Shown: piece by piece, positions 1 to 59,843 of the stretch
How positions within the stretch are numbered: the stretch's first letter is position 1
Layout of the letters: each line of letters opens with the position of its first letter
The notes under the pieces: generated by a model
Told to the model about the DNA's origin: nothing
Databases searched by the model: none
Seen by the model: only the letters and a program-made list of their open reading frames with translations
Translations under genes and position numbers: made by a program
Assembly: GCA_001767525.1 (NCBI GenBank)
Contig: MELF01000003.1
Span: 1-59,843 of the forward strand
Direction of reading: 5' to 3'
Length of the DNA stretch: 59,843 nt
Source of the DNA: Acidobacteria bacterium RIFCSPLOWO2_12_FULL_68_19
Lineage (GTDB): Bacteria; Acidobacteriota; Vicinamibacteria; Vicinamibacterales; UBA2999

Positions 1-123
1 GCCGGTGCCCTCCTGTGGCACACCGGCTTCGGTAACATGAGTTTTGGCGCGACGACCTTTCCTTCGGTAACACTTACCATGGCGCGATACGGCGGCTTGC
101 GCGGGGCCGCCGCTTTCTGGTAG
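1..123 (+). CDS. 3' end of an unidentified upstream gene
   Basis: Frame 1 is open from the window edge to TAG at 121-123 (40 codons). It reads ...LLWHTGFGNMSFG... and ends ...RGAAAFW. The start lies outside the window. I do not recognise the family from this fragment. Only 13 nt separate its stop from the GTG of the histidine leader peptide, so the his operon promoter must lie inside this gene or further upstream, or the his genes are co-transcribed with it. Confidence 0.45.
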   Translation, partial: AGALLWHTGFGNMSFGATTFPSVTLTMARYGGLRGAAAFW

Positions 124-136
124 CCTGCTGGCTCCA

Positions 137-208
137 GTGCTGAGGCCCCTCCATCACGCGCATCACCACCACGGCCATCCGGCCGGCCGGGAGGACTGCG
201 CGCGCTGA
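137..208 (+). CDS. hisL: his operon leader peptide (HisL-like)
   Basis: This 23-codon reading frame starts at GTG 137 and stops at TGA 206-208. Codons 152-178 read H-H-A-H-H-H-H-G-H, i.e. seven histidines in nine codons. It lies 118 nt upstream of hisI and just upstream of a terminator hairpin. It is too short for ordinary gene callers. By analogy with enterobacterial hisL, ribosome stalling at the His run when charged tRNA-His is scarce should favour an antiterminator fold and read-through into the eight his genes. The GTG start has no clear Shine-Dalgarno. The frame is nevertheless the only one with a start: the +1 frame, which reads Ile/Thr, is closed by TGA at 141-143. Confidence is high for the leader and moderate for the exact start. 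Confidence 0.82.
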   Translation: MLRPLHHAHHHHGHPAGREDCAR

Positions 209-277
209 AGGACCAATCCTAGACCGAAGACAGCAGCACGCAGGCAGCCCCGCCGGGATCGAGTGGCGGGGTTTTTT
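185..277 (+). promoter_or_regulatory. histidine attenuator (antiterminator plus terminator)
   Basis: Mutually exclusive pairings are visible by eye. GCAG (244-247), CCC (248-250) and GCC (252-254) of the terminator's 5' side can instead pair with CTGC (196-199), GGG (189-191) and GGC (185-187). A second possible stem pairs CTGCG/GCTG (196-207) with CAGC/CGCAG (234-243) and overlaps the leader stop codon. This is the expected layout for transcription attenuation coupled to leader translation. The pairings were found by inspection; no free energies were computed. Confidence 0.65.
248..277 (+). terminator. intrinsic terminator of the his leader
   Basis: CCCCGCC (248-254) and GGCGGGG (265-271) form a 7-bp GC stem with a 10-nt loop, followed at once by six T residues (272-277). 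It sits between the leader peptide and hisI, the position of an attenuator rather than of an operon-end terminator. Confidence 0.85.
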
Positions 278-325
278 GTTGTACGGCGACAGGCCACGGA
301 AGAGACAAGCGCGGAGATGTGTTGT

Positions 326-652
326 ATGGACTTTTCGAAGCTCGACGGACTGATTCCCGCGGTGGTGCAGGACCACACGAACGGCGAGGTGCTGATGGTC
401 GGCTTCATGAACGAGCAGGCGTGGGAGATCACGCGCCGCACCGGCTATGTCACCTTCTTCAGCCGCACCCGCAACACGCTGTGGACCAAGGGAGAGACCT
501 CGGGCAACCGGCTCGCGGTCCGCGAGGTCCTCGTCGACTGCGACGAGGACACCGTGCTCGTCAAGGCCGAGCGGCTGGGCGACGGCAACGTGTGCCACAC
601 GGGCGAGCGCAGCTGCTTCTTCCAGCGCGCGGAAGGGGTGACGATTCCATGA
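326..652 (+). CDS. hisI: phosphoribosyl-AMP cyclohydrolase
   Basis: HisI opens the ring of phosphoribosyl-AMP, the third step of histidine synthesis, in the cytoplasm. The 108-residue product is a stand-alone HisI with no HisE domain fused to it. It has the family core: [33 protein letters not shown], and [10 protein letters not shown] near the C-terminus with the metal-binding Cys/His residues. ATG 326 was chosen because GGAG (313-316) stands 9 nt upstream and the product then begins like the family (MDFSKLDGL). The ATG at 317 overlaps that SD. First gene of the operon, read through from the attenuator. Its stop overlaps the hisG start by 4 nt. No hisE follows anywhere in the cluster. Confidence 0.95.
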
Positions 653-1536
653 AGCTCAAACTCGGCATCCCGAAGGGCTCGCTGCAGGACGCCACCGTCC
701 AGCTGTTCGCGCGCGCCGGCTTCAACATCTACGTCAGCACCCGCTCCTACTTCCCGACGATCGACGACCCGGAGATCGAATGCATGCTGATCCGCGCGCA
801 GGAGATGGCGCGCTATGTCTGCGACGGCGTGCTCGACGCGGGGCTGACCGGACAGGACTGGATCGCCGAGCACGAGCTCGGCGGGTCGATGAAGCACACG
901 CTGACGAGCGTGGCGGATCTGGTGTACGCCAAGCAGAGCTTCGGCAAGGTGCGCTGGGTGCTCGCCGCGCCCGAGGACTCGCGCTTCCGGTCGCCGAGCG
1001 ACCTGGTCGACGCGACCATCGCCACCGAGCTCGTTCGCGTGACCAAGGCGTACTTCGACGCGCTCGGCGTGCCGGTGAACGTCGAGTTCTCCTGGGGCGC
1101 GACGGAGGTCAAGCCGCCCCTCCTCGCCGACGCCATCGTCGAGGCGACCGAGACCGGCTCGACGCTGCGCGCCAACCGCCTGCGGATCCTCGACACGGTC
1201 ATGGAGTCGAACACGCAGCTCATCGCCAACGACGCGGCGCTCGCCGATCCCTCGAAGCGGACGAAGATCGAGAACATCGCCCTGCTGCTCAGGGCCGCCA
1301 TCGAGGCGCAGGGGCGCGTCGGCCTGATGCTCAACGTCCGCCGCGCCGACCTCGACAAGGTGCTGGCGCTGCTCCCGGCGCTGCAGCGTCCCACGATTTC
1401 CTCGCTGAGCGATCCCGAGTGGGTGGCCGTCAACACCATCATCGAGGAGCGGACCGTGCGCGACCTGATCCCGAAGGTGAAGGCCGCCGGCGGCCAGGGA
1501 ATCGTCGAGTATCCGCTCAACAAGATCGTCATATGA
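649..1536 (+). CDS. hisG: ATP phosphoribosyltransferase, long form
   Basis: HisG joins ATP and PRPP, the first and feedback-controlled step of histidine synthesis. The product is 295 residues and starts [12 protein letters not shown]. The length and the C-terminal ~75 residues ([23 protein letters not shown]... to [11 protein letters not shown]) mark the long form (HisG-L). That form carries its own ACT-like regulatory domain, binds histidine and needs no HisZ. So two controls act on the pathway: allosteric inhibition here and attenuation at the leader. ATG 649 overlaps the hisI stop (ATGA). Confidence 0.96.
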
Positions 1537-1554
1537 CGCGAATCGCTCAGACGG

Positions 1555-1618
1555 AACACCGAGACTCCGAGGCACCGAGGCGAACACATGGTTCTCTGTG
1601 TCTCGGTGCCTCGGTGTT
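1555..1618. repeat. CACAGAG-type imperfect hairpin, copy 1
   Basis: An imperfect inverted repeat fills the hisG-hisD gap. The left arm contains ACACCGAG...GAGGCACCGAGG and the right arm CTCGGTGCCTCGGTGTT. The arms are built of degenerate ~8-nt units. Related elements lie between hisF and hisA (6006-6074) and after the DUF6282 gene (13647-13714). Confidence 0.75.
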
Positions 1619-1644
1619 TCGTGGGGGCAAGCACACAGGATTTC

Positions 1645-2883
1645 ATGCTGAGAATCGTTGACGCGGGCAACCGCCGGGCCGTGCGGGCGCTGCTCTCGGC
1701 GGAACGGGTGCGCGACGCCGCCACCGAACGGCGGGTGGCGCGGATCGTCGCCGACGTGCGCGTTGGCGGGGACCGGGCGCTGCTCGAGTACGCCCGGCGG
1801 CTCGATCGCCTGGACGGCCCGATCGAAATCGGCGAGGCCGAGATGCGCGAGGCCGCCAGCGGTGTGCCGCGCACGGTTCGCGCCGCCCTGCGCGCCGCCG
1901 CCGGAAACATCCGGCGCGTCGCCAGGCAGCAGGTCCCCCGCCCCTGGCGGGCGCGCGTCGAGGCGGGCGTCGTCGTCGAGCAGCGGGTCGTTCCGCTCGA
2001 CCGCGTCGGCTGCTACGTCCCGGGGGGCCGGTATCCCCTCCCCTCGTCGCTGCTGATGACGGCCATTCCGGCCTCCGCGGCCGGCGTCGGCGAGATCGTC
2101 GCCGTCTGTCCGCGGCCGGCGCCGGTCGTCCTGGCGGCCGCGCTCGAAGCGGGGATCTCGCGCATGTTCCGCCTGGGCGGCCCCCACGCCGTGGCGGCGC
2201 TCGCCTATGGCACCGAGACGATCCCGCGCGTCGACAAGATCGTGGGCCCCGGCAACCGGTACGTCGCGGCGGCCAAGGCGCTCGTCGCCTCCGACTGCGG
2301 GATCGACTTCTACGCCGGGCCGACCGAGATCGTCATCGTCGCCTCGCGGGGACCGGCGGCCTGGATCGCCGCGGATCTGGTGGCGCAGGCCGAGCACGAC
2401 CCGGATGCCCGGGCCGTGCTGATTACGCCGAGCCGCACCCTCGCCTCGCGCGTGGCGCGGGAGGTGGAGGCGCGGCTGGGGGACGCCGGGGCCGCGCGCC
2501 AGGCGCTGCGGAGTCATGGCGGCGTGATTGTCGCCTCCTCCCCCGCGGAGGCAATGGCGCTCGCCAACATGGCGGCGCCGGAGCACCTGGTGCTCGACGA
2601 CGAGCGGCTGGCGGCGATGGTGCGGTGCGCCGGGTCGGTGTTCGTGGGACCGTGGTCGGTGCAGGCGGCGGGCGACTACGCCATCGGGTCGAACCACGTG
2701 CTGCCGACCGCCGGCGCGGCGCGTTTCCGCGGCGGACTGTCGGCGGCCGATTTCGTGCGGCAGATCACCGTGCAGCGCCTCACCCGCGCCGGCCTGCGCC
2801 GCATCGGCGGCGCCGCGATGACGCTGGCGGGCGCCGAGGGGCTGCACGCGCACGCCGCCTCGATTGGCCTCAGGATCGGGTGA
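1645..2883 (+). CDS. hisD: histidinol dehydrogenase
   Basis: HisD oxidises L-histidinol to L-histidine in two NAD-dependent steps, using zinc. The product is 412 residues with the family signatures VPGGRYPLPSS, IVGPGNRYVAAAK, GPTEIVI, AQAEHDPDA and AAPEHL, then GSNHVLPT. ATG 1645 follows AGGA (1637-1640). A longer frame from 1588 would translate the hairpin repeat and gives a non-family N-terminus, so it was not used. The stop overlaps hisC by 1 nt. Confidence 0.96.
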   Translation: MLRIVDAGNRRAVRALLSAERVRDAATERRVARIVADVRVGGDRALLEYARRLDRLDGPIEIGEAEMREAASGVPRTVRAALRAAAGNIRRVARQQVPRPWRARVEAGVVVEQRVVPLDRVGCYVPGGRYPLPSSLLMTAIPASAAGVGEIVAVCPRPAPVVLAAALEAGISRMFRLGGPHAVAALAYGTETIPRVDKIVGPGNRYVAAAKALVASDCGIDFYAGPTEIVIVASRGPAAWIAADLVAQAEHDPDARAVLITPSRTLASRVAREVEARLGDAGAARQALRSHGGVIVASSPAEAMALANMAAPEHLVLDDERLAAMVRCAGSVFVGPWSVQAAGDYAIGSNHVLPTAGAARFRGGLSAADFVRQITVQRLTRAGLRRIGGAAMTLAGAEGLHAHAASIGLRIG

Positions 2884-3917
2884 TGGTGATACAGGGCTAT
2901 CCGAATCCGGGCGACGGCCTGCGGCTGCACCTCAACGAGAACACCGGCGGCTGCTCGGCGCGGGTGCTCGAGGCGATTCGCCGCGTGCGGCCGTCGGAGG
3001 TGTCGACCTACCCGTCGTACCGGGACGCCGTGATCACGACGGCGCGGCATTTCGACCTGGACCCCGATTGGGTGCTCCTGACCAACGGACTGGATGAAGG
3101 AATCCTGATGGCCGCCGTGGGCCACATCGCGCGCAGGCGCATCCACGACGCGGAGAACATCATCCCGCTGCCGGCCTTCGATCCGTACCCGAACTCGACC
3201 GCCGCCGTGGGCGCCACGGCGATCCCGATTCCGCCAGGGCCGGAGTTCGCGTTCCCGACCGGCGCGGTGGTCGCGGCGATCACGCCGCGCACGCGGATGA
3301 TCTTCCTGAACACGCCGAACAACCCGACGGGACAGTTGATCCCCATGGCCGACCTGGCGCGAATCGGCGAGGCCGCTCCGAAGGCCGTCGTCCTCGTAGA
3401 CGAGGCGTACATCGAGTTCGGCGGCGCGAGCTTTCTCCCCGAGCTGCCGCGCTTCCGCAACGTGCTGGTCGGGCGGACGTTCTCCAAGGCCTACGGGCTC
3501 GCCGGCCTTCGTGTCGGGGTCGTCATCGGCCATCCGGACGCGCTCGACCCGGTGCGGGCGGTCACGCTCCCGTTCAACATCAACGCCGTGGCGCTCGCCG
3601 CGCTCGACGCCGCGCTCGGCGACGTCGAGTTCCTGCCGCGCTATGCGGCGGAGGTGCGGGAGTCTCGCGAGCGCCTGTACGCCGCGTGCCGCCGCCTCGG
3701 ACTGCACTACTGGCCGAGCGCGGCCAACTACGTGCTCGTCCGCGTCGGCGAGGCGGCGCCGCTGGTGGCGGCGCTCGCCGCCCGGAAGATCCACGTCCGG
3801 GATCGCTCGAAGGACCCGGTGACGCCGGGCTGCATCCGCATCACGGCGGGGATCGTCGCGCACACCGAGGCGGCCATCGAGGCGCTCGAGTCGGTGCTCG
3901 CGATGAGGGAACGCTGA
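2883..3917 (+). CDS. hisC: histidinol-phosphate aminotransferase
   Basis: PLP-dependent fold-type I aminotransferase of 344 residues that converts imidazole acetol phosphate to histidinol phosphate. The PLP lysine is K202 in [16 protein letters not shown]146/N147 lie in NTPNNPTG, and D173 and Y176 lie in [12 protein letters not shown] 2883 shares its A with the hisD stop. The upstream open frame is a hisD shadow. The 3' end overlaps the hisB start by 1 nt, consistent with one transcript. Confidence 0.95.
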
Positions 3918-4594
3918 TGTCCCTCCGCGCGCGTAGGGCGGGTCCGACGAAGCGGCTCGTACGTAGGGCGGGTCCCGCGAAGCGGACCCGCCAGACGAAC
4001 CAACCGCCCCGCCGGGCGACGATCGATCGCCGCACGACGGAGACGCAGATCCGCGGACGGCTGGTCATCGACGGGCAGGGACGGTACGACGTCCGCACGG
4101 GCATCCGCTTTCTCGATCACATGCTCGAGCTCGTCGCGCGCCACGGCGGGTTTGACCTGACGCTGCGCGCCACGGGCGACCTCGACGTCGACCAGCACCA
4201 CACGGTCGAGGACATCGGCATCGCCCTCGGCGAGGCGATGCTCGCCGCGCTCGGCGATCGCAAAGGGATCAACCGCGCCGGGTACTTCGTCATGCCGATG
4301 GACGAGACGCTCGCCGTCGCGGCCGTGGACCTGAGCGGCCGGCCGCATGCCGTCGTCGATCTGAAGCTGGGCGTCGAGCGCGTCGGCGATTTGCAGAGCG
4401 AGCTGGTGCACGACTTCTTCGACGGGTTCGCCTCGGCGGCGCGCGCCAACGTCCACGCGACGGTTCTCTACGGCCGGTCGAGCCACCATCAGGTGGAGGC
4501 GGTGTTCAAGGCGTTCGCCCGGGCCCTGCGGGTTGCCTGCGCCCGCGACGCGCGCCTCGCGAAGATGCTGCCGAGCACGAAGGGGCTGCTGTGA
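3917..4594 (+). CDS. hisB: imidazoleglycerol-phosphate dehydratase with repeat-encoded N-terminal extension
   Basis: Single-function IGPD (no phosphatase domain) of 225 residues. The manganese-binding and catalytic motifs are present: [26 protein letters not shown], and [19 protein letters not shown] near the end. The family normally begins a few residues before [10 protein letters not shown]. Here about 36 extra Arg-rich residues precede it. They are encoded by two 24-nt direct repeats and a hairpin (3932-3992). No alternative ATG or GTG lies next to the conserved start, so ATG 3917 (GAGGGA 6 nt upstream) is the only good start. The repeat appears to have been inserted in frame at the N-terminus. 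It overlaps hisC by 1 nt and hisH by 4 nt. Confidence 0.93.
3932..3992. repeat. direct repeat plus hairpin inside hisB
   Basis: CGTAGGGCGGGTCC-N2-CGAAGCGG occurs at 3932-3955 and 3962-3985. In addition GGCGGGTCC (3967-3975) and GGACCCGCC (3984-3992) form a perfect 9-bp stem. The element is translated as part of HisB. Confidence 0.8.
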
Positions 4595-5232
4595 TTGCGC
4601 TCGTCGACTACGGCGCGGGCAACCTGACGTCGGTGAAGAAGGCGCTGGCGTCCTCCGGCGTCGAATTCGTCGTGCCCGGCTCGCCGCTCGAGTTGGCCGG
4701 CGCCGCCGGAGTGATCGTGCCCGGCGTCGGACACTTCGCGGCCACCGCGGCGCTCGATGCGTCCTGGCGGGAGGCGATCGCCGGGGCGGTCCGCGGCGGC
4801 AGACCGCTGCTCGGGATCTGCGTCGGCATGCAGTGGCTGTACGAAGGGTCCGAGGAAGCGCCGGAGGTGCCCGGCCTCGGCCTCGTGCCCGGCCGCTGCC
4901 GGCGGCTCCGGGGCGACCCGGCGCGGCGCCTGAAGATCCCGCACGTCGGCTGGAACGCGCTCGATCCGACCCGGGGCGGGAGCCGCCTGCTCGCCGGCCT
5001 CGCCCCCGGCGCGCACGTCTATTTCACCCACTCGTACGCCGCACCGGTGACAGCCGACTGTGTGGCATCGACGACCCATGCCGAGCCGTTCGCCTCCGCC
5101 GTCGAGCGGGGCGACGTCTTCGGCGTGCAGTTCCACCCGGAGAAGTCGGGCGATACCGGCCTCCGCATCCTGCGGAACTTCCTGGAGCTGTGCGTCCCCC
5201 GCCGCAGCGCCGCCGAGGCGCGCCGGTGCTGA
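4591..5232 (+). CDS. hisH: imidazole glycerol phosphate synthase, glutaminase subunit
   Basis: HisH is the class-I glutamine amidotransferase that feeds ammonia to HisF. The product is 213 residues. The nucleophile is C77 in [12 protein letters not shown]182 and E184 in [10 protein letters not shown] complete the triad. GTG 4591 overlaps the hisB stop (GTGA), and the 3' end overlaps hisF by 7 nt. The close coupling fits the obligate HisH-HisF complex. Confidence 0.95.
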
Positions 5233-5981
5233 CCAAGCGCATCATCGCGTGCATGGACGTGCGCGACGGCCAGGTCGTCAAGGGCGTGCAGTTCCAGCAG
5301 CTGCGCCATGCGGGCGATCCGGCGGCGCTCGCCCGCCGCTACAACGTGGAAGGGATCGACGAAGTGGTCATCCTCGACGTCACGGCCACGCTCGAGAGCC
5401 GGCGGGCGCTCCGGCAGACGATTTCGGCCGTGGCCCATGAGATCTTCCTGCCGCTGACGGTTGGCGGCGGCATCCGCTCCGAAGACGACGCCGCGGCGGC
5501 GGTGGACGCGGGGGCCGACAAGGTGAGCCTCAACACCGCGGCGCTCGCCACCCCGGGGCTCGTCGCGACGCTCGCCCGCCGCTACGGCAGCCAGGCGGTC
5601 ATCGTCGCGATCGACGCCAAGCGGCGCAACGGCGGCTTCGGCGTCTACGTGCGCAGCGGCACGGCCGACGCCGCGCGCGACGCCGTGGAGTGGGCGCGCG
5701 AGGCCGAGTCGCTCGGCGCGGGCGAGATCCTGCTGACGTCGATGGACCGCGACGGCACGCGCGAGGGATTCGACTGCGAGCTGACCGCGGCGGTCGCCGA
5801 CGCGGTCAACATCCCGGTGATCGCCTCAGGCGGCGCCGGCGGGCTGGATCATTTCGCCGAGGTGTTCACCCGCGGCCACGCCGACGCGGCGCTGGCGGCC
5901 TCCATCTTCCACTACGCCGACACCGGCGTCGCGGAGTTGAAGCGGTACCTGCACGCCTGCGGCATTCCCGTTCGTCTCTGA
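5226..5981 (+). CDS. hisF: imidazole glycerol phosphate synthase, cyclase subunit
   Basis: (beta/alpha)8 barrel of 251 residues that uses ammonia from HisH to form imidazole glycerol phosphate and AICAR. D11 in [15 protein letters not shown] is the catalytic acid. VAIDAKR carries the second aspartate, and the phosphate-binding [10 protein letters not shown] and [11 protein letters not shown] are present. GTG 5226 gives (M)LTKRII, the family start. Long open frame upstream is hisH read in another frame. Confidence 0.95.
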
Positions 5982-6005
5982 TTCGATGCGCGCTTCACCT
6001 CTACA

Positions 6006-6074
6006 GGCCACAGAGACACGGAGGCACAGAGACCGATTGAGAAGCAGCCTCCGTGTCTCTGTGCCTCTGTGGCC
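6006..6074. repeat. CACAGAG-type hairpin, copy 2
   Basis: GGCCACAGAG (6006-6015) and CTCTGTGGCC (6065-6074) are perfect outer arms. Inside them octamer-like units (CACAGAGA, CACGGAGG) repeat. The element separates hisF from hisA and ends 3 nt before the hisA Shine-Dalgarno, so it could act as an mRNA hairpin affecting hisA expression. Confidence 0.8.
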
Positions 6075-6089
6075 CGTGGAGGCGTACCG

Positions 6090-6773
6090 ATGCTGATTCC
6101 CTCCATCGATCTCCAGGGTGGACGCATCGTCCAGCTCGTGCAGGGTGAGAAGCTGGCACTCGAAGCTGTCGACCCGGAGCCGTGGCTGGCGCGCTTCGCG
6201 CGCTTTCCGCGGGTGCAGCTCATCGACCTCGACGCGGCCAAGGGTGAGGGCGACAATGCCGGTCTCGTGGCGGCGATCTGCGCCCGCCTCCCCTGCCGGG
6301 TGGGCGGGGGCATCCGCGCGATCGAGGGCGCCGAAGCGGTCCTCGACGCCGGCGCGCACGCCGTCATCGTCAGCTCCGCGCTCTTCCGGGGCGGCGCCGT
6401 CGATCTGCAGTTCGCCGCCGCGCTGGCCGAGGCGATTGGCCCCGAGCGCGTCATCGCCGCCGTCGACAGCCGCGGCGGACACGTGGCGATCCACGGCTGG
6501 CGGACCGTGCTGCCGATCACGGCGGTCGGCGCCGTCCGGGCGCTCGAACCGTACTGCGGCGAGTTCCTCTACACCCACGTCGATACCGAAGGGCTGATGC
6601 GCGGCACCGACATGGACGCGATCCTTGCCGTTCGGCGCGCGACGGGCCGCCGGGTGACGGCGGCCGGCGGCATCACCACGCGCGCCGAGATCGACCGCCT
6701 CCACGCCGAGGGGGTCGACGCGGTGGTCGGCATGGCGATCTACACGGGGCAGCTGTCGCTCGAGGAGTTCTGA
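6090..6773 (+). CDS. hisA: ProFAR isomerase (HisA)
   Basis: HisA isomerises ProFAR to PRFAR, the step before HisHF. The product is a 227-residue barrel: SIDLQGGRIVQL with catalytic D7, GGGIRAIEGA, AVDSRGGHVAIHGWR with the second acid, and TAAGGITTRAE. It is slightly shorter than usual (~240). ATG 6090 has GGAGG at 6078-6082, 7 nt upstream. It is the last his gene. The order F-A, with A last and separated by a repeat, differs from the enteric A-F order. Confidence 0.93.
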   Translation: MLIPSIDLQGGRIVQLVQGEKLALEAVDPEPWLARFARFPRVQLIDLDAAKGEGDNAGLVAAICARLPCRVGGGIRAIEGAEAVLDAGAHAVIVSSALFRGGAVDLQFAAALAEAIGPERVIAAVDSRGGHVAIHGWRTVLPITAVGAVRALEPYCGEFLYTHVDTEGLMRGTDMDAILAVRRATGRRVTAAGGITTRAEIDRLHAEGVDAVVGMAIYTGQLSLEEF

Positions 6774-6778
6774 TACCA

Positions 6779-6817
6779 TTACGCCGTTCGACGTAATCGT
6801 TACGTCGAACAGCGTAA
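6779..6817. promoter_or_regulatory. 39-bp interrupted palindrome before the AAA ATPase gene
   Basis: TTACGC (6779-6784) pairs with GCGTAA (6812-6817), and GTTCGACGTAA (6786-6796) pairs with TTACGTCGAAC (6800-6810). The centre is TCG. It fills almost the whole gap between the hisA stop and ATG 6821. It could be an operator, a terminator-like RNA hairpin without a T-run, or a recombination site. The sequence does not decide between these. Confidence 0.75.
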
Positions 6818-6820
6818 CGC

Positions 6821-7966
6821 ATGGAGAACCCCTTCATCTACGGCGAGATCGTCCCGGACGAGGCGTTCGCGGACCGCGAGGCGGATCTCGATCGGCTGGT
6901 GGCGGATCTCTCGTCCGGCCAGAAGGTCTTTCTCATCTCGCCGCGGCGGTACGGCAAGTCGTCGCTCGTCCACCGCGCGCTCCACACGCTCGCGCGCCAC
7001 GGCGCGCTCACCATCGAGCTGACGGTCAGCAGCTACAGCTCCTACGTCGCCTTCCTCGAGGGGTACGCCCGCGCCCTCGCCACCGTCGAGACGAAATGGC
7101 AGCGCGCCCGTGCCTGGCTGGCCGCTGTGATCACGACCACGCGTCCGGAGCTGCGATACGAGCCGGAGGAAGGCGGGACCGGCCGGTTTTCCGTCGCGTT
7201 TCCTCTCGTCCGCACGGCCCGCGAGGTCAACCGGCTGGCGAACGAGATCTTTTCGCTGCCCGGCCGGCTCGCCGCCGACCGGAAGCGCGCCGTCATCGTC
7301 GCGCTCGACGAGTTCCAGGCGATCGACGCCTTCGACGGCGGCGAGGTGGAGCACGCGCTGCGCGCCGCCGCGCAGCAGCAGCGCCAAGTCGGCTACGTCT
7401 TCGCGGGCTCGGAACCGAGCCTGATGGAGAAGATGATCGGGCCCCGGCGCCCGTTCTACAAAGCGGGTCCCGTCATGCGGCTGGAGAAGATTCCGCCGGT
7501 GGTGTTCGCCGAGTTCGTCGAAGGCCGGTTCGGCCGAGGCGGCATTCGCGCGGAGCCCGGCCTCGGGGCGGCCATCGTCGAGCTGGCGGGAAACCTCCCG
7601 TACGACGTGCAGCGGCTCTCCCACGAAACCTGGGACGACGTGCGCGCCGCCGGCGGGCGGCGGGCCGGCCTGGAGCAGTTGCACGCGACGCTCACCCGCC
7701 TGCTGGCCGAGCAGGACACGCTGTTCGAGGCCGTCTGGCAGCGCCTCACCCTCGCCCAGCGCGCCGTCCTCCGCGCGGTCGTCCTGCAGGGGGGCCGCGA
7801 ACTGCTCTCCGCCGATACCCGGGCGCGGCATCGGCTCGGCGGGCCGTCGAGCATCCAGACATCGCTCGCGGCGCTCATCAAGCACGATCTGCTCATCAAG
7901 CAAGGACCGCACTACGTCGTCATCGACTCGCTCCTGAGGGAATGGATCGCGCGGAAGACGTATTAG
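6821..7966 (+). CDS. archaeal-type AAA family ATPase
   Basis: 381 residues. It begins MENPFIYGEIVPDEAFADRE, the typical opening of the PF01637-like ATPase_2 family. The Walker A is LISPRRYGKSSLV (residues 39-50) and the Walker B is VIVALDEFQAI near residue 160. The C-terminal ~100 residues look like a winged-helix domain (LAQRAVLRAVV... LAALIKHDLLIKQG). The family is widespread, often mobile, and its role is unresolved; links to DNA binding or defence have been suggested. ATG 6821 begins 4 nt after a long palindrome. The stop TAG is the first three bases of a GAAC-type repeat. Confidence 0.85.
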   Translation: MENPFIYGEIVPDEAFADREADLDRLVADLSSGQKVFLISPRRYGKSSLVHRALHTLARHGALTIELTVSSYSSYVAFLEGYARALATVETKWQRARAWLAAVITTTRPELRYEPEEGGTGRFSVAFPLVRTAREVNRLANEIFSLPGRLAADRKRAVIVALDEFQAIDAFDGGEVEHALRAAAQQQRQVGYVFAGSEPSLMEKMIGPRRPFYKAGPVMRLEKIPPVVFAEFVEGRFGRGGIRAEPGLGAAIVELAGNLPYDVQRLSHETWDDVRAAGGRRAGLEQLHATLTRLLAEQDTLFEAVWQRLTLAQRAVLRAVVLQGGRELLSADTRARHRLGGPSSIQTSLAALIKHDLLIKQGPHYVVIDSLLREWIARKTY

Positions 7967-8184
7967 CCTGGATTATTCACGAACGCGTCGTTCACACTGC
8001 TGGGTGCTCCCTTCTCCGTTCGTGTTCCGGTTCGGGTCTGCCGTTCCTCGGTCCCCGTCGAGCCGGTTCGAGGGGTTCCGGCGAGGACGAGCCAGAGCCC
8101 TCCGACCAGTGAACCGCGAACCCGCGAACCGACCGTGAACACGAACCAAGCACCGAGAAGCGTGAACGACTGATTCATGAATAG
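7967..8184. repeat. GAAC-type long hairpin element, copy 1
   Basis: A ~218-bp imperfect inverted repeat begins directly at the ATPase stop codon. The left end reads TATTCACGAACGCGTCGTTC and the right end GTGAACGACTGATTCATGAA. Between them are degenerate GAACACGAACC units in the right arm and their complement in the left. Copy 2 lies at 25640-25867, also directly after a TAG stop, and a shorter copy at 41909-42057. No transposase is linked to it. Confidence 0.8.
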
Positions 8185-8202
8185 AGTGTTCATGTATTTG
8201 CG

Positions 8203-8231
8203 TTGTTCATTATTAATGAACATGATATAAT
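8203..8231 (+). promoter_or_regulatory. promoter with overlapping operator for the AbiEi-like pair
   Basis: TTGTTC (8203-8208) and TATAAT (8226-8231) are separated by 17 bp. TGTTCATTATTAATGAACA (8204-8222) is a perfect 9-bp inverted repeat with a 1-nt centre. It covers the -35 box and most of the spacer. The start codon at 8239 lies 7 nt after the -10 box, where transcription should begin, so the mRNA is probably leaderless. AbiEi antitoxins are known to bind inverted repeats in their own promoter, so this is a likely autoregulatory operator. Confidence 0.75.
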
Positions 8232-8238
8232 ACCGAAC

Positions 8239-9318
8239 ATGGCACGGCCTGCACCCGCTGCAGATCTGGAGGCGTACGAGCCGGCACTCCAGAAATGGAT
8301 GCCCAAGGCCGAGATCCGCCTGCCCGCCGGGCCTTTGAACCGCTTTGACGCCATCCTGACCTGGAAGACCGCCGTCGGCGGCACCATCCGATACCTTGTC
8401 GAGGAGAAACGACACCTCCGTTACCAGGATGTCGCGGTCATAGCCGATCAACTGAACCGCAGAAGGGCGGACCTGCCGGCCAAGCACGCTGACGATCGAC
8501 TCCTTCTCCTCGCGCCCCACGTGCGACCCCAGCAGGCGGAAGCCCTTGAACGGGCCGAGATCGATTATCTTGACCTCGCCGGCAACGTCCACCTCGAGGC
8601 GCCCGGTCTCTTTGTTCATGTCGAGGGACATCAGCCGCCGAGGGAGACTCGAACCGCCCCCGGACGCCCCCAGAAGGCGTGGATCAAGGTCGTCATGGCA
8701 ATGCTCATTCGGCCCGACCTGATCAACGCCCCATACCGAACCCTCGCCGACCAGGCGGACGTCGCTCTCGGCACGATTGCCAAGTGCATGAACGACCTGG
8801 CCCTTCGGGGTCTTCTGCTAGAACGCAAGGACGGGCGAACGATCCCCAATCGACAAGGCCTCGTGGCGCTTTGGGTGCAGGCCTACGTCGAGGGACTTCG
8901 CCCCAAGCTCAAAGAGCGTCGCCTCCAGGTTCGAGCCGATGAGAAGCAACAGATCTGGACCCGTCTGCGCGCGGTTCTGGCGGACCGCGGACAACCGTGG
9001 GCCCTGACGGGAGCCGATGCGGCTGAAGTCCGCACGCACTTCTTTCGAGCGGAGGAGACAGAGATCTACGCACCGCTGCGCACATTCGAAGACCGCGATA
9101 CTCAGAAGGCGCTCATCGCTCAACCCGCGGTCCGGGCTGGCAACCTTCTCGTGATAGAGCCTCCGGGCCCGCTCGCCATACCCCGCGCGAACGACGAGGG
9201 TGTCCCGCTGGCCCCAAATCTTCTCGCCTACGCGGAGCTTCGTTATCGCGGAACGGAGCAGGCCGTCGAAGCAGCCGAACTGCTTCTGCCGAAGGTGCTG
9301 GACGATGCCGCGCATTGA
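8239..9318 (+). CDS. AbiEi-family-like antitoxin (winged helix)
   Basis: 359 residues. The N-terminal half (RYLVEEKRHLRYQDVAVIADQL, then YLDLAGNVHLEAPGLFVHV) resembles a nuclease-like or restriction-related fold. Residues ~150-230 form a winged helix (YRTLADQADVALGTIAKCMND, LRGLLLERKDGR). Together with the overlapping nucleotidyltransferase gene this fits type IV TA systems (AbiEi antitoxin represses and counters AbiEii). ATG 8239 was chosen over the in-frame TTG 8203 because 8203 lies in the -35 box and operator. The 3' end overlaps the next gene by 14 nt. Confidence 0.72.
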   Translation: MARPAPAADLEAYEPALQKWMPKAEIRLPAGPLNRFDAILTWKTAVGGTIRYLVEEKRHLRYQDVAVIADQLNRRRADLPAKHADDRLLLLAPHVRPQQAEALERAEIDYLDLAGNVHLEAPGLFVHVEGHQPPRETRTAPGRPQKAWIKVVMAMLIRPDLINAPYRTLADQADVALGTIAKCMNDLALRGLLLERKDGRTIPNRQGLVALWVQAYVEGLRPKLKERRLQVRADEKQQIWTRLRAVLADRGQPWALTGADAAEVRTHFFRAEETEIYAPLRTFEDRDTQKALIAQPAVRAGNLLVIEPPGPLAIPRANDEGVPLAPNLLAYAELRYRGTEQAVEAAELLLPKVLDDAAH

Positions 9319-9892
9319 GCCGACGCTGGTCCCTGTCGTCGCGGACCTCGAGCGCGGGCTTCGCCAGCGTGGAGTTCCATTCGGGGTAGTCGGCGCGTTG
9401 GTGCCGGAGCTGCTCCTCGACACTCGTCCCGCTCGGATGACCAACGACGCTGACGTGATGGTCGTCGTCCAGACGTTGGCGGACTTCGAGACGCTGAAGG
9501 ACAAGCTTGCAGCTCATGGTTTCGAGCGGACGCGCGTGCCGCACCGGTTGCGCCATACGACCGGAGGGTTGCTGGATATTCTCCCCTACAGTGAATCAAT
9601 CGCTCCAGATGGCCGCCTGGAGTTGCAGGATGGCTTCGTCTTCAACATGGCGGGCTTCCGTCACGTTGTTCCCCACGCTGTTCCCACCACGATCGAAGGC
9701 GGGTTGACACTTCCTCTTGCGCCCTTCAGTTCGATCGTCAAAGCGGTGCTCGATCGATTCGACGACCCCGATGCGGAGTGGGTCGGGACTGCCGCCGCCG
9801 AAAGAGGGCGAATCTATCTGGAGGACGAGCACAGAACACACGTGTTTGAGCTTTTCCGCTGGTATCGGCTTGGGACGGGCCTGTGGCGTTAA
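9305..9892 (+). CDS. nucleotidyltransferase, AbiEii-like toxin
   Basis: 195 residues. PFGVVGALVPELLLDTRPAR followed by MTNDADVMVVV gives the nucleotidyltransferase layout, with a small-residue helix start and the metal-binding D-A-D. The usual GG or GS before the helix is G-A here. The remainder (GGLLDILPYSE, PFSSIVKAVLDRFDDPDAEW) fits the DUF1814/AbiEii or a related nucleotidyltransferase group. ATG 9305 overlaps the antitoxin-like gene by 14 nt, as expected for a coupled TA pair. Assignment to AbiEii rather than another minimal nucleotidyltransferase is inferred from the partner. Confidence 0.7.
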   Translation: MPRIEPTLVPVVADLERGLRQRGVPFGVVGALVPELLLDTRPARMTNDADVMVVVQTLADFETLKDKLAAHGFERTRVPHRLRHTTGGLLDILPYSESIAPDGRLELQDGFVFNMAGFRHVVPHAVPTTIEGGLTLPLAPFSSIVKAVLDRFDDPDAEWVGTAAAERGRIYLEDEHRTHVFELFRWYRLGTGLWR

Positions 9893-10258
9893 CAGCCACA
9901 CTCCCGATGCCTCTTACCGCGTTCGCCACGCTTGAGCGCCGCCTCGCGCCGCTGTGCCATCGCACGTTGACACGTCAGGTGACGGCCTACGTCTCGTACA
10001 CGCGGCGATCGAGAACTGACGAGATCTGGGCTTGATGGCTGCTGACTTCTGCGACGCGCCGGACGATTTCGCACGACCAGCGCGTCGGCCGGCCCAAAGA
10101 CGCCCAGTTTGCGGGGATCGCGACCCACAACGGCGATCACGCCACAGCAACCTGCATGCCCGGCCGCCGGATGGCATGAACGCCTGCAGTCCACTCCCCG
10201 CGCGCAGGCCCGCAGCCCCAAGCCCACCGCCCGAAGCCCATAGCCCCGAGCCCGTGAG
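9893..10258. other. intergenic, with a GCCC heptamer array at its right end
   Basis: I see no convincing gene here. An open frame at 10032-10262 is Pro/Arg/Ala-rich with no family features. The last ~55 nt (from about 10203) are a degenerate 7-nt array (AAGCCCA, CCGCCCG, AAGCCCA, TAGCCCC, GAGCCCG) that stops at the ATG of the transporter gene. The stretch may contain remnants of an older gene. Confidence 0.5.
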
Positions 10259-11560
10259 ATGACACGACTGTTGGAGCGCCTCGGTCTGCACCGCCCGGAA
10301 CTGCGGGCGTGGGCGATGTACGACTGGGCGAACTCCGCGTTCCAGACGACGGTGATCACCGCCGTGTTCCCGGACTTCTTTGCCAGCGTCGCCGCGGCCG
10401 ACCTGCCGCCGGCGGTCGCCACGGCCCGGTTCGCATGGGCGACGACGGCGGCCGTCGCGCTCATTGCCATCGCGGGGCCGATCCTCGGCGCGATCGCCGA
10501 CTTCCGGGCGCTCAAGAAGCCGATGCTCGGCGTCTTCATGGCGATTGGCGTCGCCGCGACGCTCCTGATGGCGACGATCGACCGCGGTGAATGGCAGTAC
10601 GCGGCGGCGCTGTTCATGGTGGCGAACTTCGCCATTGCCGCCAGCTTCGTGTTCTACGACTCGCTGCTGCCGCACATCGCCGCGCCCGACGAGATGGACC
10701 GCGTGTCCACCGGCGCCTACGCCGTCGGGTATCTGGGTGGCGGACTGCTCCTCGTCGTCAACCTGCTCTGGATCCTGGCGCCGGCCTCCTTCGGCATTGC
10801 GGACACGCTCGCCGCGATCAAGCTGTCGTTCATCAGCGTGGCCGTCTGGTGGTGCGCCTTTTCGATTCCGCTGTTTCGCCGGGTCCCCGAGCCGCCGCGG
10901 CGGCTCGAACCGGACGAGGCGGCGGCCGACAGCCCCGTGCGCACCGCCGTGGTGCGGCTCGGCGAGACGTTCCACGAGCTGCGCGGCCACCGGCAGGCGT
11001 TCCTCATGCTCGTGGCCTTCCTGCTCTACAACGACGGCATCCAGACGATCATCCGCATGGCGACCATCTACGGCGCGGAGATCGGCATCGACCGGAACGC
11101 CCGGATCGCCGCCTTCGTGCTGGTGCAGTTCGTCGGCGTGCCGTTCGCGTTCCTCTTCGGCGCCTTTGCCGGCCGGGTCGGCGCCAAACGCGCCGTGTTC
11201 GTCGCCTTGTTCGTCTATACCGGCATCAGCATCCTGGGCTATTTCATGACGGCGGCGTGGCACTTCTTCGCGCTGGCGTTGCTGGTCGGCTCGGTGCAGG
11301 GCGGCAGCCAGGCGCTCAGCCGGTCGCTCTTTGCGCGGATGATTCCGAAGCACAAGTCGTCGGAGTACTTCGGCTTCTTCTCGGTGTTCGAGAAATTCGC
11401 GGGGATTGCGGGGCCGGCGCTCTTTGCCGCATCGGTGACGATCTTCGGCTCCAGCCGCGCCGCGGTGCTGTCGGTCATCCTGTTCTTCCTGGCGGGCGCG
11501 CTCGTCCTCACGCGCGTCGACGTGGCCGAGGGCGAGGCCCAGGCGCGCCGATCGCCATAG
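10259..11560 (+). CDS. UMF1-family MFS transporter (Atg22-like)
   Basis: 433-residue multi-pass inner-membrane protein with about 12 hydrophobic segments. [20 protein letters not shown] (residues ~18-37) is the hallmark of the UMF1/Atg22 family (PF11700). [27 protein letters not shown] in the second half is also typical. Substrate unknown; the yeast relative exports amino acids from the vacuole. The 3' end is 9 nt from the sugar dehydrogenase gene. Confidence 0.9.
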
Positions 11561-11569
11561 AATCTCCCC

Positions 11570-12733
11570 ATGTCGCCCGGCAGCCTCGCCGGCATGCTCG
11601 CCCTCGTCGTCGCCGTTCAGACCGTCGAGCCGCGCGCATGCTCGCCGCCGCCCGCGCCAGGGACGCCGTCGCCCGTGCCGGCCTCGCCCGCGACGGAGGT
11701 GTTCAGCACCGCCGACGGCGTGCGCTTCGTCGTCGAGACGGTGGCGGCGAGCCTCGAGGTGCCCTGGTCGATGGCGTTCGCGCCCGACGGCCGCCTGTTC
11801 GTGACGGAACGGCCGGGGCGAGTCAGGATTCTCGACCTCGCCGCCCTCCGATCCGACCTCGCGCTGACGCTCGACGATGTGTTCACCCAGAGCGAAGCGG
11901 GGTTGCTCGGGATCGCTCTCGACCCCGAGTTCGCGCAAAGCCGCCTCGTCTACCTGTATTACTCGGCTCGACTCCCTGCGGGCGGCCGCGTCAACCGGGT
12001 GGTCCGCTACCGCGAGGTGGGCTCGACGCTCGGCGAGGCCGTCGTCTTGCTCGACGACATTCCCGCCGGTCCCATTCACGACGGCGGCCGGATGCGGTTC
12101 GGCCCGGACGGGCTGCTCTACATCACGACCGGCGACGCCTCGAGCAGCGGACTCGCGCAGGATCTCGGCTCGCTGGCGGGCAAGATCCTGCGGCTCGGCC
12201 GCGACGGATCGACGCCGCGGACCAATCCGTTCGGCTCACCAGTCTATTCCTACGGGCACCGGAACCCGCAGGGCCTCGACTGGCATCCGGCGACGGGCGA
12301 CCTGTGGGCGTCCGAGCACGGCAATATCGGCAACGACGAGGTGAACCTCATCGACGCCGGCGCCAACTTCGGGTGGCCGCAGATTCAGGGCAGCCAGTCG
12401 ATGGCCGGCATGAGAACGCCTGTCGCCTCGTACAGCCCGGCGATTGCGCCCTCGGGCGCGTCGTTTCATCGCGGCCAGCGGTTCACGCGGTTTGCGAACA
12501 ACCTGTTCGTCGCGACGCTGCGAGGCACCCATCTGCTGCGGCTGACGATCGATCCGGCCTCGCCGCGGCGGGTCGCCGCCGAGGAGCGGCTGCTCGACGG
12601 CACCTTCGGAAGGCTGCGCGACGTGGTGACAGGACCGGACGGGCTGCTGTACATCGCCACCAACAACCGCGACGGTCGCGGGAGCCCGTCGGCAACCGAC
12701 GACCGCATTCTGCGCCTCGTACCGGCGCCATGA
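11570..12733 (+). CDS. PQQ-dependent sugar dehydrogenase (GSDH/sorbosone dehydrogenase family)
   Basis: 387 residues. The hydrophobic N-terminus and Cys-Ser-Pro-rich linker suggest export. The beta-propeller motifs VPWSMAFAPDGRLFVTERPG, LLGIALDPEF, GPDGLLYITTGDA, YGHRNPQGLDWHP, LWASEHG and NLIDAGANFGWP mark the soluble-type aldose dehydrogenase family. These oxidise sugars in the periplasm with PQQ. No PQQ biosynthesis genes are in the window. It is 10 nt upstream of the DUF6282 gene and probably co-transcribed with it. Confidence 0.9.
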   Translation: MSPGSLAGMLALVVAVQTVEPRACSPPPAPGTPSPVPASPATEVFSTADGVRFVVETVAASLEVPWSMAFAPDGRLFVTERPGRVRILDLAALRSDLALTLDDVFTQSEAGLLGIALDPEFAQSRLVYLYYSARLPAGGRVNRVVRYREVGSTLGEAVVLLDDIPAGPIHDGGRMRFGPDGLLYITTGDASSSGLAQDLGSLAGKILRLGRDGSTPRTNPFGSPVYSYGHRNPQGLDWHPATGDLWASEHGNIGNDEVNLIDAGANFGWPQIQGSQSMAGMRTPVASYSPAIAPSGASFHRGQRFTRFANNLFVATLRGTHLLRLTIDPASPRRVAAEERLLDGTFGRLRDVVTGPDGLLYIATNNRDGRGSPSATDDRILRLVPAP

Positions 12734-12743
12734 GGAGAACTCG

Positions 12744-13643
12744 ATGAGGACAGCGTTGACCGCCCTGTGGCTCCTCCTGCTGACTGCAGCGCCCGGCGGG
12801 CCGCAGCCGGCGCCGCCGCTCGCCGGCGCCATCGACATCCACGTCCACAGCCTGCCCGACGATCGCCCCAGAACGCTCGACGCGATCGAAGCGGCCCGGC
12901 AGGCGCGGGAGCGCGGCATGCGCGCGATCGTGGTGAAGAACCATTACGAATCCACCGCGGGGCTCGCCTACCTCGTGCGAACGCTCGTTCCCGGCATCGA
13001 GGTGTTCGGCGGCGTCGACTTGAACCTGACGGTCGGCGGCATCAATCCCGCCGCGGTGGAGCACATGACCAAGGTGACCGGCGGGTGGGGCCGCATGGTC
13101 TGGATGCCCACCTTCGATGCGGAGAACCAGGTCCGCTCCTCCAAGGACGCCCGGCCGTTCGTGAGCGTCTCGCGCGGCGGGGAACTGCTGCCGGCGGTTC
13201 GCGAGGTGATCGGACTGGTGGCGAAACACAATCTGATCCTGGCGACCGGCCACTCCTCCGCCGAGGAAGGGCTGATGCTGCTGCGAGAGGCACGGCGCCA
13301 GGGCGTTCAGCACATGGTCGTGACCCATGCGATGAATCCGCCGATTCAGATGACCATCCCGCAGATGCAGGAGGCCGCCAAGCTCGGCGCCTTCATCGAG
13401 TTCGTCGGCAGCTCGCCCGTCGCCGCCGATGCCCCGGCGCGCTACGACCGCTTCGCCGAGGCGATCGGAAGGGTCGGACCGGAGTTCTGCATCCTCTCCA
13501 CCGACCTCGGACAGATGGGCAACCCGCTGCCGGTGGAGGGCTTTGCCGCGTTCCTGGCCGCGATGCGGGCGCGGGGGTCGTCCGCCCAGGACATCGACCG
13601 CATGGTGAAGGACAATCCCGCGCGCCTGCTCGGCCTCCGCTGA
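12744..13643 (+). CDS. DUF6282 family metal-dependent hydrolase-like protein, exported
   Basis: 299 residues with a signal-like N-terminus (LTALWLLLLTAAP). H33 and H35 in AIDIHVHSLPDD, then NHYEST, ATGHSS, VTHAMNPP and LSTDLGQMGNP look like metal ligands on a TIM-barrel amidohydrolase-like scaffold. The reaction is unknown. GAGGAG lies a few nt before ATG 12744. Confidence 0.75.
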   Translation: MRTALTALWLLLLTAAPGGPQPAPPLAGAIDIHVHSLPDDRPRTLDAIEAARQARERGMRAIVVKNHYESTAGLAYLVRTLVPGIEVFGGVDLNLTVGGINPAAVEHMTKVTGGWGRMVWMPTFDAENQVRSSKDARPFVSVSRGGELLPAVREVIGLVAKHNLILATGHSSAEEGLMLLREARRQGVQHMVVTHAMNPPIQMTIPQMQEAAKLGAFIEFVGSSPVAADAPARYDRFAEAIGRVGPEFCILSTDLGQMGNPLPVEGFAAFLAAMRARGSSAQDIDRMVKDNPARLLGLR

Positions 13644-13646
13644 TCA

Positions 13647-13714
13647 CGGGCCACAGAGGCACAGGGACACAGAGGTAGGTATTCCTCCCCTGTGCCTCGG
13701 GTCTCTGCGGCCCG
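13647..13714. repeat. CACAGAG-type hairpin, copy 3
   Basis: CGGGCC (13647-13652) and GGCCCG (13709-13714) close an imperfect stem of CACAGAGG/CACAGGGA octamers. It lies between two converging genes, 3 nt from the stop of the ABC permease. It may serve as a bidirectional 3' hairpin. Confidence 0.8.
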
Positions 13715-13717
13715 CGA

Positions 13718-14830
13718 TCACGCCAGGCGCTTGGTCGACCGCAGCGTCGCCAGCGTCAGGATCGCCACTCCCCACCCGAGCAGCGCCAGCGCATCGGGCC
13801 AGAACACCTCGAGTCCGACGCCCTTCAGGAAAATCCCGCGCAGGATCACCAGGAAGTAGCGCAGAGGGATCAGATAGGTGACCCGCTGGATCACGTCCGG
13901 CATGTTCTCGATCGGGAAGATGAAGCCGGAGAGGAAGATCATCGGCAGCAGGAAGAAGAACGACGTCGTCATCATCGCCTGCTGCTGGGTGCGCGAGATC
14001 GTCGAGACGAACAGGCCGAGCCCGAGCGCCGTGAGCAGGTAGACCAGGCACATCAGCAGCAGCAGCCCGAAGCTGCCCCGCAGCGGCACCTCGAACCAGC
14101 CGACGGCCACGGCGACGACGAGAAGGACGTCGAACATGCCGATCATGGCGTACGGCACGAGCTTTCCGACGATGAGCTCCCAGCGCGAGAGCGGCGTGAC
14201 GTTCAGCTGCTCGAGGGTCCCGAGCTCCTTCTCGCGCACGATGGCCATCGACGACAGCGTCGCGCACACCACGAGCAGCAGCAGCGCCAGGATGCCGGGG
14301 ATCATGAAGTGGCGGCTCTCGAGCGTCGGATTGAACCACACGCGGACGTCCGCGCCGACGAGCGGCGTCGCGGAGCGCCCCGTCGCCGCCGCCAGTTCGC
14401 GGGCGTACGACACGACCAGCGCACCCGCGTAGCCGAGGGCGACGTTCGTCGAATTGGCGTCCGTCCCGTCGGCCACCACCTGCACCGACACCGGCTGTCC
14501 CGTCCGGACGCGCTCGCCGTAGGCCGCCGGAATCGCCAGCGCCATCCAGGCGCGCCCGCCGTCGAGGTACCCGTCGATCTCGTCGAGGGAGGCGAGCACA
14601 TCGACGATGACGAAATTCGCCGACGCGTCAAAACGGGCGATGAGATCGCGACTTGGCGCCGATCGGTCCTCGTCCACCACGACGATCGGCACGTTGCGCA
14701 CGTCGGTCGTCGCCGCGTAGCCGAGCATCGTGAGCTGGACGAGCGGCGCCATGATGACGATGCCGAAGAGCCGCGGATCCTGGCGCAGCTCCAGGAATTC
14801 CTTCCGCATCAGGTGCCGCACGCGTCTCAT
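13718..14830 (-). CDS. ABC-2 type transporter permease (second)
   Basis: 370 residues: one N-terminal membrane segment (IVIMAPLVQLTMLGYAATTD), a ~150-residue periplasmic domain, then five C-terminal membrane segments. IVREKELGTLEQLNVTPLSR is the ABC-2 permease signature, as in YbhS/YbhR. ATG 14830 overlaps the preceding permease stop by 4 nt. Last gene of the seven-gene efflux operon. It pairs with the permease at 14827-15951. Confidence 0.93.
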   Translation of the reverse strand: MRRVRHLMRKEFLELRQDPRLFGIVIMAPLVQLTMLGYAATTDVRNVPIVVVDEDRSAPSRDLIARFDASANFVIVDVLASLDEIDGYLDGGRAWMALAIPAAYGERVRTGQPVSVQVVADGTDANSTNVALGYAGALVVSYARELAAATGRSATPLVGADVRVWFNPTLESRHFMIPGILALLLLVVCATLSSMAIVREKELGTLEQLNVTPLSRWELIVGKLVPYAMIGMFDVLLVVAVAVGWFEVPLRGSFGLLLLMCLVYLLTALGLGLFVSTISRTQQQAMMTTSFFFLLPMIFLSGFIFPIENMPDVIQRVTYLIPLRYFLVILRGIFLKGVGLEVFWPDALALLGWGVAILTLATLRSTKRLA

Positions 14831-15951
14831 CGGCTCAGGCTCCACTCGCGCCTGAGCCGCAGCGAGGCGAGCGCGAGCACCATGGCGGCGAAGACGCCGA
14901 GCGCCGCCAGCTCCTGCCAGAAGACCGCCGCGCCGGCGCCCTTGAGCAGGACGCCTCGGAGCACCGTCAGGAAATAGCGCGCCGGCACGGCGTAGGTGAT
15001 CGCCCGCAGGACCGCGGGCATGCTGGAAATGGGGAAGATGAACCCCGAGAGCATCAGCGTCGGCAGGTAGGAGGTCAGCAGCGCGAGCTGGAACGCCACC
15101 TGCTGTGTCTCGGCGAGCGTCGAGATCAGCACGCCGAAGGCGAGCGCGCCCACGAGGAAGAGCGCGACGGCGGCGACGAGCAGCCACCAGGATCCGCGAA
15201 CGGGCAGGTCGAAGAGCAGCATCGACACGCCGACGATCGCGAGCGAGGAGGCGAGCGACAGCAGGAAATACGGCATCGTCTTGCCGACCACGTAGGCGAG
15301 CGGACCCACCGGCGACATGCGTACCTGCTCCATCGTGCCCGCCTCCTTTTCGCGGACGATGGAGAGCGCCGTCGAAACCACGGCGGTCAACATCGCGATA
15401 TAGGCGATCAGCCCCGGAACCAGGAAGAGCGTGCTGCGCAGCTCGGGGTTGTACCAGACGCGCGTCTCGGCCGAGAGCAGCGGCCGTGCCGCCGCCAGCC
15501 CCGCCGCCGCTTCGTACCGCGCCGACACGGCGCTGACGATGCCGGCGGCGTACCCGACCACCGTCGTCGCCGTGTTCGCGTTGTCGCCGTTCACGATGAG
15601 CTGCACGCCGGTGGAGCGGGCCCCGCGCAGATCGCGCCCGAACCCTCCCGGAACGACCAGCACCGCTCTCGCACTCCCGTCATCGAGCCGGCGAACGAGA
15701 TCGGCCTCGTTTGAGATGTCGCCGACGAAGTCGAAATAACCCGAGTTCACGAACGCCGAGATCACCTCCCGGCTGGCGCTGCTGCGATCGTTGTCCTCCA
15801 CCGCGAGCGGGATGTTCCGGATGTCGAAGCTGAGCGCGTAGCCGTACAGCAGCAGGAAGAACGCCGGCACGAACAGCAGGATCAGGAGCGTCCGGCGGTC
15901 GCGGGCGATCTGCCGGAACTCCTTGATCGCGATGCTCAGCGTCTTGCTCAC
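14827..15951 (-). CDS. ABC-2 type transporter permease (first)
   Basis: 374 residues with the same topology as its neighbour: N-terminal anchor (LLILLFVPAFFLLLYGYALS), periplasmic domain, and IVREKEAGTMEQVRMSPVGP before the C-terminal membrane block. It starts at GTG 15951, which overlaps the ATPase stop (GTGA). The two permeases are paralogues and likely form the heterodimeric membrane channel of a YbhFSR-like exporter. Confidence 0.93.
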   Translation of the reverse strand: MSKTLSIAIKEFRQIARDRRTLLILLFVPAFFLLLYGYALSFDIRNIPLAVEDNDRSSASREVISAFVNSGYFDFVGDISNEADLVRRLDDGSARAVLVVPGGFGRDLRGARSTGVQLIVNGDNANTATTVVGYAAGIVSAVSARYEAAAGLAAARPLLSAETRVWYNPELRSTLFLVPGLIAYIAMLTAVVSTALSIVREKEAGTMEQVRMSPVGPLAYVVGKTMPYFLLSLASSLAIVGVSMLLFDLPVRGSWWLLVAAVALFLVGALAFGVLISTLAETQQVAFQLALLTSYLPTLMLSGFIFPISSMPAVLRAITYAVPARYFLTVLRGVLLKGAGAAVFWQELAALGVFAAMVLALASLRLRREWSLSR

Positions 15952-16871
15952 CGGCCGCTCCGCTCGACGATGTCGAGGAACACGTCCTCGAGCGACGGGG
16001 CGACGAGGGTGCAGCTCGCCGGAATGCCGGCGTCGCGAAGCCGGCCCGACACGAGATCGGGGCGCGCCTCGGCCGACCGCAGCACCGCGTGGACGGCGGT
16101 GCCGAAGACGCTCGTCTTCTCCACCTCCGGCATCTGGTCGAGCCGCCGCATCGCGTCGACCGGCTGCGGCGCCCGGACCTCGATGATCGGCCGGCCGGCG
16201 AACACCTGCTTCAGCTCGCCCACGCTGCCAATCGCGGCGAGCCGCCCCGCGTGAATGACGGCGATTCGGTCGCAGTGCTCCGCTTCGTCGAGATAGTGCG
16301 TCGTCACGAGCACGGTCGTCCCCGCGCGCGCCAGATCGCGGATGAGACGCCAGAAGCGGCGGCGCGACAGCGGATCGACGCCGCCGGTCGGCTCGTCGAG
16401 GAACACGATGGGCGGCTCGTGAAGGATGGCGCACCCGAGGCTCAGGCGCTGGCGCCAGCCGGCGGAGAGGGACCCGGTGAGCACCGCCTCGCGGCCGCCG
16501 AGCCCCGCCATCTCGAGCGCGAAGGTGCGGCGCGCCGCGAGACTGTCGCCCGTCAAGCCGTAGATGCCGGCGAAGAACGCGATGTTCTGGTCGACCGTGA
16601 GCTTCTCGTACAGCGAGAAGCGCTGCGACATGTAGCCGATCCGCTGCTTGACGGCCTCGGGATCGACGGCGACGTCGATTCCGCCGACCCGCGCCGTTCC
16701 GGACGTGGGGCGCAGCAGCCCGCACAGCATGCGGATCGTCGTCGACTTCCCCGCGCCGTTCGCCCCGAGGAAGCCGAAGATCTCCCCCGGGCGGACGTCG
16801 AAGCTCAGGCGATCGACGGCGACGAACGCGCCGAAGCGGCGCGTCAGCTCCCGCACTTCGATGGCGTTCAT
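15948..16871 (-). CDS. ABC transporter ATPase (first permease pair)
   Basis: 307 residues. Walker A GANGAGKSTT, Walker B IVFLDEPTGGVDP, H-loop VTTHYLDEAEHC. The signature motif is LSAGWRQRLSLG rather than LSGGQ, seen in this branch of ABC-2 ATPases. A C-terminal extension of ~75 residues (IIEVRAPQPVDAMRR... SLEDVFLDIVERSGR) resembles YbhF. ATG 16871 overlaps the TolC-like gene's stop by 4 nt. Confidence 0.93.
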   Translation of the reverse strand: MNAIEVRELTRRFGAFVAVDRLSFDVRPGEIFGFLGANGAGKSTTIRMLCGLLRPTSGTARVGGIDVAVDPEAVKQRIGYMSQRFSLYEKLTVDQNIAFFAGIYGLTGDSLAARRTFALEMAGLGGREAVLTGSLSAGWRQRLSLGCAILHEPPIVFLDEPTGGVDPLSRRRFWRLIRDLARAGTTVLVTTHYLDEAEHCDRIAVIHAGRLAAIGSVGELKQVFAGRPIIEVRAPQPVDAMRRLDQMPEVEKTSVFGTAVHAVLRSAEARPDLVSGRLRDAGIPASCTLVAPSLEDVFLDIVERSGR

Positions 16872-18196
16872 CGGCCGAGCGCCCGCTCCAGCCGCGCCTC
16901 GGCGAGGCGCACGCCCGCAAACGTTCGCGCGCGATCGAGCTCCGCCTGGAGCAGCGCCACCTCGGCGTCGAGCACCTCGGTCTCGGTGGCGACGCCGGCC
17001 CGGTACCGCTCGGTGACGACGCGGCCGGCCTCTCCCGCCGCCCGGACGGCGTCGTCGGCCGCCGCAATCGCCGCGGGCCCCGAATCGAGCTCGAGCCGGC
17101 GCTGCTGCAGCTCGAGGGCGAGCACCGAGTCGAATTCGGCGAGCCGCTGCCTGGCGGCGTCGGCGACGCGGCCGGCCTGCGCCGCCTCCGTGCGCGTTCG
17201 GTCTCCGTCCCAGAGCGGCCACCGGACGGCGACGGCCGCCTCCCACGAGTCGTTCCATTGCTCCGCGATCGGAAAGATCCGGAGATTCGGCCGGGCGTAG
17301 TCGACCCCACCCGTGACGGCCACCGTCGGCCGGCGGCCCGCTTCCGCGATCGTGCGCTGCAAATCGGCCGCCTGGATCCTGTGCTCGAGCGAGCGCCGTT
17401 CGTTGCGCATGGCCCGCGCCTCCGCCACCAGGCTCGCGAGCGGCATCGGCGGCGCGGGCGGCAGATCGAGGACCTCCACCGGTTCGATCGGCTGCAGCAG
17501 ATCGGCGCCGATGAGGCGCGCGAGCTCCGCCGAGACGACCGCCTGCTGGTTCTGCGCCTCGACGAGCAGCATCCGCTGCCGCGACTGCTGCGCCTCGGCC
17601 GACGCCACCTCGTTGGGCGGCACCACGCCGGCCTTCAGGCGCGCGCCGACGTCGCGGAGGTGCGCGCCGCTGCGGGTGAGGCTCCGGGTGAGCACGTCCA
17701 CCGTCGCGCGGGCCGTCACGAGCGCCCAGAACGCGCGCGTCACCTCCAGGCGCAGGTCCGCCCGTGCCGCGGCGACGTCGGCGGAGGCCGCCGAGGCTTC
17801 CGCGCGAGCCGCGCGCTCCAGCGCACCTGTGCGCCCGCCGCTGTAGATCGGCCACTGCAGATCCAGGCGGGTGCGGTAGTTGTCGGGAGCGTCGGGATAG
17901 AGGACGCGCGACCTTCCGGTCGGCGTCGGCACGACGAACTCGGTGACGTGATTGGTGCGAGCGTAGCTCCCCTGGAGGGCGACGATCGGCCGATCGGAGG
18001 CTTCCCGCACGGCGACGGCGTCCTCGGCCGCCTCCGCGCGCGAGCGCGCCTCGGCCAACCGATGGCTCGCCTCGACCGCCCGCATGCGCGCCTCGTCGAG
18101 CGAGAGGCGGGTCGGCGCGACAACCTGCGCGGCGGCGCCGCTCCCGAGGGCATCGAGGACCAGAACCACCAGGAACACGAGCAGGCTCGTTCTCAT
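16868..18196 (-). CDS. TolC-family outer membrane efflux protein
   Basis: 442 residues. Signal peptide at the N-terminus (MRTSLLVFLVVLVLDALG). Two long Ala/Arg-rich heptad repeats (for example RLAEARSRAEAAEDAVAVRE and its second-half equivalent) are typical of the OEP fold. It forms the outer-membrane channel of this exporter. It is unusual in sitting between the two ATPase genes. ATG 18196 overlaps the stop of ATPase 2 (ATGA). Confidence 0.9.
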   Translation of the reverse strand: MRTSLLVFLVVLVLDALGSGAAAQVVAPTRLSLDEARMRAVEASHRLAEARSRAEAAEDAVAVREASDRPIVALQGSYARTNHVTEFVVPTPTGRSRVLYPDAPDNYRTRLDLQWPIYSGGRTGALERAARAEASAASADVAAARADLRLEVTRAFWALVTARATVDVLTRSLTRSGAHLRDVGARLKAGVVPPNEVASAEAQQSRQRMLLVEAQNQQAVVSAELARLIGADLLQPIEPVEVLDLPPAPPMPLASLVAEARAMRNERRSLEHRIQAADLQRTIAEAGRRPTVAVTGGVDYARPNLRIFPIAEQWNDSWEAAVAVRWPLWDGDRTRTEAAQAGRVADAARQRLAEFDSVLALELQQRRLELDSGPAAIAAADDAVRAAGEAGRVVTERYRAGVATETEVLDAEVALLQAELDRARTFAGVRLAEARLERALGR

Positions 18197-18924
18197 GACG
18201 CCACTTCCTTCGCGAGCAGGTTGATGAAGACGTCCTCGAGCGACACGGTGCCTGCGGCGGCCGCGCGGAGCCGGGACGGATCGTCGCTGGCGAGCAGGCG
18301 CCCCTCGTGGAGGAGCGCCACCCGCGTGCACCGCTCCGCCTCGTCCATGTAGGGGGTCGACATCAGAATCGTGATCCCCTGCGACAGAAACTCGGAGAGC
18401 AGCTTCCAGAACTCGCGCCGCGACACCGGATCGACGCCCGTTGTCGGCTCGTCGAGCAGGAGCAGCTCGGGCTGGTGTACCAGGGTGCAGACGAGCGCCA
18501 GCTTCTGCTTCATGCCGCCGGACAACCGGTCGGCCAGGCGGCGGCGGAACGGCGCGAGCTGCGTCATCTCGAGCAGCTCGTCGCGACGCCGGTCGTAGTC
18601 GCCGACGCCGTGCACCTCGGCGAAGAACGCAATGTTCTCATCGACCGTCAGGTCGCCGTAGAGGCTGAAGCGCTGCGACAGGTAGCCGACGCGCTCGGTG
18701 AGATGGCGGTGCTCGCGGACCGGATCCCGGCCGAGCACGCGCACCTCGCCAGCGTCGGCGCGGATCAACCCGCACATGAGCCGGATGGCGGTCGTCTTGC
18801 CGGCGCCGTCGGATCCGATCAGCCCGAACATCTCGCCGCGTTCGACGTCGAAGCTGACGCCGTCGAGCGCCCGGGTCGCGCCGTACGCCTTCCTGACGCC
18901 GGCCAGATGGATGGCCGTGGTCAT
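18193..18924 (-). CDS. ABC transporter ATPase (second)
   Basis: 243 residues. Walker A GSDGAGKTTA, signature LSGGMKQKLAL, Walker B LLLLDEPTTGVDP, and STPYMDEAERC with S-T-P in place of the usual switch TTH. It lacks the C-terminal extension of the other ATPase. In E. coli YbhF two ATPase domains are fused; here they are split by the TolC gene. The missing switch histidine suggests this subunit may be the weaker hydrolase of a heterodimer. Confidence 0.92.
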   Translation of the reverse strand: MTTAIHLAGVRKAYGATRALDGVSFDVERGEMFGLIGSDGAGKTTAIRLMCGLIRADAGEVRVLGRDPVREHRHLTERVGYLSQRFSLYGDLTVDENIAFFAEVHGVGDYDRRRDELLEMTQLAPFRRRLADRLSGGMKQKLALVCTLVHQPELLLLDEPTTGVDPVSRREFWKLLSEFLSQGITILMSTPYMDEAERCTRVALLHEGRLLASDDPSRLRAAAAGTVSLEDVFINLLAKEVAS

Positions 18925-19928
18925 GGAAGCGTCAGTTCCGCATCCACGGGCATGCCGACCTTGAGCGCGCCCGCGCGGTTGTCGACCGACACCTTGATGC
19001 GGTAGACGAGCTTCGAGCGTTCGTCGGCCGTCTGGACGTTCCGCGGCGTGAACTCCGCCTGCGGCGAGACGTAGGTGACCTTCCCGGGCACGCGGTCGCC
19101 GGCATCGGTCAGCACCGTCGCCGCCTGCCCGAGCGTGACGCGCGGCACGAGCGGCTCCGGCACGAACAGGTTCGCCCAGGCGTTGTCCAGGTCGGTGACC
19201 ACCACGAGCGGCATGCGCGGCGCCACGACCTCCCCCGCGTCGGCGATCTTCTGCGTCACGATGCCGGCCACCGGCGACACGACCGTGGCGTCGGCGCGGG
19301 CCCTCTCGAGCACGGCGATCTGGGCGTCGGCGGCGGCCACCCGGGCGCGCGCGGCGTCGCGCTGCTCGCGTGTGGCGCCCGCGCGCAGGCGCGCCAGCGC
19401 CTCACGGGCGGCGGCCGTGCGCTCCCGGGCGCCCCGCACCCGCTCGGTGCCAACGGCGGCCCGCGCCCGCGCGTCGTCGCGCTGCTTCTGCGAACCGGCG
19501 CTGGCAGTGAGGAGCGCCTCGAACCGGGCCAGATCCGTCTCGGCCGATTCGAGCTCCGCCGCGACGGCCGCCGCGTCTGCCGCCGCGGCGTCGACCTGCG
19601 CCTGCGCCTGTCGGAGGTCCTCGGGACGCGCGCCCGCCAGCAGGAACCGCAGCTCGGCGTCGGCCGCCGCCCGCTCGGCCCGGGCGCGCGCGATCTGCAG
19701 CTCGACGTCGCGCGCATCCAGCCGCGCGACGAGATCGCCAATGCCGACGCGATCGCCCTCGGCGACCCGCAGCTCGAGCAGGCGGCCGCCGACGTCGGGC
19801 GAGAGCTGGACCTCGGTGGCCTCCACGTGCCCCGATACGCGTATCGTGTTCGACGGCTCGGGCGCCTCGCAGCCGGCCGCCGCCACGAGCACGGCGCCGA
19901 TGACGGACCATGCGCCTCTCGTCTTCAT
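18921..19928 (-). CDS. HlyD-family periplasmic adaptor lipoprotein
   Basis: 335 residues. Lipobox VAAAGC with Cys20, so it is anchored by lipid in a membrane. The biotinyl-lipoyl halves (VSGHVEATEVQLSPDVGGRL and VVSPVAGIVTQKIADAGEVV) flank a long Ala-rich coiled-coil hairpin. It resembles YbhG. It links the ABC permeases to the TolC-like channel. ATG 19928 overlaps the TetR stop by 4 nt. Confidence 0.92.
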   Translation of the reverse strand: MKTRGAWSVIGAVLVAAAGCEAPEPSNTIRVSGHVEATEVQLSPDVGGRLLELRVAEGDRVGIGDLVARLDARDVELQIARARAERAAADAELRFLLAGARPEDLRQAQAQVDAAAADAAAVAAELESAETDLARFEALLTASAGSQKQRDDARARAAVGTERVRGARERTAAAREALARLRAGATREQRDAARARVAAADAQIAVLERARADATVVSPVAGIVTQKIADAGEVVAPRMPLVVVTDLDNAWANLFVPEPLVPRVTLGQAATVLTDAGDRVPGKVTYVSPQAEFTPRNVQTADERSKLVYRIKVSVDNRAGALKVGMPVDAELTLP

Positions 19929-20554
19929 GTGTCCCTCCGGAGCATGGCACGCGCCGACGTCTGCACGTGCCGGATGAACTCGTCCACGTTGCGGGGCGCC
20001 GCCGCGGCAAGGCCGTGCACGCTCTTGCGCTGTGCGATCACCCGCTGGCGCGCGAAGAAGATCAGGATCGAGGGCAGGATCATCAGATAGGTGAGGAGGG
20101 GATCCGCGTCGCGGAACGCTCCTTCCCGCTGGCCCTGCACGATGACGTCGCGCACGGCGAGGTAGACGGCGTTCATCATCCCGAACGTCCCATCGTCGAT
20201 GTGCGCCGCGCCCGAGGCGAGCTCCCGCAGCATGATGGGCGGGAACCAGGGGCGGGCGGCCGCCTCCTCCACGATGGCGGCGATCCAGGCGTCGATCTTC
20301 GCGTCGGCGGGGGCGGTGCCGTCGGCGATGGCGCGCGTGCGGACGCCCACCGCTCGGAACATGTCGCGGAGCACGTCGACGTACAGCTCCTGCTTGCTCC
20401 GGTAGTGGTAGTAGAGCATCGCCTTGTTGACGCGCGCCCGGGTGGCGATGCGGTCGACCCGGGCCGCCTCGAAGCCGCGCTCGGCGAACTCCTGCGCGGC
20501 CGCCCGGAAGACGGCGGCTTGCGACTGGCCGCGTGTGCGCCGCTTGTTAACCAA
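19925..20554 (-). CDS. TetR-family repressor of the efflux operon
   Basis: 209 residues. The N-terminal helix-turn-helix runs from FRAAAQEFAERGFEAARVDR to NKAMLYYHYRSKQELYVDVL; the C-terminal domain is a ligand-binding helical bundle. The best start is TTG 20554, giving (M)VNKRRTRGQ. No ATG or GTG precedes the HTH. The TTG lies within a 20-bp palindrome and 8 nt after a -10 box, so the repressor probably controls itself and the six downstream genes. It resembles YbiH/CecR in context and operator. Confidence 0.9.
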   Translation of the reverse strand: MVNKRRTRGQSQAAVFRAAAQEFAERGFEAARVDRIATRARVNKAMLYYHYRSKQELYVDVLRDMFRAVGVRTRAIADGTAPADAKIDAWIAAIVEEAAARPWFPPIMLRELASGAAHIDDGTFGMMNAVYLAVRDVIVQGQREGAFRDADPLLTYLMILPSILIFFARQRVIAQRKSVHGLAAAAPRNVDEFIRHVQTSARAMLRRDT

Positions 20555-20591
20555 CTAGTTAGTTAATAGCGCAAACGCCTTATCTCGTCAA
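20547..20591 (-). promoter_or_regulatory. promoter and operator of the efflux operon
   Basis: On the minus strand TTGACG (20591-20586) and TATTAA (20568-20563) are 17 bp apart. TTAACCAACTAGTTAGTTAA (20547-20566) is a 20-bp palindrome with one mismatched pair. It spans the -10 box and the TTG start of tetR. AACTAACTAGTT-type sites are typical of TetR-family operators. The TTG lies 8 nt after the -10 box, so the message should be leaderless or nearly so. Confidence 0.8.
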
Positions 20592-20636
20592 CACGCCCCT
20601 CTCGCTCCCTCGCCCCACCGTATACCATTGCAGAGC

Positions 20637-21539
20637 ATGCGCATCGTCGTCGCCGGTGGCACCGGCTTCCTCGGGTCGGCCCTCGTCGAACGCCTCCAGA
20701 AGGACGGCCAGGCGGTCACGGTCCTCACGAGACACCCCGCGAGAAGCCATCACCTTCGCTGGGACCCCTACGGCGCGATCACCGCGTGGGCGCACGTGCT
20801 CGAAGGCGCCGACGCGGTCGTCAACCTGGCGGGCGCCTCAATCAACAACCGCTGGACGGCCACCTACAAGCGCGCCATGTGGAACAGCCGCGTTCAGGTG
20901 ACCCGGTCGCTCGTCGCGGCGATGAAGAGCGTGCGGCGCATCCCGCCGACCCTCGTCAACGCCTCCGCGATCGGCATCTACGGGCCGCATGACGACGAGC
21001 CGCTCACCGAGGAGAGCGGCGCCGGATCCGGCTTCCTCGCGGGCCTCGGCGTCGCCTGGGAGAAGGAGGCGCTCGCCGCCGGGCCGGAGGCGCGCGTCGT
21101 GCTGCTGCGAAACGGGGTCGTGCTGGGCCGGGAGGGCGGCGCGCTGCCGCACATCGCCCTCCCCTTCCGGCTGTTCGTCGGCGGACCGATCGGATCGGGC
21201 CGGCAGTACGTGTCGTGGATTCATCGCGACGACTGGGCGGCGCTGGTCGTCTGGGCGCTGTCCAACACGACCGTCTCCGGGCCGCTCAATGCCACCGCCC
21301 CGAACCCGGTGACGAACCTGGAGTTCTCGCGCACGCTGGGACGCGTGCTCCACCGGCCGGCCTTCGTCCCGGCGCCCGCCTTCGTCGTGCGTGCCGTGAT
21401 CGGCGAGATGGCCGATGTCGCCCTGACCGGCCAGCGCGTGTTCCCCGACAAGGCGCATTCGCTCGGCTTCGACTTCCAGTTCCCGACGCTCGAGCCGGCG
21501 CTGCGGGCCGTCTACGGCGACGCGGGTCAGCGCGTGTAG
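20637..21539 (+). CDS. TIGR01777 family NAD(P)-dependent epimerase-like protein
   Basis: 300 residues of the extended SDR superfamily. Nucleotide-binding GGTGFLGSALVERL at the N-terminus, VVNLAGASINNRWT, NASAIGIYGP, RNGVVLGREGGAL, SWIHRDDW and FPDKAHSLGF near the C-terminus are the TIGR01777 hallmarks. Physiological substrate unknown. ATG 20637 was chosen; TTG 20628 is also in frame. A TATACC lies 10 nt upstream. It overlaps the converging SYLF gene by 13 nt. Confidence 0.92.
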   Translation: MRIVVAGGTGFLGSALVERLQKDGQAVTVLTRHPARSHHLRWDPYGAITAWAHVLEGADAVVNLAGASINNRWTATYKRAMWNSRVQVTRSLVAAMKSVRRIPPTLVNASAIGIYGPHDDEPLTEESGAGSGFLAGLGVAWEKEALAAGPEARVVLLRNGVVLGREGGALPHIALPFRLFVGGPIGSGRQYVSWIHRDDWAALVVWALSNTTVSGPLNATAPNPVTNLEFSRTLGRVLHRPAFVPAPAFVVRAVIGEMADVALTGQRVFPDKAHSLGFDFQFPTLEPALRAVYGDAGQRV

Positions 21540-22216
21540 CGGTCCAGCGTCTCCAGCCACAGCGGCACCGGCGCCGGCGTGCCGGGCGCTGGGCCGAAAA
21601 TGATCTGCCTGGTTTCGAGCCGCTTGCCGTAGAAGCGTTCGTTGGCGTCGCGGTCGGGCCGGACCGTGCTGCCGTTCACGGTGACGCCGGCAAACAGCCC
21701 GCGCGCCCGCGAGTAACTGAGGATCTCGGCCCGGAGCTGCACGTCGGTGGCCGCCTTGGCCTCGCGCCCCACCGGCCCGGCCGCAACCGCCGCGTCGGCT
21801 CCAAGCGTGAACTGGTTGGAGACGAGGTTCTCGAGGCCGCGCCGGTTGTTGATGACCAGGATGAGATCGGCCGCTTCGCCGCCGATCTGCAGGCCGATGC
21901 TGCCGCCGGTGATGGTGAGGAATCCGGGCGCCGACCACCCGCCCTGCGTCCGCGCGCTGATGATCCCGCGCCCGCGCATGCCGCCGACAATGAAGCCGGC
22001 GCGGACGGTGCCGGGGAAGATGGCGACCGCTTCGGCTCCTCCAAGGATCGCCCTGGGAATCGCCTTGTCCTCGGCCCTCATGATCTCGCCGAACACCGTG
22101 GCGGCTTCGCGCACCCGGCGGGCGTCCTCGGACTCCTGGCGTGCCCGGGGCACGGCCGGCGAACCCATCAGTACAGCCGCAGCCAGAGCCACGGCCACTT
22201 GCTGCCGTCTCATCAT
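21527..22216 (-). CDS. SYLF/Ysc84 (DUF500) domain exported protein
   Basis: 229 residues. Short signal sequence (VAVALAAAVLMGSPAV). The SYLF core (IPRAILGGAEAVAIFPGTVR, GFIVGGMRGRGIISAR, GSIGLQIGGEAADLILVI, FTLGADAAVAAGPVGR) covers most of the protein. Eukaryotic homologues bind phosphoinositides; bacterial function is unknown. Last in a DUF1800-DUF1501-SYLF unit, with a 2-nt gap to DUF1501. Confidence 0.9.
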   Translation of the reverse strand: MMRRQQVAVALAAAVLMGSPAVPRARQESEDARRVREAATVFGEIMRAEDKAIPRAILGGAEAVAIFPGTVRAGFIVGGMRGRGIISARTQGGWSAPGFLTITGGSIGLQIGGEAADLILVINNRRGLENLVSNQFTLGADAAVAAGPVGREAKAATDVQLRAEILSYSRARGLFAGVTVNGSTVRPDRDANERFYGKRLETRQIIFGPAPGTPAPVPLWLETLDRYTR

Positions 22217-22218
22217 GC

Positions 22219-23484
22219 CTAGATGATAGCCGGAGCTCCGGGCCGGAAGTTGCCGCCCAGAATCGCCACCGAGTCGGCCCCCAGCCAGCCGTCGAGCACC
22301 TTGGCATAGATGGTGCGGAAATCGGTTTCGTGCCGAACGTCGCCGCCGCTGTTTTCGAGCGTCGGGTTGGCGGGGTTCGGGTCGAGGGAGGCCGCGGTCC
22401 CGTAGATGCCGCCGCGCACCATGCCGCCCATCGCCATCATCACGCCGGCGGCGCCGTGGTCGGTTCCCTGGCTGCCGTTCTCGGAGATGCGGCGGCCGAA
22501 CTCGGAGAACTGCAGGACGAGCGTGTCGTTGAGCAGCCCCTGATTGCGCAGGTCGGTGTAGAAGGCCAGCAGGCCGTCGCTGAAGGTGGCCATCAACGTC
22601 GCATACGCGCCCCCGCCGGCGTTCCCCTGGCCGGCGTGGGTGTCGAATCCGCCGGTCTGGACCCAGAACACCCGCGTGCCAATGCCGCGGACGATCGACG
22701 CGGCCACCGTGCGCAGCGCCAGCGCGAAGCCGCTATTGGGGTAGGTCACCGTCGAGACGTACGTGTTCACCGAGCCGACGCGGTCGAGCGTCGCGAGGGC
22801 GCCGGCGATCGACCCGTTGACGAACGAAAGATAGGGTCGATCGATCGACACGTGCGAGGCGATCCGCGTGGCCGCGAGCCGCTCGTTCTGCGCTTCCACG
22901 CCGCCGTTCGCGCTCGACAGACTGTAGCCCCGCGCATCCGGGATCGCCGGCACGGGAACCGTCCGGGACACCAGCGCGCGCGGCGTTTCGCGCGTGGCGT
23001 TCCACGCCCACAGCGCATCGACCGGCCCCGGCAGCGTGTCGAGATAGCGGCCGAGCCACCCGACCCCGGACGTGGTGTTCGGATTGGCGGTGCCCCAGAC
23101 GTCGAGGCCCTGGAAGTGCGAGCGGCTGGAATTCGGGTACCCCGTCCGCTGCACGATCGCGAGCCGGCCTTCGTTGAAGATCGTGCGCAGGCCGGTGAGC
23201 CGCGGGTGCAGGCCGAGCGCCTTGCGGCTGGAATCGCTGCCGATCTGCAGCACCTGACCGGCGGGGACGGCAATCGCCGGCCGGCGGCTCCGGTAGAACG
23301 GGTCCTGATACGGAATGACCGTATTGAGCGCGTCGTTGCCGCCGCCGAGGTACACCACGACGAGGTTCCGGCTTCGCACGCCCTGGGCGCGCGCGATGTC
23401 GCTCAGGAACGCCGGCGCGGCGAAGCTGACGGTGAAGGCCGCCACGCCGTCGCGCAGGAAGTCCCGTCGGGTGATCTGTGTCAT
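22219..23484 (-). CDS. DUF1501 domain protein with Tat signal
   Basis: 421 residues. Twin-arginine signal ITRRDFLRDGVAAF followed by a hydrophobic stretch and ARAQG. The sulfatase-like DUF1501 body includes NLVVVYLGGGNDALNTVIPY near the start and VLQFSEFGRRISENGSQGTDHGAA. Such proteins pair with DUF1800 proteins in Planctomycetes, Acidobacteria and marine bacteria; function unknown, possibly cell-surface. It begins 7 nt after the DUF1800 stop. Confidence 0.93.
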   Translation of the reverse strand: MTQITRRDFLRDGVAAFTVSFAAPAFLSDIARAQGVRSRNLVVVYLGGGNDALNTVIPYQDPFYRSRRPAIAVPAGQVLQIGSDSSRKALGLHPRLTGLRTIFNEGRLAIVQRTGYPNSSRSHFQGLDVWGTANPNTTSGVGWLGRYLDTLPGPVDALWAWNATRETPRALVSRTVPVPAIPDARGYSLSSANGGVEAQNERLAATRIASHVSIDRPYLSFVNGSIAGALATLDRVGSVNTYVSTVTYPNSGFALALRTVAASIVRGIGTRVFWVQTGGFDTHAGQGNAGGGAYATLMATFSDGLLAFYTDLRNQGLLNDTLVLQFSEFGRRISENGSQGTDHGAAGVMMAMGGMVRGGIYGTAASLDPNPANPTLENSGGDVRHETDFRTIYAKVLDGWLGADSVAILGGNFRPGAPAII

Positions 23485-23491
23485 CGGCGTC

Positions 23492-24961
23492 TCACACGAA
23501 CTGGTACTCCGACGAGCCGAGGATCAGCCGGGCGAGGCCGGCCGCCTTGGCGTTGACCTGCGCGTCGGACCCGGTCCACGGCGTGGCCGTGTTGACATAG
23601 CTCAGCAGGTCCCGGTACGGCCCCAGCGAGAACGGCGCCGGCGACAGCCGCTCGTAGAGGAAGAACTCCAACAGTTGATCGGGCGAGACCCGCCACGTCC
23701 CGGTCGCGCGCGTGAGGTTGAACCGCTGGTTGGCGGCGAGCGTCGCCGCGAAGTTCATGCGGGCCAGCATCGTCCCGGTCGAGAACCAGCCCGCCCCGAG
23801 CTCCCAGCCGGCCACGTCCGGCGGCTCGAACAGCGTCTGCCCCATGTTCGTGAGCGGCTGCATCGCAGCGTTGACCGAGAATCCGGTCCACCCGACTTCG
23901 CGGATCGCCCGGACGACGAACTCGACCGGCCAGGAATAGCGCGTGAACCAGAGATCCGGATCGTTGAACCAGGGCGAGTGGAGGATGAACCGGACGACCG
24001 GCTTCATCTCGGAGTTGTTCCGGAGGTACTCGTCCGCGACCGCCTCGACGAACTCCGGGTCCGGCGGGCGCAGATCGGTGACGAAGAAGTGCCAGAGCTT
24101 GCGCGCCAGGCGCCGCGCGGTCTCCGGGTGCAGCGCCAGCGCCGTGATGAAATCGAGCCCGTCCTGCATCCCGTCGGCCGCCGACCGCGCCGGAATCGTC
24201 CGCCCGCCGTCGGCGTAGATCGGGAAGGTGAACGTCTTCGCCGTCGTGTCGTGCTGGGCCGCGTTGTAGAAGAACTCGTGATACGTGGCCGGGTCGTTGG
24301 TATTGCCGTTGGCCGGCACGCGCTGCAGGTTCCACCCGGTGAACACGCGGGCCGCGGCGTAGACGTCCTGCTCCGTGTAGTTGCCCACGCCCCACGTGAA
24401 CAGCTCCATGATCTCGCGGCCGAAGTTCTCCTGCGGCCGCCCGCGGACGTTCGTGCGCCCATCGAGCCAGACGACCATCGCCGGATCCCGCGCCACTTCG
24501 AGGAGCAGGGTGCGGAAGTTGCCGAGGGCGTGCTGCCGGAACAGTTCGATCTGGCCGGGCGGGCCGGGGAGGTCGCCCGGCTTGAGCGCCAGCATCCTGG
24601 CCCCCTGCAGCCCGCCGGCGAAGCCGGCCACCTTGCTGTACGCGGTGGCGAAGTGGTTGTGCCAGAAGAGCGCCATCTTTTCCTGGAGCGGGCGCTCGGA
24701 ATGCACCATCCGGAAGAGCCATCGCTGGCGCGCGTCGTCGATGTTCGTGTTCGGCGCGAACTCGCCGCCCCTGGTGGTGACGCTGACGTGGTCGCTGCGC
24801 CCGATGTAGGAATCGACGTCGTCGGGCTGCCGCTGGTACTCGACCAGGAAGTCGACGACGTCTGACAGGGAGGCGTCGTCGAAACGATCGAAAGTCCTGG
24901 CGCTCGGCCCGAATGCCGCCCGACGGAGCAGATGCTCGACCTGCCAGTTCTCTCGCGCCAT
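23492..24961 (-). CDS. DUF1800 domain protein
   Basis: 489 residues. It starts MARENWQVEHLLRRAAFGPS, the family opening. Other motifs: MALFWHNHFATAYSKV, ENFGREIMELFTWGVGNYTE and KLWHFFVTDLRPP. Partner of the following DUF1501 gene. ATG 24961 was preferred to an upstream start at 25051 that adds non-family residues. No Tat motif is present, so it may be exported with its partner or remain cytoplasmic. Confidence 0.92.
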   Translation of the reverse strand: MARENWQVEHLLRRAAFGPSARTFDRFDDASLSDVVDFLVEYQRQPDDVDSYIGRSDHVSVTTRGGEFAPNTNIDDARQRWLFRMVHSERPLQEKMALFWHNHFATAYSKVAGFAGGLQGARMLALKPGDLPGPPGQIELFRQHALGNFRTLLLEVARDPAMVVWLDGRTNVRGRPQENFGREIMELFTWGVGNYTEQDVYAAARVFTGWNLQRVPANGNTNDPATYHEFFYNAAQHDTTAKTFTFPIYADGGRTIPARSAADGMQDGLDFITALALHPETARRLARKLWHFFVTDLRPPDPEFVEAVADEYLRNNSEMKPVVRFILHSPWFNDPDLWFTRYSWPVEFVVRAIREVGWTGFSVNAAMQPLTNMGQTLFEPPDVAGWELGAGWFSTGTMLARMNFAATLAANQRFNLTRATGTWRVSPDQLLEFFLYERLSPAPFSLGPYRDLLSYVNTATPWTGSDAQVNAKAAGLARLILGSSEYQFV

Positions 24962-25261
24962 GTGAATGCCCTGGGAAAAGTCAATTGTATGCGCAGCGAC
25001 CCGGGCCAACGGGGTGATTCTTTCGTGACGCTCGGGCGTGCGGTCTTGCAACGTGGATTACGTTTTCGTGTCGAGGCGCTGGTACAATCGCTCGGCTCGA
25101 TCTCAACGATGCCGTCTGGACCACGCGCCAAACGCCTTCGCCGTCGCCCGCGGCGCCCCGCGAACCGCCGAACGCGAACGTCCGCGCCGCGCCTGCGCAT
25201 TCTTGCACCGGCCTCCAGCGCCGCGCGGACCGGGCCCGCCGACAGCGGCCTCGCGCCGGGC
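24962..25261. other. intergenic between divergent DUF1800 and VOC genes
   Basis: No secure gene. TACAAT (25083-25088) is a -10-like box 20 nt before an ATG at 25109, which is in frame with the VOC gene. If that start is used the protein gains 51 Arg-rich residues. A good -35 box is not visible at the usual distance. Confidence 0.4.
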
Positions 25262-25639
25262 ATGCAGGCGATCAGCAGCTATCTGGCTGTCGCCAACGTT
25301 GCCGCATCGGTCGAGTTCCTCGAGCGCGTCTTCGGATTCACCCGGGGCGTCGTCCTGCCCGATGCCGACGGCCAGCTCCGCTACGCCGAGATGCGCCACC
25401 GCGACTCGGTCGTGATGCTCGTTCGAAAAGGAGACGCGACGGCCGCGACGAGCGGCGCCGCGGCGCTCTACACCTATGTCGAGGACGTGGATGGCGCGCT
25501 GGCGCGGGCGCGGCAGGCAGGCGCGGGCGTGGGGGAGGCGGAGGACAAGCCGTGGGGCGACCGCGTCGCCGCCGTCACCGATCCGGACGGCTACCGGTGG
25601 GTGCTGGCGACGTTCAAGAAGCTCGCGCCGTTTGCCTAG
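25262..25639 (+). CDS. VOC (glyoxalase-fold) family protein
   Basis: 125 residues. ISSYLAVANVAASVEFLERVFGFTR is the first beta-alpha module; DGALARARQAGA, WGDRVAAVTDPDGYRWVLAT is the second. The fold serves glyoxalases, fosfomycin-resistance proteins and antibiotic-binding proteins. Substrate cannot be read from sequence. The start at 25262 has no clear SD; 25109 is an alternative. The stop TAG is the first codon of a GAAC-type repeat. Confidence 0.85.
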   Translation: MQAISSYLAVANVAASVEFLERVFGFTRGVVLPDADGQLRYAEMRHRDSVVMLVRKGDATAATSGAAALYTYVEDVDGALARARQAGAGVGEAEDKPWGDRVAAVTDPDGYRWVLATFKKLAPFA

Positions 25640-25867
25640 CCTGGATTATTCACGAACCCGTTGTTCACATTGCTGGGTTCTCCCTTCTCCGTTCGTGTTC
25701 CGGTTCGGTTCTGCCGTTCGTCGTTCCCCGTCGAGCCGGTTCGAGGTGTTCCGGCGAGAACGAGCTATAGACCTCCGACGAACATTGAACCGCGAACCCC
25801 GAACACGAACCCTGAACACGAACCGAGAAGCGAGAACCGAGAAGCGTGAACGACTGATTCATGAATA
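25640..25867. repeat. GAAC-type long hairpin element, copy 2
   Basis: Same start (CCTGGATTATTCACGAAC) and end (CGTGAACGACTGATTCATGA) as copy 1 at 7967, again directly after a TAG stop codon. The right arm is a run of GAACCGC, GAACCCC, GAACAC and GAACCCT units. The pair of copies shows this is a defined element, not a chance palindrome. Confidence 0.82.
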
Positions 25868-25874
25868 GGGCGGG

Positions 25875-25902
25875 CTAGCCGGTAGGTGGTAGCCGGTAGC
25901 CG
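25875..25902 (+). repeat. TAGSNGG heptamer array, copy 1
   Basis: TAGCCGG, TAGGTGG, TAGCCGG, TAGCCGC in tandem, 8 nt after the GAAC-type element. Same orientation as the upstream VOC gene. Confidence 0.8.
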
Positions 25903-25961
25903 CGGTTCGTGTCGGACGGCACTTGACCGCGCGCTGCTGGCGGAGGGAGACTCCACGCACT

Positions 25962-26981
25962 ATGCGCAACAAGGCATTCTTCGTCGTCGCCATGATGGCC
26001 GGTATCGCGCTGGCCGCTGTCGTGGCCAGCGGCCAGGACGCAGGCCGGGGACGCGGCGCGGCGCCGCCGGTGCCGAACCTCGCCACCGACAAGACGATGT
26101 TCTGGCCGGCCGCCGATATCGAGGCGCGGTGGGCGGAGAACGAGCGCCTGAAGCGGAACAATTCGCGCCTCTTCAACGGACCCACCAACATCAGCGCGAA
26201 CGTCCGGATCGTGGCCGACGAGGATGAACCGCTCGTCCACGAGACCACCGCGGATCTCTGGATCGTCACCGCTGGCACGGCAGTGTCGCGAACCGACGGG
26301 AAGCTCGCGGGCGGATCGATCGCCAACGCGACCACGCGGCCGGTGCGCGCCGGTGACGTCCTGTACGTGCCGCCCGGCGTGCCCCACCACTTCACCGGGA
26401 TGAAGGGCTTCCGGGCGTGGCTGATGCGCTTCGACACGCTGGGGCTGGCGCGAACGGGGCCGCCGCCGGCGCCGGCAGCAGGTCGAGGTCGAGGCGCCGC
26501 GGGTGAACCCGGAGCCGCGCGCGGCGGCCGAGGCGCCGCCGCGCCGCCCGTGCCCGACCTGTCGACCGACAAGACGATGTTCTGGACCGCCGCCGACATC
26601 GAGGCGCGGTGGGCGGAGAACGAGAAGCTCGCGCGGATCAACTCGCGGATCTTCAACGGACCCGCGAACATCAGCGCCAACGTTCGCATCGTCAATCCGG
26701 GCGACCCGCCGGCGACCCACGAAGGCACCGCCGACCTGTGGCTCGTGACCTCCGGCGAGGCGATCGCGCGCACCGACGGCGAGATCGTGCAGACGAATGG
26801 CGCCGGGACGATCCGCAACGGCATGGCACGAACCGTCCATGCCGGCGATCTCCTGTACGTGCCGCCGGGCGTGCCGCACCACTTCACGGATATGAAAGGC
26901 TTCCGGGCGTGGCTCATCCGGTATGACGTGGAAGGCTGGCGGCAGACTGTCCAGCCCGCGGGGCGCGGCGGCGCGCAGTAA
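25962..26981 (+). CDS. exported protein with two tandem cupin domains
   Basis: 339 residues. Signal peptide (AFFVVAMMAGIALAAVVASG). Residues ~30-165 and ~195-325 are near copies. Each has the pattern (S/T)TDKTMFW-AADIEARWAENE, NISANVRIV, H-ET/GTADLW-VT, and GDVLYVPPGVPHHFTGMKGFRAWL. PPGVPHHF is a cupin metal-binding motif. The linker is Gly/Arg/Ala-rich. The strong similarity points to recent internal duplication. ATG 25962 gives the signal peptide directly. Function unknown. Confidence 0.82.
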   Translation: MRNKAFFVVAMMAGIALAAVVASGQDAGRGRGAAPPVPNLATDKTMFWPAADIEARWAENERLKRNNSRLFNGPTNISANVRIVADEDEPLVHETTADLWIVTAGTAVSRTDGKLAGGSIANATTRPVRAGDVLYVPPGVPHHFTGMKGFRAWLMRFDTLGLARTGPPPAPAAGRGRGAAGEPGAARGGRGAAAPPVPDLSTDKTMFWTAADIEARWAENEKLARINSRIFNGPANISANVRIVNPGDPPATHEGTADLWLVTSGEAIARTDGEIVQTNGAGTIRNGMARTVHAGDLLYVPPGVPHHFTDMKGFRAWLIRYDVEGWRQTVQPAGRGGAQ

Positions 26982-27091
26982 GCTGCTCGCCACGTTCAGG
27001 AAGCCTTCAGGTAACTCGGAAGGGGCGATGCACGCGCATCTATCCCATCCTGCGCTCGCGCGCCACTGCCACCAGATCAGCCGCACCTGCC

Positions 27092-27109
27092 GTTACCTCT
27101 CATGGTAAC
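27092..27109 (+). promoter_or_regulatory. inverted repeat upstream of the DUF4160 gene
   Basis: GTTACC (27092-27097) and GGTAAC (27104-27109) are perfect 6-bp arms around TCTCAT. The site ends 9 nt before ATG 27119, a likely operator for the downstream helix-turn-helix protein. Confidence 0.6.
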
Positions 27110-27118
27110 ATTTGATTG

Positions 27119-27313
27119 ATGGGCAGGTATCGACGTGGTGGATACCTGTTCATCACCTGGAAGGGCGACCATCCGCCGCGTCACGTGCACGTGTACCGCG
27201 ATGGCAGGTTGATCGTGAAATGGGATCTCGACAATCAGAAACCGATGAAGGGCTCGGCCACCCGTCGCATCTTGGAGCTCATCGCGGAACTCGAAGCAGA
27301 GGGACTGCTGTGA
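27119..27313 (+). CDS. DUF4160 domain protein, probable toxin-like partner
   Basis: 64 residues: FITWKGDHPPRHVHVYRDGRL near the N-terminus and KPMKGSATRRILELIAELEAEG at the end. HPPRHVHV is the DUF4160 core. Such genes form small two-gene modules with a DUF2442-type or HTH partner and are considered TA-like. The role is inferred. The stop overlaps the next gene's GTG by 4 nt. Confidence 0.8.
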   Translation: MGRYRRGGYLFITWKGDHPPRHVHVYRDGRLIVKWDLDNQKPMKGSATRRILELIAELEAEGLL

Positions 27314-27777
27314 GAATCCGTTCCGTCACGCACAACAATCGAAAGAAGGTGTTCGAGGTTCGCGCCTCCACGAAGACGCTCATCTTCCCGTTCTCCAAGG
27401 CGGAGCCGACACCGACGATTCGGGACCCGATCACCCAGCTTGCGGTTGATGCGGAGGCTGGCCGCGAAGCGTTCACGTACGTCCTGCATTCCGGCCGTAC
27501 GGGCACCGTCCACATCGAGCAGCTGCTCGAATACAACCAGGACCCGACGTACCTGCGGGATCTCCTGCTCTACCGGTTGACGCTCGAGGCGCAGAAGCGA
27601 ATCGCCGCGAGCCCGCTCTCGAAGCGTGAGATCGTGCGCCGGCTCGGGACCTCCGCCGCGCAACTGTATCGGCTGCTGGACCAGACCAACTACCGCAAGT
27701 CGGTCGATCAGGTGCTGGCCCTGCTTCAGGTGCTCAATTGTGAGGTCGATCTCGTCGTTCGAACGAAGACCGCCTAG
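27310..27777 (+). CDS. helix-turn-helix partner of the DUF4160 protein
   Basis: 155 residues. Residues ~1-45 resemble the DUF2442-like region that starts with IRSVTHNNRKKVFEVRAS. The C-terminus (SPLSKREIVRRLGTSAAQLYRLLD, then QVLALLQVLNCEVDLVV) is a XRE-type HTH. GTG 27310 overlaps the DUF4160 stop (GTGA). The stop TAG is the first base triplet of a heptamer array. Probable antitoxin and autorepressor acting at 27092-27109. Confidence 0.75.
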   Translation: MRIRSVTHNNRKKVFEVRASTKTLIFPFSKAEPTPTIRDPITQLAVDAEAGREAFTYVLHSGRTGTVHIEQLLEYNQDPTYLRDLLLYRLTLEAQKRIAASPLSKREIVRRLGTSAAQLYRLLDQTNYRKSVDQVLALLQVLNCEVDLVVRTKTA

Positions 27778-27809
27778 CCGGCAGGTGGTAGGCGGTAGCC
27801 GGTAGGCCT
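27775..27809 (+). repeat. TAGSNGG heptamer array, copy 2
   Basis: TAGCCGG, CAGGTGG, TAGGCGG, TAGCCGG, TAGGCCT. The first TAG is the stop codon of the HTH gene. Confidence 0.85.
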
Positions 27810-27884
27810 CCTTCCGCTCCGTTCGGCATCGACGCTATGATCTGCACCGCTCGAAGCTTCCAATCCGATTGCTGGGAGGCCGCC

Positions 27885-29498
27885 GTGGAGATATCGCGCG
27901 TCCAGGGCCCCCTCGTCGCGCTCGTCTTGCTCGTGGCGCACGCCGCGCTCGCGCAGGATTCCCCTGTCTTTGTCCGTCGATCGGCTCTACCGACTCCGCC
28001 CGTCCTCGACGTCGAGGTGCTGCGGCAGCAGCGTGTTGACATCCCCTCCGCCCAGACACTGTCGAACCCGCAGCAATCCAGCGTGCTCGAGCTCGACCTG
28101 TTTGCCGACGTGTCGTTCCGCGCCGTACGCGAGCGGCTCGAACCCACCGCGCACGGGATGTCGTGGGTCGGCGTGCTCGAGGGCTATCCCGAGAGCACCG
28201 CGCTGTTCGTGCTGGTCAAGGACGAGCTCATCGGGCACATCTACACGCCGTTTGGATTTTTCCGAATCGAGCGGCAGGCGGACGGCACGTATCTCGTCCA
28301 GCAGATCGACCAGAGCGCGTTTCCCGAGGGGCCAGACGTAATTGAGACCCCACCGGAAGCCGCGGACCGCTCGACGGATGACGTGTCGTCAGGCAGGGCC
28401 GACAACGGCAGCGTCATGGATGTCCTGGTGGCCTATACGCGCAATGCCTTGGCAGGCTTTGGCAGCGAGACGCGTGCGTTGGCAACAATTGACCTCGTTG
28501 TTGCGGAAACCAATCAGGCGTTTCGCGGCAGCAGGATTTCGACGCAAATTCGGTTGGTGCACACAACGGGCGTCGACTACGCGGAAGATGGAAGCTCCGA
28601 CTTGGGCCGGTTAAGGAACGCCAGCGATGGCTTCATGGACGGCATACACGGGCTGCGCGACCGCTACGCGGCAGACCTTGTCGCGCTTATTACCGAGCGT
28701 GGGGAGGGTTACTGTGGAATAGCGTACGTGCTGTCCCGTCGTCGGTCCGCCGGCGACCCCGGGGGAGGGTTCTCCGTCACCGTACGAAGCTGTACGGCAA
28801 ACGGGCGCACCTTTGCTCATGAACTTGGACACAACCTCGGCGCCGCTCATGACTGGTACGTGGAAGGGCCCGGGCAAGGAGTGAACGACTACTCTTATGG
28901 CTACGTCAATCTCCCCGGCCGGTTTCGCGAGGTGATGGCGTACTACGATCTCTGTCGAGACACTCGGACGAATTGCGCTAACCTGCTCGCGTATTCAAAC
29001 CCTGCTCTCACCCACAACGGCCGCCGGGCCGGCGTTCCGGTCGGCACCAACGTCACCTGTACCAAAGGCAACGTCAACAACCCCGATTGCGATGCCGACC
29101 TCGCTCGGACGTTTGCCGAAACGGCTCCAGTGATCGCGCGCTACCGCCACAGCCTCACGGCCCTCAGCGCGCGGCAGCTCTTGCCCGGCGCGTCGTTCCG
29201 GTCTGCCGGCGGGCGCTTCCGCCTGACATATCAGACGGACGGAAACCTCGTGCTGTACGACGACCGCGACCGCGTGCCGCTCTGGGCCACGCGCACCGGC
29301 GGCACGAGTCCCGGACAGGCCATCTTGCAGACCGACGGCAACTTCGTCGTGTACGACCGAGGCGGCGCAGCCGTCTGGTCGTCGGGGACGCCCGACAATC
29401 CGAACGCGTACCTCATGGTGCAGGACGACGGCAACGTTGTCATCTACAGCGCGAACGACCAGCCGCTCTGGAGTCGAATGCAGGAGCCTAGCCAGTAG
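27885..29498 (+). CDS. secreted zinc metalloprotease with C-terminal bulb-type lectin domain
   Basis: 537 residues. Signal peptide MEISRVQGPLVALVLLVAHA. A pro-region of ~170 residues precedes the catalytic domain (VMDVLVAYTRNAL...). The zinc site is HELGHNLGAAHD with H312, H316 and H322, and the Met-turn is EVMAYYD, so it is a metzincin of the M12B/reprolysin-like type. Residues ~430-535 hold three bulb-lectin repeats (YQTDGNLVLYD, LQTDGNFVVYD, VQDDGNVVIYS), each with the mannose-binding QxDxNxVxY pattern. GTG 27885 was chosen because GGGAGG lies 5 nt upstream and the signal peptide then begins correctly. Codon use (more A/T third positions) differs slightly from neighbours, suggesting transfer. 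Confidence 0.87.
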   Translation: MEISRVQGPLVALVLLVAHAALAQDSPVFVRRSALPTPPVLDVEVLRQQRVDIPSAQTLSNPQQSSVLELDLFADVSFRAVRERLEPTAHGMSWVGVLEGYPESTALFVLVKDELIGHIYTPFGFFRIERQADGTYLVQQIDQSAFPEGPDVIETPPEAADRSTDDVSSGRADNGSVMDVLVAYTRNALAGFGSETRALATIDLVVAETNQAFRGSRISTQIRLVHTTGVDYAEDGSSDLGRLRNASDGFMDGIHGLRDRYAADLVALITERGEGYCGIAYVLSRRRSAGDPGGGFSVTVRSCTANGRTFAHELGHNLGAAHDWYVEGPGQGVNDYSYGYVNLPGRFREVMAYYDLCRDTRTNCANLLAYSNPALTHNGRRAGVPVGTNVTCTKGNVNNPDCDADLARTFAETAPVIARYRHSLTALSARQLLPGASFRSAGGRFRLTYQTDGNLVLYDDRDRVPLWATRTGGTSPGQAILQTDGNFVVYDRGGAAVWSSGTPDNPNAYLMVQDDGNVVIYSANDQPLWSRMQEPSQ

Positions 29499-29567
29499 CC
29501 GGTAGGTGGTAGCCGGTAGGTGGTAGGTGGTAGCCGGTAGCGGCTACCGGCCACCGGCTACAACCTA
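29496..29567. repeat. TAGSNGG heptamer array, copy 3 (double-ended)
   Basis: From the left: TAGCCGG, TAGGTGG, TAGCCGG, TAGGTGG, TAGGTGG, TAGCCGG on the plus strand. From the right on the minus strand: TAGGTTG, TAGCCGG. The first plus-strand TAG is the stop codon of the metalloprotease. The first minus-strand TAG (29567-29565) is the stop of the S23 gene. The two halves fold back on each other between these converging genes. Confidence 0.88.
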
Positions 29568-29936
29568 GTTGTCGTACGGCTGCATCGATTCGATGAGGCC
29601 GTTGAGCATCTTGCCGACTTCGGCGGTCCGATCGGCCAGACGTTCGTAGTCCTGCTGCGACAGGAATCCAAGACGCAGAGCGACTTCGAGTTGCACCTCC
29701 ACCTCGCCCTGCGATCCAAGCGCGATGTCGAGGTAATGAACGTAGGCGCGCTGTCGCTTACGCCGCCGGCCTTCTCCGATGTTCGAGGGGATCGATACCG
29801 CGGCGCGCCGAATCTGGGCGGTCAGGCCAAACCGTTCGTCCGCTGGGAAGTGCGACGTTGCGCGATACACGTCGTCCACAAGCCCCATCGCTTGCTGCCA
29901 CACCTTGAGATCGCGGAACGATCCGGTCTGCGTCAT
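29565..29936 (-). CDS. four-helix-bundle protein, S23/23S rRNA intervening-sequence family
   Basis: 123 residues: FRDLKVWQQAMGLVDDVYRA, then LTAQIRRAAVSIPSNIGEGR, YVHYLDIALGSQGEVEVQLE and AEVGKMLNGLI. This is the TIGR02436/PF05635 pattern, related in fold to the Avd accessory protein of diversity-generating retroelements. ATG 29936 gives MTQTGSFRDLKVW, the normal family start. It is flanked by inverted heptamer arrays (29496-29567 and 30062-30137), recalling IVS elements of Leptospira 23S rRNA that carry an S23 ORF between inverted repeats. No reverse transcriptase or template repeat is nearby. Function unknown. Confidence 0.9.
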   Translation of the reverse strand: MTQTGSFRDLKVWQQAMGLVDDVYRATSHFPADERFGLTAQIRRAAVSIPSNIGEGRRRKRQRAYVHYLDIALGSQGEVEVQLEVALRLGFLSQQDYERLADRTAEVGKMLNGLIESMQPYDN

Positions 29937-30061
29937 GACACGAGATCCATGCACAACGCATGCACCCGCATTTCGCCTGGAATTCGGGCAGATGCAACAG
30001 CGGGACGACGGAATTGCACCGCGGCTGCGGAAAGGGGGTGGCAATTTCTGCCACCAGGCCT

Positions 30062-30137
30062 TGGGCTACCGGCTAGTTCCTACCGGCTACCGGCTAGTTC
30101 CTACCGGCTACCACCTACCGGCTACCACCTACCGGCT
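30062..30137 (-). repeat. TAGSNGG heptamer array, copy 4
   Basis: On the minus strand: TAGCCGG, TAGGTGG, TAGCCGG, TAGGTGG, TAGCCGG, TAGGAAC, TAGCCGG, TAGCCGG, TAGGAAC, TAGCCGG, TAG. The bshA frame runs into it, passes two out-of-frame TAGs and stops at the third. Confidence 0.88.
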
Positions 30138-31264
30138 AGCTTCCGATAGCACGCCTCGTACATCGGCACCACGCGCTCGACGCAGAAGTGCACCCGCACG
30201 CGGCGGCACGCCGCGGCGGCGACCGCCCTGTGCCGCGCCTCGTCTGTCAACAGCATGACGGCGCTGGCCGCCATCTCGTCGAGCGCCTCGGGCGCGTGGA
30301 GGTACCCGCTCACGCCGTGCTCGATCACCTCGGGCAGGCCGCCGACGCGCGAGGCGACGACCGGCACCTCGCACGCCATCGCCTCGAGCGCGGCAAGGCC
30401 GAAGCTCTCCTGCGCCGACGGCAGCAGGAACAGATCGCTCACCGACAGGAGCGGCACCACCTCCTCCTGCGCACCGACGATGTCGAGGAGATCCGTGATC
30501 CCGAGCTGACGCGCGACGCGGTGCACCGTTCCCCCCTCGGGGCCGTCGCCCACGAGCAGCAGACGCGCCGGCACGGTCCGCCGGATGCGATCGAAGACCT
30601 TCAGCACGGCGTCGATGCGCTTGACCGGCCGGAAGTTGGAGACGTGCGTCACGATCTTCACGCGCGGGTCGTCGCCGGCCAGCCGCCGCCGCAGGTCCGG
30701 GTGGCTCTGGCGGCAGTGGATCGCGCAGTCCAGGAAGTTCGGGATGACCGAGATCTCGCGCGTGATGCCGAGCTCCGCGATGGTCGCTGCGCGCAGGCTC
30801 TCCGACACCGCCGTCACCAGGTCCGACTGCTCGATCGAAAACGCCACGATCCGGGAGTACGACGGGTCGTTGCCGACGAGCGTGATGTCGGTGCCGTGCA
30901 GCGTCGTCACGACGCGCGGCGCCGGCCCGTTGCCGGAGGCCGCGAGCACCTGGCGCGACAGGAACGCCGCCGTCGCATGCGGCACCGCGTAGTGCGCATG
31001 GATGATATCGAGGCGGGACTCGCGCGCCACCTGCACGATCGTGTTCGCGAGCGACAGCAGGTACTGCGGCTCGCGGAAGAGCGGATAGGTCGGCGTCAGG
31101 ACCTGATGGAACGCGAGGCCCGCCTGGAACTCGCCGAGCCGGAAGGGCGTCTCCGTGCTGATGAAATGCACCTGGTGCCCGCGGCGCGCCAGCGCCTTCC
31201 CGAGCTCGGTGGCCACGATGCCGCTGCCGCCGACCGACGCGTAGCAGACGATGCCGATGTTCAT
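30122..31264 (-). CDS. bshA: N-acetyl-alpha-D-glucosaminyl L-malate synthase (BshA)
   Basis: 380-residue GT4 glycosyltransferase for the first step of bacillithiol synthesis (UDP-GlcNAc plus L-malate). It begins MNIGIVCYASVGGSGIVATE and has LDIIHAHYAVPHA, TTLHGTDITLVG, ISVIPNFLD, HVSNFRPVKR and LLPSAQESFGLAALEAMACE (E-x7-E motif). ATG 31264 is the family start; the ORF's upstream extension translates a repeat. The last residues (LAGRW) are encoded by the heptamer array and the stop is its third TAG. bshB1 lies 93 nt upstream on the same strand. Confidence 0.93.
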   Translation of the reverse strand: MNIGIVCYASVGGSGIVATELGKALARRGHQVHFISTETPFRLGEFQAGLAFHQVLTPTYPLFREPQYLLSLANTIVQVARESRLDIIHAHYAVPHATAAFLSRQVLAASGNGPAPRVVTTLHGTDITLVGNDPSYSRIVAFSIEQSDLVTAVSESLRAATIAELGITREISVIPNFLDCAIHCRQSHPDLRRRLAGDDPRVKIVTHVSNFRPVKRIDAVLKVFDRIRRTVPARLLLVGDGPEGGTVHRVARQLGITDLLDIVGAQEEVVPLLSVSDLFLLPSAQESFGLAALEAMACEVPVVASRVGGLPEVIEHGVSGYLHAPEALDEMAASAVMLLTDEARHRAVAAAACRRVRVHFCVERVVPMYEACYRKLAGRW

Positions 31265-31269
31265 CGGAT

Positions 31270-31345
31270 CCAACTCCCAGACACCAACTCCCAACTTCCA
31301 AAGACCACTCGACACTTGGGAGTTGGACCTTGGGAGTTGGGAGTC
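31270..31345. repeat. CCCAAC heptamer hairpin, copy 1
   Basis: CCAACTCCCA units on the left and TTGGGAGTTGG units on the right form a stem between bshB1 and bshA. Units repeat about every 7 nt (CCCAACT, CCCAACT). Further copies: 33308-33379, 34301-34379 and 55255-55319. Confidence 0.8.
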
Positions 31346-31357
31346 TTGCCCGTCACC

Positions 31358-32083
31358 TCATTCTCCGGGGAGCAGATGCGAGCGGACCACCGGCTGCCGG
31401 ACGACGAGCCCCTCGGCGAACGCGACGCCGATCTGCGCGCCGAACTGGGCGTCGCGGCTTTCGATGAGCTGCTGGAAACGCGCGCTCGTCAGTCGGGTCG
31501 CGACCGCGTCAGCGCCGGCCGGCCTGAACTGGCTCGCGTAGCAGGCGAGCGCCCGGCGCTTGGTGTCGTAGTGCCCGCTCACGTCGACGACGAAGGAGGG
31601 CGGCGCCATGTCGTTGATGAAGTAATAGCAGACCATCGCCGGCTTCCACGCCTCGCCGGCGGCGGGGTACCGTCGCAGCCCGGCGCTGAAGACCGCCTCC
31701 GTCAGCAGCTGGCTCGCGGCGACATGGTCGGGGTGACGATCGGACCAGTACGGCAGCGCGACCACCCGGGGTCTCGCGCGGCGGACGAGTTCGGCGGCGC
31801 GGCGCAGATGGTCCGGATCGCTTCCGATGCTCCGGTCCGGAACACGCAGATTCGTCCGCCAGAGGGCGCCGAGCACGACGCGCGCCTCTTCGGCCTCCGC
31901 CAGCCGCTCGTCGATCGTGCCGTTGCTCCCCATTTCGCCCGCGGTCACGTCGCACAGGCCGATGCAGTGGCCGAGGGCGGCATGCTTGGCGAGCGTCGCG
32001 CCGATGCCGATCTCGATGTCGTCGGGATGCGGGCCGAAGGCAAGAACGTCGACCGGCGCCGCCGCCGGCGTTATCTCGTCCAA
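31358..32083 (-). CDS. bshB1: bacillithiol biosynthesis deacetylase BshB1
   Basis: 241-residue zinc LmbE-type hydrolase that removes the acetyl group from GlcNAc-malate. H19-P-D-D22 in AFGPHPDDIEIGIG and the YWSDRHPDHVAA histidines bind zinc. TAGEMGSNGTIDERLAEAEEA is typical of BshB1. The start is probably TTG 32083 (MDEITPAAAPVDVLAFG), overlapping the preceding FAD gene by 13 nt; no ATG or GTG is available before the first strand. bshC (the cysteine ligase) is not in the window. Confidence 0.92.
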   Translation of the reverse strand: MDEITPAAAPVDVLAFGPHPDDIEIGIGATLAKHAALGHCIGLCDVTAGEMGSNGTIDERLAEAEEARVVLGALWRTNLRVPDRSIGSDPDHLRRAAELVRRARPRVVALPYWSDRHPDHVAASQLLTEAVFSAGLRRYPAAGEAWKPAMVCYYFINDMAPPSFVVDVSGHYDTKRRALACYASQFRPAGADAVATRLTSARFQQLIESRDAQFGAQIGVAFAEGLVVRQPVVRSHLLPGE

Positions 32084-33291
32084 CTGAAGACCTCGTCGGC
32101 CGGCTCGGGCGTCCCCTGCACCGCCCGCAGCAGGAGGCGCGCCGCCACGAAAGCGCCGGTGACGCTCACCGCCCCTCCGCCCAGCGCGAACAGGTGATGG
32201 GGGAAGTTGCGGTGCGCCCCGATGTACATGAGCCCGTCCGCGGTCGCACCGTAGGGTGCGTCCCAGCCGTAGGCGGGCCGCAGGCCGTAGATCCCCGGAT
32301 AGAGCGTCAACAGCTCGTACATCAACTCGTTGGTGCGCTGCACGACCGCCGCCGCCCTCGTCCGTTCGGGCGGCTCGTTCTGATCGGCGCCGATGACGAG
32401 CAGGCGATCGCCGTCGGCCCAGCGGACGTGGTGGGGCGGCACATGCAGGTCGGCGAGCGCCGCGCGGGGATCGCCGATCTGGCGACGCATGCCCGCGGGC
32501 ATCGGTTCTGTCAGCACGCCGTAGGCTTCCCGGGGCGTGAAGTGGCGCTGCAGCGCCTTGAACTCGGCGGTCGCGCTGCCGGTGGCGACGATCACCCGGC
32601 GCGTGCGGATCGTGCCCCCCTCGGCGACGACATCGGCGTGTCTGCGGGTGAAGCGGACCGCGCTGACCCGCGAGCGCTCGAAGACAGCCGCTTCGCGGCG
32701 CGCGGCGGCCACGGCGAGACCGAGACAGGCGCGGTACGGGTCGAGCGCGAAGCCGTCGGCCATCTTGAGCGCCCCGGACGCCTCGAGCCGCATCCTCCCC
32801 TGCACCTGCCGCTCGGTCAGCCACGCCACGTCGAGTCCTCCGGCGTGGCGCGCGCCGTACTCGCGTCGCAGCAGCTTTTCCTGCGCCCCGCGGGCGGCCG
32901 CCACGACCGTGTCGCGCGGATCGAGATGGCACTGCACCCGCAGCCGCCGCAGCAGCGCGGCCCCCTCGAGCGCACCCCGACGCCACGCCTCGAACACGCG
33001 CCGCGCCGCTCGAAGCCCGTGCCTGGACGCCACCTCGCGGAACGCGGGACCGGGATCGGGCGTCAGCCAGCCGGCGCTCCTGGCCGTCTGACCCTGGCCG
33101 AGGCGGTCGCGCTCCAGCAGAACCGTCGTCAGGTCTGCAGCCGCGCACATGTAGGCGGCCGCACAGGCGGTCAGCCCACCGCCCACAATCACGACGTCGG
33201 CCGTGTGCGCGCCGCGAAATCGCGGGAAGGCCGGAACCCGCGAAGCGGGAACGCGGTGAAGCCAGGGAGTCGTGCCGTAGCGTGTAGGCAT
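32071..33291 (-). CDS. FAD-dependent oxidoreductase, DAO family
   Basis: 406 residues. Rossmann motif ADVVIVGGGLTACAAAYMCA at residues 31-50; ALDPYRACLGLAVAA; VIVATGSATAEF; a C-terminal DGLMYIGAHRNFPHHLFALGGGAV. It is an amine- or amino-acid-oxidase-like enzyme (GlpO/DadA group); substrate unknown. ATG 33291 precedes the fold by 30 residues. The ORF's extra upstream residues translate a repeat. It overlaps bshB1 by 13 nt, so it is co-transcribed with the bacillithiol genes. Confidence 0.88.
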   Translation of the reverse strand: MPTRYGTTPWLHRVPASRVPAFPRFRGAHTADVVIVGGGLTACAAAYMCAAADLTTVLLERDRLGQGQTARSAGWLTPDPGPAFREVASRHGLRAARRVFEAWRRGALEGAALLRRLRVQCHLDPRDTVVAAARGAQEKLLRREYGARHAGGLDVAWLTERQVQGRMRLEASGALKMADGFALDPYRACLGLAVAAARREAAVFERSRVSAVRFTRRHADVVAEGGTIRTRRVIVATGSATAEFKALQRHFTPREAYGVLTEPMPAGMRRQIGDPRAALADLHVPPHHVRWADGDRLLVIGADQNEPPERTRAAAVVQRTNELMYELLTLYPGIYGLRPAYGWDAPYGATADGLMYIGAHRNFPHHLFALGGGAVSVTGAFVAARLLLRAVQGTPEPADEVFSWTR

Positions 33292-33554
33292 CAGCGTCGT
33301 CTTCGATGCAACTCCCAACGCCCAACGCCCCAACTCCCACACGAGGGCTGGGAGCTGGGAGCTTGGGAGCTGGGAGTTGTCAATTGTCGTTCGGCGATGC
33401 GCCGCACGGCGACCTCGAGCACCGGCAGGCCGAACATCCGGCCCGGACGGACGCCCCGGTGCTGTTCGGCGAACTCCGTGAGAAACCTGCGAAGGTCGGC
33501 GCGGAACGGACTCGGCACGAAGCGGAATTGTACCTTGCCGCTAAGATGGATCAC
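33291..33554 (-). pseudogene. possible truncated TfoX/YjbR-like gene
   Basis: An open frame of ~87 codons upstream of the FAD gene reads FRFVPSPFRADLRRFLTEFA then GVRPGRMFGLPVLEVA. RMFG-(L/Y)P is reminiscent of TfoX N-terminal domains. The frame then runs into a CCCAAC hairpin (QLTTPSSQAPSSQPS...) where the rest of the domain should be. Start GTG 33554 or an internal GTG. Either a broken gene or a short protein with a repeat-derived tail. Recognition is weak. Confidence 0.35.
33308..33379. repeat. CCCAAC heptamer hairpin, copy 2
   Basis: GCAACTCCCAACGCCCAACG on the left and TTGGGAGCTGGGAGTTG on the right. Units CCCAACG repeat at 7 nt. It lies between the FAD oxidoreductase start and the possible TfoX fragment. 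Confidence 0.8.
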
Positions 33555-33556
33555 CC

Positions 33557-36022
33557 ATGCGGCGCCTCCTGCGCAGTCTGGCGCTCGTTCTCGTCGTCCT
33601 GCTCGCGGCGGCCGCCGCCCTCGTCTTGTGGGGACGCGCCGCACTTCGCGGCAGTCTTCCCCAGATCGACGGCGAACGGCGCGTCGCCGGTCTGTCGGCG
33701 CCCGCCGAGGTCACGCGCGATCGGCTCGGCGTACCGACCGTTCGCGCCGCCACCCGTGCGGACCTGGCGCGGGCAACCGGTTTCCTGCACGCCCAGGATC
33801 GCTTCTTCCAGATGGACCTGGCCCGCCGCCGCGCCGCGGGCGAGGTCTCCGCGCTCGTCGGCCCGCGGGCGCTGGCGCTCGATCGGGAGATTCGTCTTCA
33901 CCGGTTTCGCGCCGTGGCTCGCCGCGCGGTGGGTCTGCTCGGCGCGGCCGACCGTGAGATGGTCGAGGCCTACACCGCCGGCGTGAACGCGGGACTCCAG
34001 ACGCTCGGCGCGTCGCCGTTCGAGTACCTCGTCCTGCGCCAGGCGCCGGCGCCATGGACGCCGGAGGACACGGTGCTCGTGATCCTGTCGATGTACGTCA
34101 CGCTGCAGGACACCGACGGCTCGTACGAAGCGACGCTGGCCACCATGCACGACGTGCTGCCGGCGGCGATGGTGGCGCTGCTCGCGCCGGACGGCTCCGA
34201 GTGGGACGCGCCGCTCGTCGGGCCGGCGTTCGCCGTGCCGCCCATTCCCGGCCCTGACGTGTACGACCTTCGGGCGAGGCGACGCGGAAGACCGCAACCC
34301 CCACCCCCCAACGCCCAACGCCCAACTCTCGAACGGATCGAGTCGAAGTTGGGAGTTGGAAATTGGGGGTTGGGAGTTGACGACGGCCGTGAGCGCGAGG
34401 CGATTGGCAGTAACAGCTTTGCCGTCGCCACTCCGCTCACCACCGTTGGCGGGGCGCTCCTCGCCAATGACATGCACCTCAGCATCAGGGTGCCGAACAC
34501 GTGGTACCGCCTGTCGATCGAGTGGCCGGACGGGTCGGCCCCAGGCGCGCCGAACCGGGTGACCGGCGTGACGCTGCCTGGCGTGCCCGCGATTGTGGCG
34601 GGCAGCAACGGCCATGTGGCGTGGGGGTTCACGAACACGTACGCCGACTGGAGCGACATTGTGCTGCTCGAGGTCGATCCGTCACGTCCACACGCGTACC
34701 GGACGCCTGAGGGATGGCGCGAGTTCGAACGGCACGAGGAAGTGATCGAGATTGCCGGCCAGCCGCCGCAGCGATACGACGTGCTGTGGACGATCTGGGG
34801 GCCAGTGCTCGGGCCCGATCATCGTGGGCGCCCGCGCGCGTATCGCTGGGTGGCGCACGCCGCCGACCGACTGGCCGCCGCGATTGCCCCGATGGAGTCG
34901 GCGCGCACGCTCGGCGACGGGTTCGAGCAGGCGAACGGCGTCGGCGCACCGGGCCAGAACGTCATCGTCGTCGAGCGCGACGGCCGGATTGGCTGGACCG
35001 TGTACGGGTCGATTCCGCGCCGCGTCGGCCTCGACGGACGGATCCCGGCGTCGTGGGCCGACGGCACGCGCGGCTGGCGCGGGTGGCTGGAGGACGGGGA
35101 GTATCCCAGCGTGACCGACCCGCCGAACGGCCGGCTCTGGACCGCCAATGCCCGGGTCGTGGGCGGCGAGATGCTGGCGGCGCTCGGCGACGGCAGCTAC
35201 GAAATCGGATCGCGCGCCCACATCATCCGGGAACGGCTGATGGCGCGCGACCGCTTTTCACCGCGCGATCTGCTCGAGATCCAGCTCGACACGCGCGCCG
35301 ATTTCCTGGCGCGCTGGCGGACGCTCGTGCTGGACACGCTCACGCCGGAGGCAACCAGGGGGAACGCCGATCGCGCGCTGTTCAGAGACATCCTCGAACG
35401 AGAGTGGTCGGGGCACGCCGCGCCCGATTCGGCCGCCTACCGTCTGACCCGGGCGTTCCGCCAACTGATCTCGGACCGCATCGTCGCGTTCGTCCTGGTC
35501 GAGTGTTACGAGGCGGATCCCGCCTTCGACTACAGGGCCGTCCGGCGGCGCGATGCGGCGATCTGGCGGCTCGCCACCGAACAGCCGCCGCACCTGCTTG
35601 ACCAGCGGTACGCCGCCTGGCGCGACATGCTGCTCGAGGCGGTGGATGACACGATCGCGCAGGCGATGCGCGGCCGGCGCGGGACGCTCAGGGACCGGGT
35701 CTGGTCGGAATACAACGAGGTGGCGTACCGGCATCCGTTGTCGGCCGCCGTCCCGTTCATCGGAGGGTGGCTCGATATGCCGCGGGCGACGGTGCCGGGC
35801 GACCTCTACACGCCGCGCGTGCACTGGGGGGCGATCGGCGCCTCCGAGCGCATGATCGTCTCACCAGGGCGCGAGGCCGAGGGCATCATGCAGATGCCGA
35901 CGGGCCAGAGCGGCCACCCGCTCTCGCCGTTCTACGCGAACTCGCATCCCTCCTGGCTCGCCGGCGACCCGACGCCGTTTCTGCCGGGCCCGGCGCTCCA
36001 CACGCTGAGGCTGGTCCCCTGA
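33557..36022 (+). CDS. penicillin acylase family N-terminal-nucleophile hydrolase
   Basis: 821-residue precursor. A membrane anchor or signal (LLRSLALVLVVLLAAAAALVLWG) is followed by the alpha-chain (FLHAQDRFFQMDLARR). The autocleavage site is AIG-SNSFAV with catalytic Ser285. The beta-chain includes LANDMHLSIRVPNTWY, GVPAIVAGSNGHVAWGFTNTYADWSD and PTGQSGHPLSPFYANSH. Members cleave amides such as penicillins or N-acyl-homoserine lactones; substrate unknown here. Residues ~249-275, in the linker excised during maturation, are encoded by a CCCAAC hairpin. ATG 33557 is the first in-frame start. Confidence 0.92.
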   Translation: MRRLLRSLALVLVVLLAAAAALVLWGRAALRGSLPQIDGERRVAGLSAPAEVTRDRLGVPTVRAATRADLARATGFLHAQDRFFQMDLARRRAAGEVSALVGPRALALDREIRLHRFRAVARRAVGLLGAADREMVEAYTAGVNAGLQTLGASPFEYLVLRQAPAPWTPEDTVLVILSMYVTLQDTDGSYEATLATMHDVLPAAMVALLAPDGSEWDAPLVGPAFAVPPIPGPDVYDLRARRRGRPQPPPPNAQRPTLERIESKLGVGNWGLGVDDGREREAIGSNSFAVATPLTTVGGALLANDMHLSIRVPNTWYRLSIEWPDGSAPGAPNRVTGVTLPGVPAIVAGSNGHVAWGFTNTYADWSDIVLLEVDPSRPHAYRTPEGWREFERHEEVIEIAGQPPQRYDVLWTIWGPVLGPDHRGRPRAYRWVAHAADRLAAAIAPMESARTLGDGFEQANGVGAPGQNVIVVERDGRIGWTVYGSIPRRVGLDGRIPASWADGTRGWRGWLEDGEYPSVTDPPNGRLWTANARVVGGEMLAALGDGSYEIGSRAHIIRERLMARDRFSPRDLLEIQLDTRADFLARWRTLVLDTLTPEATRGNADRALFRDILEREWSGHAAPDSAAYRLTRAFRQLISDRIVAFVLVECYEADPAFDYRAVRRRDAAIWRLATEQPPHLLDQRYAAWRDMLLEAVDDTIAQAMRGRRGTLRDRVWSEYNEVAYRHPLSAAVPFIGGWLDMPRATVPGDLYTPRVHWGAIGASERMIVSPGREAEGIMQMPTGQSGHPLSPFYANSHPSWLAGDPTPFLPGPALHTLRLVP
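34301..34379. repeat. CCCAAC heptamer hairpin, copy 3, inside a coding sequence
   Basis: CCCAACGCCCAACGCCCAAC on the left and TTGGGAGTTGG...GGGTTGGGAGTT on the right. It is in frame within the penicillin-acylase-like gene (residues ~249-275, PPPPNAQRPTLERI...), ~30 nt before the codon of catalytic Ser285. Confidence 0.85.
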
Positions 36023-36112
36023 CGGCTACCGGCTACCAGCTACCGGCTACCAGCTACCGGCTACCACCTACCAGCTACCGCCTACCACCTACCGGCTACC
36101 AGCTACCACCTA
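36023..36112 (-). repeat. TAGSNGG heptamer array, copy 5 (about 13 units)
   Basis: Read on the minus strand it is an unbroken array: TAGGTGG, TAGCTGG, TAGCCGG, TAGGTGG, TAGGCGG, TAGCTGG, TAGGTGG, TAGCCGG, TAGCTGG, TAGCCGG, TAGCTGG, TAGCCGG, TAGCCG. The first TAG is the purK stop codon. It fills the whole 87-nt gap to the converging penicillin-acylase-like gene. Confidence 0.92.
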
Positions 36113-37279
36113 GATCAGCAGCGCGTCGCGCGCGGCGATGACCCGTTCCTGCGCCTGCTGCACGGTTGGCGCCGCGGCGGTCAGGTGTCCCATCTTGCGT
36201 CCTGGGCGCGGCTCCGTCTTGCCGTAGAGATGCAGCTTCACCTCCGGGAAGCGGCACGCGACGGCCCAGTTCGGCTCGCCTCCGATCCAGAGGTCGCCCA
36301 GCAGGTTGGCCATCGCGGCGGGGCGCGGAATCTCGGCCGAGCCGAGCGGCAGTCCGCAAATCGCCCGTACCTGCTGCTCGAACTGGCTCGTGACGGCGGC
36401 ATCGATCGTGAGATGCCCGGAGTCGTGCGGCCGGGGCGTCAGCTCGTTGACGAGCAGATCGCCGTCTGAGCCGACGAAGAACTCGACGCACAGCACGCCG
36501 ACGTATTGCAGCTCCTCGAGGATCGTGCTCGTGATCTCCGAGGCCCGGTCCGCGACGGCGGGCGTGACGGCGGCCGGTACCGTCGTCAGGTCGAGCACGT
36601 GATTGCAGTGGCGGTTCTCGAACGCCTGGAACTGCACGATCGATCCATCGAGGCCCCGCGAGGCGACGATCGAGATTTCCGCCTGCAGGCTGATGAACTT
36701 CTCGACGACCGCTTCCTGGTGGCCGATGGCGGTCCAGATGTGCTCGACGTCGGCGGGCGTCATCGCCTTGTGCTGCCCTTGACCGTCGTAACCGTACGCG
36801 GCGGTCTTGATGACGGCGGGGGTCCCGACGCGGGCGACGGCATCCCAGAGCTCGTCGAGGGTCGCCGCTGCGGCAAACGGCGCCGTCGGCACCCCGCGGT
36901 CGGCGAGGAACGTCTTCTCGCGCGCGCGCTGCTGCGCGGTGTGGAGCGCCATCGCCGACGGGCGCACCGGCACGAGCGCCTCGACCGCGTCGATGGCGTC
37001 GATCGGAACGTTTTCGAACTCGAACGTCACGACGTCCACGCCGCGCGCGAAGGTGCGGAGCGCGTCCAGGTCCTCGTAGGACGCCGTCACTTCGACGTCG
37101 GCGATCTGGCCGGCTGGCGAGTTGTCATCGGGGGAAAACGAATGGACGCGGTAGCCCATCCGCCGGGCGGCGATGGCGAACATGCGGCCCAGGTGGCCGC
37201 CTCCAAGGACTCCCAGCACGGCGCCCGGCGCAATCACGCGCGCGTGGCTGCCGAAACCGTGAGGCGAGGGCCGGCTCAC
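36110..37279 (-). CDS. purK: 5-(carboxyamino)imidazole ribonucleotide synthase
   Basis: 389-residue ATP-grasp enzyme that makes N5-CAIR from AIR, ATP and bicarbonate in purine synthesis. N-terminal [20 protein letters not shown], then [14 protein letters not shown] (ATP-grasp loop), [18 protein letters not shown], and [20 protein letters not shown] 37279 overlaps the purE stop by 4 nt. The stop codon is the first TAG of a heptamer array. Confidence 0.95.
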
Positions 37280-37758
37280 GGCAGATGTTCCTGGCGCACC
37301 TTCTCGGTCTGCTCGTCCCGAAATGCGCGAAGCTTCGCCCGCAGCTCGGGACGCGAGTTCGACAGGATGGCGACGGCGAGCAGGGCGGCGTTGATCGCGC
37401 CCGCCTTTCCAATCGCCAGCGTGCCGACGGGGACGCCCCCGGGCATCTGAACGGTCGACAGCAGCGAGTCGAGCCCTTGGAGCACGCTTGGCAGCGGCAC
37501 GCCCAGCACCGGCACGACCGTGTGGGCGGCGATCACGCCCGCCAGGTGCGCCGCGCCGCCGGCGCCGGCAATGATCACCTCGAGGCCCCGCGCTTCGGCG
37601 CCGCCCGCGAACTCAGCCGCCTCAACGGGCGTCCGGTGCGCCGACAGGACGCGGCGCTCCTGCGCGACGCCAAAGCGGTCGAGCATCTCGGAGGCGTGCT
37701 TCATCATCTCCCAGTCGGAGGATGAGCCCATCACCACCGCTACCAGGGGCTGTGCCAT
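37276..37758 (-). CDS. purE: 5-(carboxyamino)imidazole ribonucleotide mutase
   Basis: 160 residues, class I Pur[53 protein letters not shown] and [20 protein letters not shown]. It converts the PurK product to CAIR. First gene of a purE-purK pair. On the minus strand a TACAAT box ends 12 nt before the ATG, suggesting a very short 5' leader; a -35 at standard spacing is not clear. Confidence 0.95.
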
Positions 37759-38034
37759 CGGAAAGCGAAAATTGTACCTTACCCTGGTCGTGGCAATAGG
37801 ACTTGCGTGGGATACCTCCGCGGCAGAAACGGCGTATGCGGGACCGCGCCCTCGTTCCGCTCGTCGGTCCAGGCGCGCTGCGGTCAGCGGGCGGTCGCCG
37901 CCCGCCGGCCTCTATCGTCTCCCGATACTGAAGGCGCAGGTCGTACGCAGAATCTGCCGCGTCTGAAGCACTCCAGGAGCGAGATTGCTGCCACCCTCCG
38001 GGGCTGGATCAACGATTTTCCAGGGGATCCCGCC
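37759..38034. other. intergenic upstream of the first coiled-coil gene
   Basis: No gene seen. It holds the purE promoter region on the minus strand (TACAAT near 37771-37776), a GC-rich inverted repeat near 37880-37905, and from ~37930 a stretch similar to the region before the second coiled-coil gene (CGTACGCAGAA then TGCCGC in both). Confidence 0.5.
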
Positions 38035-38050
38035 TGGCAGGCGTCGTGCG
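38035..38050 (+). promoter_or_regulatory. sigma-54-like promoter, copy 1
   Basis: TGGCAGGCGTCGTGCG has GG and GC separated by exactly 10 nt, the -24/-12 spacing of sigma-54 promoters (consensus TGGCAC-N5-TTGC). The same motif stands before the paralogous gene (39892). It lies 64 nt upstream of ATG 38115. Confidence 0.45.
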
Positions 38051-38114
38051 TCTCCTTGCGGCCGGCACGTTTGAGGATGCCCCTCGGACGACGGTATGCT
38101 GGGGAGGTGACGAG

Positions 38115-38369
38115 ATGGCCGGTGGAGCGCTCAGGCTCGAAGAACGCATTTCTCATGTGGAGGGGCAGGTGAACGAGCTGTCACTGCGGCTCTCCGGGGT
38201 GGAGGCGGCCATCCGCCATCTCGAGCAGCGGACCGACGCGCGCTTCGATGCCGTCGACAGGCGCTTCGAAGTACTGGACGCGAAGATGTCCCGCCAGTTC
38301 ACGTGGCTCGTCGGGATCCAGATCACGACGCTCATCGCGATCGTCGCTGCCTTGCTTTCGCGCGGATAG
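38115..38369 (+). CDS. small coiled-coil protein with C-terminal membrane anchor (copy 1)
   Basis: 84 residues. RLEERISHVEGQVNELSLRLSGVEAAIRHL forms heptads, repeated by RFDAVDRRFEVLDAKM. One membrane segment (WLVGIQITTLIAIVAALL) ends the chain with only Ser-Arg-Gly after it, so it is tail-anchored. ATG 38115 has GGGGAGG 7 nt upstream. It is paralogous to 39970-40200. Function unknown; similar small proteins are common and unassigned. Confidence 0.75.
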   Translation: MAGGALRLEERISHVEGQVNELSLRLSGVEAAIRHLEQRTDARFDAVDRRFEVLDAKMSRQFTWLVGIQITTLIAIVAALLSRG

Positions 38370-38387
38370 ACACACCCGCCACGTCAG

Positions 38388-38512
38388 CACCGTCGCACCG
38401 TCCTCGCACCGTCGCACCCTCGCACCGTCCTCGCACCGTCGCACCCTCGCACCGTCGGACGCACCGTCGCACCGTCGCACCCTCGCACCGTCGCACCCTC
38501 GGATCGTCCCAC
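38388..38512. repeat. CGCACC short-period array
   Basis: About 125 nt of CGCACCGT/CGCACCCT/CGTCCTCGCACC units, period roughly 8 with phase slips. It fills the gap between the coiled-coil gene and the converging icd stop. It is not an inverted repeat, unlike the other arrays. Confidence 0.85.
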
Positions 38513-38519
38513 CATCCAC

Positions 38520-39743
38520 CTACACCGTCACCCTCATCCTCTTCCGCAGCTCCGCGTCGATCGCGCCCATGAACTCGTCGGTCGCCAGGTACGGGTGATC
38601 CGGCCCGATCAGCGTGGCGAGGTCCTTCGTCATGCGACCCGACTCGACGACGGCGACGCAGACCTGCTCCAGCGTCTGGGCGAATTCGACGACCTCCGGC
38701 GTGTCGTCGAACTTGCCGCGGTACTGCAGGCCCCGCGTCCACGCATAGATCGACGCGATCGGGTTGGTCGACGTCGGCTTCCCCTGCTGGTGCAGCCGGT
38801 AGTGCCGCGTGACGGTGCCGTGCGCCGCCTCCGCCTCCACCGCCTTGCCGTCGGGCGACATCAGCACGGAGGTCATCAGGCCGAGCGAGCCGTACCCCTG
38901 TGCGACCGTGTCGGACTGCACGTCGCCGTCGTAGTTCTTGCACGCCCACAGGTAGCCGCCGGTCCACTTCAGGTTCGAGGCGACCATGTCGTCGATGAGG
39001 CGGTGCTCGTAGGTGAGACGCCTGGCTTCGAAGGCCGAGCGGAATTCGGCGTCGAACACCCGTTGGAACGTCTCCTTGAACGTGCCGTCGTACGCCTTCA
39101 GGATGGTGTTCTTCGTGGACAGGTAGACCGGGTAGTTCCGGCCGAGCGCGTAGGTGAAGCACGCCCGGGCAAACCCTTCAATGGACGACTCCAGGTTGAA
39201 CATCCCCATGGCGATGCCGCCGCCCTTGGCCTTGATCACCTCGCGCACGATCGGCTCGCCGCCGCCCTCCGGGGTCCAGCTGATCGTGATCGTGCCCGGG
39301 CCGGGAAAGCGGAAATCCTGCGCGCGGTACTGATCGCCGAACCCGTGGCGCGCGACCACCACCGGCTTGTCCCAGTGCGGGACGATGCGCGGCACGTTGC
39401 GGCAGACGATCGGCTCGCGGAAGATCGTGCCGTCGAGGATGTTGCGGATCGTCCCGTTCGGCGAGCGCCACATCTGCTTGAGGTTGAACTCCTTGACCCG
39501 CGCCTCGTCCGGCGTGATCGTCGCGCACTTCACGCCGACGCCGTACGTCCTCGTCGCCTCGGCGGCCTCGACGGTGATCCGGTCGTCCGTCTTGTCGCGC
39601 GACTGCACCGACAGGTCGTAGTACTTCAGGTCGATATCGAGGTACGGCAGGATCAGCGTCTCGCGGATCTTCTGCCAGATGACGCGCGTCATCTCGTCTC
39701 CGTCGATCTCCACGACGGGGTTCTTCACGGTGATCTTGGTCAT
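38520..39743 (-). CDS. icd: NADP-dependent isocitrate dehydrogenase
   Basis: 407 residues, dimeric type II (eukaryote-like) [22 protein letters not shown] at the start, [22 protein letters not shown] (isocitrate-binding S/N), [38 protein letters not shown] and [11 protein letters not shown]. It produces 2-oxoglutarate and NADPH in the TCA cycle. AGGAG lies 6 nt before ATG 39743. Confidence 0.96.
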
Positions 39744-39891
39744 TCGGGCTCCTGGAACCGTAGGGCGGTACGCGATCCTCTCGACTCTATCGCAAGTTCA
39801 GCGTACGCAGAACGTGCCGCATCCGGCGCGCTGGCAGTGGCAATTCCTGCGTACTTCGTTCGCGGGCTGGCCGAATTCCTGGAATTCCGCA

Positions 39892-39907
39892 TGGCAGGCA
39901 TCGTGCG
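39892..39907 (+). promoter_or_regulatory. sigma-54-like promoter, copy 2
   Basis: TGGCAGGCATCGTGCG matches copy 1 at 15 of 16 positions with the same GG-N10-GC spacing and lies 62 nt upstream of ATG 39970. The surrounding ~150 nt also resemble copy 1, including GACGACGGTATGCTG just before the SD. Confidence 0.45.
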
Positions 39908-39969
39908 TCTCTTGAACAAGCCCGGTTTGGTGATGCACGAGTGACGACGGTATGCTGAAGGAGGCGGAG

Positions 39970-40200
39970 ATGCCTGCTGTGGAGGAGCGGATCGCTCACC
40001 TCGAGGGGCAAGTAGGCGAGGTGTCCCAGGCACTGGTGGACCTGAGAGCGGCAATCCGCCATCTCGAGCAGCGTTTCGACGCGCTCGAGGACAAGATGTC
40101 GCGCCAGTTCATGTGGATTGTCGGCATCCAGATGACCACGCTGCTGGCCATCATCACTATGCTGGGCGCTATCGTCGTCACGCTCCTCTCACGGACCTGA
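39970..40200 (+). CDS. small coiled-coil protein with C-terminal membrane anchor (copy 2)
   Basis: 76 residues. [20 protein letters not shown] and [20 protein letters not shown] align with copy 1; the membrane anchor is [27 protein letters not shown] is 5 nt before ATG 39970. The 3' end overlaps the converging symporter gene by 23 nt. Confidence 0.75.
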
Positions 40201-41881
40201 GGGTCCGGTCAGCCGCGCTCACCAGCATTCCCACGATCACCACCACGGTCGCGCCAATCACGTTGTGCCAGAGGAACGCGACGTTGGTGAAGCTCGCCGC
40301 CCAGGCGACCGATGCCATCCCCCCGACCAGTCCGACGAAGGCACCGGCGCCCGTCGCGCCCGGGAATCCGACCGCCAGGATGAACACACCGAGGATCGAC
40401 CCGTAGAAGAACGACCCGAAGCGGTTGACGACCTCGATGAGCGAGCCGAGCTCGGCCGCCCAGATCGCCACGGCGCTGGCAAACAGCCCCCAGAACCCGG
40501 TGGCGAGCCGCGAAACGCGCAGGTAATGGCGGTCGCTCGCCTCGCGGCGCACGAACCGCCGGTAGAAGTCGATGACCGTGGCCGTGGAGAGCGCCGCCAG
40601 CTCGGCCGAGATTGTCGACATGGCCGCGGCGAAGATCGCCGCGACGAGCAGCCCGACGAGGCCGACCGGCAGGTGCGTCGTGACGAAGGTCGGGAACACA
40701 TAGTTCACGTCGTTGTAGGCGGCGTCGCCGGTCGCCTCGCGCACGAGCGTCAGCGCCTCGGTCCGAATCGCGCGCGCCTCCGCTTCGCGCGCCTGGAAGG
40801 CCCGCGCCGCCTCCGCGGTGCGTGCCGCGTCGCCGGCCGCGTCCGCCCTCGCAAGGGCCACGCCGGCCTCGCGCCGGGCCGAGGTCGCCGCGCCGAACCG
40901 GCGTTCGAGCGACGCGTACTCGGCCGCCCGCGGACCTTCGCGCAGCTCGCGCTCGTGGACCCGGTTGAACAGCATCGGCGACGGCGTGAACAGATAGAAC
41001 ACGAACACGAACACGCCGACGAGCAGCACGAGCGCCTGGAGCGGAATCTTCCAGTACGCGCTCATCAGCAGCGACTCCCGCGCCTCGTCCACCGACCGGG
41101 CGGTCAGGTACCGCTGCACCTGGCTCTGGTCGGTGCCGAAGTACGAGCAGAACAGGAAGAGCGCCGCAATCGTCCCCGACCAGAACGTATACGGGTTCGA
41201 CAGGTCGAACGTGAAATCGAACGTCTGGAGGCGGCCGGTCGCGCCGGCGAGCCGGAGTGCCTGGGGAATGCCGACCTCCGCCGGCAGGGCGAGGACGAGG
41301 GCGACCAGCACGGCCGCGAGGCCGGCCACGATGAGCACCATCTGCTTGACGTCGGTCCACGTCACTGCCTGCACCCCGCCGAACATGGTGTAGAGGGCGG
41401 TCGGCAGCGCAATGAGCAGCACCGTGCCGGTCACGCTCGTCCCCATGACGACGGCGAGCACCACCGCGGGCGCCGAGATGACCACGCCGAGCGACATGCT
41501 GCGGGAGAGCAGGAACAGGAAGCTCGTGAACGCCCGCGTCTTCGCGTCGAATCGCCGTTCGAGGTACTCGTACGCGGTGTACACCCGCGCGTCGTGGAAG
41601 AACGGGACGAGCGTCACCGACAGGACGATCATCGCGATCGGCAGCGCGTAGTAGAACTGCAGGAAGCGCATCCCGTCGGCGTATCCCTGGCCGGTGGTGC
41701 CGATCATCGTGATGGCGCTCAACTGCGTCGCCATCACCGACAGCCCCACCGCCCACCACGGCAGGCTGCGGCTCGCGAGGAAGTACCCCTCGATTTCGTG
41801 GCTTCGCTTGGTGAGCCGCAGGCCGTCCCAGACGATCCACACGAGATAGATCGCGACGATCGCCCAGTCGATCGCGTGCAT
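40178..41881 (-). CDS. sodium:solute symporter family protein
   Basis: 567-residue multi-pass transporter. Typical SSS motifs: [64 protein letters not shown] and [16 protein letters not shown] soluble, Ala/Arg/Glu-rich insertion of ~85 residues (40700-40975) interrupts the membrane region and is likely a coiled coil. Substrate unknown. ATG 41881; upstream is a GAAC-type repeat and then a 31-residue membrane peptide gene on the same strand. Confidence 0.9.
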
Positions 41882-41908
41882 CTACGACATTCCTCCGTGG
41901 TGAGGATC

Positions 41909-42057
41909 GTTCACGCTTCTCCGTTCTTCCTTCTGTGTTCGTGTTCACGTTCGCGGTGCCCCGTCACGGTCGAGCCCGAGGAACCCCGAACAGAAAACCT
42001 CGAATCCCGAGCCGAACCAGAACGCGAACCGGGAAGCGAGAAGCCAGAAGCGTGAAC
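41909..42057. repeat. GAAC-type hairpin element, short copy 3
   Basis: GTTCACGCTTCT (41909-41920) and AGAAGCGTGAAC (42046-42057) are perfect 12-bp arms. Inner sequence repeats GAAC/GAGCC units. It lacks the outer TATTCACGAA ends of copies 1 and 2. Confidence 0.78.
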
Positions 42058-42062
42058 GACAC

Positions 42063-42158
42063 TCATCGGGAGAAGTATTCCTGGAACAGGTACAGCGCGA
42101 GGAGCGCGGCGGCCCAGAGGACGATCACGCGGGCGTAGTGGCGGCGGGGGTCGGTCAC
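42063..42158 (-). CDS. 31-residue membrane peptide coupled to argH
   Basis: GTG 42158 overlaps the argH stop (GTGA) and the frame ends at TGA 42065-42063. The product has a basic N-terminus (MTDPRRHYARV), one membrane span (VIVLWAAALLALYLF) and a short tail (QEYFSR). Translational coupling, the regular topology and its place upstream of a sodium symporter suggest a real small protein, perhaps an accessory of the transporter. No family is recognised. Confidence 0.6.
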   Translation of the reverse strand: MTDPRRHYARVIVLWAAALLALYLFQEYFSR

Positions 42159-43609
42159 AGCGCCTGGGCGCGCCGGCGCAGCCGCGCGTGGGCGTCGGTG
42201 AGACGGTCGCTCGTCGACGCCAGCCACGCCCGGTCGCCGGCGAGCGTGTCCCGGGACCGGACGAGGGCGCGCGCGGTTTCCGCCGGCGCCGGCCCCCCCG
42301 GGGTCTGCCGCACCTCCACGAAATGCCGCGGGCTCATGATCTCGGCAATTTCCGAGTCGGTGTACCGGAGCGGCGCGCCCAGCAGGTCGCTCGACACGGC
42401 CGCGAGCGTCGTTCCGAGCGGCGCGGCCGGCTGCTCGCGATAGGCCTGCAGCAGGCCGCTGGCGATCGTATGCGCCGCCGTGAACGGCAGGCCGTGTCGC
42501 CGCACGAGATGGTCGGCCAGCTCGGTGAGCGTGGTCCCCCCTTCGGCGGCGCGCGACTCGAGCCGCGCCACGTCGAACTCGGCGGTCCTGAGCGCGGCGT
42601 CGACGAGCGTCAGCGCGCGACGGCCGTCGCGAAACATCGAGGCGACGAGCGGCTGCAGGTCGTCCTCGGTGTCGACCACGTCGCCGAAGGGGATGTTGTG
42701 CACCGCCAGCATGATCGCGCCCGCCTGGCCGACCGCCTTGCTGGCGATCGCGCGGGCGTGCTCAAGCGCCACCGGATTGCGCTTCTGCGGCATGATGCTG
42801 CTCGCCTGCACGAAGCCCTCGCCAAGCCGCAGGTACCCGAACTCCAGCGTCGACCAGAGCAGGAGATCCTGGACGAACCGCCCCAGGCCCGAGAGGAGCA
42901 CGGCGGCCGCCGAGACGCTCTCGAGCAGGTAGTCGACCGTCGCGATGCTCCCGTACGTGTTGCCGGTCGGAGCGTCGAAGCCGAGCAGGTCGCTCGTGAG
43001 CCCTCGATCGATGGGAAAGCCGGTGCCGGTGATCGCGCAGGCGCCCAGCGGACACTGGTTCGTCGACCAGAACGCGGCCCGCAGCCGGACGAGGTCGCGC
43101 TCGAGCTGCTCGACGACCGCCAGCAGGTAGTGCGCGAGCGTCGACGGCTGGGCCGGCTGCGTGTGCGTCAGCGCCGCGACGAGCGTCTCCCGGTGCCGAT
43201 CCGCCAGCCCCAGGAGCCCCTCGCGCAGTTCGAGCGACGCGTCGACGAGCGCCAGGATGAACTCGCGCTGGCGCAGCCGGTACATCGTCATGTCGATGTC
43301 GTTGCGGCTTCGCGCGGTGTGCAGGCGGCCCGCGGTCTCCTCGCCGCACGCCCGCTCGACCAGCCGCCCGACGTGGGAGAAGAGATCCTCGCAGGCGCCG
43401 TCGTAGGGCGCGGCGCGGACTTCGTGCATCGAAATCGAATCGAGCGCCTCGCGAAGCGCGTGCGCGTCGTCGGCAGCGACGATGCCGCAGTCGGCGAGCA
43501 TCACGAGATGGGCGTAGTGAATCGCCATCAGCGACGAGAGGAACAGCGCCTTCGCGTCCTCGAAGTTCTCGCTGAGGACGTCGTCGACGTACTGGGGATG
43601 GAACGTCAT
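42155..43609 (-). CDS. argH: argininosuccinate lyase-like protein
   Basis: 484 residues of the fumarase/aspartase superfamily. TARSRNDIDMTMYRL, LTHTQPAQPSTLAHYLL and SSIMPQKRNPVALEHARA (the signature with the catalytic Ser loop) are present. It should release fumarate from argininosuccinate. The gene is in an unusual context (between an M61 peptidase and a membrane peptide, no argG nearby), so a paralogous lyase role is possible. ATG 43609 overlaps the M61 stop (ATGA). Confidence 0.85.
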   Translation of the reverse strand: MTFHPQYVDDVLSENFEDAKALFLSSLMAIHYAHLVMLADCGIVAADDAHALREALDSISMHEVRAAPYDGACEDLFSHVGRLVERACGEETAGRLHTARSRNDIDMTMYRLRQREFILALVDASLELREGLLGLADRHRETLVAALTHTQPAQPSTLAHYLLAVVEQLERDLVRLRAAFWSTNQCPLGACAITGTGFPIDRGLTSDLLGFDAPTGNTYGSIATVDYLLESVSAAAVLLSGLGRFVQDLLLWSTLEFGYLRLGEGFVQASSIMPQKRNPVALEHARAIASKAVGQAGAIMLAVHNIPFGDVVDTEDDLQPLVASMFRDGRRALTLVDAALRTAEFDVARLESRAAEGGTTLTELADHLVRRHGLPFTAAHTIASGLLQAYREQPAAPLGTTLAAVSSDLLGAPLRYTDSEIAEIMSPRHFVEVRQTPGGPAPAETARALVRSRDTLAGDRAWLASTSDRLTDAHARLRRRAQAL

Positions 43610-45435
43610 GCCCCCGGCTGCAGCCAGCGGGCGCGCTGCCGCTGCTGCGCGTCGGTCGTGGACGGATCGACCTCGAGCCTCCACCGGCGCGGCGGCTCCT
43701 CGCCCAATGCCACCGGCAGCCGCAGCAACTGGTCGCGCCGCGCCACCAGGAGCGTCACCCGGTCGCCCGGCGCGTACTGGTCGAGCCGCTGGGCGAGCTG
43801 GTCGGCCCGCACCCGGAAGTCGTCGATCGCGAGGATCTCGTCGTCGACGTCGAGGCCGGCGAGGTACGCCGGCGTCTCTCGGCGCACTTCGGCGACCACG
43901 AGCCGGCCGGCGTCATTGCGCGTGCGCATGCCCAGCCAGGCGCGCGCCGGAGGGTCCGGAGACGCCGGCGCCCGGAAGCGCAGCCCGAGCGTCTCGAGCG
44001 CGTCGGCGTAGTCGAGCTCGGCGGCGCCCGACACCGCCTCGGCCCAGAACGGCCGGAGGTCCAGGCCGGACACCTGCTCGGCAACCGCCCGGAATTGGTC
44101 CGGCGTGTAGCCGCGCGCGCCCGAGAACTTTCCGTAGGCAGTGCGCATGATGTCGTCGAGACTCTTCATCCCGCCGCTCGTCCTGCGGATCCGGGCGTCG
44201 AGCAGGAACCCGATCAGGGCGCCCTTGGTGTAGTAGCTGATCGACGCGTTCGCCGTGTTCTCGTCCGGACGGTAGAACTTGATCCAGGCATCGAACGAGG
44301 CGCGGTCCACCGGCTCCACGAGACGGCCGGGGGTGGTCTGCAGCTCCTCGATCTTGTTCGCGAGCGCGTCGAGGTACTCCGCCTGCGACGACAGCCCCGC
44401 CCGGTGCACCAGCAGCTCCGCGTAGTAGTCGGTCACTCCTTCGGCAATCCAGAGGCTTCGCGTGAAGACCTCGTCGTCGTAGTTGAAGGGGCCGAGCTCC
44501 ACGGGCCGCAGCCGCTTGATGTTCCACGCGTGAAACAGCTCGTGGCTCGCCGTCTCGAGCCACGCGAGGTAGCTCTGACGGGTCCGCGTCGCCCAGCGGC
44601 CGGCGATGAGGAGCGTCGAATTCCGGTGTTCGAGGCCGCCGCCAGGAATCTGCCCCGGCACCGCGGTCAGCACGTTGAGGAACAGGTACCGATCGTAGGG
44701 CAGCGATCCCCACGTCCGGCGGTGCTCGCGGACGAGCGTCTCGAGATCCTTCGCCGCACGGGCGCCGTCGAACACGCCGGCTTCGCCGATGTCGACCAGG
44801 GAGTGCCGCTTGCCGTCCACCGTGAACTCGTGCACGGCGGGGTTGCCGACCAGGATTGGCGAGTCGACCAGCGTGTCGTAGTCCGCCGCCCTGTAGCGGT
44901 GCGGCCCGCCGGCCATCTCCGGCAGGCCGGTCACCGACGTGCGCCACCCGGACGCCGCCTCGATCGCCACCTCGTGCGGGCGCGGGCGTGAGTCGGCGAG
45001 CGTGATGAACGTCGGCGCCCCGTTGAGCATTGCGAAGTCGGCGTCCACCCAGTTGGTGCGCACGGTCATCTCCCGCGCGTAGACGCGGTACCGCACGGTG
45101 ATGGCGGGCGCGCCGCCGGTCGGGATGCGCCAGCGGTTCTTGTCCGTCTTCTCGACCGCCAGGGAACCGCCGCCCGGGCCGGTGGCGGTCAGCGCCAACA
45201 CGTGACGCGAGTACTCCCGCACCATGTAGGACCCGGGCGTCCATACGGCCATCATCAGTTCGACGAGCGGCTGCCGTTCGGTCGGATAGACGGCCGTCAC
45301 CTCGACGTAATGGGTGTGCGGCTCGGGAAAGCGGAGCGTGTAGCGGATCGGCTCCGCGGCCGTCTGTGCCACGGCGAGCGCCGCGCTCCCCACCAGGAAC
45401 AGGGCCGCCAGGAGTCCCCTCATTCTTGCGACCAT
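43606..45435 (-). CDS. M61 family (glycyl aminopeptidase-like) exported metallopeptidase with PDZ domain
   Basis: 609 residues. Signal peptide (RGLLAALFLVGSAALAVAQ). N-terminal beta domain, then the zinc site ASHELFHAWNIKRLRP (HExxH) with the downstream glutamate in WIAEGVTDYY. GGGLEHRNSTLL is a family landmark. The C-terminal ~90 residues (YLAGLDVDDEILAIDDFRV) form a PDZ domain. ATG 45435 was chosen because a -10 box (TATAGA) ends 9 nt before it; ATGs at 45444 and 45423 are alternatives. Followed by argH with a 4-nt overlap. Confidence 0.9.
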   Translation of the reverse strand: MVARMRGLLAALFLVGSAALAVAQTAAEPIRYTLRFPEPHTHYVEVTAVYPTERQPLVELMMAVWTPGSYMVREYSRHVLALTATGPGGGSLAVEKTDKNRWRIPTGGAPAITVRYRVYAREMTVRTNWVDADFAMLNGAPTFITLADSRPRPHEVAIEAASGWRTSVTGLPEMAGGPHRYRAADYDTLVDSPILVGNPAVHEFTVDGKRHSLVDIGEAGVFDGARAAKDLETLVREHRRTWGSLPYDRYLFLNVLTAVPGQIPGGGLEHRNSTLLIAGRWATRTRQSYLAWLETASHELFHAWNIKRLRPVELGPFNYDDEVFTRSLWIAEGVTDYYAELLVHRAGLSSQAEYLDALANKIEELQTTPGRLVEPVDRASFDAWIKFYRPDENTANASISYYTKGALIGFLLDARIRRTSGGMKSLDDIMRTAYGKFSGARGYTPDQFRAVAEQVSGLDLRPFWAEAVSGAAELDYADALETLGLRFRAPASPDPPARAWLGMRTRNDAGRLVVAEVRRETPAYLAGLDVDDEILAIDDFRVRADQLAQRLDQYAPGDRVTLLVARRDQLLRLPVALGEEPPRRWRLEVDPSTTDAQQRQRARWLQPGA

Positions 45436-45442
45436 GTCCTGC

Positions 45443-45474
45443 ATTCTATAGAATCCAAAGGAGTTGTTCCTCAA
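45443..45474. promoter_or_regulatory. divergent start region with palindromic -10
   Basis: ATTCTATAGAAT (45443-45454) is a perfect 12-bp palindrome that offers TATAGA on both strands. On the minus strand TTGAGG (45474-45469) is 18 bp from TATAGA (45450-45445), a fair promoter for the M61 gene; its -35 box lies inside ctaD. On the plus strand no good -35 is seen. Only 28 nt separate the two start codons. Confidence 0.55.
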
Positions 45475-47155
45475 ATATCTCGCCTCGACCGACCATAAGG
45501 TCATAGGCCTGCTGTACGGATTCACCAGCCTCTTGTTCCTGCTGGTCGGCTTCGTGCTCGTCCTGGTCATCAGGTGGCAACTGGCGTATCCGGGCGATCC
45601 CGTCCCGCTGATCGGCGGGTGGCTCGGCGAGGCGAACGCCCCCGGCGGGATCGTGCTGCCGGAGTTCTACAACCAGCTCGGCGCGATGCACGGCACCATC
45701 ATGGTCTTCCTGGGCGTCGTGCCGCTCGCCGTCGGCGCGTTCGGCAACTACCTGGTGCCGCTCCAGATTGGCGCGCCCGACATGGCGTTCCCGCGCCTCA
45801 ACCTGGCGAGCTACTGGTGCTACGTCGCGGGCGGCGCGGTGATGCTGGCCAGCTTCTTCGTGCCGGGCGGCGCGGCGAACAACGGCTGGACCTCGTACGC
45901 GCCGCTCTCGGACCTCGCTCCCGGCGCCGGTCAGACGATGTGGCTGGCGGGGATGTTGTTCATCATCTGCTCGTCGCTGCTCGGCGCGCTGAATGTCATC
46001 ACCACCATCGTGCAACTGCGCGCGCCGGGGATGACGTGGTTCCGGCTGCCGTTCTTCGTCTGGGCGCAGTTCATCACCGCGTTCCTGCTGCTGCTCGCCT
46101 TTCCGGCGCTGCAGGCGGCGGCGATTCTGCAGGGCATGGACCGGTTGGCGGGCACCAGCTTCTTCCTGCCGAGCGGCCTTGCGGTCAGCGGGCAGAGGCT
46201 CGAGGTCGCCGGCGGCGGCAACGCGTTGCTCTGGCAGCACCTCTTCTGGTTCCTCGGCCACCCCGAGGTGTACGTGCTGATCCTGCCGGCGATGGGCATC
46301 GTTGCCGAGGTCGTGGCCAACAACACGCGGAAGCCGCTCTGGGGCTACCGCGTCATGGTGTACTCGCTCTTCGTCCTCGGCGTCCTCTCCTTCGTCGTCT
46401 GGGCCCACCACATGTTCCTCACGGGCATGGGGACGGCGGTCAGCGCGTTCTTCCAGACGACGACGATGATCATCTCGATTCCGTCGGTGGTGATCCTCAG
46501 TTCGCTGATGCTGTCGCTCCACGGCGGGTCGATCCGCTTCACGACGCCGATGCTGTTCGCGCTGGCGTTCCTGCCGATGTTCGGCATCGGCGGCCTGACG
46601 GGGCTGCCGCTCGGCCTGGCGACCACGGACATCGCGCTGCACGACACCAATTACGTGGTGGGCCACTTCCACTACCTGGTGGCGCCGGGAACGATCTTCG
46701 CGCTGTTCGCGGGCATCTACCACTGGTTCCCGCGGGTGACCGGGCGGATGCTGAACGACTGGCTCGGCCGGATTCACTTCGCCGGCTCGCTCGTCTGCAT
46801 GAACGTGATCTTCCTGCCGATGTTCGTGCAGGGCCTCGCCGGAGTGAACCGGCGGCTGTGGGACGGCGGCGCGGAGTACGTCCACGCGCAGGAGGTGTTG
46901 TACCTCAACGTGCCGATGTCGATGGCTGCCTTCGCGCTCGCCGTCTTTCAGCTCTTCTTCATCGCGAATCTGTTCCTGAGCCTGCGAGGCGGGCCGGCGG
47001 CGGAGCCGAACCCGTGGCGCGCGACGACGCTGGAGTGGCGCACCGGAGGCGAGCCGGTGCGCGTCTACCGCGACCCGTACGCCTACAGCGTGCCCGGCGC
47101 TCCCTCCGACTTCGTGCCCCAGTATCAGGCGGAGCCGCAGCGGGCGGGAGCGTAG
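45464..47155 (+). CDS. ctaD: cytochrome c oxidase subunit I
   Basis: 563 residues, 12 membrane segments expected. QLGAMHGTIMVFLGV (low-spin haem His), WFLGHPEVYVLILPAMG (CuB His and cross-linked Tyr), WAHHMFLTGMG (CuB His-His) and GHFHYLVAPGTIFAL (haem ligands) are all present. It reduces O2 in the inner membrane and pumps protons. The start is TTG 45464 (MFLKYLASTDHK, the family start), but AAAGGAG abuts it with no spacer, which is odd. Confidence 0.96.
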   Translation: MFLKYLASTDHKVIGLLYGFTSLLFLLVGFVLVLVIRWQLAYPGDPVPLIGGWLGEANAPGGIVLPEFYNQLGAMHGTIMVFLGVVPLAVGAFGNYLVPLQIGAPDMAFPRLNLASYWCYVAGGAVMLASFFVPGGAANNGWTSYAPLSDLAPGAGQTMWLAGMLFIICSSLLGALNVITTIVQLRAPGMTWFRLPFFVWAQFITAFLLLLAFPALQAAAILQGMDRLAGTSFFLPSGLAVSGQRLEVAGGGNALLWQHLFWFLGHPEVYVLILPAMGIVAEVVANNTRKPLWGYRVMVYSLFVLGVLSFVVWAHHMFLTGMGTAVSAFFQTTTMIISIPSVVILSSLMLSLHGGSIRFTTPMLFALAFLPMFGIGGLTGLPLGLATTDIALHDTNYVVGHFHYLVAPGTIFALFAGIYHWFPRVTGRMLNDWLGRIHFAGSLVCMNVIFLPMFVQGLAGVNRRLWDGGAEYVHAQEVLYLNVPMSMAAFALAVFQLFFIANLFLSLRGGPAAEPNPWRATTLEWRTGGEPVRVYRDPYAYSVPGAPSDFVPQYQAEPQRAGA

Positions 47156-47158
47156 GCG

Positions 47159-47752
47159 ATGCAGGCGCTGCCCTACACGACCGAGGTCCGGCCCGACACG
47201 GGACTGACGAACCCGAAGCTCGGCATCTGGCTGTTCCTCGCCTCCGAGGTGATGCTGTTCGGGTCGTTCTTCTCCTCCTACGCGCTGCTGCGGTCGGGCG
47301 CGCAGGCGTGGCCCGATCAATCCGCGGTGCTGAGCGTGCCCCTCGGCACGCTGAACACCGTCATCCTCATCACCTCGTCGGCCACAATGGTGCTCTCGCT
47401 CTCGGCGATCAGGGCGCGCCACCTCGATCGCTTCCGCCGCTACCTGCGGCTGACGCTCCTTGGCGGCGTGGCGTTCCTGGCGGTGAAGACCTTCGAGTAC
47501 GGCGACAAGTTCAGCCACGGCCTCGCGCCCGGGGACGACAACTTCCTGGGGCTGTATTTCACCTTGACGGGCGTCCACGCGCTCCACGTGCTGGTCGGCC
47601 TGGCGGTGAACGCGTACCTGCTCTGGCCCGGATCGCGAATGTGGCGGACCGAACCCGAACGCTTCGCCAACCGCGTGGAGGTGGCGGGCATATACTGGCA
47701 CTTCGTCGACGTCGTCTGGATCGTCCTGTTTCCGGTGCTCTACGTGCTGTAG
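47159..47752 (+). CDS. ctaE: cytochrome c oxidase subunit III
   Basis: 197 residues with five predicted spans: LGIWLFLASEVMLFGSFFSS at the start, TLTGVHALHVLVGLAVNAYL, and GIYWHFVDVVWIVLFPVLYV at the end. The short N-terminus fits the five-helix form. It starts 4 nt after ctaD. Confidence 0.93.
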   Translation: MQALPYTTEVRPDTGLTNPKLGIWLFLASEVMLFGSFFSSYALLRSGAQAWPDQSAVLSVPLGTLNTVILITSSATMVLSLSAIRARHLDRFRRYLRLTLLGGVAFLAVKTFEYGDKFSHGLAPGDDNFLGLYFTLTGVHALHVLVGLAVNAYLLWPGSRMWRTEPERFANRVEVAGIYWHFVDVVWIVLFPVLYVL

Positions 47753-47854
47753 CGATGCGGGCCAGGGGCTCTCTCGGCCTCTTCGGCGCGCTCGTTGCGT
47801 TCATTCCGTGGACCGAACGCGACCACATCGCCGGTCCGTCGATGGGGGCGTGAT

Positions 47855-48046
47855 ATGGCCTGTGCAGTCTGTTTCGGCGCCGTCGAACCGTCGGTCCGCG
47901 AGAGCATGAACATCGGGATCCTGGTGCTGCTGGGGGTCACGGCGGGCGTGCTCGGCTGCTTCGCGCGGTTCTTCCTCGAGCTGGCGCGGCGCTCGCGCGA
48001 CGCGGCTCACCCCGTGGCGGGCGCGCCCCTGGAGCGCGAAGCCTGA
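47855..48046 (+). CDS. 63-residue membrane protein with N-terminal CxxC in the oxidase operon
   Basis: MACAVCFGAVEP carries a Cys-x-x-Cys at residues 3-6, followed by one span (IGILVLLGVTAGVLGCFARFF) and a basic, then Ala/Glu-rich tail. It sits between ctaE and ctaC and its stop overlaps ctaC by 1 nt. The CxxC next to the membrane and the position suggest a copper-handling or assembly factor; this is inference. The ORF start at 47795 adds residues with no support. Confidence 0.7.
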   Translation: MACAVCFGAVEPSVRESMNIGILVLLGVTAGVLGCFARFFLELARRSRDAAHPVAGAPLEREA

Positions 48047-48792
48047 TGATCGAGTGGCTCGGCGTGCCCGTCGCCGGCGCGGCGCACGCCGGCGACGTCG
48101 ACCAGGTCATGGCGCTCGTGCACTGGCTGATGCTGGTGCTGCTCGTGGGCTGGGGCGTCTTCTTCGTCTATGCGCTGGTCCGCTTCCGCCGAACGGCGCA
48201 CCCGGTGGCGAGCTACGACGGCCTGCGCGGCCGCTGGTCGGCATGGCTCGAAGGCGGCGTGCTCCTCGCCGAAGTCGTGCTCCTCGCCTTCTTCTCGATT
48301 CCCGTCTGGAGCGCCAGGGTCGACGCGTTTCCCTCCGAGCGCGAAAGCGTCGTCGTGCGGGTGGTCGCGGAGCAGTTCGCGTGGAACGTGCACTACCCCG
48401 GGTCCGACGGCCGGTTCGGCCGCACGGACCTGGTGCTCGTCGGCCCGGCGAATCCTCTCGGTCTGGATCGCACCGATCCGGCGGCGCAAGACGACGTCAC
48501 GACCATCAACCAGCTCCACCTGCCGGTGAACCGGCCGGCGATCGTGTACCTGTCCAGCAAGGACATGGTGCACAGCTTCACGCTGCCGCAGATGCGCATC
48601 AAGCAGGACGCGATCCCGGGCCTGATCCAGCCGGTGTGGTTCACGCCGACCGAACCCGGCGAGTGGGAGATCGCCTGCTCGCAGTTGTGCGGGCTCGCCC
48701 ACTACCGGATGCGCGGGTTCTACACCATTCACACCCAGGACGAGTACGAGGCGTGGCTCGTCGAGGAAGCGGCGGCCCAGGCCGGGCCGTGA
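48046..48792 (+). CDS. ctaC: cytochrome c oxidase subunit II
   Basis: 248 residues. Two membrane segments, then the CuA domain: KDMVHSFTLPQMRIKQDAIPG and EIACSQLCGLAHYRMRGFY. The Cys, Cys, His and Met ligands are present. The usual Glu between the cysteines is Gln, as in ba3-type subunits; only its backbone carbonyl binds copper. No fused cytochrome c. The order I-III-small-II is unusual (II is normally first). Confidence 0.94.
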   Translation: MIEWLGVPVAGAAHAGDVDQVMALVHWLMLVLLVGWGVFFVYALVRFRRTAHPVASYDGLRGRWSAWLEGGVLLAEVVLLAFFSIPVWSARVDAFPSERESVVVRVVAEQFAWNVHYPGSDGRFGRTDLVLVGPANPLGLDRTDPAAQDDVTTINQLHLPVNRPAIVYLSSKDMVHSFTLPQMRIKQDAIPGLIQPVWFTPTEPGEWEIACSQLCGLAHYRMRGFYTIHTQDEYEAWLVEEAAAQAGP

Positions 48793-48838
48793 CCGCTGAT
48801 TCGGGTACGGTCCGCGTGACCGTTGGCGCAGGAGTCCG

Positions 48839-50377
48839 TTGACCCATCGCGTCCATGTCCTGCCGCCCGCGGCCTTCGACCGGCCGCACGTCGAGACGCG
48901 CCCCGATGTCATCGCCTCGTTCCTGACCGATGCGGCCCACGTGGCCGGCGGGTACGCAGCCGGCGTGGCGTTTCCCGACAGCGCGGCCGGTGTGAGTGCG
49001 CTCGTCGCGTCGGCCCGGCACGTGCTGCCGATTGGCGCGCAGTCATCGCTCACCGGCGGAGCGACGCCGCGGGGCGAACTGCTCCTGAGCACCCGGAACC
49101 TCACGGGCGTCAGCGTCACCGCCGGCGCCGCTGTGCGGGTCGGCGCCGGCGTGCCGCTGGCCGATCTGCAGCGGGAGCTGACGGCCCGAGGGTTGTACTA
49201 CCCTCCGGTGCCGACCTTCGACGGCGCGTTCGTCGGCGGGACGGTTGCCACCAACGCCGCCGGCGCCGCCACCTTCAAGTACGGCAGCACGCGCGCGTGG
49301 GTCGAAGAGATCGCCGTGGTGCTGTCCGATGGCTCGCGCCTCGAGATCCACCGCGGTGAGACCACGGCATCGCCGGACGGATGGTTCGAGCTGGCGTATC
49401 CGTCCGGCCGGGTCGTGCGCATTCCCGTACCGAGCTACCGCATGCCGGACGTGCCGAAGCTCTCAGCCGGGTACTACGCGCGCCCGGGCATGGACCTGAT
49501 CGATCTCTTCATCGGCTCCGAGGGAACGCTCGGGGTCGTCACCGGGGCGGTCCTGCGCGTGATTCCCCTGCCGCGCCGGGCAGTCGTCCTGGTGACGTGC
49601 GACTCGGAAGGACAGGCGTTCGCCGTCACGGCCGCGCTCCGCCGCGAGGCGGCGCGCAGCCGGCGGGGCGACGGGCCGCTCGAGGTCGCCGCCATCGAGT
49701 ACGTCGACTCGCGAACGCTCACACGTCTGCCGGACGAGGCGTTCCGGCGCGCGGGCCTGGCGCGGCCTCCACGCTCCGCGGCCCTGCTGCTGGCGCAGCT
49801 CGAAACCGCCGGCGACGACACGGCGGCGCTCGATCGCCTTGGCGCCACCCTCGACGCGTGCGGCGTACGCACGGACCCGTCGGTCGCCCTTCCGGGAGAC
49901 GAACGGCAGGCCACGCGCCTGCTCGAGCTGCGCGAAGAGGTGCCCGCGGCCGTCAACGCGGAGATTGCCGCGGCGAAGGCCCGCGTCCACCCGGACATCG
50001 AGAAGACGGCGGGCGACCTCGTCGTGCCCTTCGAGCGGCTGCAGGAATCTGTGGCGCTCTATCGCGATACGTTCGAACGGTACGGCGTCGACTACGCGCT
50101 CTGGGGGCACGTCTCGGACGGGAATCTTCATCCCAACGTGGTCCCCCACTCGCTGGACGACATGCACCGGGGCCGCCGCGCCCTGCTCGACATCGCGCGC
50201 GGGGTCATGGCAATGGGCGGCGCGCCGCTCGCCGAGCACGGCGTGGGACGGAGCGCGCTCAAGCAGCTGCTGCTGCGGGAGCTCTACGGCGAGCGGGGGA
50301 TCGAGGACATGCGCGCGGTCAAGCGCGCCCTCGACCCGGCATGGAAGCTCGCGCCCGGCGTGATCTTCCCGGAGTAA
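48839..50377 (+). CDS. FAD-linked oxidase (GlcD/D-lactate dehydrogenase type)
   Basis: 512 residues. FAD-binding PCMH domain with LPIGAQSSLTGGATPRGELL, GAFVGGTVATNAAGAATFKYG, and FIGSEGTLGVVTGAVLRVIP. C-terminal domain with GHVSDGNLHPNVVP and GGAPLAEHGVGRSALKQ. These enzymes oxidise D-2-hydroxyacids and pass electrons to quinone or cytochrome c. TTG 48839 has GGAG 4 nt upstream. Placement after the oxidase operon suggests electron input to respiration. Confidence 0.9.
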   Translation: MTHRVHVLPPAAFDRPHVETRPDVIASFLTDAAHVAGGYAAGVAFPDSAAGVSALVASARHVLPIGAQSSLTGGATPRGELLLSTRNLTGVSVTAGAAVRVGAGVPLADLQRELTARGLYYPPVPTFDGAFVGGTVATNAAGAATFKYGSTRAWVEEIAVVLSDGSRLEIHRGETTASPDGWFELAYPSGRVVRIPVPSYRMPDVPKLSAGYYARPGMDLIDLFIGSEGTLGVVTGAVLRVIPLPRRAVVLVTCDSEGQAFAVTAALRREAARSRRGDGPLEVAAIEYVDSRTLTRLPDEAFRRAGLARPPRSAALLLAQLETAGDDTAALDRLGATLDACGVRTDPSVALPGDERQATRLLELREEVPAAVNAEIAAAKARVHPDIEKTAGDLVVPFERLQESVALYRDTFERYGVDYALWGHVSDGNLHPNVVPHSLDDMHRGRRALLDIARGVMAMGGAPLAEHGVGRSALKQLLLRELYGERGIEDMRAVKRALDPAWKLAPGVIFPE

Positions 50378-50400
50378 ACCGCGTTCGGGTCGTTCGAACC

Positions 50401-50970
50401 TCAGAAGAGCAGACCTACGGCCGTCGCCGCCAACCCGGCCAGGAGCAGCCACACCGCGGCCGCACCCGCGCCACCGGGCATCCCGTGCGGCGGAAGCGCC
50501 GCGACCCGCCGCTCGGCCGCAAGCGCCGCCCCGAGCGAGGCGACGAGCAGCAGCCACCCGATCCCGAGCAGCACCCGCGCCGCTGGAGATCCGCTAGAGG
50601 TGCCGGCGGCCACGACTCCGACCGATGCGAGCCACCCGACCATCGCCAGCCACGCCAGCAACCGCAGCCGCGCCAGCTCCCGGTCCATCGCCTGACGCCG
50701 CAGCTCGTGCTGCAGCGCCGCCTCGGCGCGGCGGCGCTCCTCCTCGATGTGCGTTCGTTCCAGCTCGAGGCGGGCGTGATCGCGATCGAAGGCTTCCTTG
50801 AGCGCGGCGACGACAACATTGGCCAGCCGCGCCTCGATCTGACCCAGCGCGCCGGGCGGCGCCACGGGCGGCGGCGCCGCCTGGGGCGGCTCCGCGCCCG
50901 TGAATCGCCTGGCGGCGTCGCGAACGGCGATGAACGCATCGACCGCTTTGAAAAGGCCTGCGAGGTTCAT
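50401..50970 (-). CDS. membrane protein with N-terminal coiled coil
   Basis: 189 residues, unrecognised. A Pro-rich linker (PPQAAPPPVAPPGALG) follows the first 30 residues. A charged coiled coil (LERTHIEEERRRAEAALQHE) comes next. Three spans end the protein (WLAMVGWLASVGVV, LLGIGWLLLVASLGAAL, AVWLLLAGLAATAVGLLF). 13 nt downstream of the second M61 gene, same strand. Confidence 0.65.
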   Translation of the reverse strand: MNLAGLFKAVDAFIAVRDAARRFTGAEPPQAAPPPVAPPGALGQIEARLANVVVAALKEAFDRDHARLELERTHIEEERRRAEAALQHELRRQAMDRELARLRLLAWLAMVGWLASVGVVAAGTSSGSPAARVLLGIGWLLLVASLGAALAAERRVAALPPHGMPGGAGAAAVWLLLAGLAATAVGLLF

Positions 50971-50983
50971 ACAGCACTCCGTG

Positions 50984-52627
50984 TCAAGAACCGTTCCGCG
51001 ACGTGGAGCTCAGCCACCGTTCGCGAAAACGGCGCTCGTCGGCAGTCGGCTCCCGCCCCGCCTGTTCGACCGGCACGATCGCGATGCGCGGACCCGCGAT
51101 CGGCTGGCCGGCACGCGCCTGCCCCGGCGACACCGGCTGCACGACGAAGCCCGCCCGGGCGAGCAGCCGCTCGTAATCGACGAGCTCGCGTCCCTGGATG
51201 TAGCGCGCGAAGAAGTCGTCCGCGAACGCCGCGTCCCCGGACACGGCGGCCAGGGCCGCCTCGAGATCGGCCATCGTGTACGGGTTGTCCACGTAGCCCG
51301 GCGCCTTGCCGCCGGGCTTTCCGTGCGTCTCCCACAACGCCCGCATGTAATGGTCGAGCGTGACCCGGCCGTTGCTGCGGTCGCGCAGCGTCAGGTCGAG
51401 GCCGAGCGCGATGGCGGCGCCCCACGTGTAGTACGAGACATAGGTGTTGTCGAAGTTCGCCCGGTCGACGTACGCGGCGCCGTCGACCAGTGGAGCCAGG
51501 CGGCTCATCTCCTCCGCGCTGCGCACCTGGCGCCCGGGACTCGTCCGCACGGTGTTGACCATGTCGGTCATCTCGGCGGCGAAATCGGCCGTCTGCGTGA
51601 GCCCGGCGCGCCGGAGAATCAGCGGCCCGTAATAGCTGGTGAACCCTTCCGCGAACCACAGCTCGCCGGAGACGTTGGCCTCCTCGAAGTCGAACGGCTC
51701 GAGCGCCCGCGGCCGGATGCGCTCCACGTTCCACGCGTGGAAGAACTCGTGCGAGACGGTGTCGAGCAGCCCAAGCCTGTTGGAACGTATCGAGCTGGCG
51801 CTCGTCAGGACCGAGCTGTTGCGATGCTCCATGCCGTCGCCGACCGCCCACGGCAGGTAGTCGGCGATGAACGTGTAGCTGTTCCCCTCGAACGGCGGAT
51901 ACTCGCCGAACACCTGCCGCGCCTCGCCGACAATGCGCTCGACGTCGGCGGTGAAGGTGTCGAGCTCGGCGTCGGTGCCCGTGTGATGCACGGCGAGACG
52001 GAACACCGGGGTCCGCGGTCCGTCGCGCACCGTGAACGTGCGCAGCGCCGCGCCGCTCAATTCCACCGGGCTGTCCATCAGGTACTGGAAATTGGGCGCC
52101 GTGTACGCGAGCGGGTCGGCGCCGGGAACGAGCTGCGTCGCGACCCGCCAGGACGCTCCGGCCGGAGGAAGGAACCGGACCGCCACCGGCCGCGCCTCGA
52201 GGCCCCGCGCCCACATGAGCGCCGCCGGCGCGTTGATGTGCGCGTGCGTGCCGTCGATCGCCAGGTACGTGCCGTCCACGCGGTCGCCGAAGATGCGGTA
52301 GGTCACCTCGACGCTCCCGGTGTGGCCGATCACGTTCCACTCGTGCGGGCGCGGATGGATGGCGCGCAGAGCCGCGCCGCGCCCGTCGGCGAACCGGACG
52401 TCGTACACGTTCTTCGCGAAGTCATGGACTGCGTAGCGTCCCGGCGACGACCGGCTCATCCGCAGCTCCAGCGGCCCCGGCGGAAGATCGTCGAACCGGA
52501 TCCGGATCTGCATCGAGCGGTGCTCCGGCTCCGGAAACGACAGCCGATAGCTCACCGGCGCCTGCCCGAGCGCGAGCGCCGGCGCCCACAGCAGGACGAA
52601 CGCGACCCTCAGGATCCGGCGTGCCAT
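50984..52627 (-). CDS. M61 family exported metallopeptidase (second copy)
   Basis: 547 residues. Signal peptide (ILRVAFVLLWAPALALG). Zinc motif VSHEFFHAWNVERIRP and LWFAEGFTSYYGPL, plus GDGMEHRNSSVL. The C-terminus is short and I see no PDZ landmark, in contrast to the copy at 43606-45435. The two share the core layout but differ widely, so they are old paralogues. It starts 14 nt from the divergent RNA-ligase-like gene. Confidence 0.9.
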   Translation of the reverse strand: MARRILRVAFVLLWAPALALGQAPVSYRLSFPEPEHRSMQIRIRFDDLPPGPLELRMSRSSPGRYAVHDFAKNVYDVRFADGRGAALRAIHPRPHEWNVIGHTGSVEVTYRIFGDRVDGTYLAIDGTHAHINAPAALMWARGLEARPVAVRFLPPAGASWRVATQLVPGADPLAYTAPNFQYLMDSPVELSGAALRTFTVRDGPRTPVFRLAVHHTGTDAELDTFTADVERIVGEARQVFGEYPPFEGNSYTFIADYLPWAVGDGMEHRNSSVLTSASSIRSNRLGLLDTVSHEFFHAWNVERIRPRALEPFDFEEANVSGELWFAEGFTSYYGPLILRRAGLTQTADFAAEMTDMVNTVRTSPGRQVRSAEEMSRLAPLVDGAAYVDRANFDNTYVSYYTWGAAIALGLDLTLRDRSNGRVTLDHYMRALWETHGKPGGKAPGYVDNPYTMADLEAALAAVSGDAAFADDFFARYIQGRELVDYERLLARAGFVVQPVSPGQARAGQPIAGPRIAIVPVEQAGREPTADERRFRERWLSSTSRNGS

Positions 52628-52641
52628 ACTCGGGTGATCGT

Positions 52642-53229
52642 ATGTCGGAGCTGCTCGCGCTGGATATGGCGATCCTTCCGCCGCCCGACATCCGGATGCG
52701 CGCGGTGCAGGTGAGCGCCGGCCTGCCTCCGGCCGACTTCGAGGGACTGCGCCTGGACGAGGAGCACCCGCCGCACGTCACGCTGACCCAGCAGTTCGTG
52801 CGCGCGGCCGATCTGGACCGCCTCCTTGGCCGCGTGGACGAGGTGCTGCGCGGCCGGCCGCCGCTCACGATCCGCGTGACCGGCGCCGCCAGGACGCCTG
52901 GCGACACCGTGTGGATGGCCGTCGAGCGAAGCGAAGCCTTGACCGAGCTGCACGCGCGCCTGATGGAGGCGCTCCGGGAGTTCGAGCGCGACGGCGGCGG
53001 TGCGGACGCGTTCGTGGACGGCGACGCCCGCCCGGCCGACGTCGCCTGGGTGGAAGGGTACCGCGTGCACTCGAGCTTCCTCGACTACGGCCCGCACATC
53101 ACGCTCGGGCATGCCGGCGCGGCGCCCGCCGTCGAGCCGTTCACCTTCGAGGCCGCCGCCATCGCCGCCTGCCACCTGGGCCGGTTCTGCACGTGCCGCC
53201 GGATTCTCCGCGGCTGGAGCCTACGCTGA
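52642..53229 (+). CDS. 2'-5' RNA ligase family protein
   Basis: 195 residues, 2H phosphoesterase fold. Two H-x-T motifs: H45-V-T47 in PPHVTLTQQF and H152-I-T154 in GPHITLGHA, spaced as in ThpR/LigT. It probably hydrolyses or ligates 2'-5' or cyclic phosphates in RNA or nucleotides. ATG 52642; GTG 52621 would overlap the divergent M61 start. It overlaps the converging hemH by 9 nt. Confidence 0.85.
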   Translation: MSELLALDMAILPPPDIRMRAVQVSAGLPPADFEGLRLDEEHPPHVTLTQQFVRAADLDRLLGRVDEVLRGRPPLTIRVTGAARTPGDTVWMAVERSEALTELHARLMEALREFERDGGGADAFVDGDARPADVAWVEGYRVHSSFLDYGPHITLGHAGAAPAVEPFTFEAAAIAACHLGRFCTCRRILRGWSLR

Positions 53230-54189
53230 GACGATCGGCAGGGGCCTGCCGGTCTCGTACCGGCGGATCGTACGCAGAACGACGTCGGCCATCATGTCGA
53301 GGAAGAGCGGGTCGGCGTTGACCGCTTCCGCACGCACCATCGGCAGACCGATCTCGCGGCACACCCCGGCGGCGCCGCGATCGAGGTCGTACAGCACCTC
53401 GATGTGATCGCACACGAACCCGACGGGGCAGAGAATCGCGGCCGCGAGGCCCCGGGCGCGCTCGGCGCGCAGGTACGCGCAGACATCCGGTTCGAGCCAG
53501 GGATCTTCCGGGCGCCCGCTGCGGCTCTGGTACACCACGGCCCAGTCGCCAATGCCCGTCCGCTCCGCCACGAGCCGCGCCGAGTCGCCGAGCTGCTCCC
53601 GGTAGCGCGACGCCTCGGCCATCGGCAGCGGAATGCTGTGCGCCGTGCAGACGAGGCGCGCGCCGCCCGCCACGGCCGCCGGCAGCCGCTCCCGCGCCGC
53701 CAGCACGTGCCGGGCGTTGACTTCGACGAACAGGGGATGATCGAACCAGCTCCCGACGTACGTGACGTTCACATCGCCACCCGCCGCCGCTCGCAGTTCG
53801 CGCCGCGCCTCGACCACGTTCTCCCGGTACATCTGGCAACTCGACTGCGAGTGGTGCGGCGCGGCAATGAAGCCGACGACGTGCCGCCGCCCGGCGGCGT
53901 GCATCTGCCTGAACGTGTCGGCGAGCAGCGGATGCCAGTTGCGCATCCCGACGTAGACGGGAAGCGGCCGTCCAGCCTCGGCCAGCCGTGCCTCCAGCCC
54001 GCGCGCCTGACGCATGGTGAGCTCGGTGAGGGGCGACACTCCGCCAAAGAGCTCGTAGTGCCGCGCGATCTCGTCGATCCGCGACGGCGTCACGCGTCGT
54101 CCGCGCAGGACGCGCTCGAGGAACGGACGGACGTCGGCGGGCCCGCCCGGCCCGCCGAAGGCCACGATCAGGACGCCGTCACACTGCAC
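53221..54189 (-). CDS. hemH: ferrochelatase
   Basis: 322 residues. DGVLIVAFGGPGGPADVRPFL start, FIAAPHHSQSSCQMYRENV (catalytic His), CTAHSIPLPMAEA and CPVGFVCDHIEVLYDLD (conserved Glu). It inserts Fe2+ into protoporphyrin or coproporphyrin; the type cannot be told by eye. Haem is needed by the cytochrome oxidase encoded nearby. GTG 54189 or TTG 54201 may be the start; both overlap pdxA. Confidence 0.9.
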   Translation of the reverse strand: MQCDGVLIVAFGGPGGPADVRPFLERVLRGRRVTPSRIDEIARHYELFGGVSPLTELTMRQARGLEARLAEAGRPLPVYVGMRNWHPLLADTFRQMHAAGRRHVVGFIAAPHHSQSSCQMYRENVVEARRELRAAAGGDVNVTYVGSWFDHPLFVEVNARHVLAARERLPAAVAGGARLVCTAHSIPLPMAEASRYREQLGDSARLVAERTGIGDWAVVYQSRSGRPEDPWLEPDVCAYLRAERARGLAAAILCPVGFVCDHIEVLYDLDRGAAGVCREIGLPMVRAEAVNADPLFLDMMADVVLRTIRRYETGRPLPIVSA

Positions 54190-55177
54190 GCGCCGCTGCA
54201 AGCCTGGCCGCGAGCCGGAGCGCGTACTCGAGCCCGCCCGGGTCGGCCTTGCCCTGGCCGACGATGTCGAATCCCGTGCCGTGGGCCGGCGTGGCGAAGA
54301 CGGTCTTCAGGCCGGCGGTGACCGTGACGCCCTTGTGGAAGCCGAGCAGCTTGGTCGCGATCTGTCCCTGGTCGTGGTACATCATCACCACACCGTCGAA
54401 CTCGCCCCTTCTCGCCCTGAGAAACACCGTGTCCGACGAGAGCGGCCCCACGGCGGCGATCCCCTCGGCGCGAAGGCGCTCGACGGTCGGACCGATGATC
54501 CGGATCTCCTCGTCGCCGAACAGTCCGCTCTCGCCGCCGTGCGGGTTGAGCGCGGCGACCGCGAGGCGCGGCGGGTTGTGCCCCATCGCGCGCAGCATGG
54601 CGTCGGCCAGCCGCAGCGCCGCTTCGATCCGCTCCGGGGTGACGAGATCGATCGCCCGCCGCAGCGACACGTGCGACGTGACGCGAAAGGTCGCGAACTC
54701 GGGAATGACGTTCATCTCGCCGAAGAACCCGGCGTGCCCGGTCAAGGCGGCGAACATCTGGTGCTCGTCCGGGAACTGGTACCCGCCGCGGTTGAGCGCC
54801 GCCTTGCTGAGCGGCGCGAACACGATCCCGTCGAGGCGCCCCCCGAGGGCGAACTCGATCATCGTCCGGAGCGTGTCGCCGCAGGCGCGCCCGGCCTCGG
54901 GCGAGATCTCGCCTCGCGCCAGACGGTCCGGATCGAGGTTCCCGAGGTCCACGACCGGGACCGCCGGCGCCGGCCACGGAACGTCCTCCACCCGGCGGTA
55001 GACGCTGTAGGGCACCCGAGTACCCGCGTCGCGCATGCCCAGATCCAGCACCCGACGGTCGCCGACCACCACGATGCGCGCCGCGTCGGCGGCGGCGCCC
55101 GAGGCGAGCACTTTCGCCGCGACCTCCGGACCGATTCCGGTCGGATCGCCGAGCATCAGGCCGATGAGCGGAGCCAC
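54179..55177 (-). CDS. pdxA: 4-hydroxythreonine-4-phosphate dehydrogenase
   Basis: 332 residues: IGLMLGDPTGIGPEVAAKVL start, APLSKAALNRGGYQFPDEHQM, FRVTSHVSLRRAIDLVTPE, AALNPHGGESGLFGDEE, MMYHDQGQIATKLLGF and FATPAHGTGFDIVGQGKADP. The metal-binding histidines and Asp are present. It acts in pyridoxal phosphate synthesis. A PdxA2-type catabolic role cannot be excluded, since an MmgE/PrpD-permease cluster lies divergently. It overlaps hemH by 11 nt. Confidence 0.88.
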   Translation of the reverse strand: MAPLIGLMLGDPTGIGPEVAAKVLASGAAADAARIVVVGDRRVLDLGMRDAGTRVPYSVYRRVEDVPWPAPAVPVVDLGNLDPDRLARGEISPEAGRACGDTLRTMIEFALGGRLDGIVFAPLSKAALNRGGYQFPDEHQMFAALTGHAGFFGEMNVIPEFATFRVTSHVSLRRAIDLVTPERIEAALRLADAMLRAMGHNPPRLAVAALNPHGGESGLFGDEEIRIIGPTVERLRAEGIAAVGPLSSDTVFLRARRGEFDGVVMMYHDQGQIATKLLGFHKGVTVTAGLKTVFATPAHGTGFDIVGQGKADPGGLEYALRLAARLAAARAV

Positions 55178-55254
55178 GTCACTATCTTGTCACCCTTCCG
55201 CCGCCTTGCGGGCTCAATCACGATCGAGGTAGCCTTGCCGAGCCCACATCGACG

Positions 55255-55319
55255 ACTCCCACACTCCCACGCGGCGAGCTCCCAATGGGTGGGAGTTGCG
55301 GAGTTGGGTGTTGGGAGTT
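55255..55319. repeat. CCCAAC/CTCCCA hairpin, copy 4
   Basis: GACTCCCACACTCCCAC and GCTCCCAAT on the left, GTGGGAGTTGCGGAGTTGGG and TGTTGGGAGTT on the right. It occupies the divergent gap between pdxA and the MmgE/PrpD gene, ending 10 nt before the latter's ATG. Confidence 0.78.
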
Positions 55320-55328
55320 CCGCCACCT

Positions 55329-56762
55329 ATGGCCACAGAGACCCGCGCGACCGCCGACGTCATCGACTACGTCACACACACCACGCTCGAACGCTTTCCG
55401 GGCGAAGCCGTCTCGCTCGCCAAGCAGTGCATCATCGACGGCCTCGGCGTGATTCTCGCCGGCTCGGCCGCCCGCGGCACCGGCATCATCCGTGAGTACG
55501 TGCGCGCCGGCAAGGAGACGGGCGAGGCGACGGTGCTCGGCGCCGAACCGTTCTCGTGCCGCGCCGCCTCGGCGGCGCTCGTCAACGGCACCGCCGGGCA
55601 CGCGCTCGACTTCGACGACACGCAGTTGTCCTCGTCGCCAGACCGCATCTTCGGGCTGCTCACGCACCCGACGATTCCGCCGCTCTCCGCGACGCTCGCC
55701 GTCGGCGAACGCCTGGGCGTGTCGGGCCGCCAGTTCCTCGAGGCGTATCTGGTCGGCTTCGAGGTGGAATGCAAGATGGCGGAGGCGATCCACCCGACGC
55801 ATTATCAGAACGGCTTCCATTCGTCGGGGACCTTCGGCATCTTCGGCGCGATGGTCAGCACCGCGAAGCTCCTCGGGCTCGATGCCGGGGCGCTCGGCAG
55901 CGCCTTCGCGATCGCCTCGAGCATGAGCGCCGGCATCCGCCTGAACTTCGGCACCATGACCAAGCCGCTGCACGTGGGCCGCGCCGCCCAGAACGGCGTC
56001 ATCGCGGCGGAGCTGGCCGCGCGCGGCCACACTGGCGGCGGCGACGCGCTCGAGAGCCCCTGGGGGTTCTTCCGCGTCTTCACGCTCGGCGCCGGCTTCG
56101 ACGCCGACCGGATCGTCGGCGCCCTCGGCAACCCGCCGAGCATCGTCTCGCCCGGCGTGTCGCTCAAGCCGTACCCGTGCGGCAGCCTCGGCCACCCGAC
56201 GATGGATGCGATGCTGAAGCTGGTCGTCGGCAACGACGTGATGCCCGAGCAGGTGAAGGCCGTCCGCGTGCGCGCCGGGTCGAACATCCTGAATCCGCTG
56301 CGCTACCCCTTCGCGACGAGCGAGCTCGAAGCCAAGTTCTGCCTTCCCTTCATGATGTCGAGCCTGCTGCTGCGCCGGAAGGCCGGCATCCACGAGTTCA
56401 CCGACGAGTTCGTCCGCAGCGCGCCCGCGCAGGCCATGATGAAGAAGGTGACGACGGTGCGCGACGCCGAGATCGAGGCGCGCGGCTTCGAGAAGATGCG
56501 CAGCCGGGTCGAGGTGGACCTGGTGGACGGCCGGACGCTCGTCGAGGACGCCGACGAGCGGTACCGCGGCGGTCCCGACAAGCCGTTCACGCGCGAGGAG
56601 CTGCACGGCAAGTTCACCGACTGCGCGAGCCTCGTGCTGCGGCCCGAGGCGATTGTCGCCGTGCTCGGCCGCCTCGAATCGCTCGAGCAGATGCGGAACG
56701 TGCGCGAGCTCGTGAGTGCCGTGACCGCCGGCGTGCTCGCGGGACAGCCGATTGTGCTCTGA
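55329..56762 (+). CDS. MmgE/PrpD family protein
   Basis: 477 residues. CIIDGLGVILAGSA, NGTAGHALDFDDTQ, HPTIPPLSATLAVGE, FHSSGTFGIFGAMVSTAKLL and LKPYPCGSLGHPTMDA are family marks (2-methylcitrate dehydratase, cis-aconitate decarboxylase, iminodisuccinate epimerase group). The exact substrate is unknown. ATG 55329; the 55296 extension translates the repeat. It is 3 nt upstream of a dicarboxylate-type permease, so the cluster probably takes up and metabolises an organic acid. Confidence 0.9.
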   Translation: MATETRATADVIDYVTHTTLERFPGEAVSLAKQCIIDGLGVILAGSAARGTGIIREYVRAGKETGEATVLGAEPFSCRAASAALVNGTAGHALDFDDTQLSSSPDRIFGLLTHPTIPPLSATLAVGERLGVSGRQFLEAYLVGFEVECKMAEAIHPTHYQNGFHSSGTFGIFGAMVSTAKLLGLDAGALGSAFAIASSMSAGIRLNFGTMTKPLHVGRAAQNGVIAAELAARGHTGGGDALESPWGFFRVFTLGAGFDADRIVGALGNPPSIVSPGVSLKPYPCGSLGHPTMDAMLKLVVGNDVMPEQVKAVRVRAGSNILNPLRYPFATSELEAKFCLPFMMSSLLLRRKAGIHEFTDEFVRSAPAQAMMKKVTTVRDAEIEARGFEKMRSRVEVDLVDGRTLVEDADERYRGGPDKPFTREELHGKFTDCASLVLRPEAIVAVLGRLESLEQMRNVRELVSAVTAGVLAGQPIVL

Positions 56763-56765
56763 GCC

Positions 56766-58025
56766 GTGGATCTCGCCTGGATTTCCGTCGGCGCCCTGAT
56801 TATCGCCGTCACCCTCAGCATGGTGACCACGATCAACGTGGGCGTCGTCTGCCTGGCGTTCGCGTGGATCGTCGGCGTGCTGCTGGGCGGGATGTCGACG
56901 GGCGACGTGCTCGAAGGGTTTCCGACGCAGCTCTTCGTCACGCTCGCCGGCGTGACGCTCCTCTTCAGCATGGCGCGCGGCAACGGCACGCTCGAACGGG
57001 TGACGGAACGGGCGGTGCGCCTCTGCCGCGGCCACACCGGCATCCTGCCGATCATGTTCTTCTTCCTCGCGCTCGGCCTGTCGACGATCGGCCCGGGCAG
57101 CATCGGCGCCACGGCGCTGCTCGCGCCGCCGGCGATGGCCGTGGCGCAGCGGACCGGCATCTCGTTCTTCATCATGGCGGTGATGATCGGCAACGGCGCC
57201 CTCGCCGGGAGCCTCTCGCCGTTTTCGCCGACCGGCGTCGTCGCCAACAGCGTCATGGTCCGGATGGGGTTCCCGGATCTCGAGTGGATCACGTTCCGCA
57301 ACAACATCCTCGGGCACACGCTCGTCGCCTTTGGCGGCTATGCCGCCCTTGGCGGCCTCAGACTGTTCGGCCGCGGCCGGGCCGGCCAGGCAGCCGCCGA
57401 GCAGCCGGTGCAGCCGCTGGAGCCGCGCCATTACCTGACGCTGACGCTCATCGCGCTCCTGCTCGTCGGCGTCATCGGCTTCGAGCTCGAAGTGGGCATG
57501 ACGGCGCTGACGGCGGCCACCATCCTGACCTTTGCGCGCGCCGCCGACGAGAAAGAGGCGATCCGCGGGATGCCGTGGGGCGTGATGCTGATGGTGACCG
57601 GCGTGACGGTGCTCATCACGCTGATGGAGAAGACGCAGGGACTGAACTTGTTCACCGACCTGCTGGTGCGCCTCTCGACGACCGAGTCGGTCACCGCGGT
57701 GGTGGCGTTCGTCACCGGCGTGGTGTCGGTCTACAGCAGCACGTCGGGGGTCGTCCTGCCGGCGTTCCTCCCGACCGTCCCCGGTCTGGTCGAGCGGCTC
57801 GGCGGCCTCGACCCGATCGCCGTGGCGTCGGCCATGAACGTCGGGTCGCACCTGGTGGATCTGTCGCCGCTCTCGACGACCGGCGCGCTGTGCCTGGCGG
57901 GCATCCCGGCCGGGGTCGACTCGCAGGGGCTGTTCAACAAGCTCCTGGCATGGGGCCTCTCGATGACGGTGGTTGGGGCGGTCGTCTGCTGGCTGATGTT
58001 CAGCAGGACGACGTGGTTCGTATGA
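56766..58025 (+). CDS. MatC/SLC13-type organic anion permease
   Basis: 419 residues, 10-12 membrane segments. The N-terminal half (VVCLAFAWIVGVLLGGMSTG, FPTQLFVTLAGVTLLFSMAR) matches the MatC N-terminal dicarboxylate carrier domain. Two re-entrant-like motifs: NGALAGSLSPFSPTGVVANS and NVGSHLVDLSPLSTTGALCL. It probably imports a di- or tricarboxylate for the adjacent MmgE/PrpD enzyme. GTG 56766 start. The stop overlaps the next ATG. Confidence 0.85.
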   Translation: MDLAWISVGALIIAVTLSMVTTINVGVVCLAFAWIVGVLLGGMSTGDVLEGFPTQLFVTLAGVTLLFSMARGNGTLERVTERAVRLCRGHTGILPIMFFFLALGLSTIGPGSIGATALLAPPAMAVAQRTGISFFIMAVMIGNGALAGSLSPFSPTGVVANSVMVRMGFPDLEWITFRNNILGHTLVAFGGYAALGGLRLFGRGRAGQAAAEQPVQPLEPRHYLTLTLIALLLVGVIGFELEVGMTALTAATILTFARAADEKEAIRGMPWGVMLMVTGVTVLITLMEKTQGLNLFTDLLVRLSTTESVTAVVAFVTGVVSVYSSTSGVVLPAFLPTVPGLVERLGGLDPIAVASAMNVGSHLVDLSPLSTTGALCLAGIPAGVDSQGLFNKLLAWGLSMTVVGAVVCWLMFSRTTWFV

Positions 58026-58036
58026 GGAGGGACGGG

Positions 58037-59101
58037 ATGCGGAACAGGTTCCCTTCGGCAGTGGCGTTCGCCCTCTGCGTGGCCGCACTGCAGGTGCTGG
58101 TCGGCGCGCAGGAGGGGCGGGGCCGCGGGCTCGCGGCCGGCGGCACCACTGCGGGCGCCGGGCGCGGCTATCCGACGCCGGAGGAGTACGGCCGTTCGAA
58201 GGAGGCGCAGGCGCACGCGGCCAGGGCGAGGGCGATTGCCGGGAGCGACGCGAAGCTCATGGCGCGGGTGGAGAACACGTGCGGTCCCCTCGGCCCGCAG
58301 CGTCCCGCGCTCGAAGCGCAGAACGCCGGGCAGAAGCCTGAACCGCCGCGAGTTGTCGAGCCGGTGCGCATCTTCGACAACCTGTGGTACTTCGGCTTCA
58401 ACACCGTCGGCGCCTGGGCGATCCAGACGAGCGGCGGAATCATCCTGATCGACGCGCTCAACACGGTGCAGGACGCCGAGACGATCATCGAGCCGGCGCT
58501 CCGGAAGGCCGGCCTCGATCCGGCCGACGTCAAATACGTGATCGTGGGACACGGCCACTTCGACCATTTCGGCGGCGCGCCGCACTTCCAGGACAAGTAC
58601 CGGGCGCGGGTCGCCATGAGCGCGCTCGACTGGGACCTCGTCGAGCGGCCGAACCCGAACGCCAACCCCGCGCAGGCGAACCGGCCGCGTCCGAGGCGCG
58701 ACGTGGTCGTCGCCGACGGCCAGACGATCACGGTCGGTGACACGACCATTACGCTCATGGTGACGCCGGGGCACACCGTCGGCACGCTCGCCTACCTGAT
58801 TCCCGTGAAGCAGCGCGGGCAGCCGCTGACTGCGCTGATGCTGTCGGGCGCGAATATCACGCCCGACCGCGCCTCGCTGACCGCCTTCGATCGCGCGCTC
58901 GACGCCGCGAAGGCCGCCGGCGCGCAGGCGCTCATCAACGGCCACCCGGGGCTCTTCGGCGACGAGCTCGGCTGGATGGACCAGTTGCGGGCAACCCCCG
59001 GCGGGCCGAACGAGTTCGTCTACACGAAGGACCAGTTCGGGAAGTTCATCGACATCATGAAGGCGTGCGCCGCATCGCGCGTGGTCGCGATGGGACTGTG
59101 A
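58037..59101 (+). CDS. exported MBL-fold metallo-hydrolase
   Basis: 354 residues. Signal peptide (VAFALCVAALQVLVGAQ), then a Gly-rich linker. Zinc motif VGHGHFDHFGG (H172, H174, D176, H177), VTPGHTVGTLAY and INGHPG. It is related to the subclass B3-like group but no beta-lactamase activity can be claimed. ATG 58037 has AGGAGGG 5 nt upstream; ATG 58022 is also in frame and overlaps the permease stop. Confidence 0.88.
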   Translation: MRNRFPSAVAFALCVAALQVLVGAQEGRGRGLAAGGTTAGAGRGYPTPEEYGRSKEAQAHAARARAIAGSDAKLMARVENTCGPLGPQRPALEAQNAGQKPEPPRVVEPVRIFDNLWYFGFNTVGAWAIQTSGGIILIDALNTVQDAETIIEPALRKAGLDPADVKYVIVGHGHFDHFGGAPHFQDKYRARVAMSALDWDLVERPNPNANPAQANRPRPRRDVVVADGQTITVGDTTITLMVTPGHTVGTLAYLIPVKQRGQPLTALMLSGANITPDRASLTAFDRALDAAKAAGAQALINGHPGLFGDELGWMDQLRATPGGPNEFVYTKDQFGKFIDIMKACAASRVVAMGL

Positions 59102-59116
59102 CGAGCCGGACCGAGC

Positions 59117-59290
59117 ATGCCGAGAGGCCTGCTGCGCGTTCGCGGCACCATCGAGGTCGATTGGTTCTGGCCGGTGAACACGCCTGAGGCCGACCGGACC
59201 ACGGTCATCGATCGAGATCGAGGCCGCTGGCGTCGAGTTCCAGCGGTTTCCCGGCGGGGCGTGTTGGAAGACGAAGGCCCGCGGCCGGAA
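59117..59290 (+). pseudogene. gene remnants between the metallo-hydrolase and tRNA-Ser
   Basis: LLRVRGTIEVDWFWPVNTPEADRTT starts as if a real protein, then loses a convincing frame. In another frame IEIEAAGVEFQRFPGG resembles the end of XRE-type HTH proteins. The two fragments do not join. This looks like decayed material beside a tRNA gene; both identifications are weak. Confidence 0.3.
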
Positions 59291-59302
59291 GGACCGGGAC
59301 TA

Positions 59303-59396
<94 letters not shown>

Positions 59397-59453
59397 GCAG
59401 ACGCTAAGTGTACGTGAAATCAGCACTTGCCGGATCCGACTTTTTCTGCGGAA

Positions 59454-59483
59454 CCTACAACGGCTTTTCAAACCGTCGCCTTC
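59454..59483 (-). other. tRNA-Ser-like fragment, candidate attachment site
   Basis: This 30-nt stretch matches 59347-59376 of the tRNA-Ser gene (anticodon arm) at 26 of 30 positions. Its loop reads TTTGAAAA, so it resembles the anticodon arm of tRNA-Ser(UGA). The flanks do not fold as a full tRNA. It could be an att half left by an element that used a tRNA-Ser gene, or a degenerate tRNA. No integrase is in the window. Confidence 0.5.
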
Positions 59484-59758
59484 GTCAAATTCGACCGACA
59501 AACCGCCTGATCTCACGATGAGAAGCCACGGACTTTGGGCACACTCGCGAAAAGGCATTGAGATTCCGGGGCGCGCTGATGGCGCACGTTGTGCGTCCTT
59601 GCGGTCCTCCAGTGTGTCGGAGAACGAGTCCCGACGATCACCGCGGCGAGAGTTCCCCGAACCAGACGACGTCGGCTGCCGAGCCGCTGCCGACGCATCA
59701 GGTCTGCATCTGTCTATCGCCCTAGACATATCCGGCGGCCATCGACTATCCTGATCTC
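59484..59758. other. intergenic, no gene recognised
   Basis: An open frame at 59518-59754 lacks any family feature and I see no hicB upstream of the hicA-like start. A possible -10 box (TAGACA) lies near 59723, but no promoter can be claimed. Confidence 0.4.
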
Positions 59759-59843
59759 GTGACCGCGAAGGACCTTCGGCGCATCCTGAGGTCCTTCGGT
59801 TGCGTCGAGAGCCGGCAACGAGGCTCGCATCTACGCATCGAAT
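59759..59843 (+). CDS. hicA-like mRNA interferase, partial
   Basis: GTG 59759 opens a frame reading (M)TAKDLRRILRSFGCVESRQR then GSHLRI to the window end. The order K-L-R-R-I-L-x-S-F-G, then RQRGSH with the catalytic histidine, matches HicA toxins of type II TA systems. The 3' end and any hicB lie outside the window. Confidence 0.7.
   Translation, partial: MTAKDLRRILRSFGCVESRQRGSHLRIE

Follow-up and report, generated by a model that had tools for sequence, protein, structure and literature searches.

A dispersed heptad-repeat hairpin read in frame in the inter-chain linker of a penicillin acylase homologue

Two kinds of described repeat come closest to the one reported here. The Rickettsia palindromic elements (RPEs) are dispersed palindromes that are translated in frame within protein genes (PMC10969869, PMC6649704), and the GGGNATC heptads of Xanthomonas and Nostoc are dispersed tandem arrays of G-rich 7-nt units that are under-represented in coding regions, being 89% and 93% intergenic in two xanthomonads and often arranged as inverted pairs in xanthomonads (PMC4692102). 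As for the protein concerned, studied acylases carry spacers of 54, 37 and 9 residues that are removed ahead of an N-terminal Ser (PMC3461476). As far as the available excerpts of these papers go, the repeat in our window (the whole stretch of DNA analysed, an entire 59.8-kb contig of a 4.2-Mb genome) resembles each of these in part. It is, like an RPE, a dispersed palindrome read in frame in a protein gene; its family, like the GGGNATC repeats, is built of tandem G-rich 7-nt units, dispersed and mostly intergenic; and the peptide that it encodes lies, like the spacers of penicillin and cephalosporin acylases, in a variable segment before an N-terminal Ser. The same excerpts also set it apart. 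RPEs measure about 150 bp, and almost one in two is located in an ORF, whereas here one intragenic copy was confirmed among 30 rows of repeat-bearing DNA, and in-frame palindromes in many unrelated genes, which characterize RPEs, were not found among those rows. Unlike in RPEs, the arms consist of heptad arrays, and one linker repeatedly hosts families that differ in sequence. The GGGNATC word is absent from the window family, whose own word is TTGGGNG (i.e. GGGNGTT). Its G-rich arms point apart, whereas the pairs of PMC4692102 are convergent, as we interpret that wording, and, unlike the Xanthomonas and Nostoc hosts, the window genome has Acidobacteria as its five nearest named relatives. Judged by titles and abstract openings, the open-licence literature yielded no report of a repeat-coded acylase spacer or of heptad repeats in Acidobacteria, and a literature search on repeats in coding linkers found nothing relevant.

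The gene that carries the hairpin (Table 1) encodes a full-length member of its family: the match to PF01804 (Penicil_amidase) spans residues 49-808, and the family's Gly-Ser-Asn at the start of the beta chain is present as residues 284-286. Residue 1 of chains 4hsr_B and 4hst_B was aligned to query residue 285, separate beta chains among the structural matches start at model residue 282 or 285, and Ser-Asn occupies the Ser285 column in 103 of 103 homologues (109 gathered, less 6 duplicates). The distance from Pro231 to this Ser ranges from 26 to 88 residues across the 103 and is 54 in the window acylase. In an AlphaFold2 model with a mean pLDDT of 85.5 (input alignment of 26 sequences), residues 251-282 form the sole long segment with pLDDT below 50. 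An ungapped count suggests that the alpha chains of 4hsr and of E. coli penicillin acylase would stop near residue 247 here. By analogy with the relatives described in PMC3461476, self-cleavage and spacer removal are likely in the window acylase as well, since both the published spacer lengths and the counted alpha-chain ends point to excision of this stretch. Such spacers are probably not wholly free to vary, because the PDB title of 5c9i names the uncleaved form of a relative mutated to have a shorter spacer.

The hairpin at 34295-34379, whose arms are made of 7-nt repeats (CCCAAC.. and GTTGGG..), is in frame and codes for residues 247-275. Its inverted arms (34295-34319 and 34348-34372) are 25 nt long and 80% complementary, and both lie in tandem arrays, the C-rich one first. 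The predicted RNA fold of 34285-34400 has an energy of -54.7 kcal/mol; 200 shuffles gave -39.7 (sd 4.1; z -3.67), and none was as low. An Rfam search gave 13 matches up to E 1, none above its cut-off and the best at 29.2 bits versus 77. By eye, the loop peptide LERIES is faintly like the linker core of relatives that have no clear repeat (DRVE in L003, TRVD in L005). These results bear out the preliminary description, which had seen an in-frame hairpin just before Ser285 (arms, fold, open frame and structure alignment agree) and had assigned it to the linker between the two chains, where the model lacks order at 251-282. Its placing of the hairpin was right in substance and needed adjustment at the edges: the start lies 6 nt before 34301, the residues encoded are 247-275 rather than ~249-275, and 34380-34408 is repeat-free linker. 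An assembly artefact was ruled out, because an array is also present in a separate genome (G001) and decayed forms are present in further genomes.

Table 1. Coordinates of the acylase gene, its linker and hairpin, and other copies of the repeat family in the window.
Feature	Position	Strand	Basis
Penicillin acylase (Ntn-hydrolase) homologue, 821 aa	33557..36022	+	Pfam PF01804 E 4.5e-142; closest structure D-succinylase 7ea4/7eby, Z 33
C-rich heptad arm (CCCAACG-type), residues 247-257	34295..34326	+	inverted-repeat and tandem-repeat scans
Hairpin loop, ~20 nt, peptide LERIES	34327..34346	+	inspection by eye
G-rich heptad arm (TTGGGAG-type), residues 264-275	34347..34379	+	inverted-repeat and tandem-repeat scans
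Low-confidence linker of model, residues 251-282	34307..34402	+	pLDDT <50
Ser285, beta chain residue 1 by homology	34409..34411	+	structure alignment, homologue alignment
Same-family hairpin between bshB1 and bshA (site A)	31270..31344		synteny; empty site in two other genera
Same-family hairpin upstream of acylase (site B)	33309..33379		synteny; empty site in one other genus
Single G-rich heptad arm, same family	55290..55319	+	tandem-repeat scan

The acylase hairpin belongs to a dispersed family of this lineage, whose members have two arms of 7-nt units, a variable loop and the C-rich arm first. TTGGGAGTTGGGAG has 33 matches in this genome and its reversed control 0. For TTGGGNGTTGGGNG there are 57+51 = 108 matches, against 1 for the reversed control, and 38+35 in a genome of the same genus, where the control gave 2; at least one match was found in 25 of 59 genomes, many of them with just one or two, which is the control level. 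The arms are strictly polar in this genome (21 pairs C-first, 0 G-first and 10 single arms), in a sample of own-genome DNA mostly chosen because it contained the family word. By eye, loops vary among elements, and arms differ from element to element instead of reproducing one master. Thirty own-genome rows were tested for coding, a set in which some rows represent one element twice and which covers part of the elements of the genome. In four the reading frame was open and the same on either side, namely in the acylase, the bshB1-bshA gap, L051 and L056. As intragenic copies, L051 was dropped because the 2 ORFs scanned had no Pfam match, L056 because its downstream side scores as non-coding, and the gap because of synteny and its place between two genes; the acylase is the one confirmed intragenic copy among the 30.

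Sites A and B were compared by synteny with three relatives (the names bshB1 and bshA are taken from NCBIfam). Both are filled in G000 and G001. Site A is empty in G005 and G013, where 8 and 13 bases, respectively, separate aligned blocks that stand 99 bases apart in the window, and site B is empty in G013, with 10 bases versus 223; the 1.7 kb of other DNA that G005 carries at site B is uninformative as to filled or empty. The empty sites imply that the intergenic copies were gained, or else cleanly lost. They also bear on local slippage, by which a Pro/Gly-rich linker would have grown heptads on site, starting with a short seed and involving no mobile element. Slippage could explain why linkers that have heptads overlap in length with those that lack them, why the loop is weakly like the host's linker core and why arms differ among elements (by eye) instead of following one master. 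We nonetheless consider it unlikely, given that the words of the linker are those of the intergenic family, that the arms are paired and polar at 21:0, that intergenic sites are empty in relatives and that palindromes which are not tandem also fill the linker (see below).

Some further observations concern the repeats of the window. The hairpin at 31270-31344 stops about 5 nt ahead of the bshA ATG, and a GGGAG of the bshB1-bshA heptads, 9 nt before that ATG, could act as a ribosome-binding site. Arrays of the 7-nt unit CTACCNN occupy 29489-29568, 30064-30138 and 36025-36112, one of them directly behind the acylase stop codon. Long inverted repeats with units like GAACCGA or GAAGCGA are found at 7964-8184, 25637-25878 and 41901-42065, with 92% similarity between two of them across 143 nt. 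Hairpins of CACAGAGA-like units of about 8 nt lie at 1551-1622 and 5991-6089, and a CGTCGCAC tandem array lies at 38382-38513, its words also being enriched in a 108-kb genome sample.

We asked whether the linker is special within the gene. A lag-7 score of at least 25 was reached in 21 of 430 scoring windows of the linker (6 genes) versus 7 of 6,926 elsewhere (2 genes), and an inverted-repeat score of at least 15 in 3 linkers versus 0 of the 6,926; inverted-repeat scores of at least 11 were found outside the linker too, in 13 genes. Collapsing related rows leaves a modest enrichment (p 0.015 and 0.002). The majority of the 103 linkers have no outstanding hairpin: the mean rank of the linker by inverted-repeat score is 0.50, and it tops all scoring windows in 8. 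Counting motifs gave 28 matches in 9 linkers and 0 in the 233,802 other bases of these genes, which, because the words were chosen from linkers and the window, shows just their absence elsewhere in the genes. When 23 genes were compared by BLAST with 45-120-kb samples of their own genomes, E<=1e-4 was obtained only for the L001 and L010 linkers, and weak matches lay outside the linker in 16 of the 23. A de novo test for over-represented 11-mers, on samples too small for the purpose, yielded nothing for the linkers.

How old is the acylase copy? The hairpin had been taken for an insertion of this genome's own, and an alignment with close homologues had been proposed to see whether they lack it. 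They do not all lack it: heptads are found in the linkers of L001, L002, L004, L006, L009 and L013 (five rows named by family words in a pattern, L004 by eye) and are common to several genera. The linker holds the gene's top lag-7 score in all six, although it does so in 24 of 103 genes for any reason, and the rank by itself is not enough to name the family. The right boundary GTTGACGA is common to L001, L004 and L006. In a tree built without the linker, all six rows fall into one clade of 11 (SH-aLRT 80) that is poorly resolved inside, so that the preliminary description's alternative of an ancestral repeat-coded linker finds a counterpart within this one clade and none across distant homologues. 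At least 4 gains plus losses of heptads are required on the tree, and with such poor resolution both one gain with decay and several gains are compatible with this number. The heptads of L004 look like a relic, because its genome has no exact pattern match; conversely, G013 has 39 family matches, yet its linker has no visible heptads. Across rows, heptads in the linker track the abundance of the family, being present in 5 of 7 rows with at least 10 matches and in 1 of the 10 rows below that number (Fisher p 0.018). Some linkers with no visible repeats are about as long (60-63 versus 66 residues), and a clean 79-nt insertion therefore cannot be shown here. A recent insertion private to this genome's acylase would suit the little-decayed arms and the abundance of the family in this genome, but we give it hardly any credence: five other rows of the clade have heptads, among them L004 with no exact match in its genome, and L002, L004 and L006 largely refute the idea. 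As to timing, then, the idea of a private insertion is wrong, whereas that of a tolerated site stands. Separately, the L013 homologue (G014) has a TGA 38 residues past the catalytic Ser, so that this gene is either broken or affected by a sequencing error.

Across lineages, this linker houses six repeat families that differ in sequence, each of them dispersed in its host; four were picked since the linkers looked repetitive, and two came from an own-genome search of 21 further linkers. The L010 linker carries a GGGATTN heptad with 224 matches in its genome G015 (control 16) and 0 in G000, the window genome. (Among the matches listed, and by eye, the GGGATTN arms in G015 seem to run G-rich arm first, opposite to the CCCAAC family.) The sister rows L017 and L071 have a CACAGAAA-type hairpin in the linker; searched at E<=1e-3, that of L071 gives 26 match rows in G067, 2 of which are its own place, and 7 in G033, the genome of L017. 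L076, titled Proteobacteria, has a CCCCTCTCCC palindrome in its linker, with 44 match rows in G066, one being its own place. The own-genome search took 21 of the 24 other linkers of L003-L028, 84 nt each (L022, L026 and L027 were omitted), and L020 and L028 had already been suspected by eye to be palindromes. The L028 linker matched at least 15 other places in G054, all at E<=4e-4 and the best at 1.6e-18, and the L020 linker at least 14 in G025 (at least 13 at E<=1e-3, best 9.7e-9). L009 and L013 matched at least 2 other places each in their own genomes; for L006 (at least 2) and L023 (at least 1) the matches were weak (E 0.004-0.01). Control pieces of equal length were taken elsewhere in these 21 genes, and are conserved coding sequence rather than disordered loop. 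Of these, G013's had matches at E<=0.01 in at least 4 other places (0.002-0.006, apart from one of 1.6e-7 that crosses a join) and G021's matched at least 1 weakly. Among the matches listed, at least 3 other places at E<=1e-3, a bar set afterwards, were found for 2 of 21 linkers versus 0 of 21 controls, and at least 1 for 4 of 21 versus 1 of 21.

That different kinds of sequence fill the site speaks against the repeat being kept for a function, whether as an mRNA hairpin that would slow the ribosome between the chains or as a peptide (e.g. its Trp) that would sit in the active-site cleft until cleavage. Of 29 near homologues, 19 do have a Trp 20 residues or fewer before the Ser, including some with no repeats, as a role for the peptide might predict; over the whole set it is found in just 32 of 103 and is not family-wide, and most homologues have no outstanding hairpin. 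We regard a function of either kind as very unlikely.

The acylase hairpin is, in our judgement, probably best explained by dispersed repeats landing in a tolerant, flexible linker and then decaying. Repeats would arrive or grow genome-wide, and copies in folded protein would be lost; the linker would retain them, being flexible and presumably, like that of studied relatives, cut out during self-processing; and the arrays would then decay, or gain and lose length in frame-preserving steps only. The results support a tolerant linker: as the preliminary description proposed, the site accepts insertions, being 26-88 residues long and holding other lineages' own host repeats, and the published spacers of 54, 37 and 9 residues agree with such tolerance, while its wording that an insertion there costs nothing goes too far in view of the 5c9i title. 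More tentatively, with the balance tipping slightly against us, the self-excised linker may be a genomic safe harbour, which across bacteria would capture the host's dispersed repeats, have them translated and cut away, and let coding DNA evolve like intergenic DNA. If excision makes a coding stretch nearly neutral, self-processing spacers would be traps that record which repeats were active, in which lineage and when. Such traps would offer a direct test of how large a share of the cost of an in-frame insertion is borne by the protein, as opposed to the mRNA or DNA.
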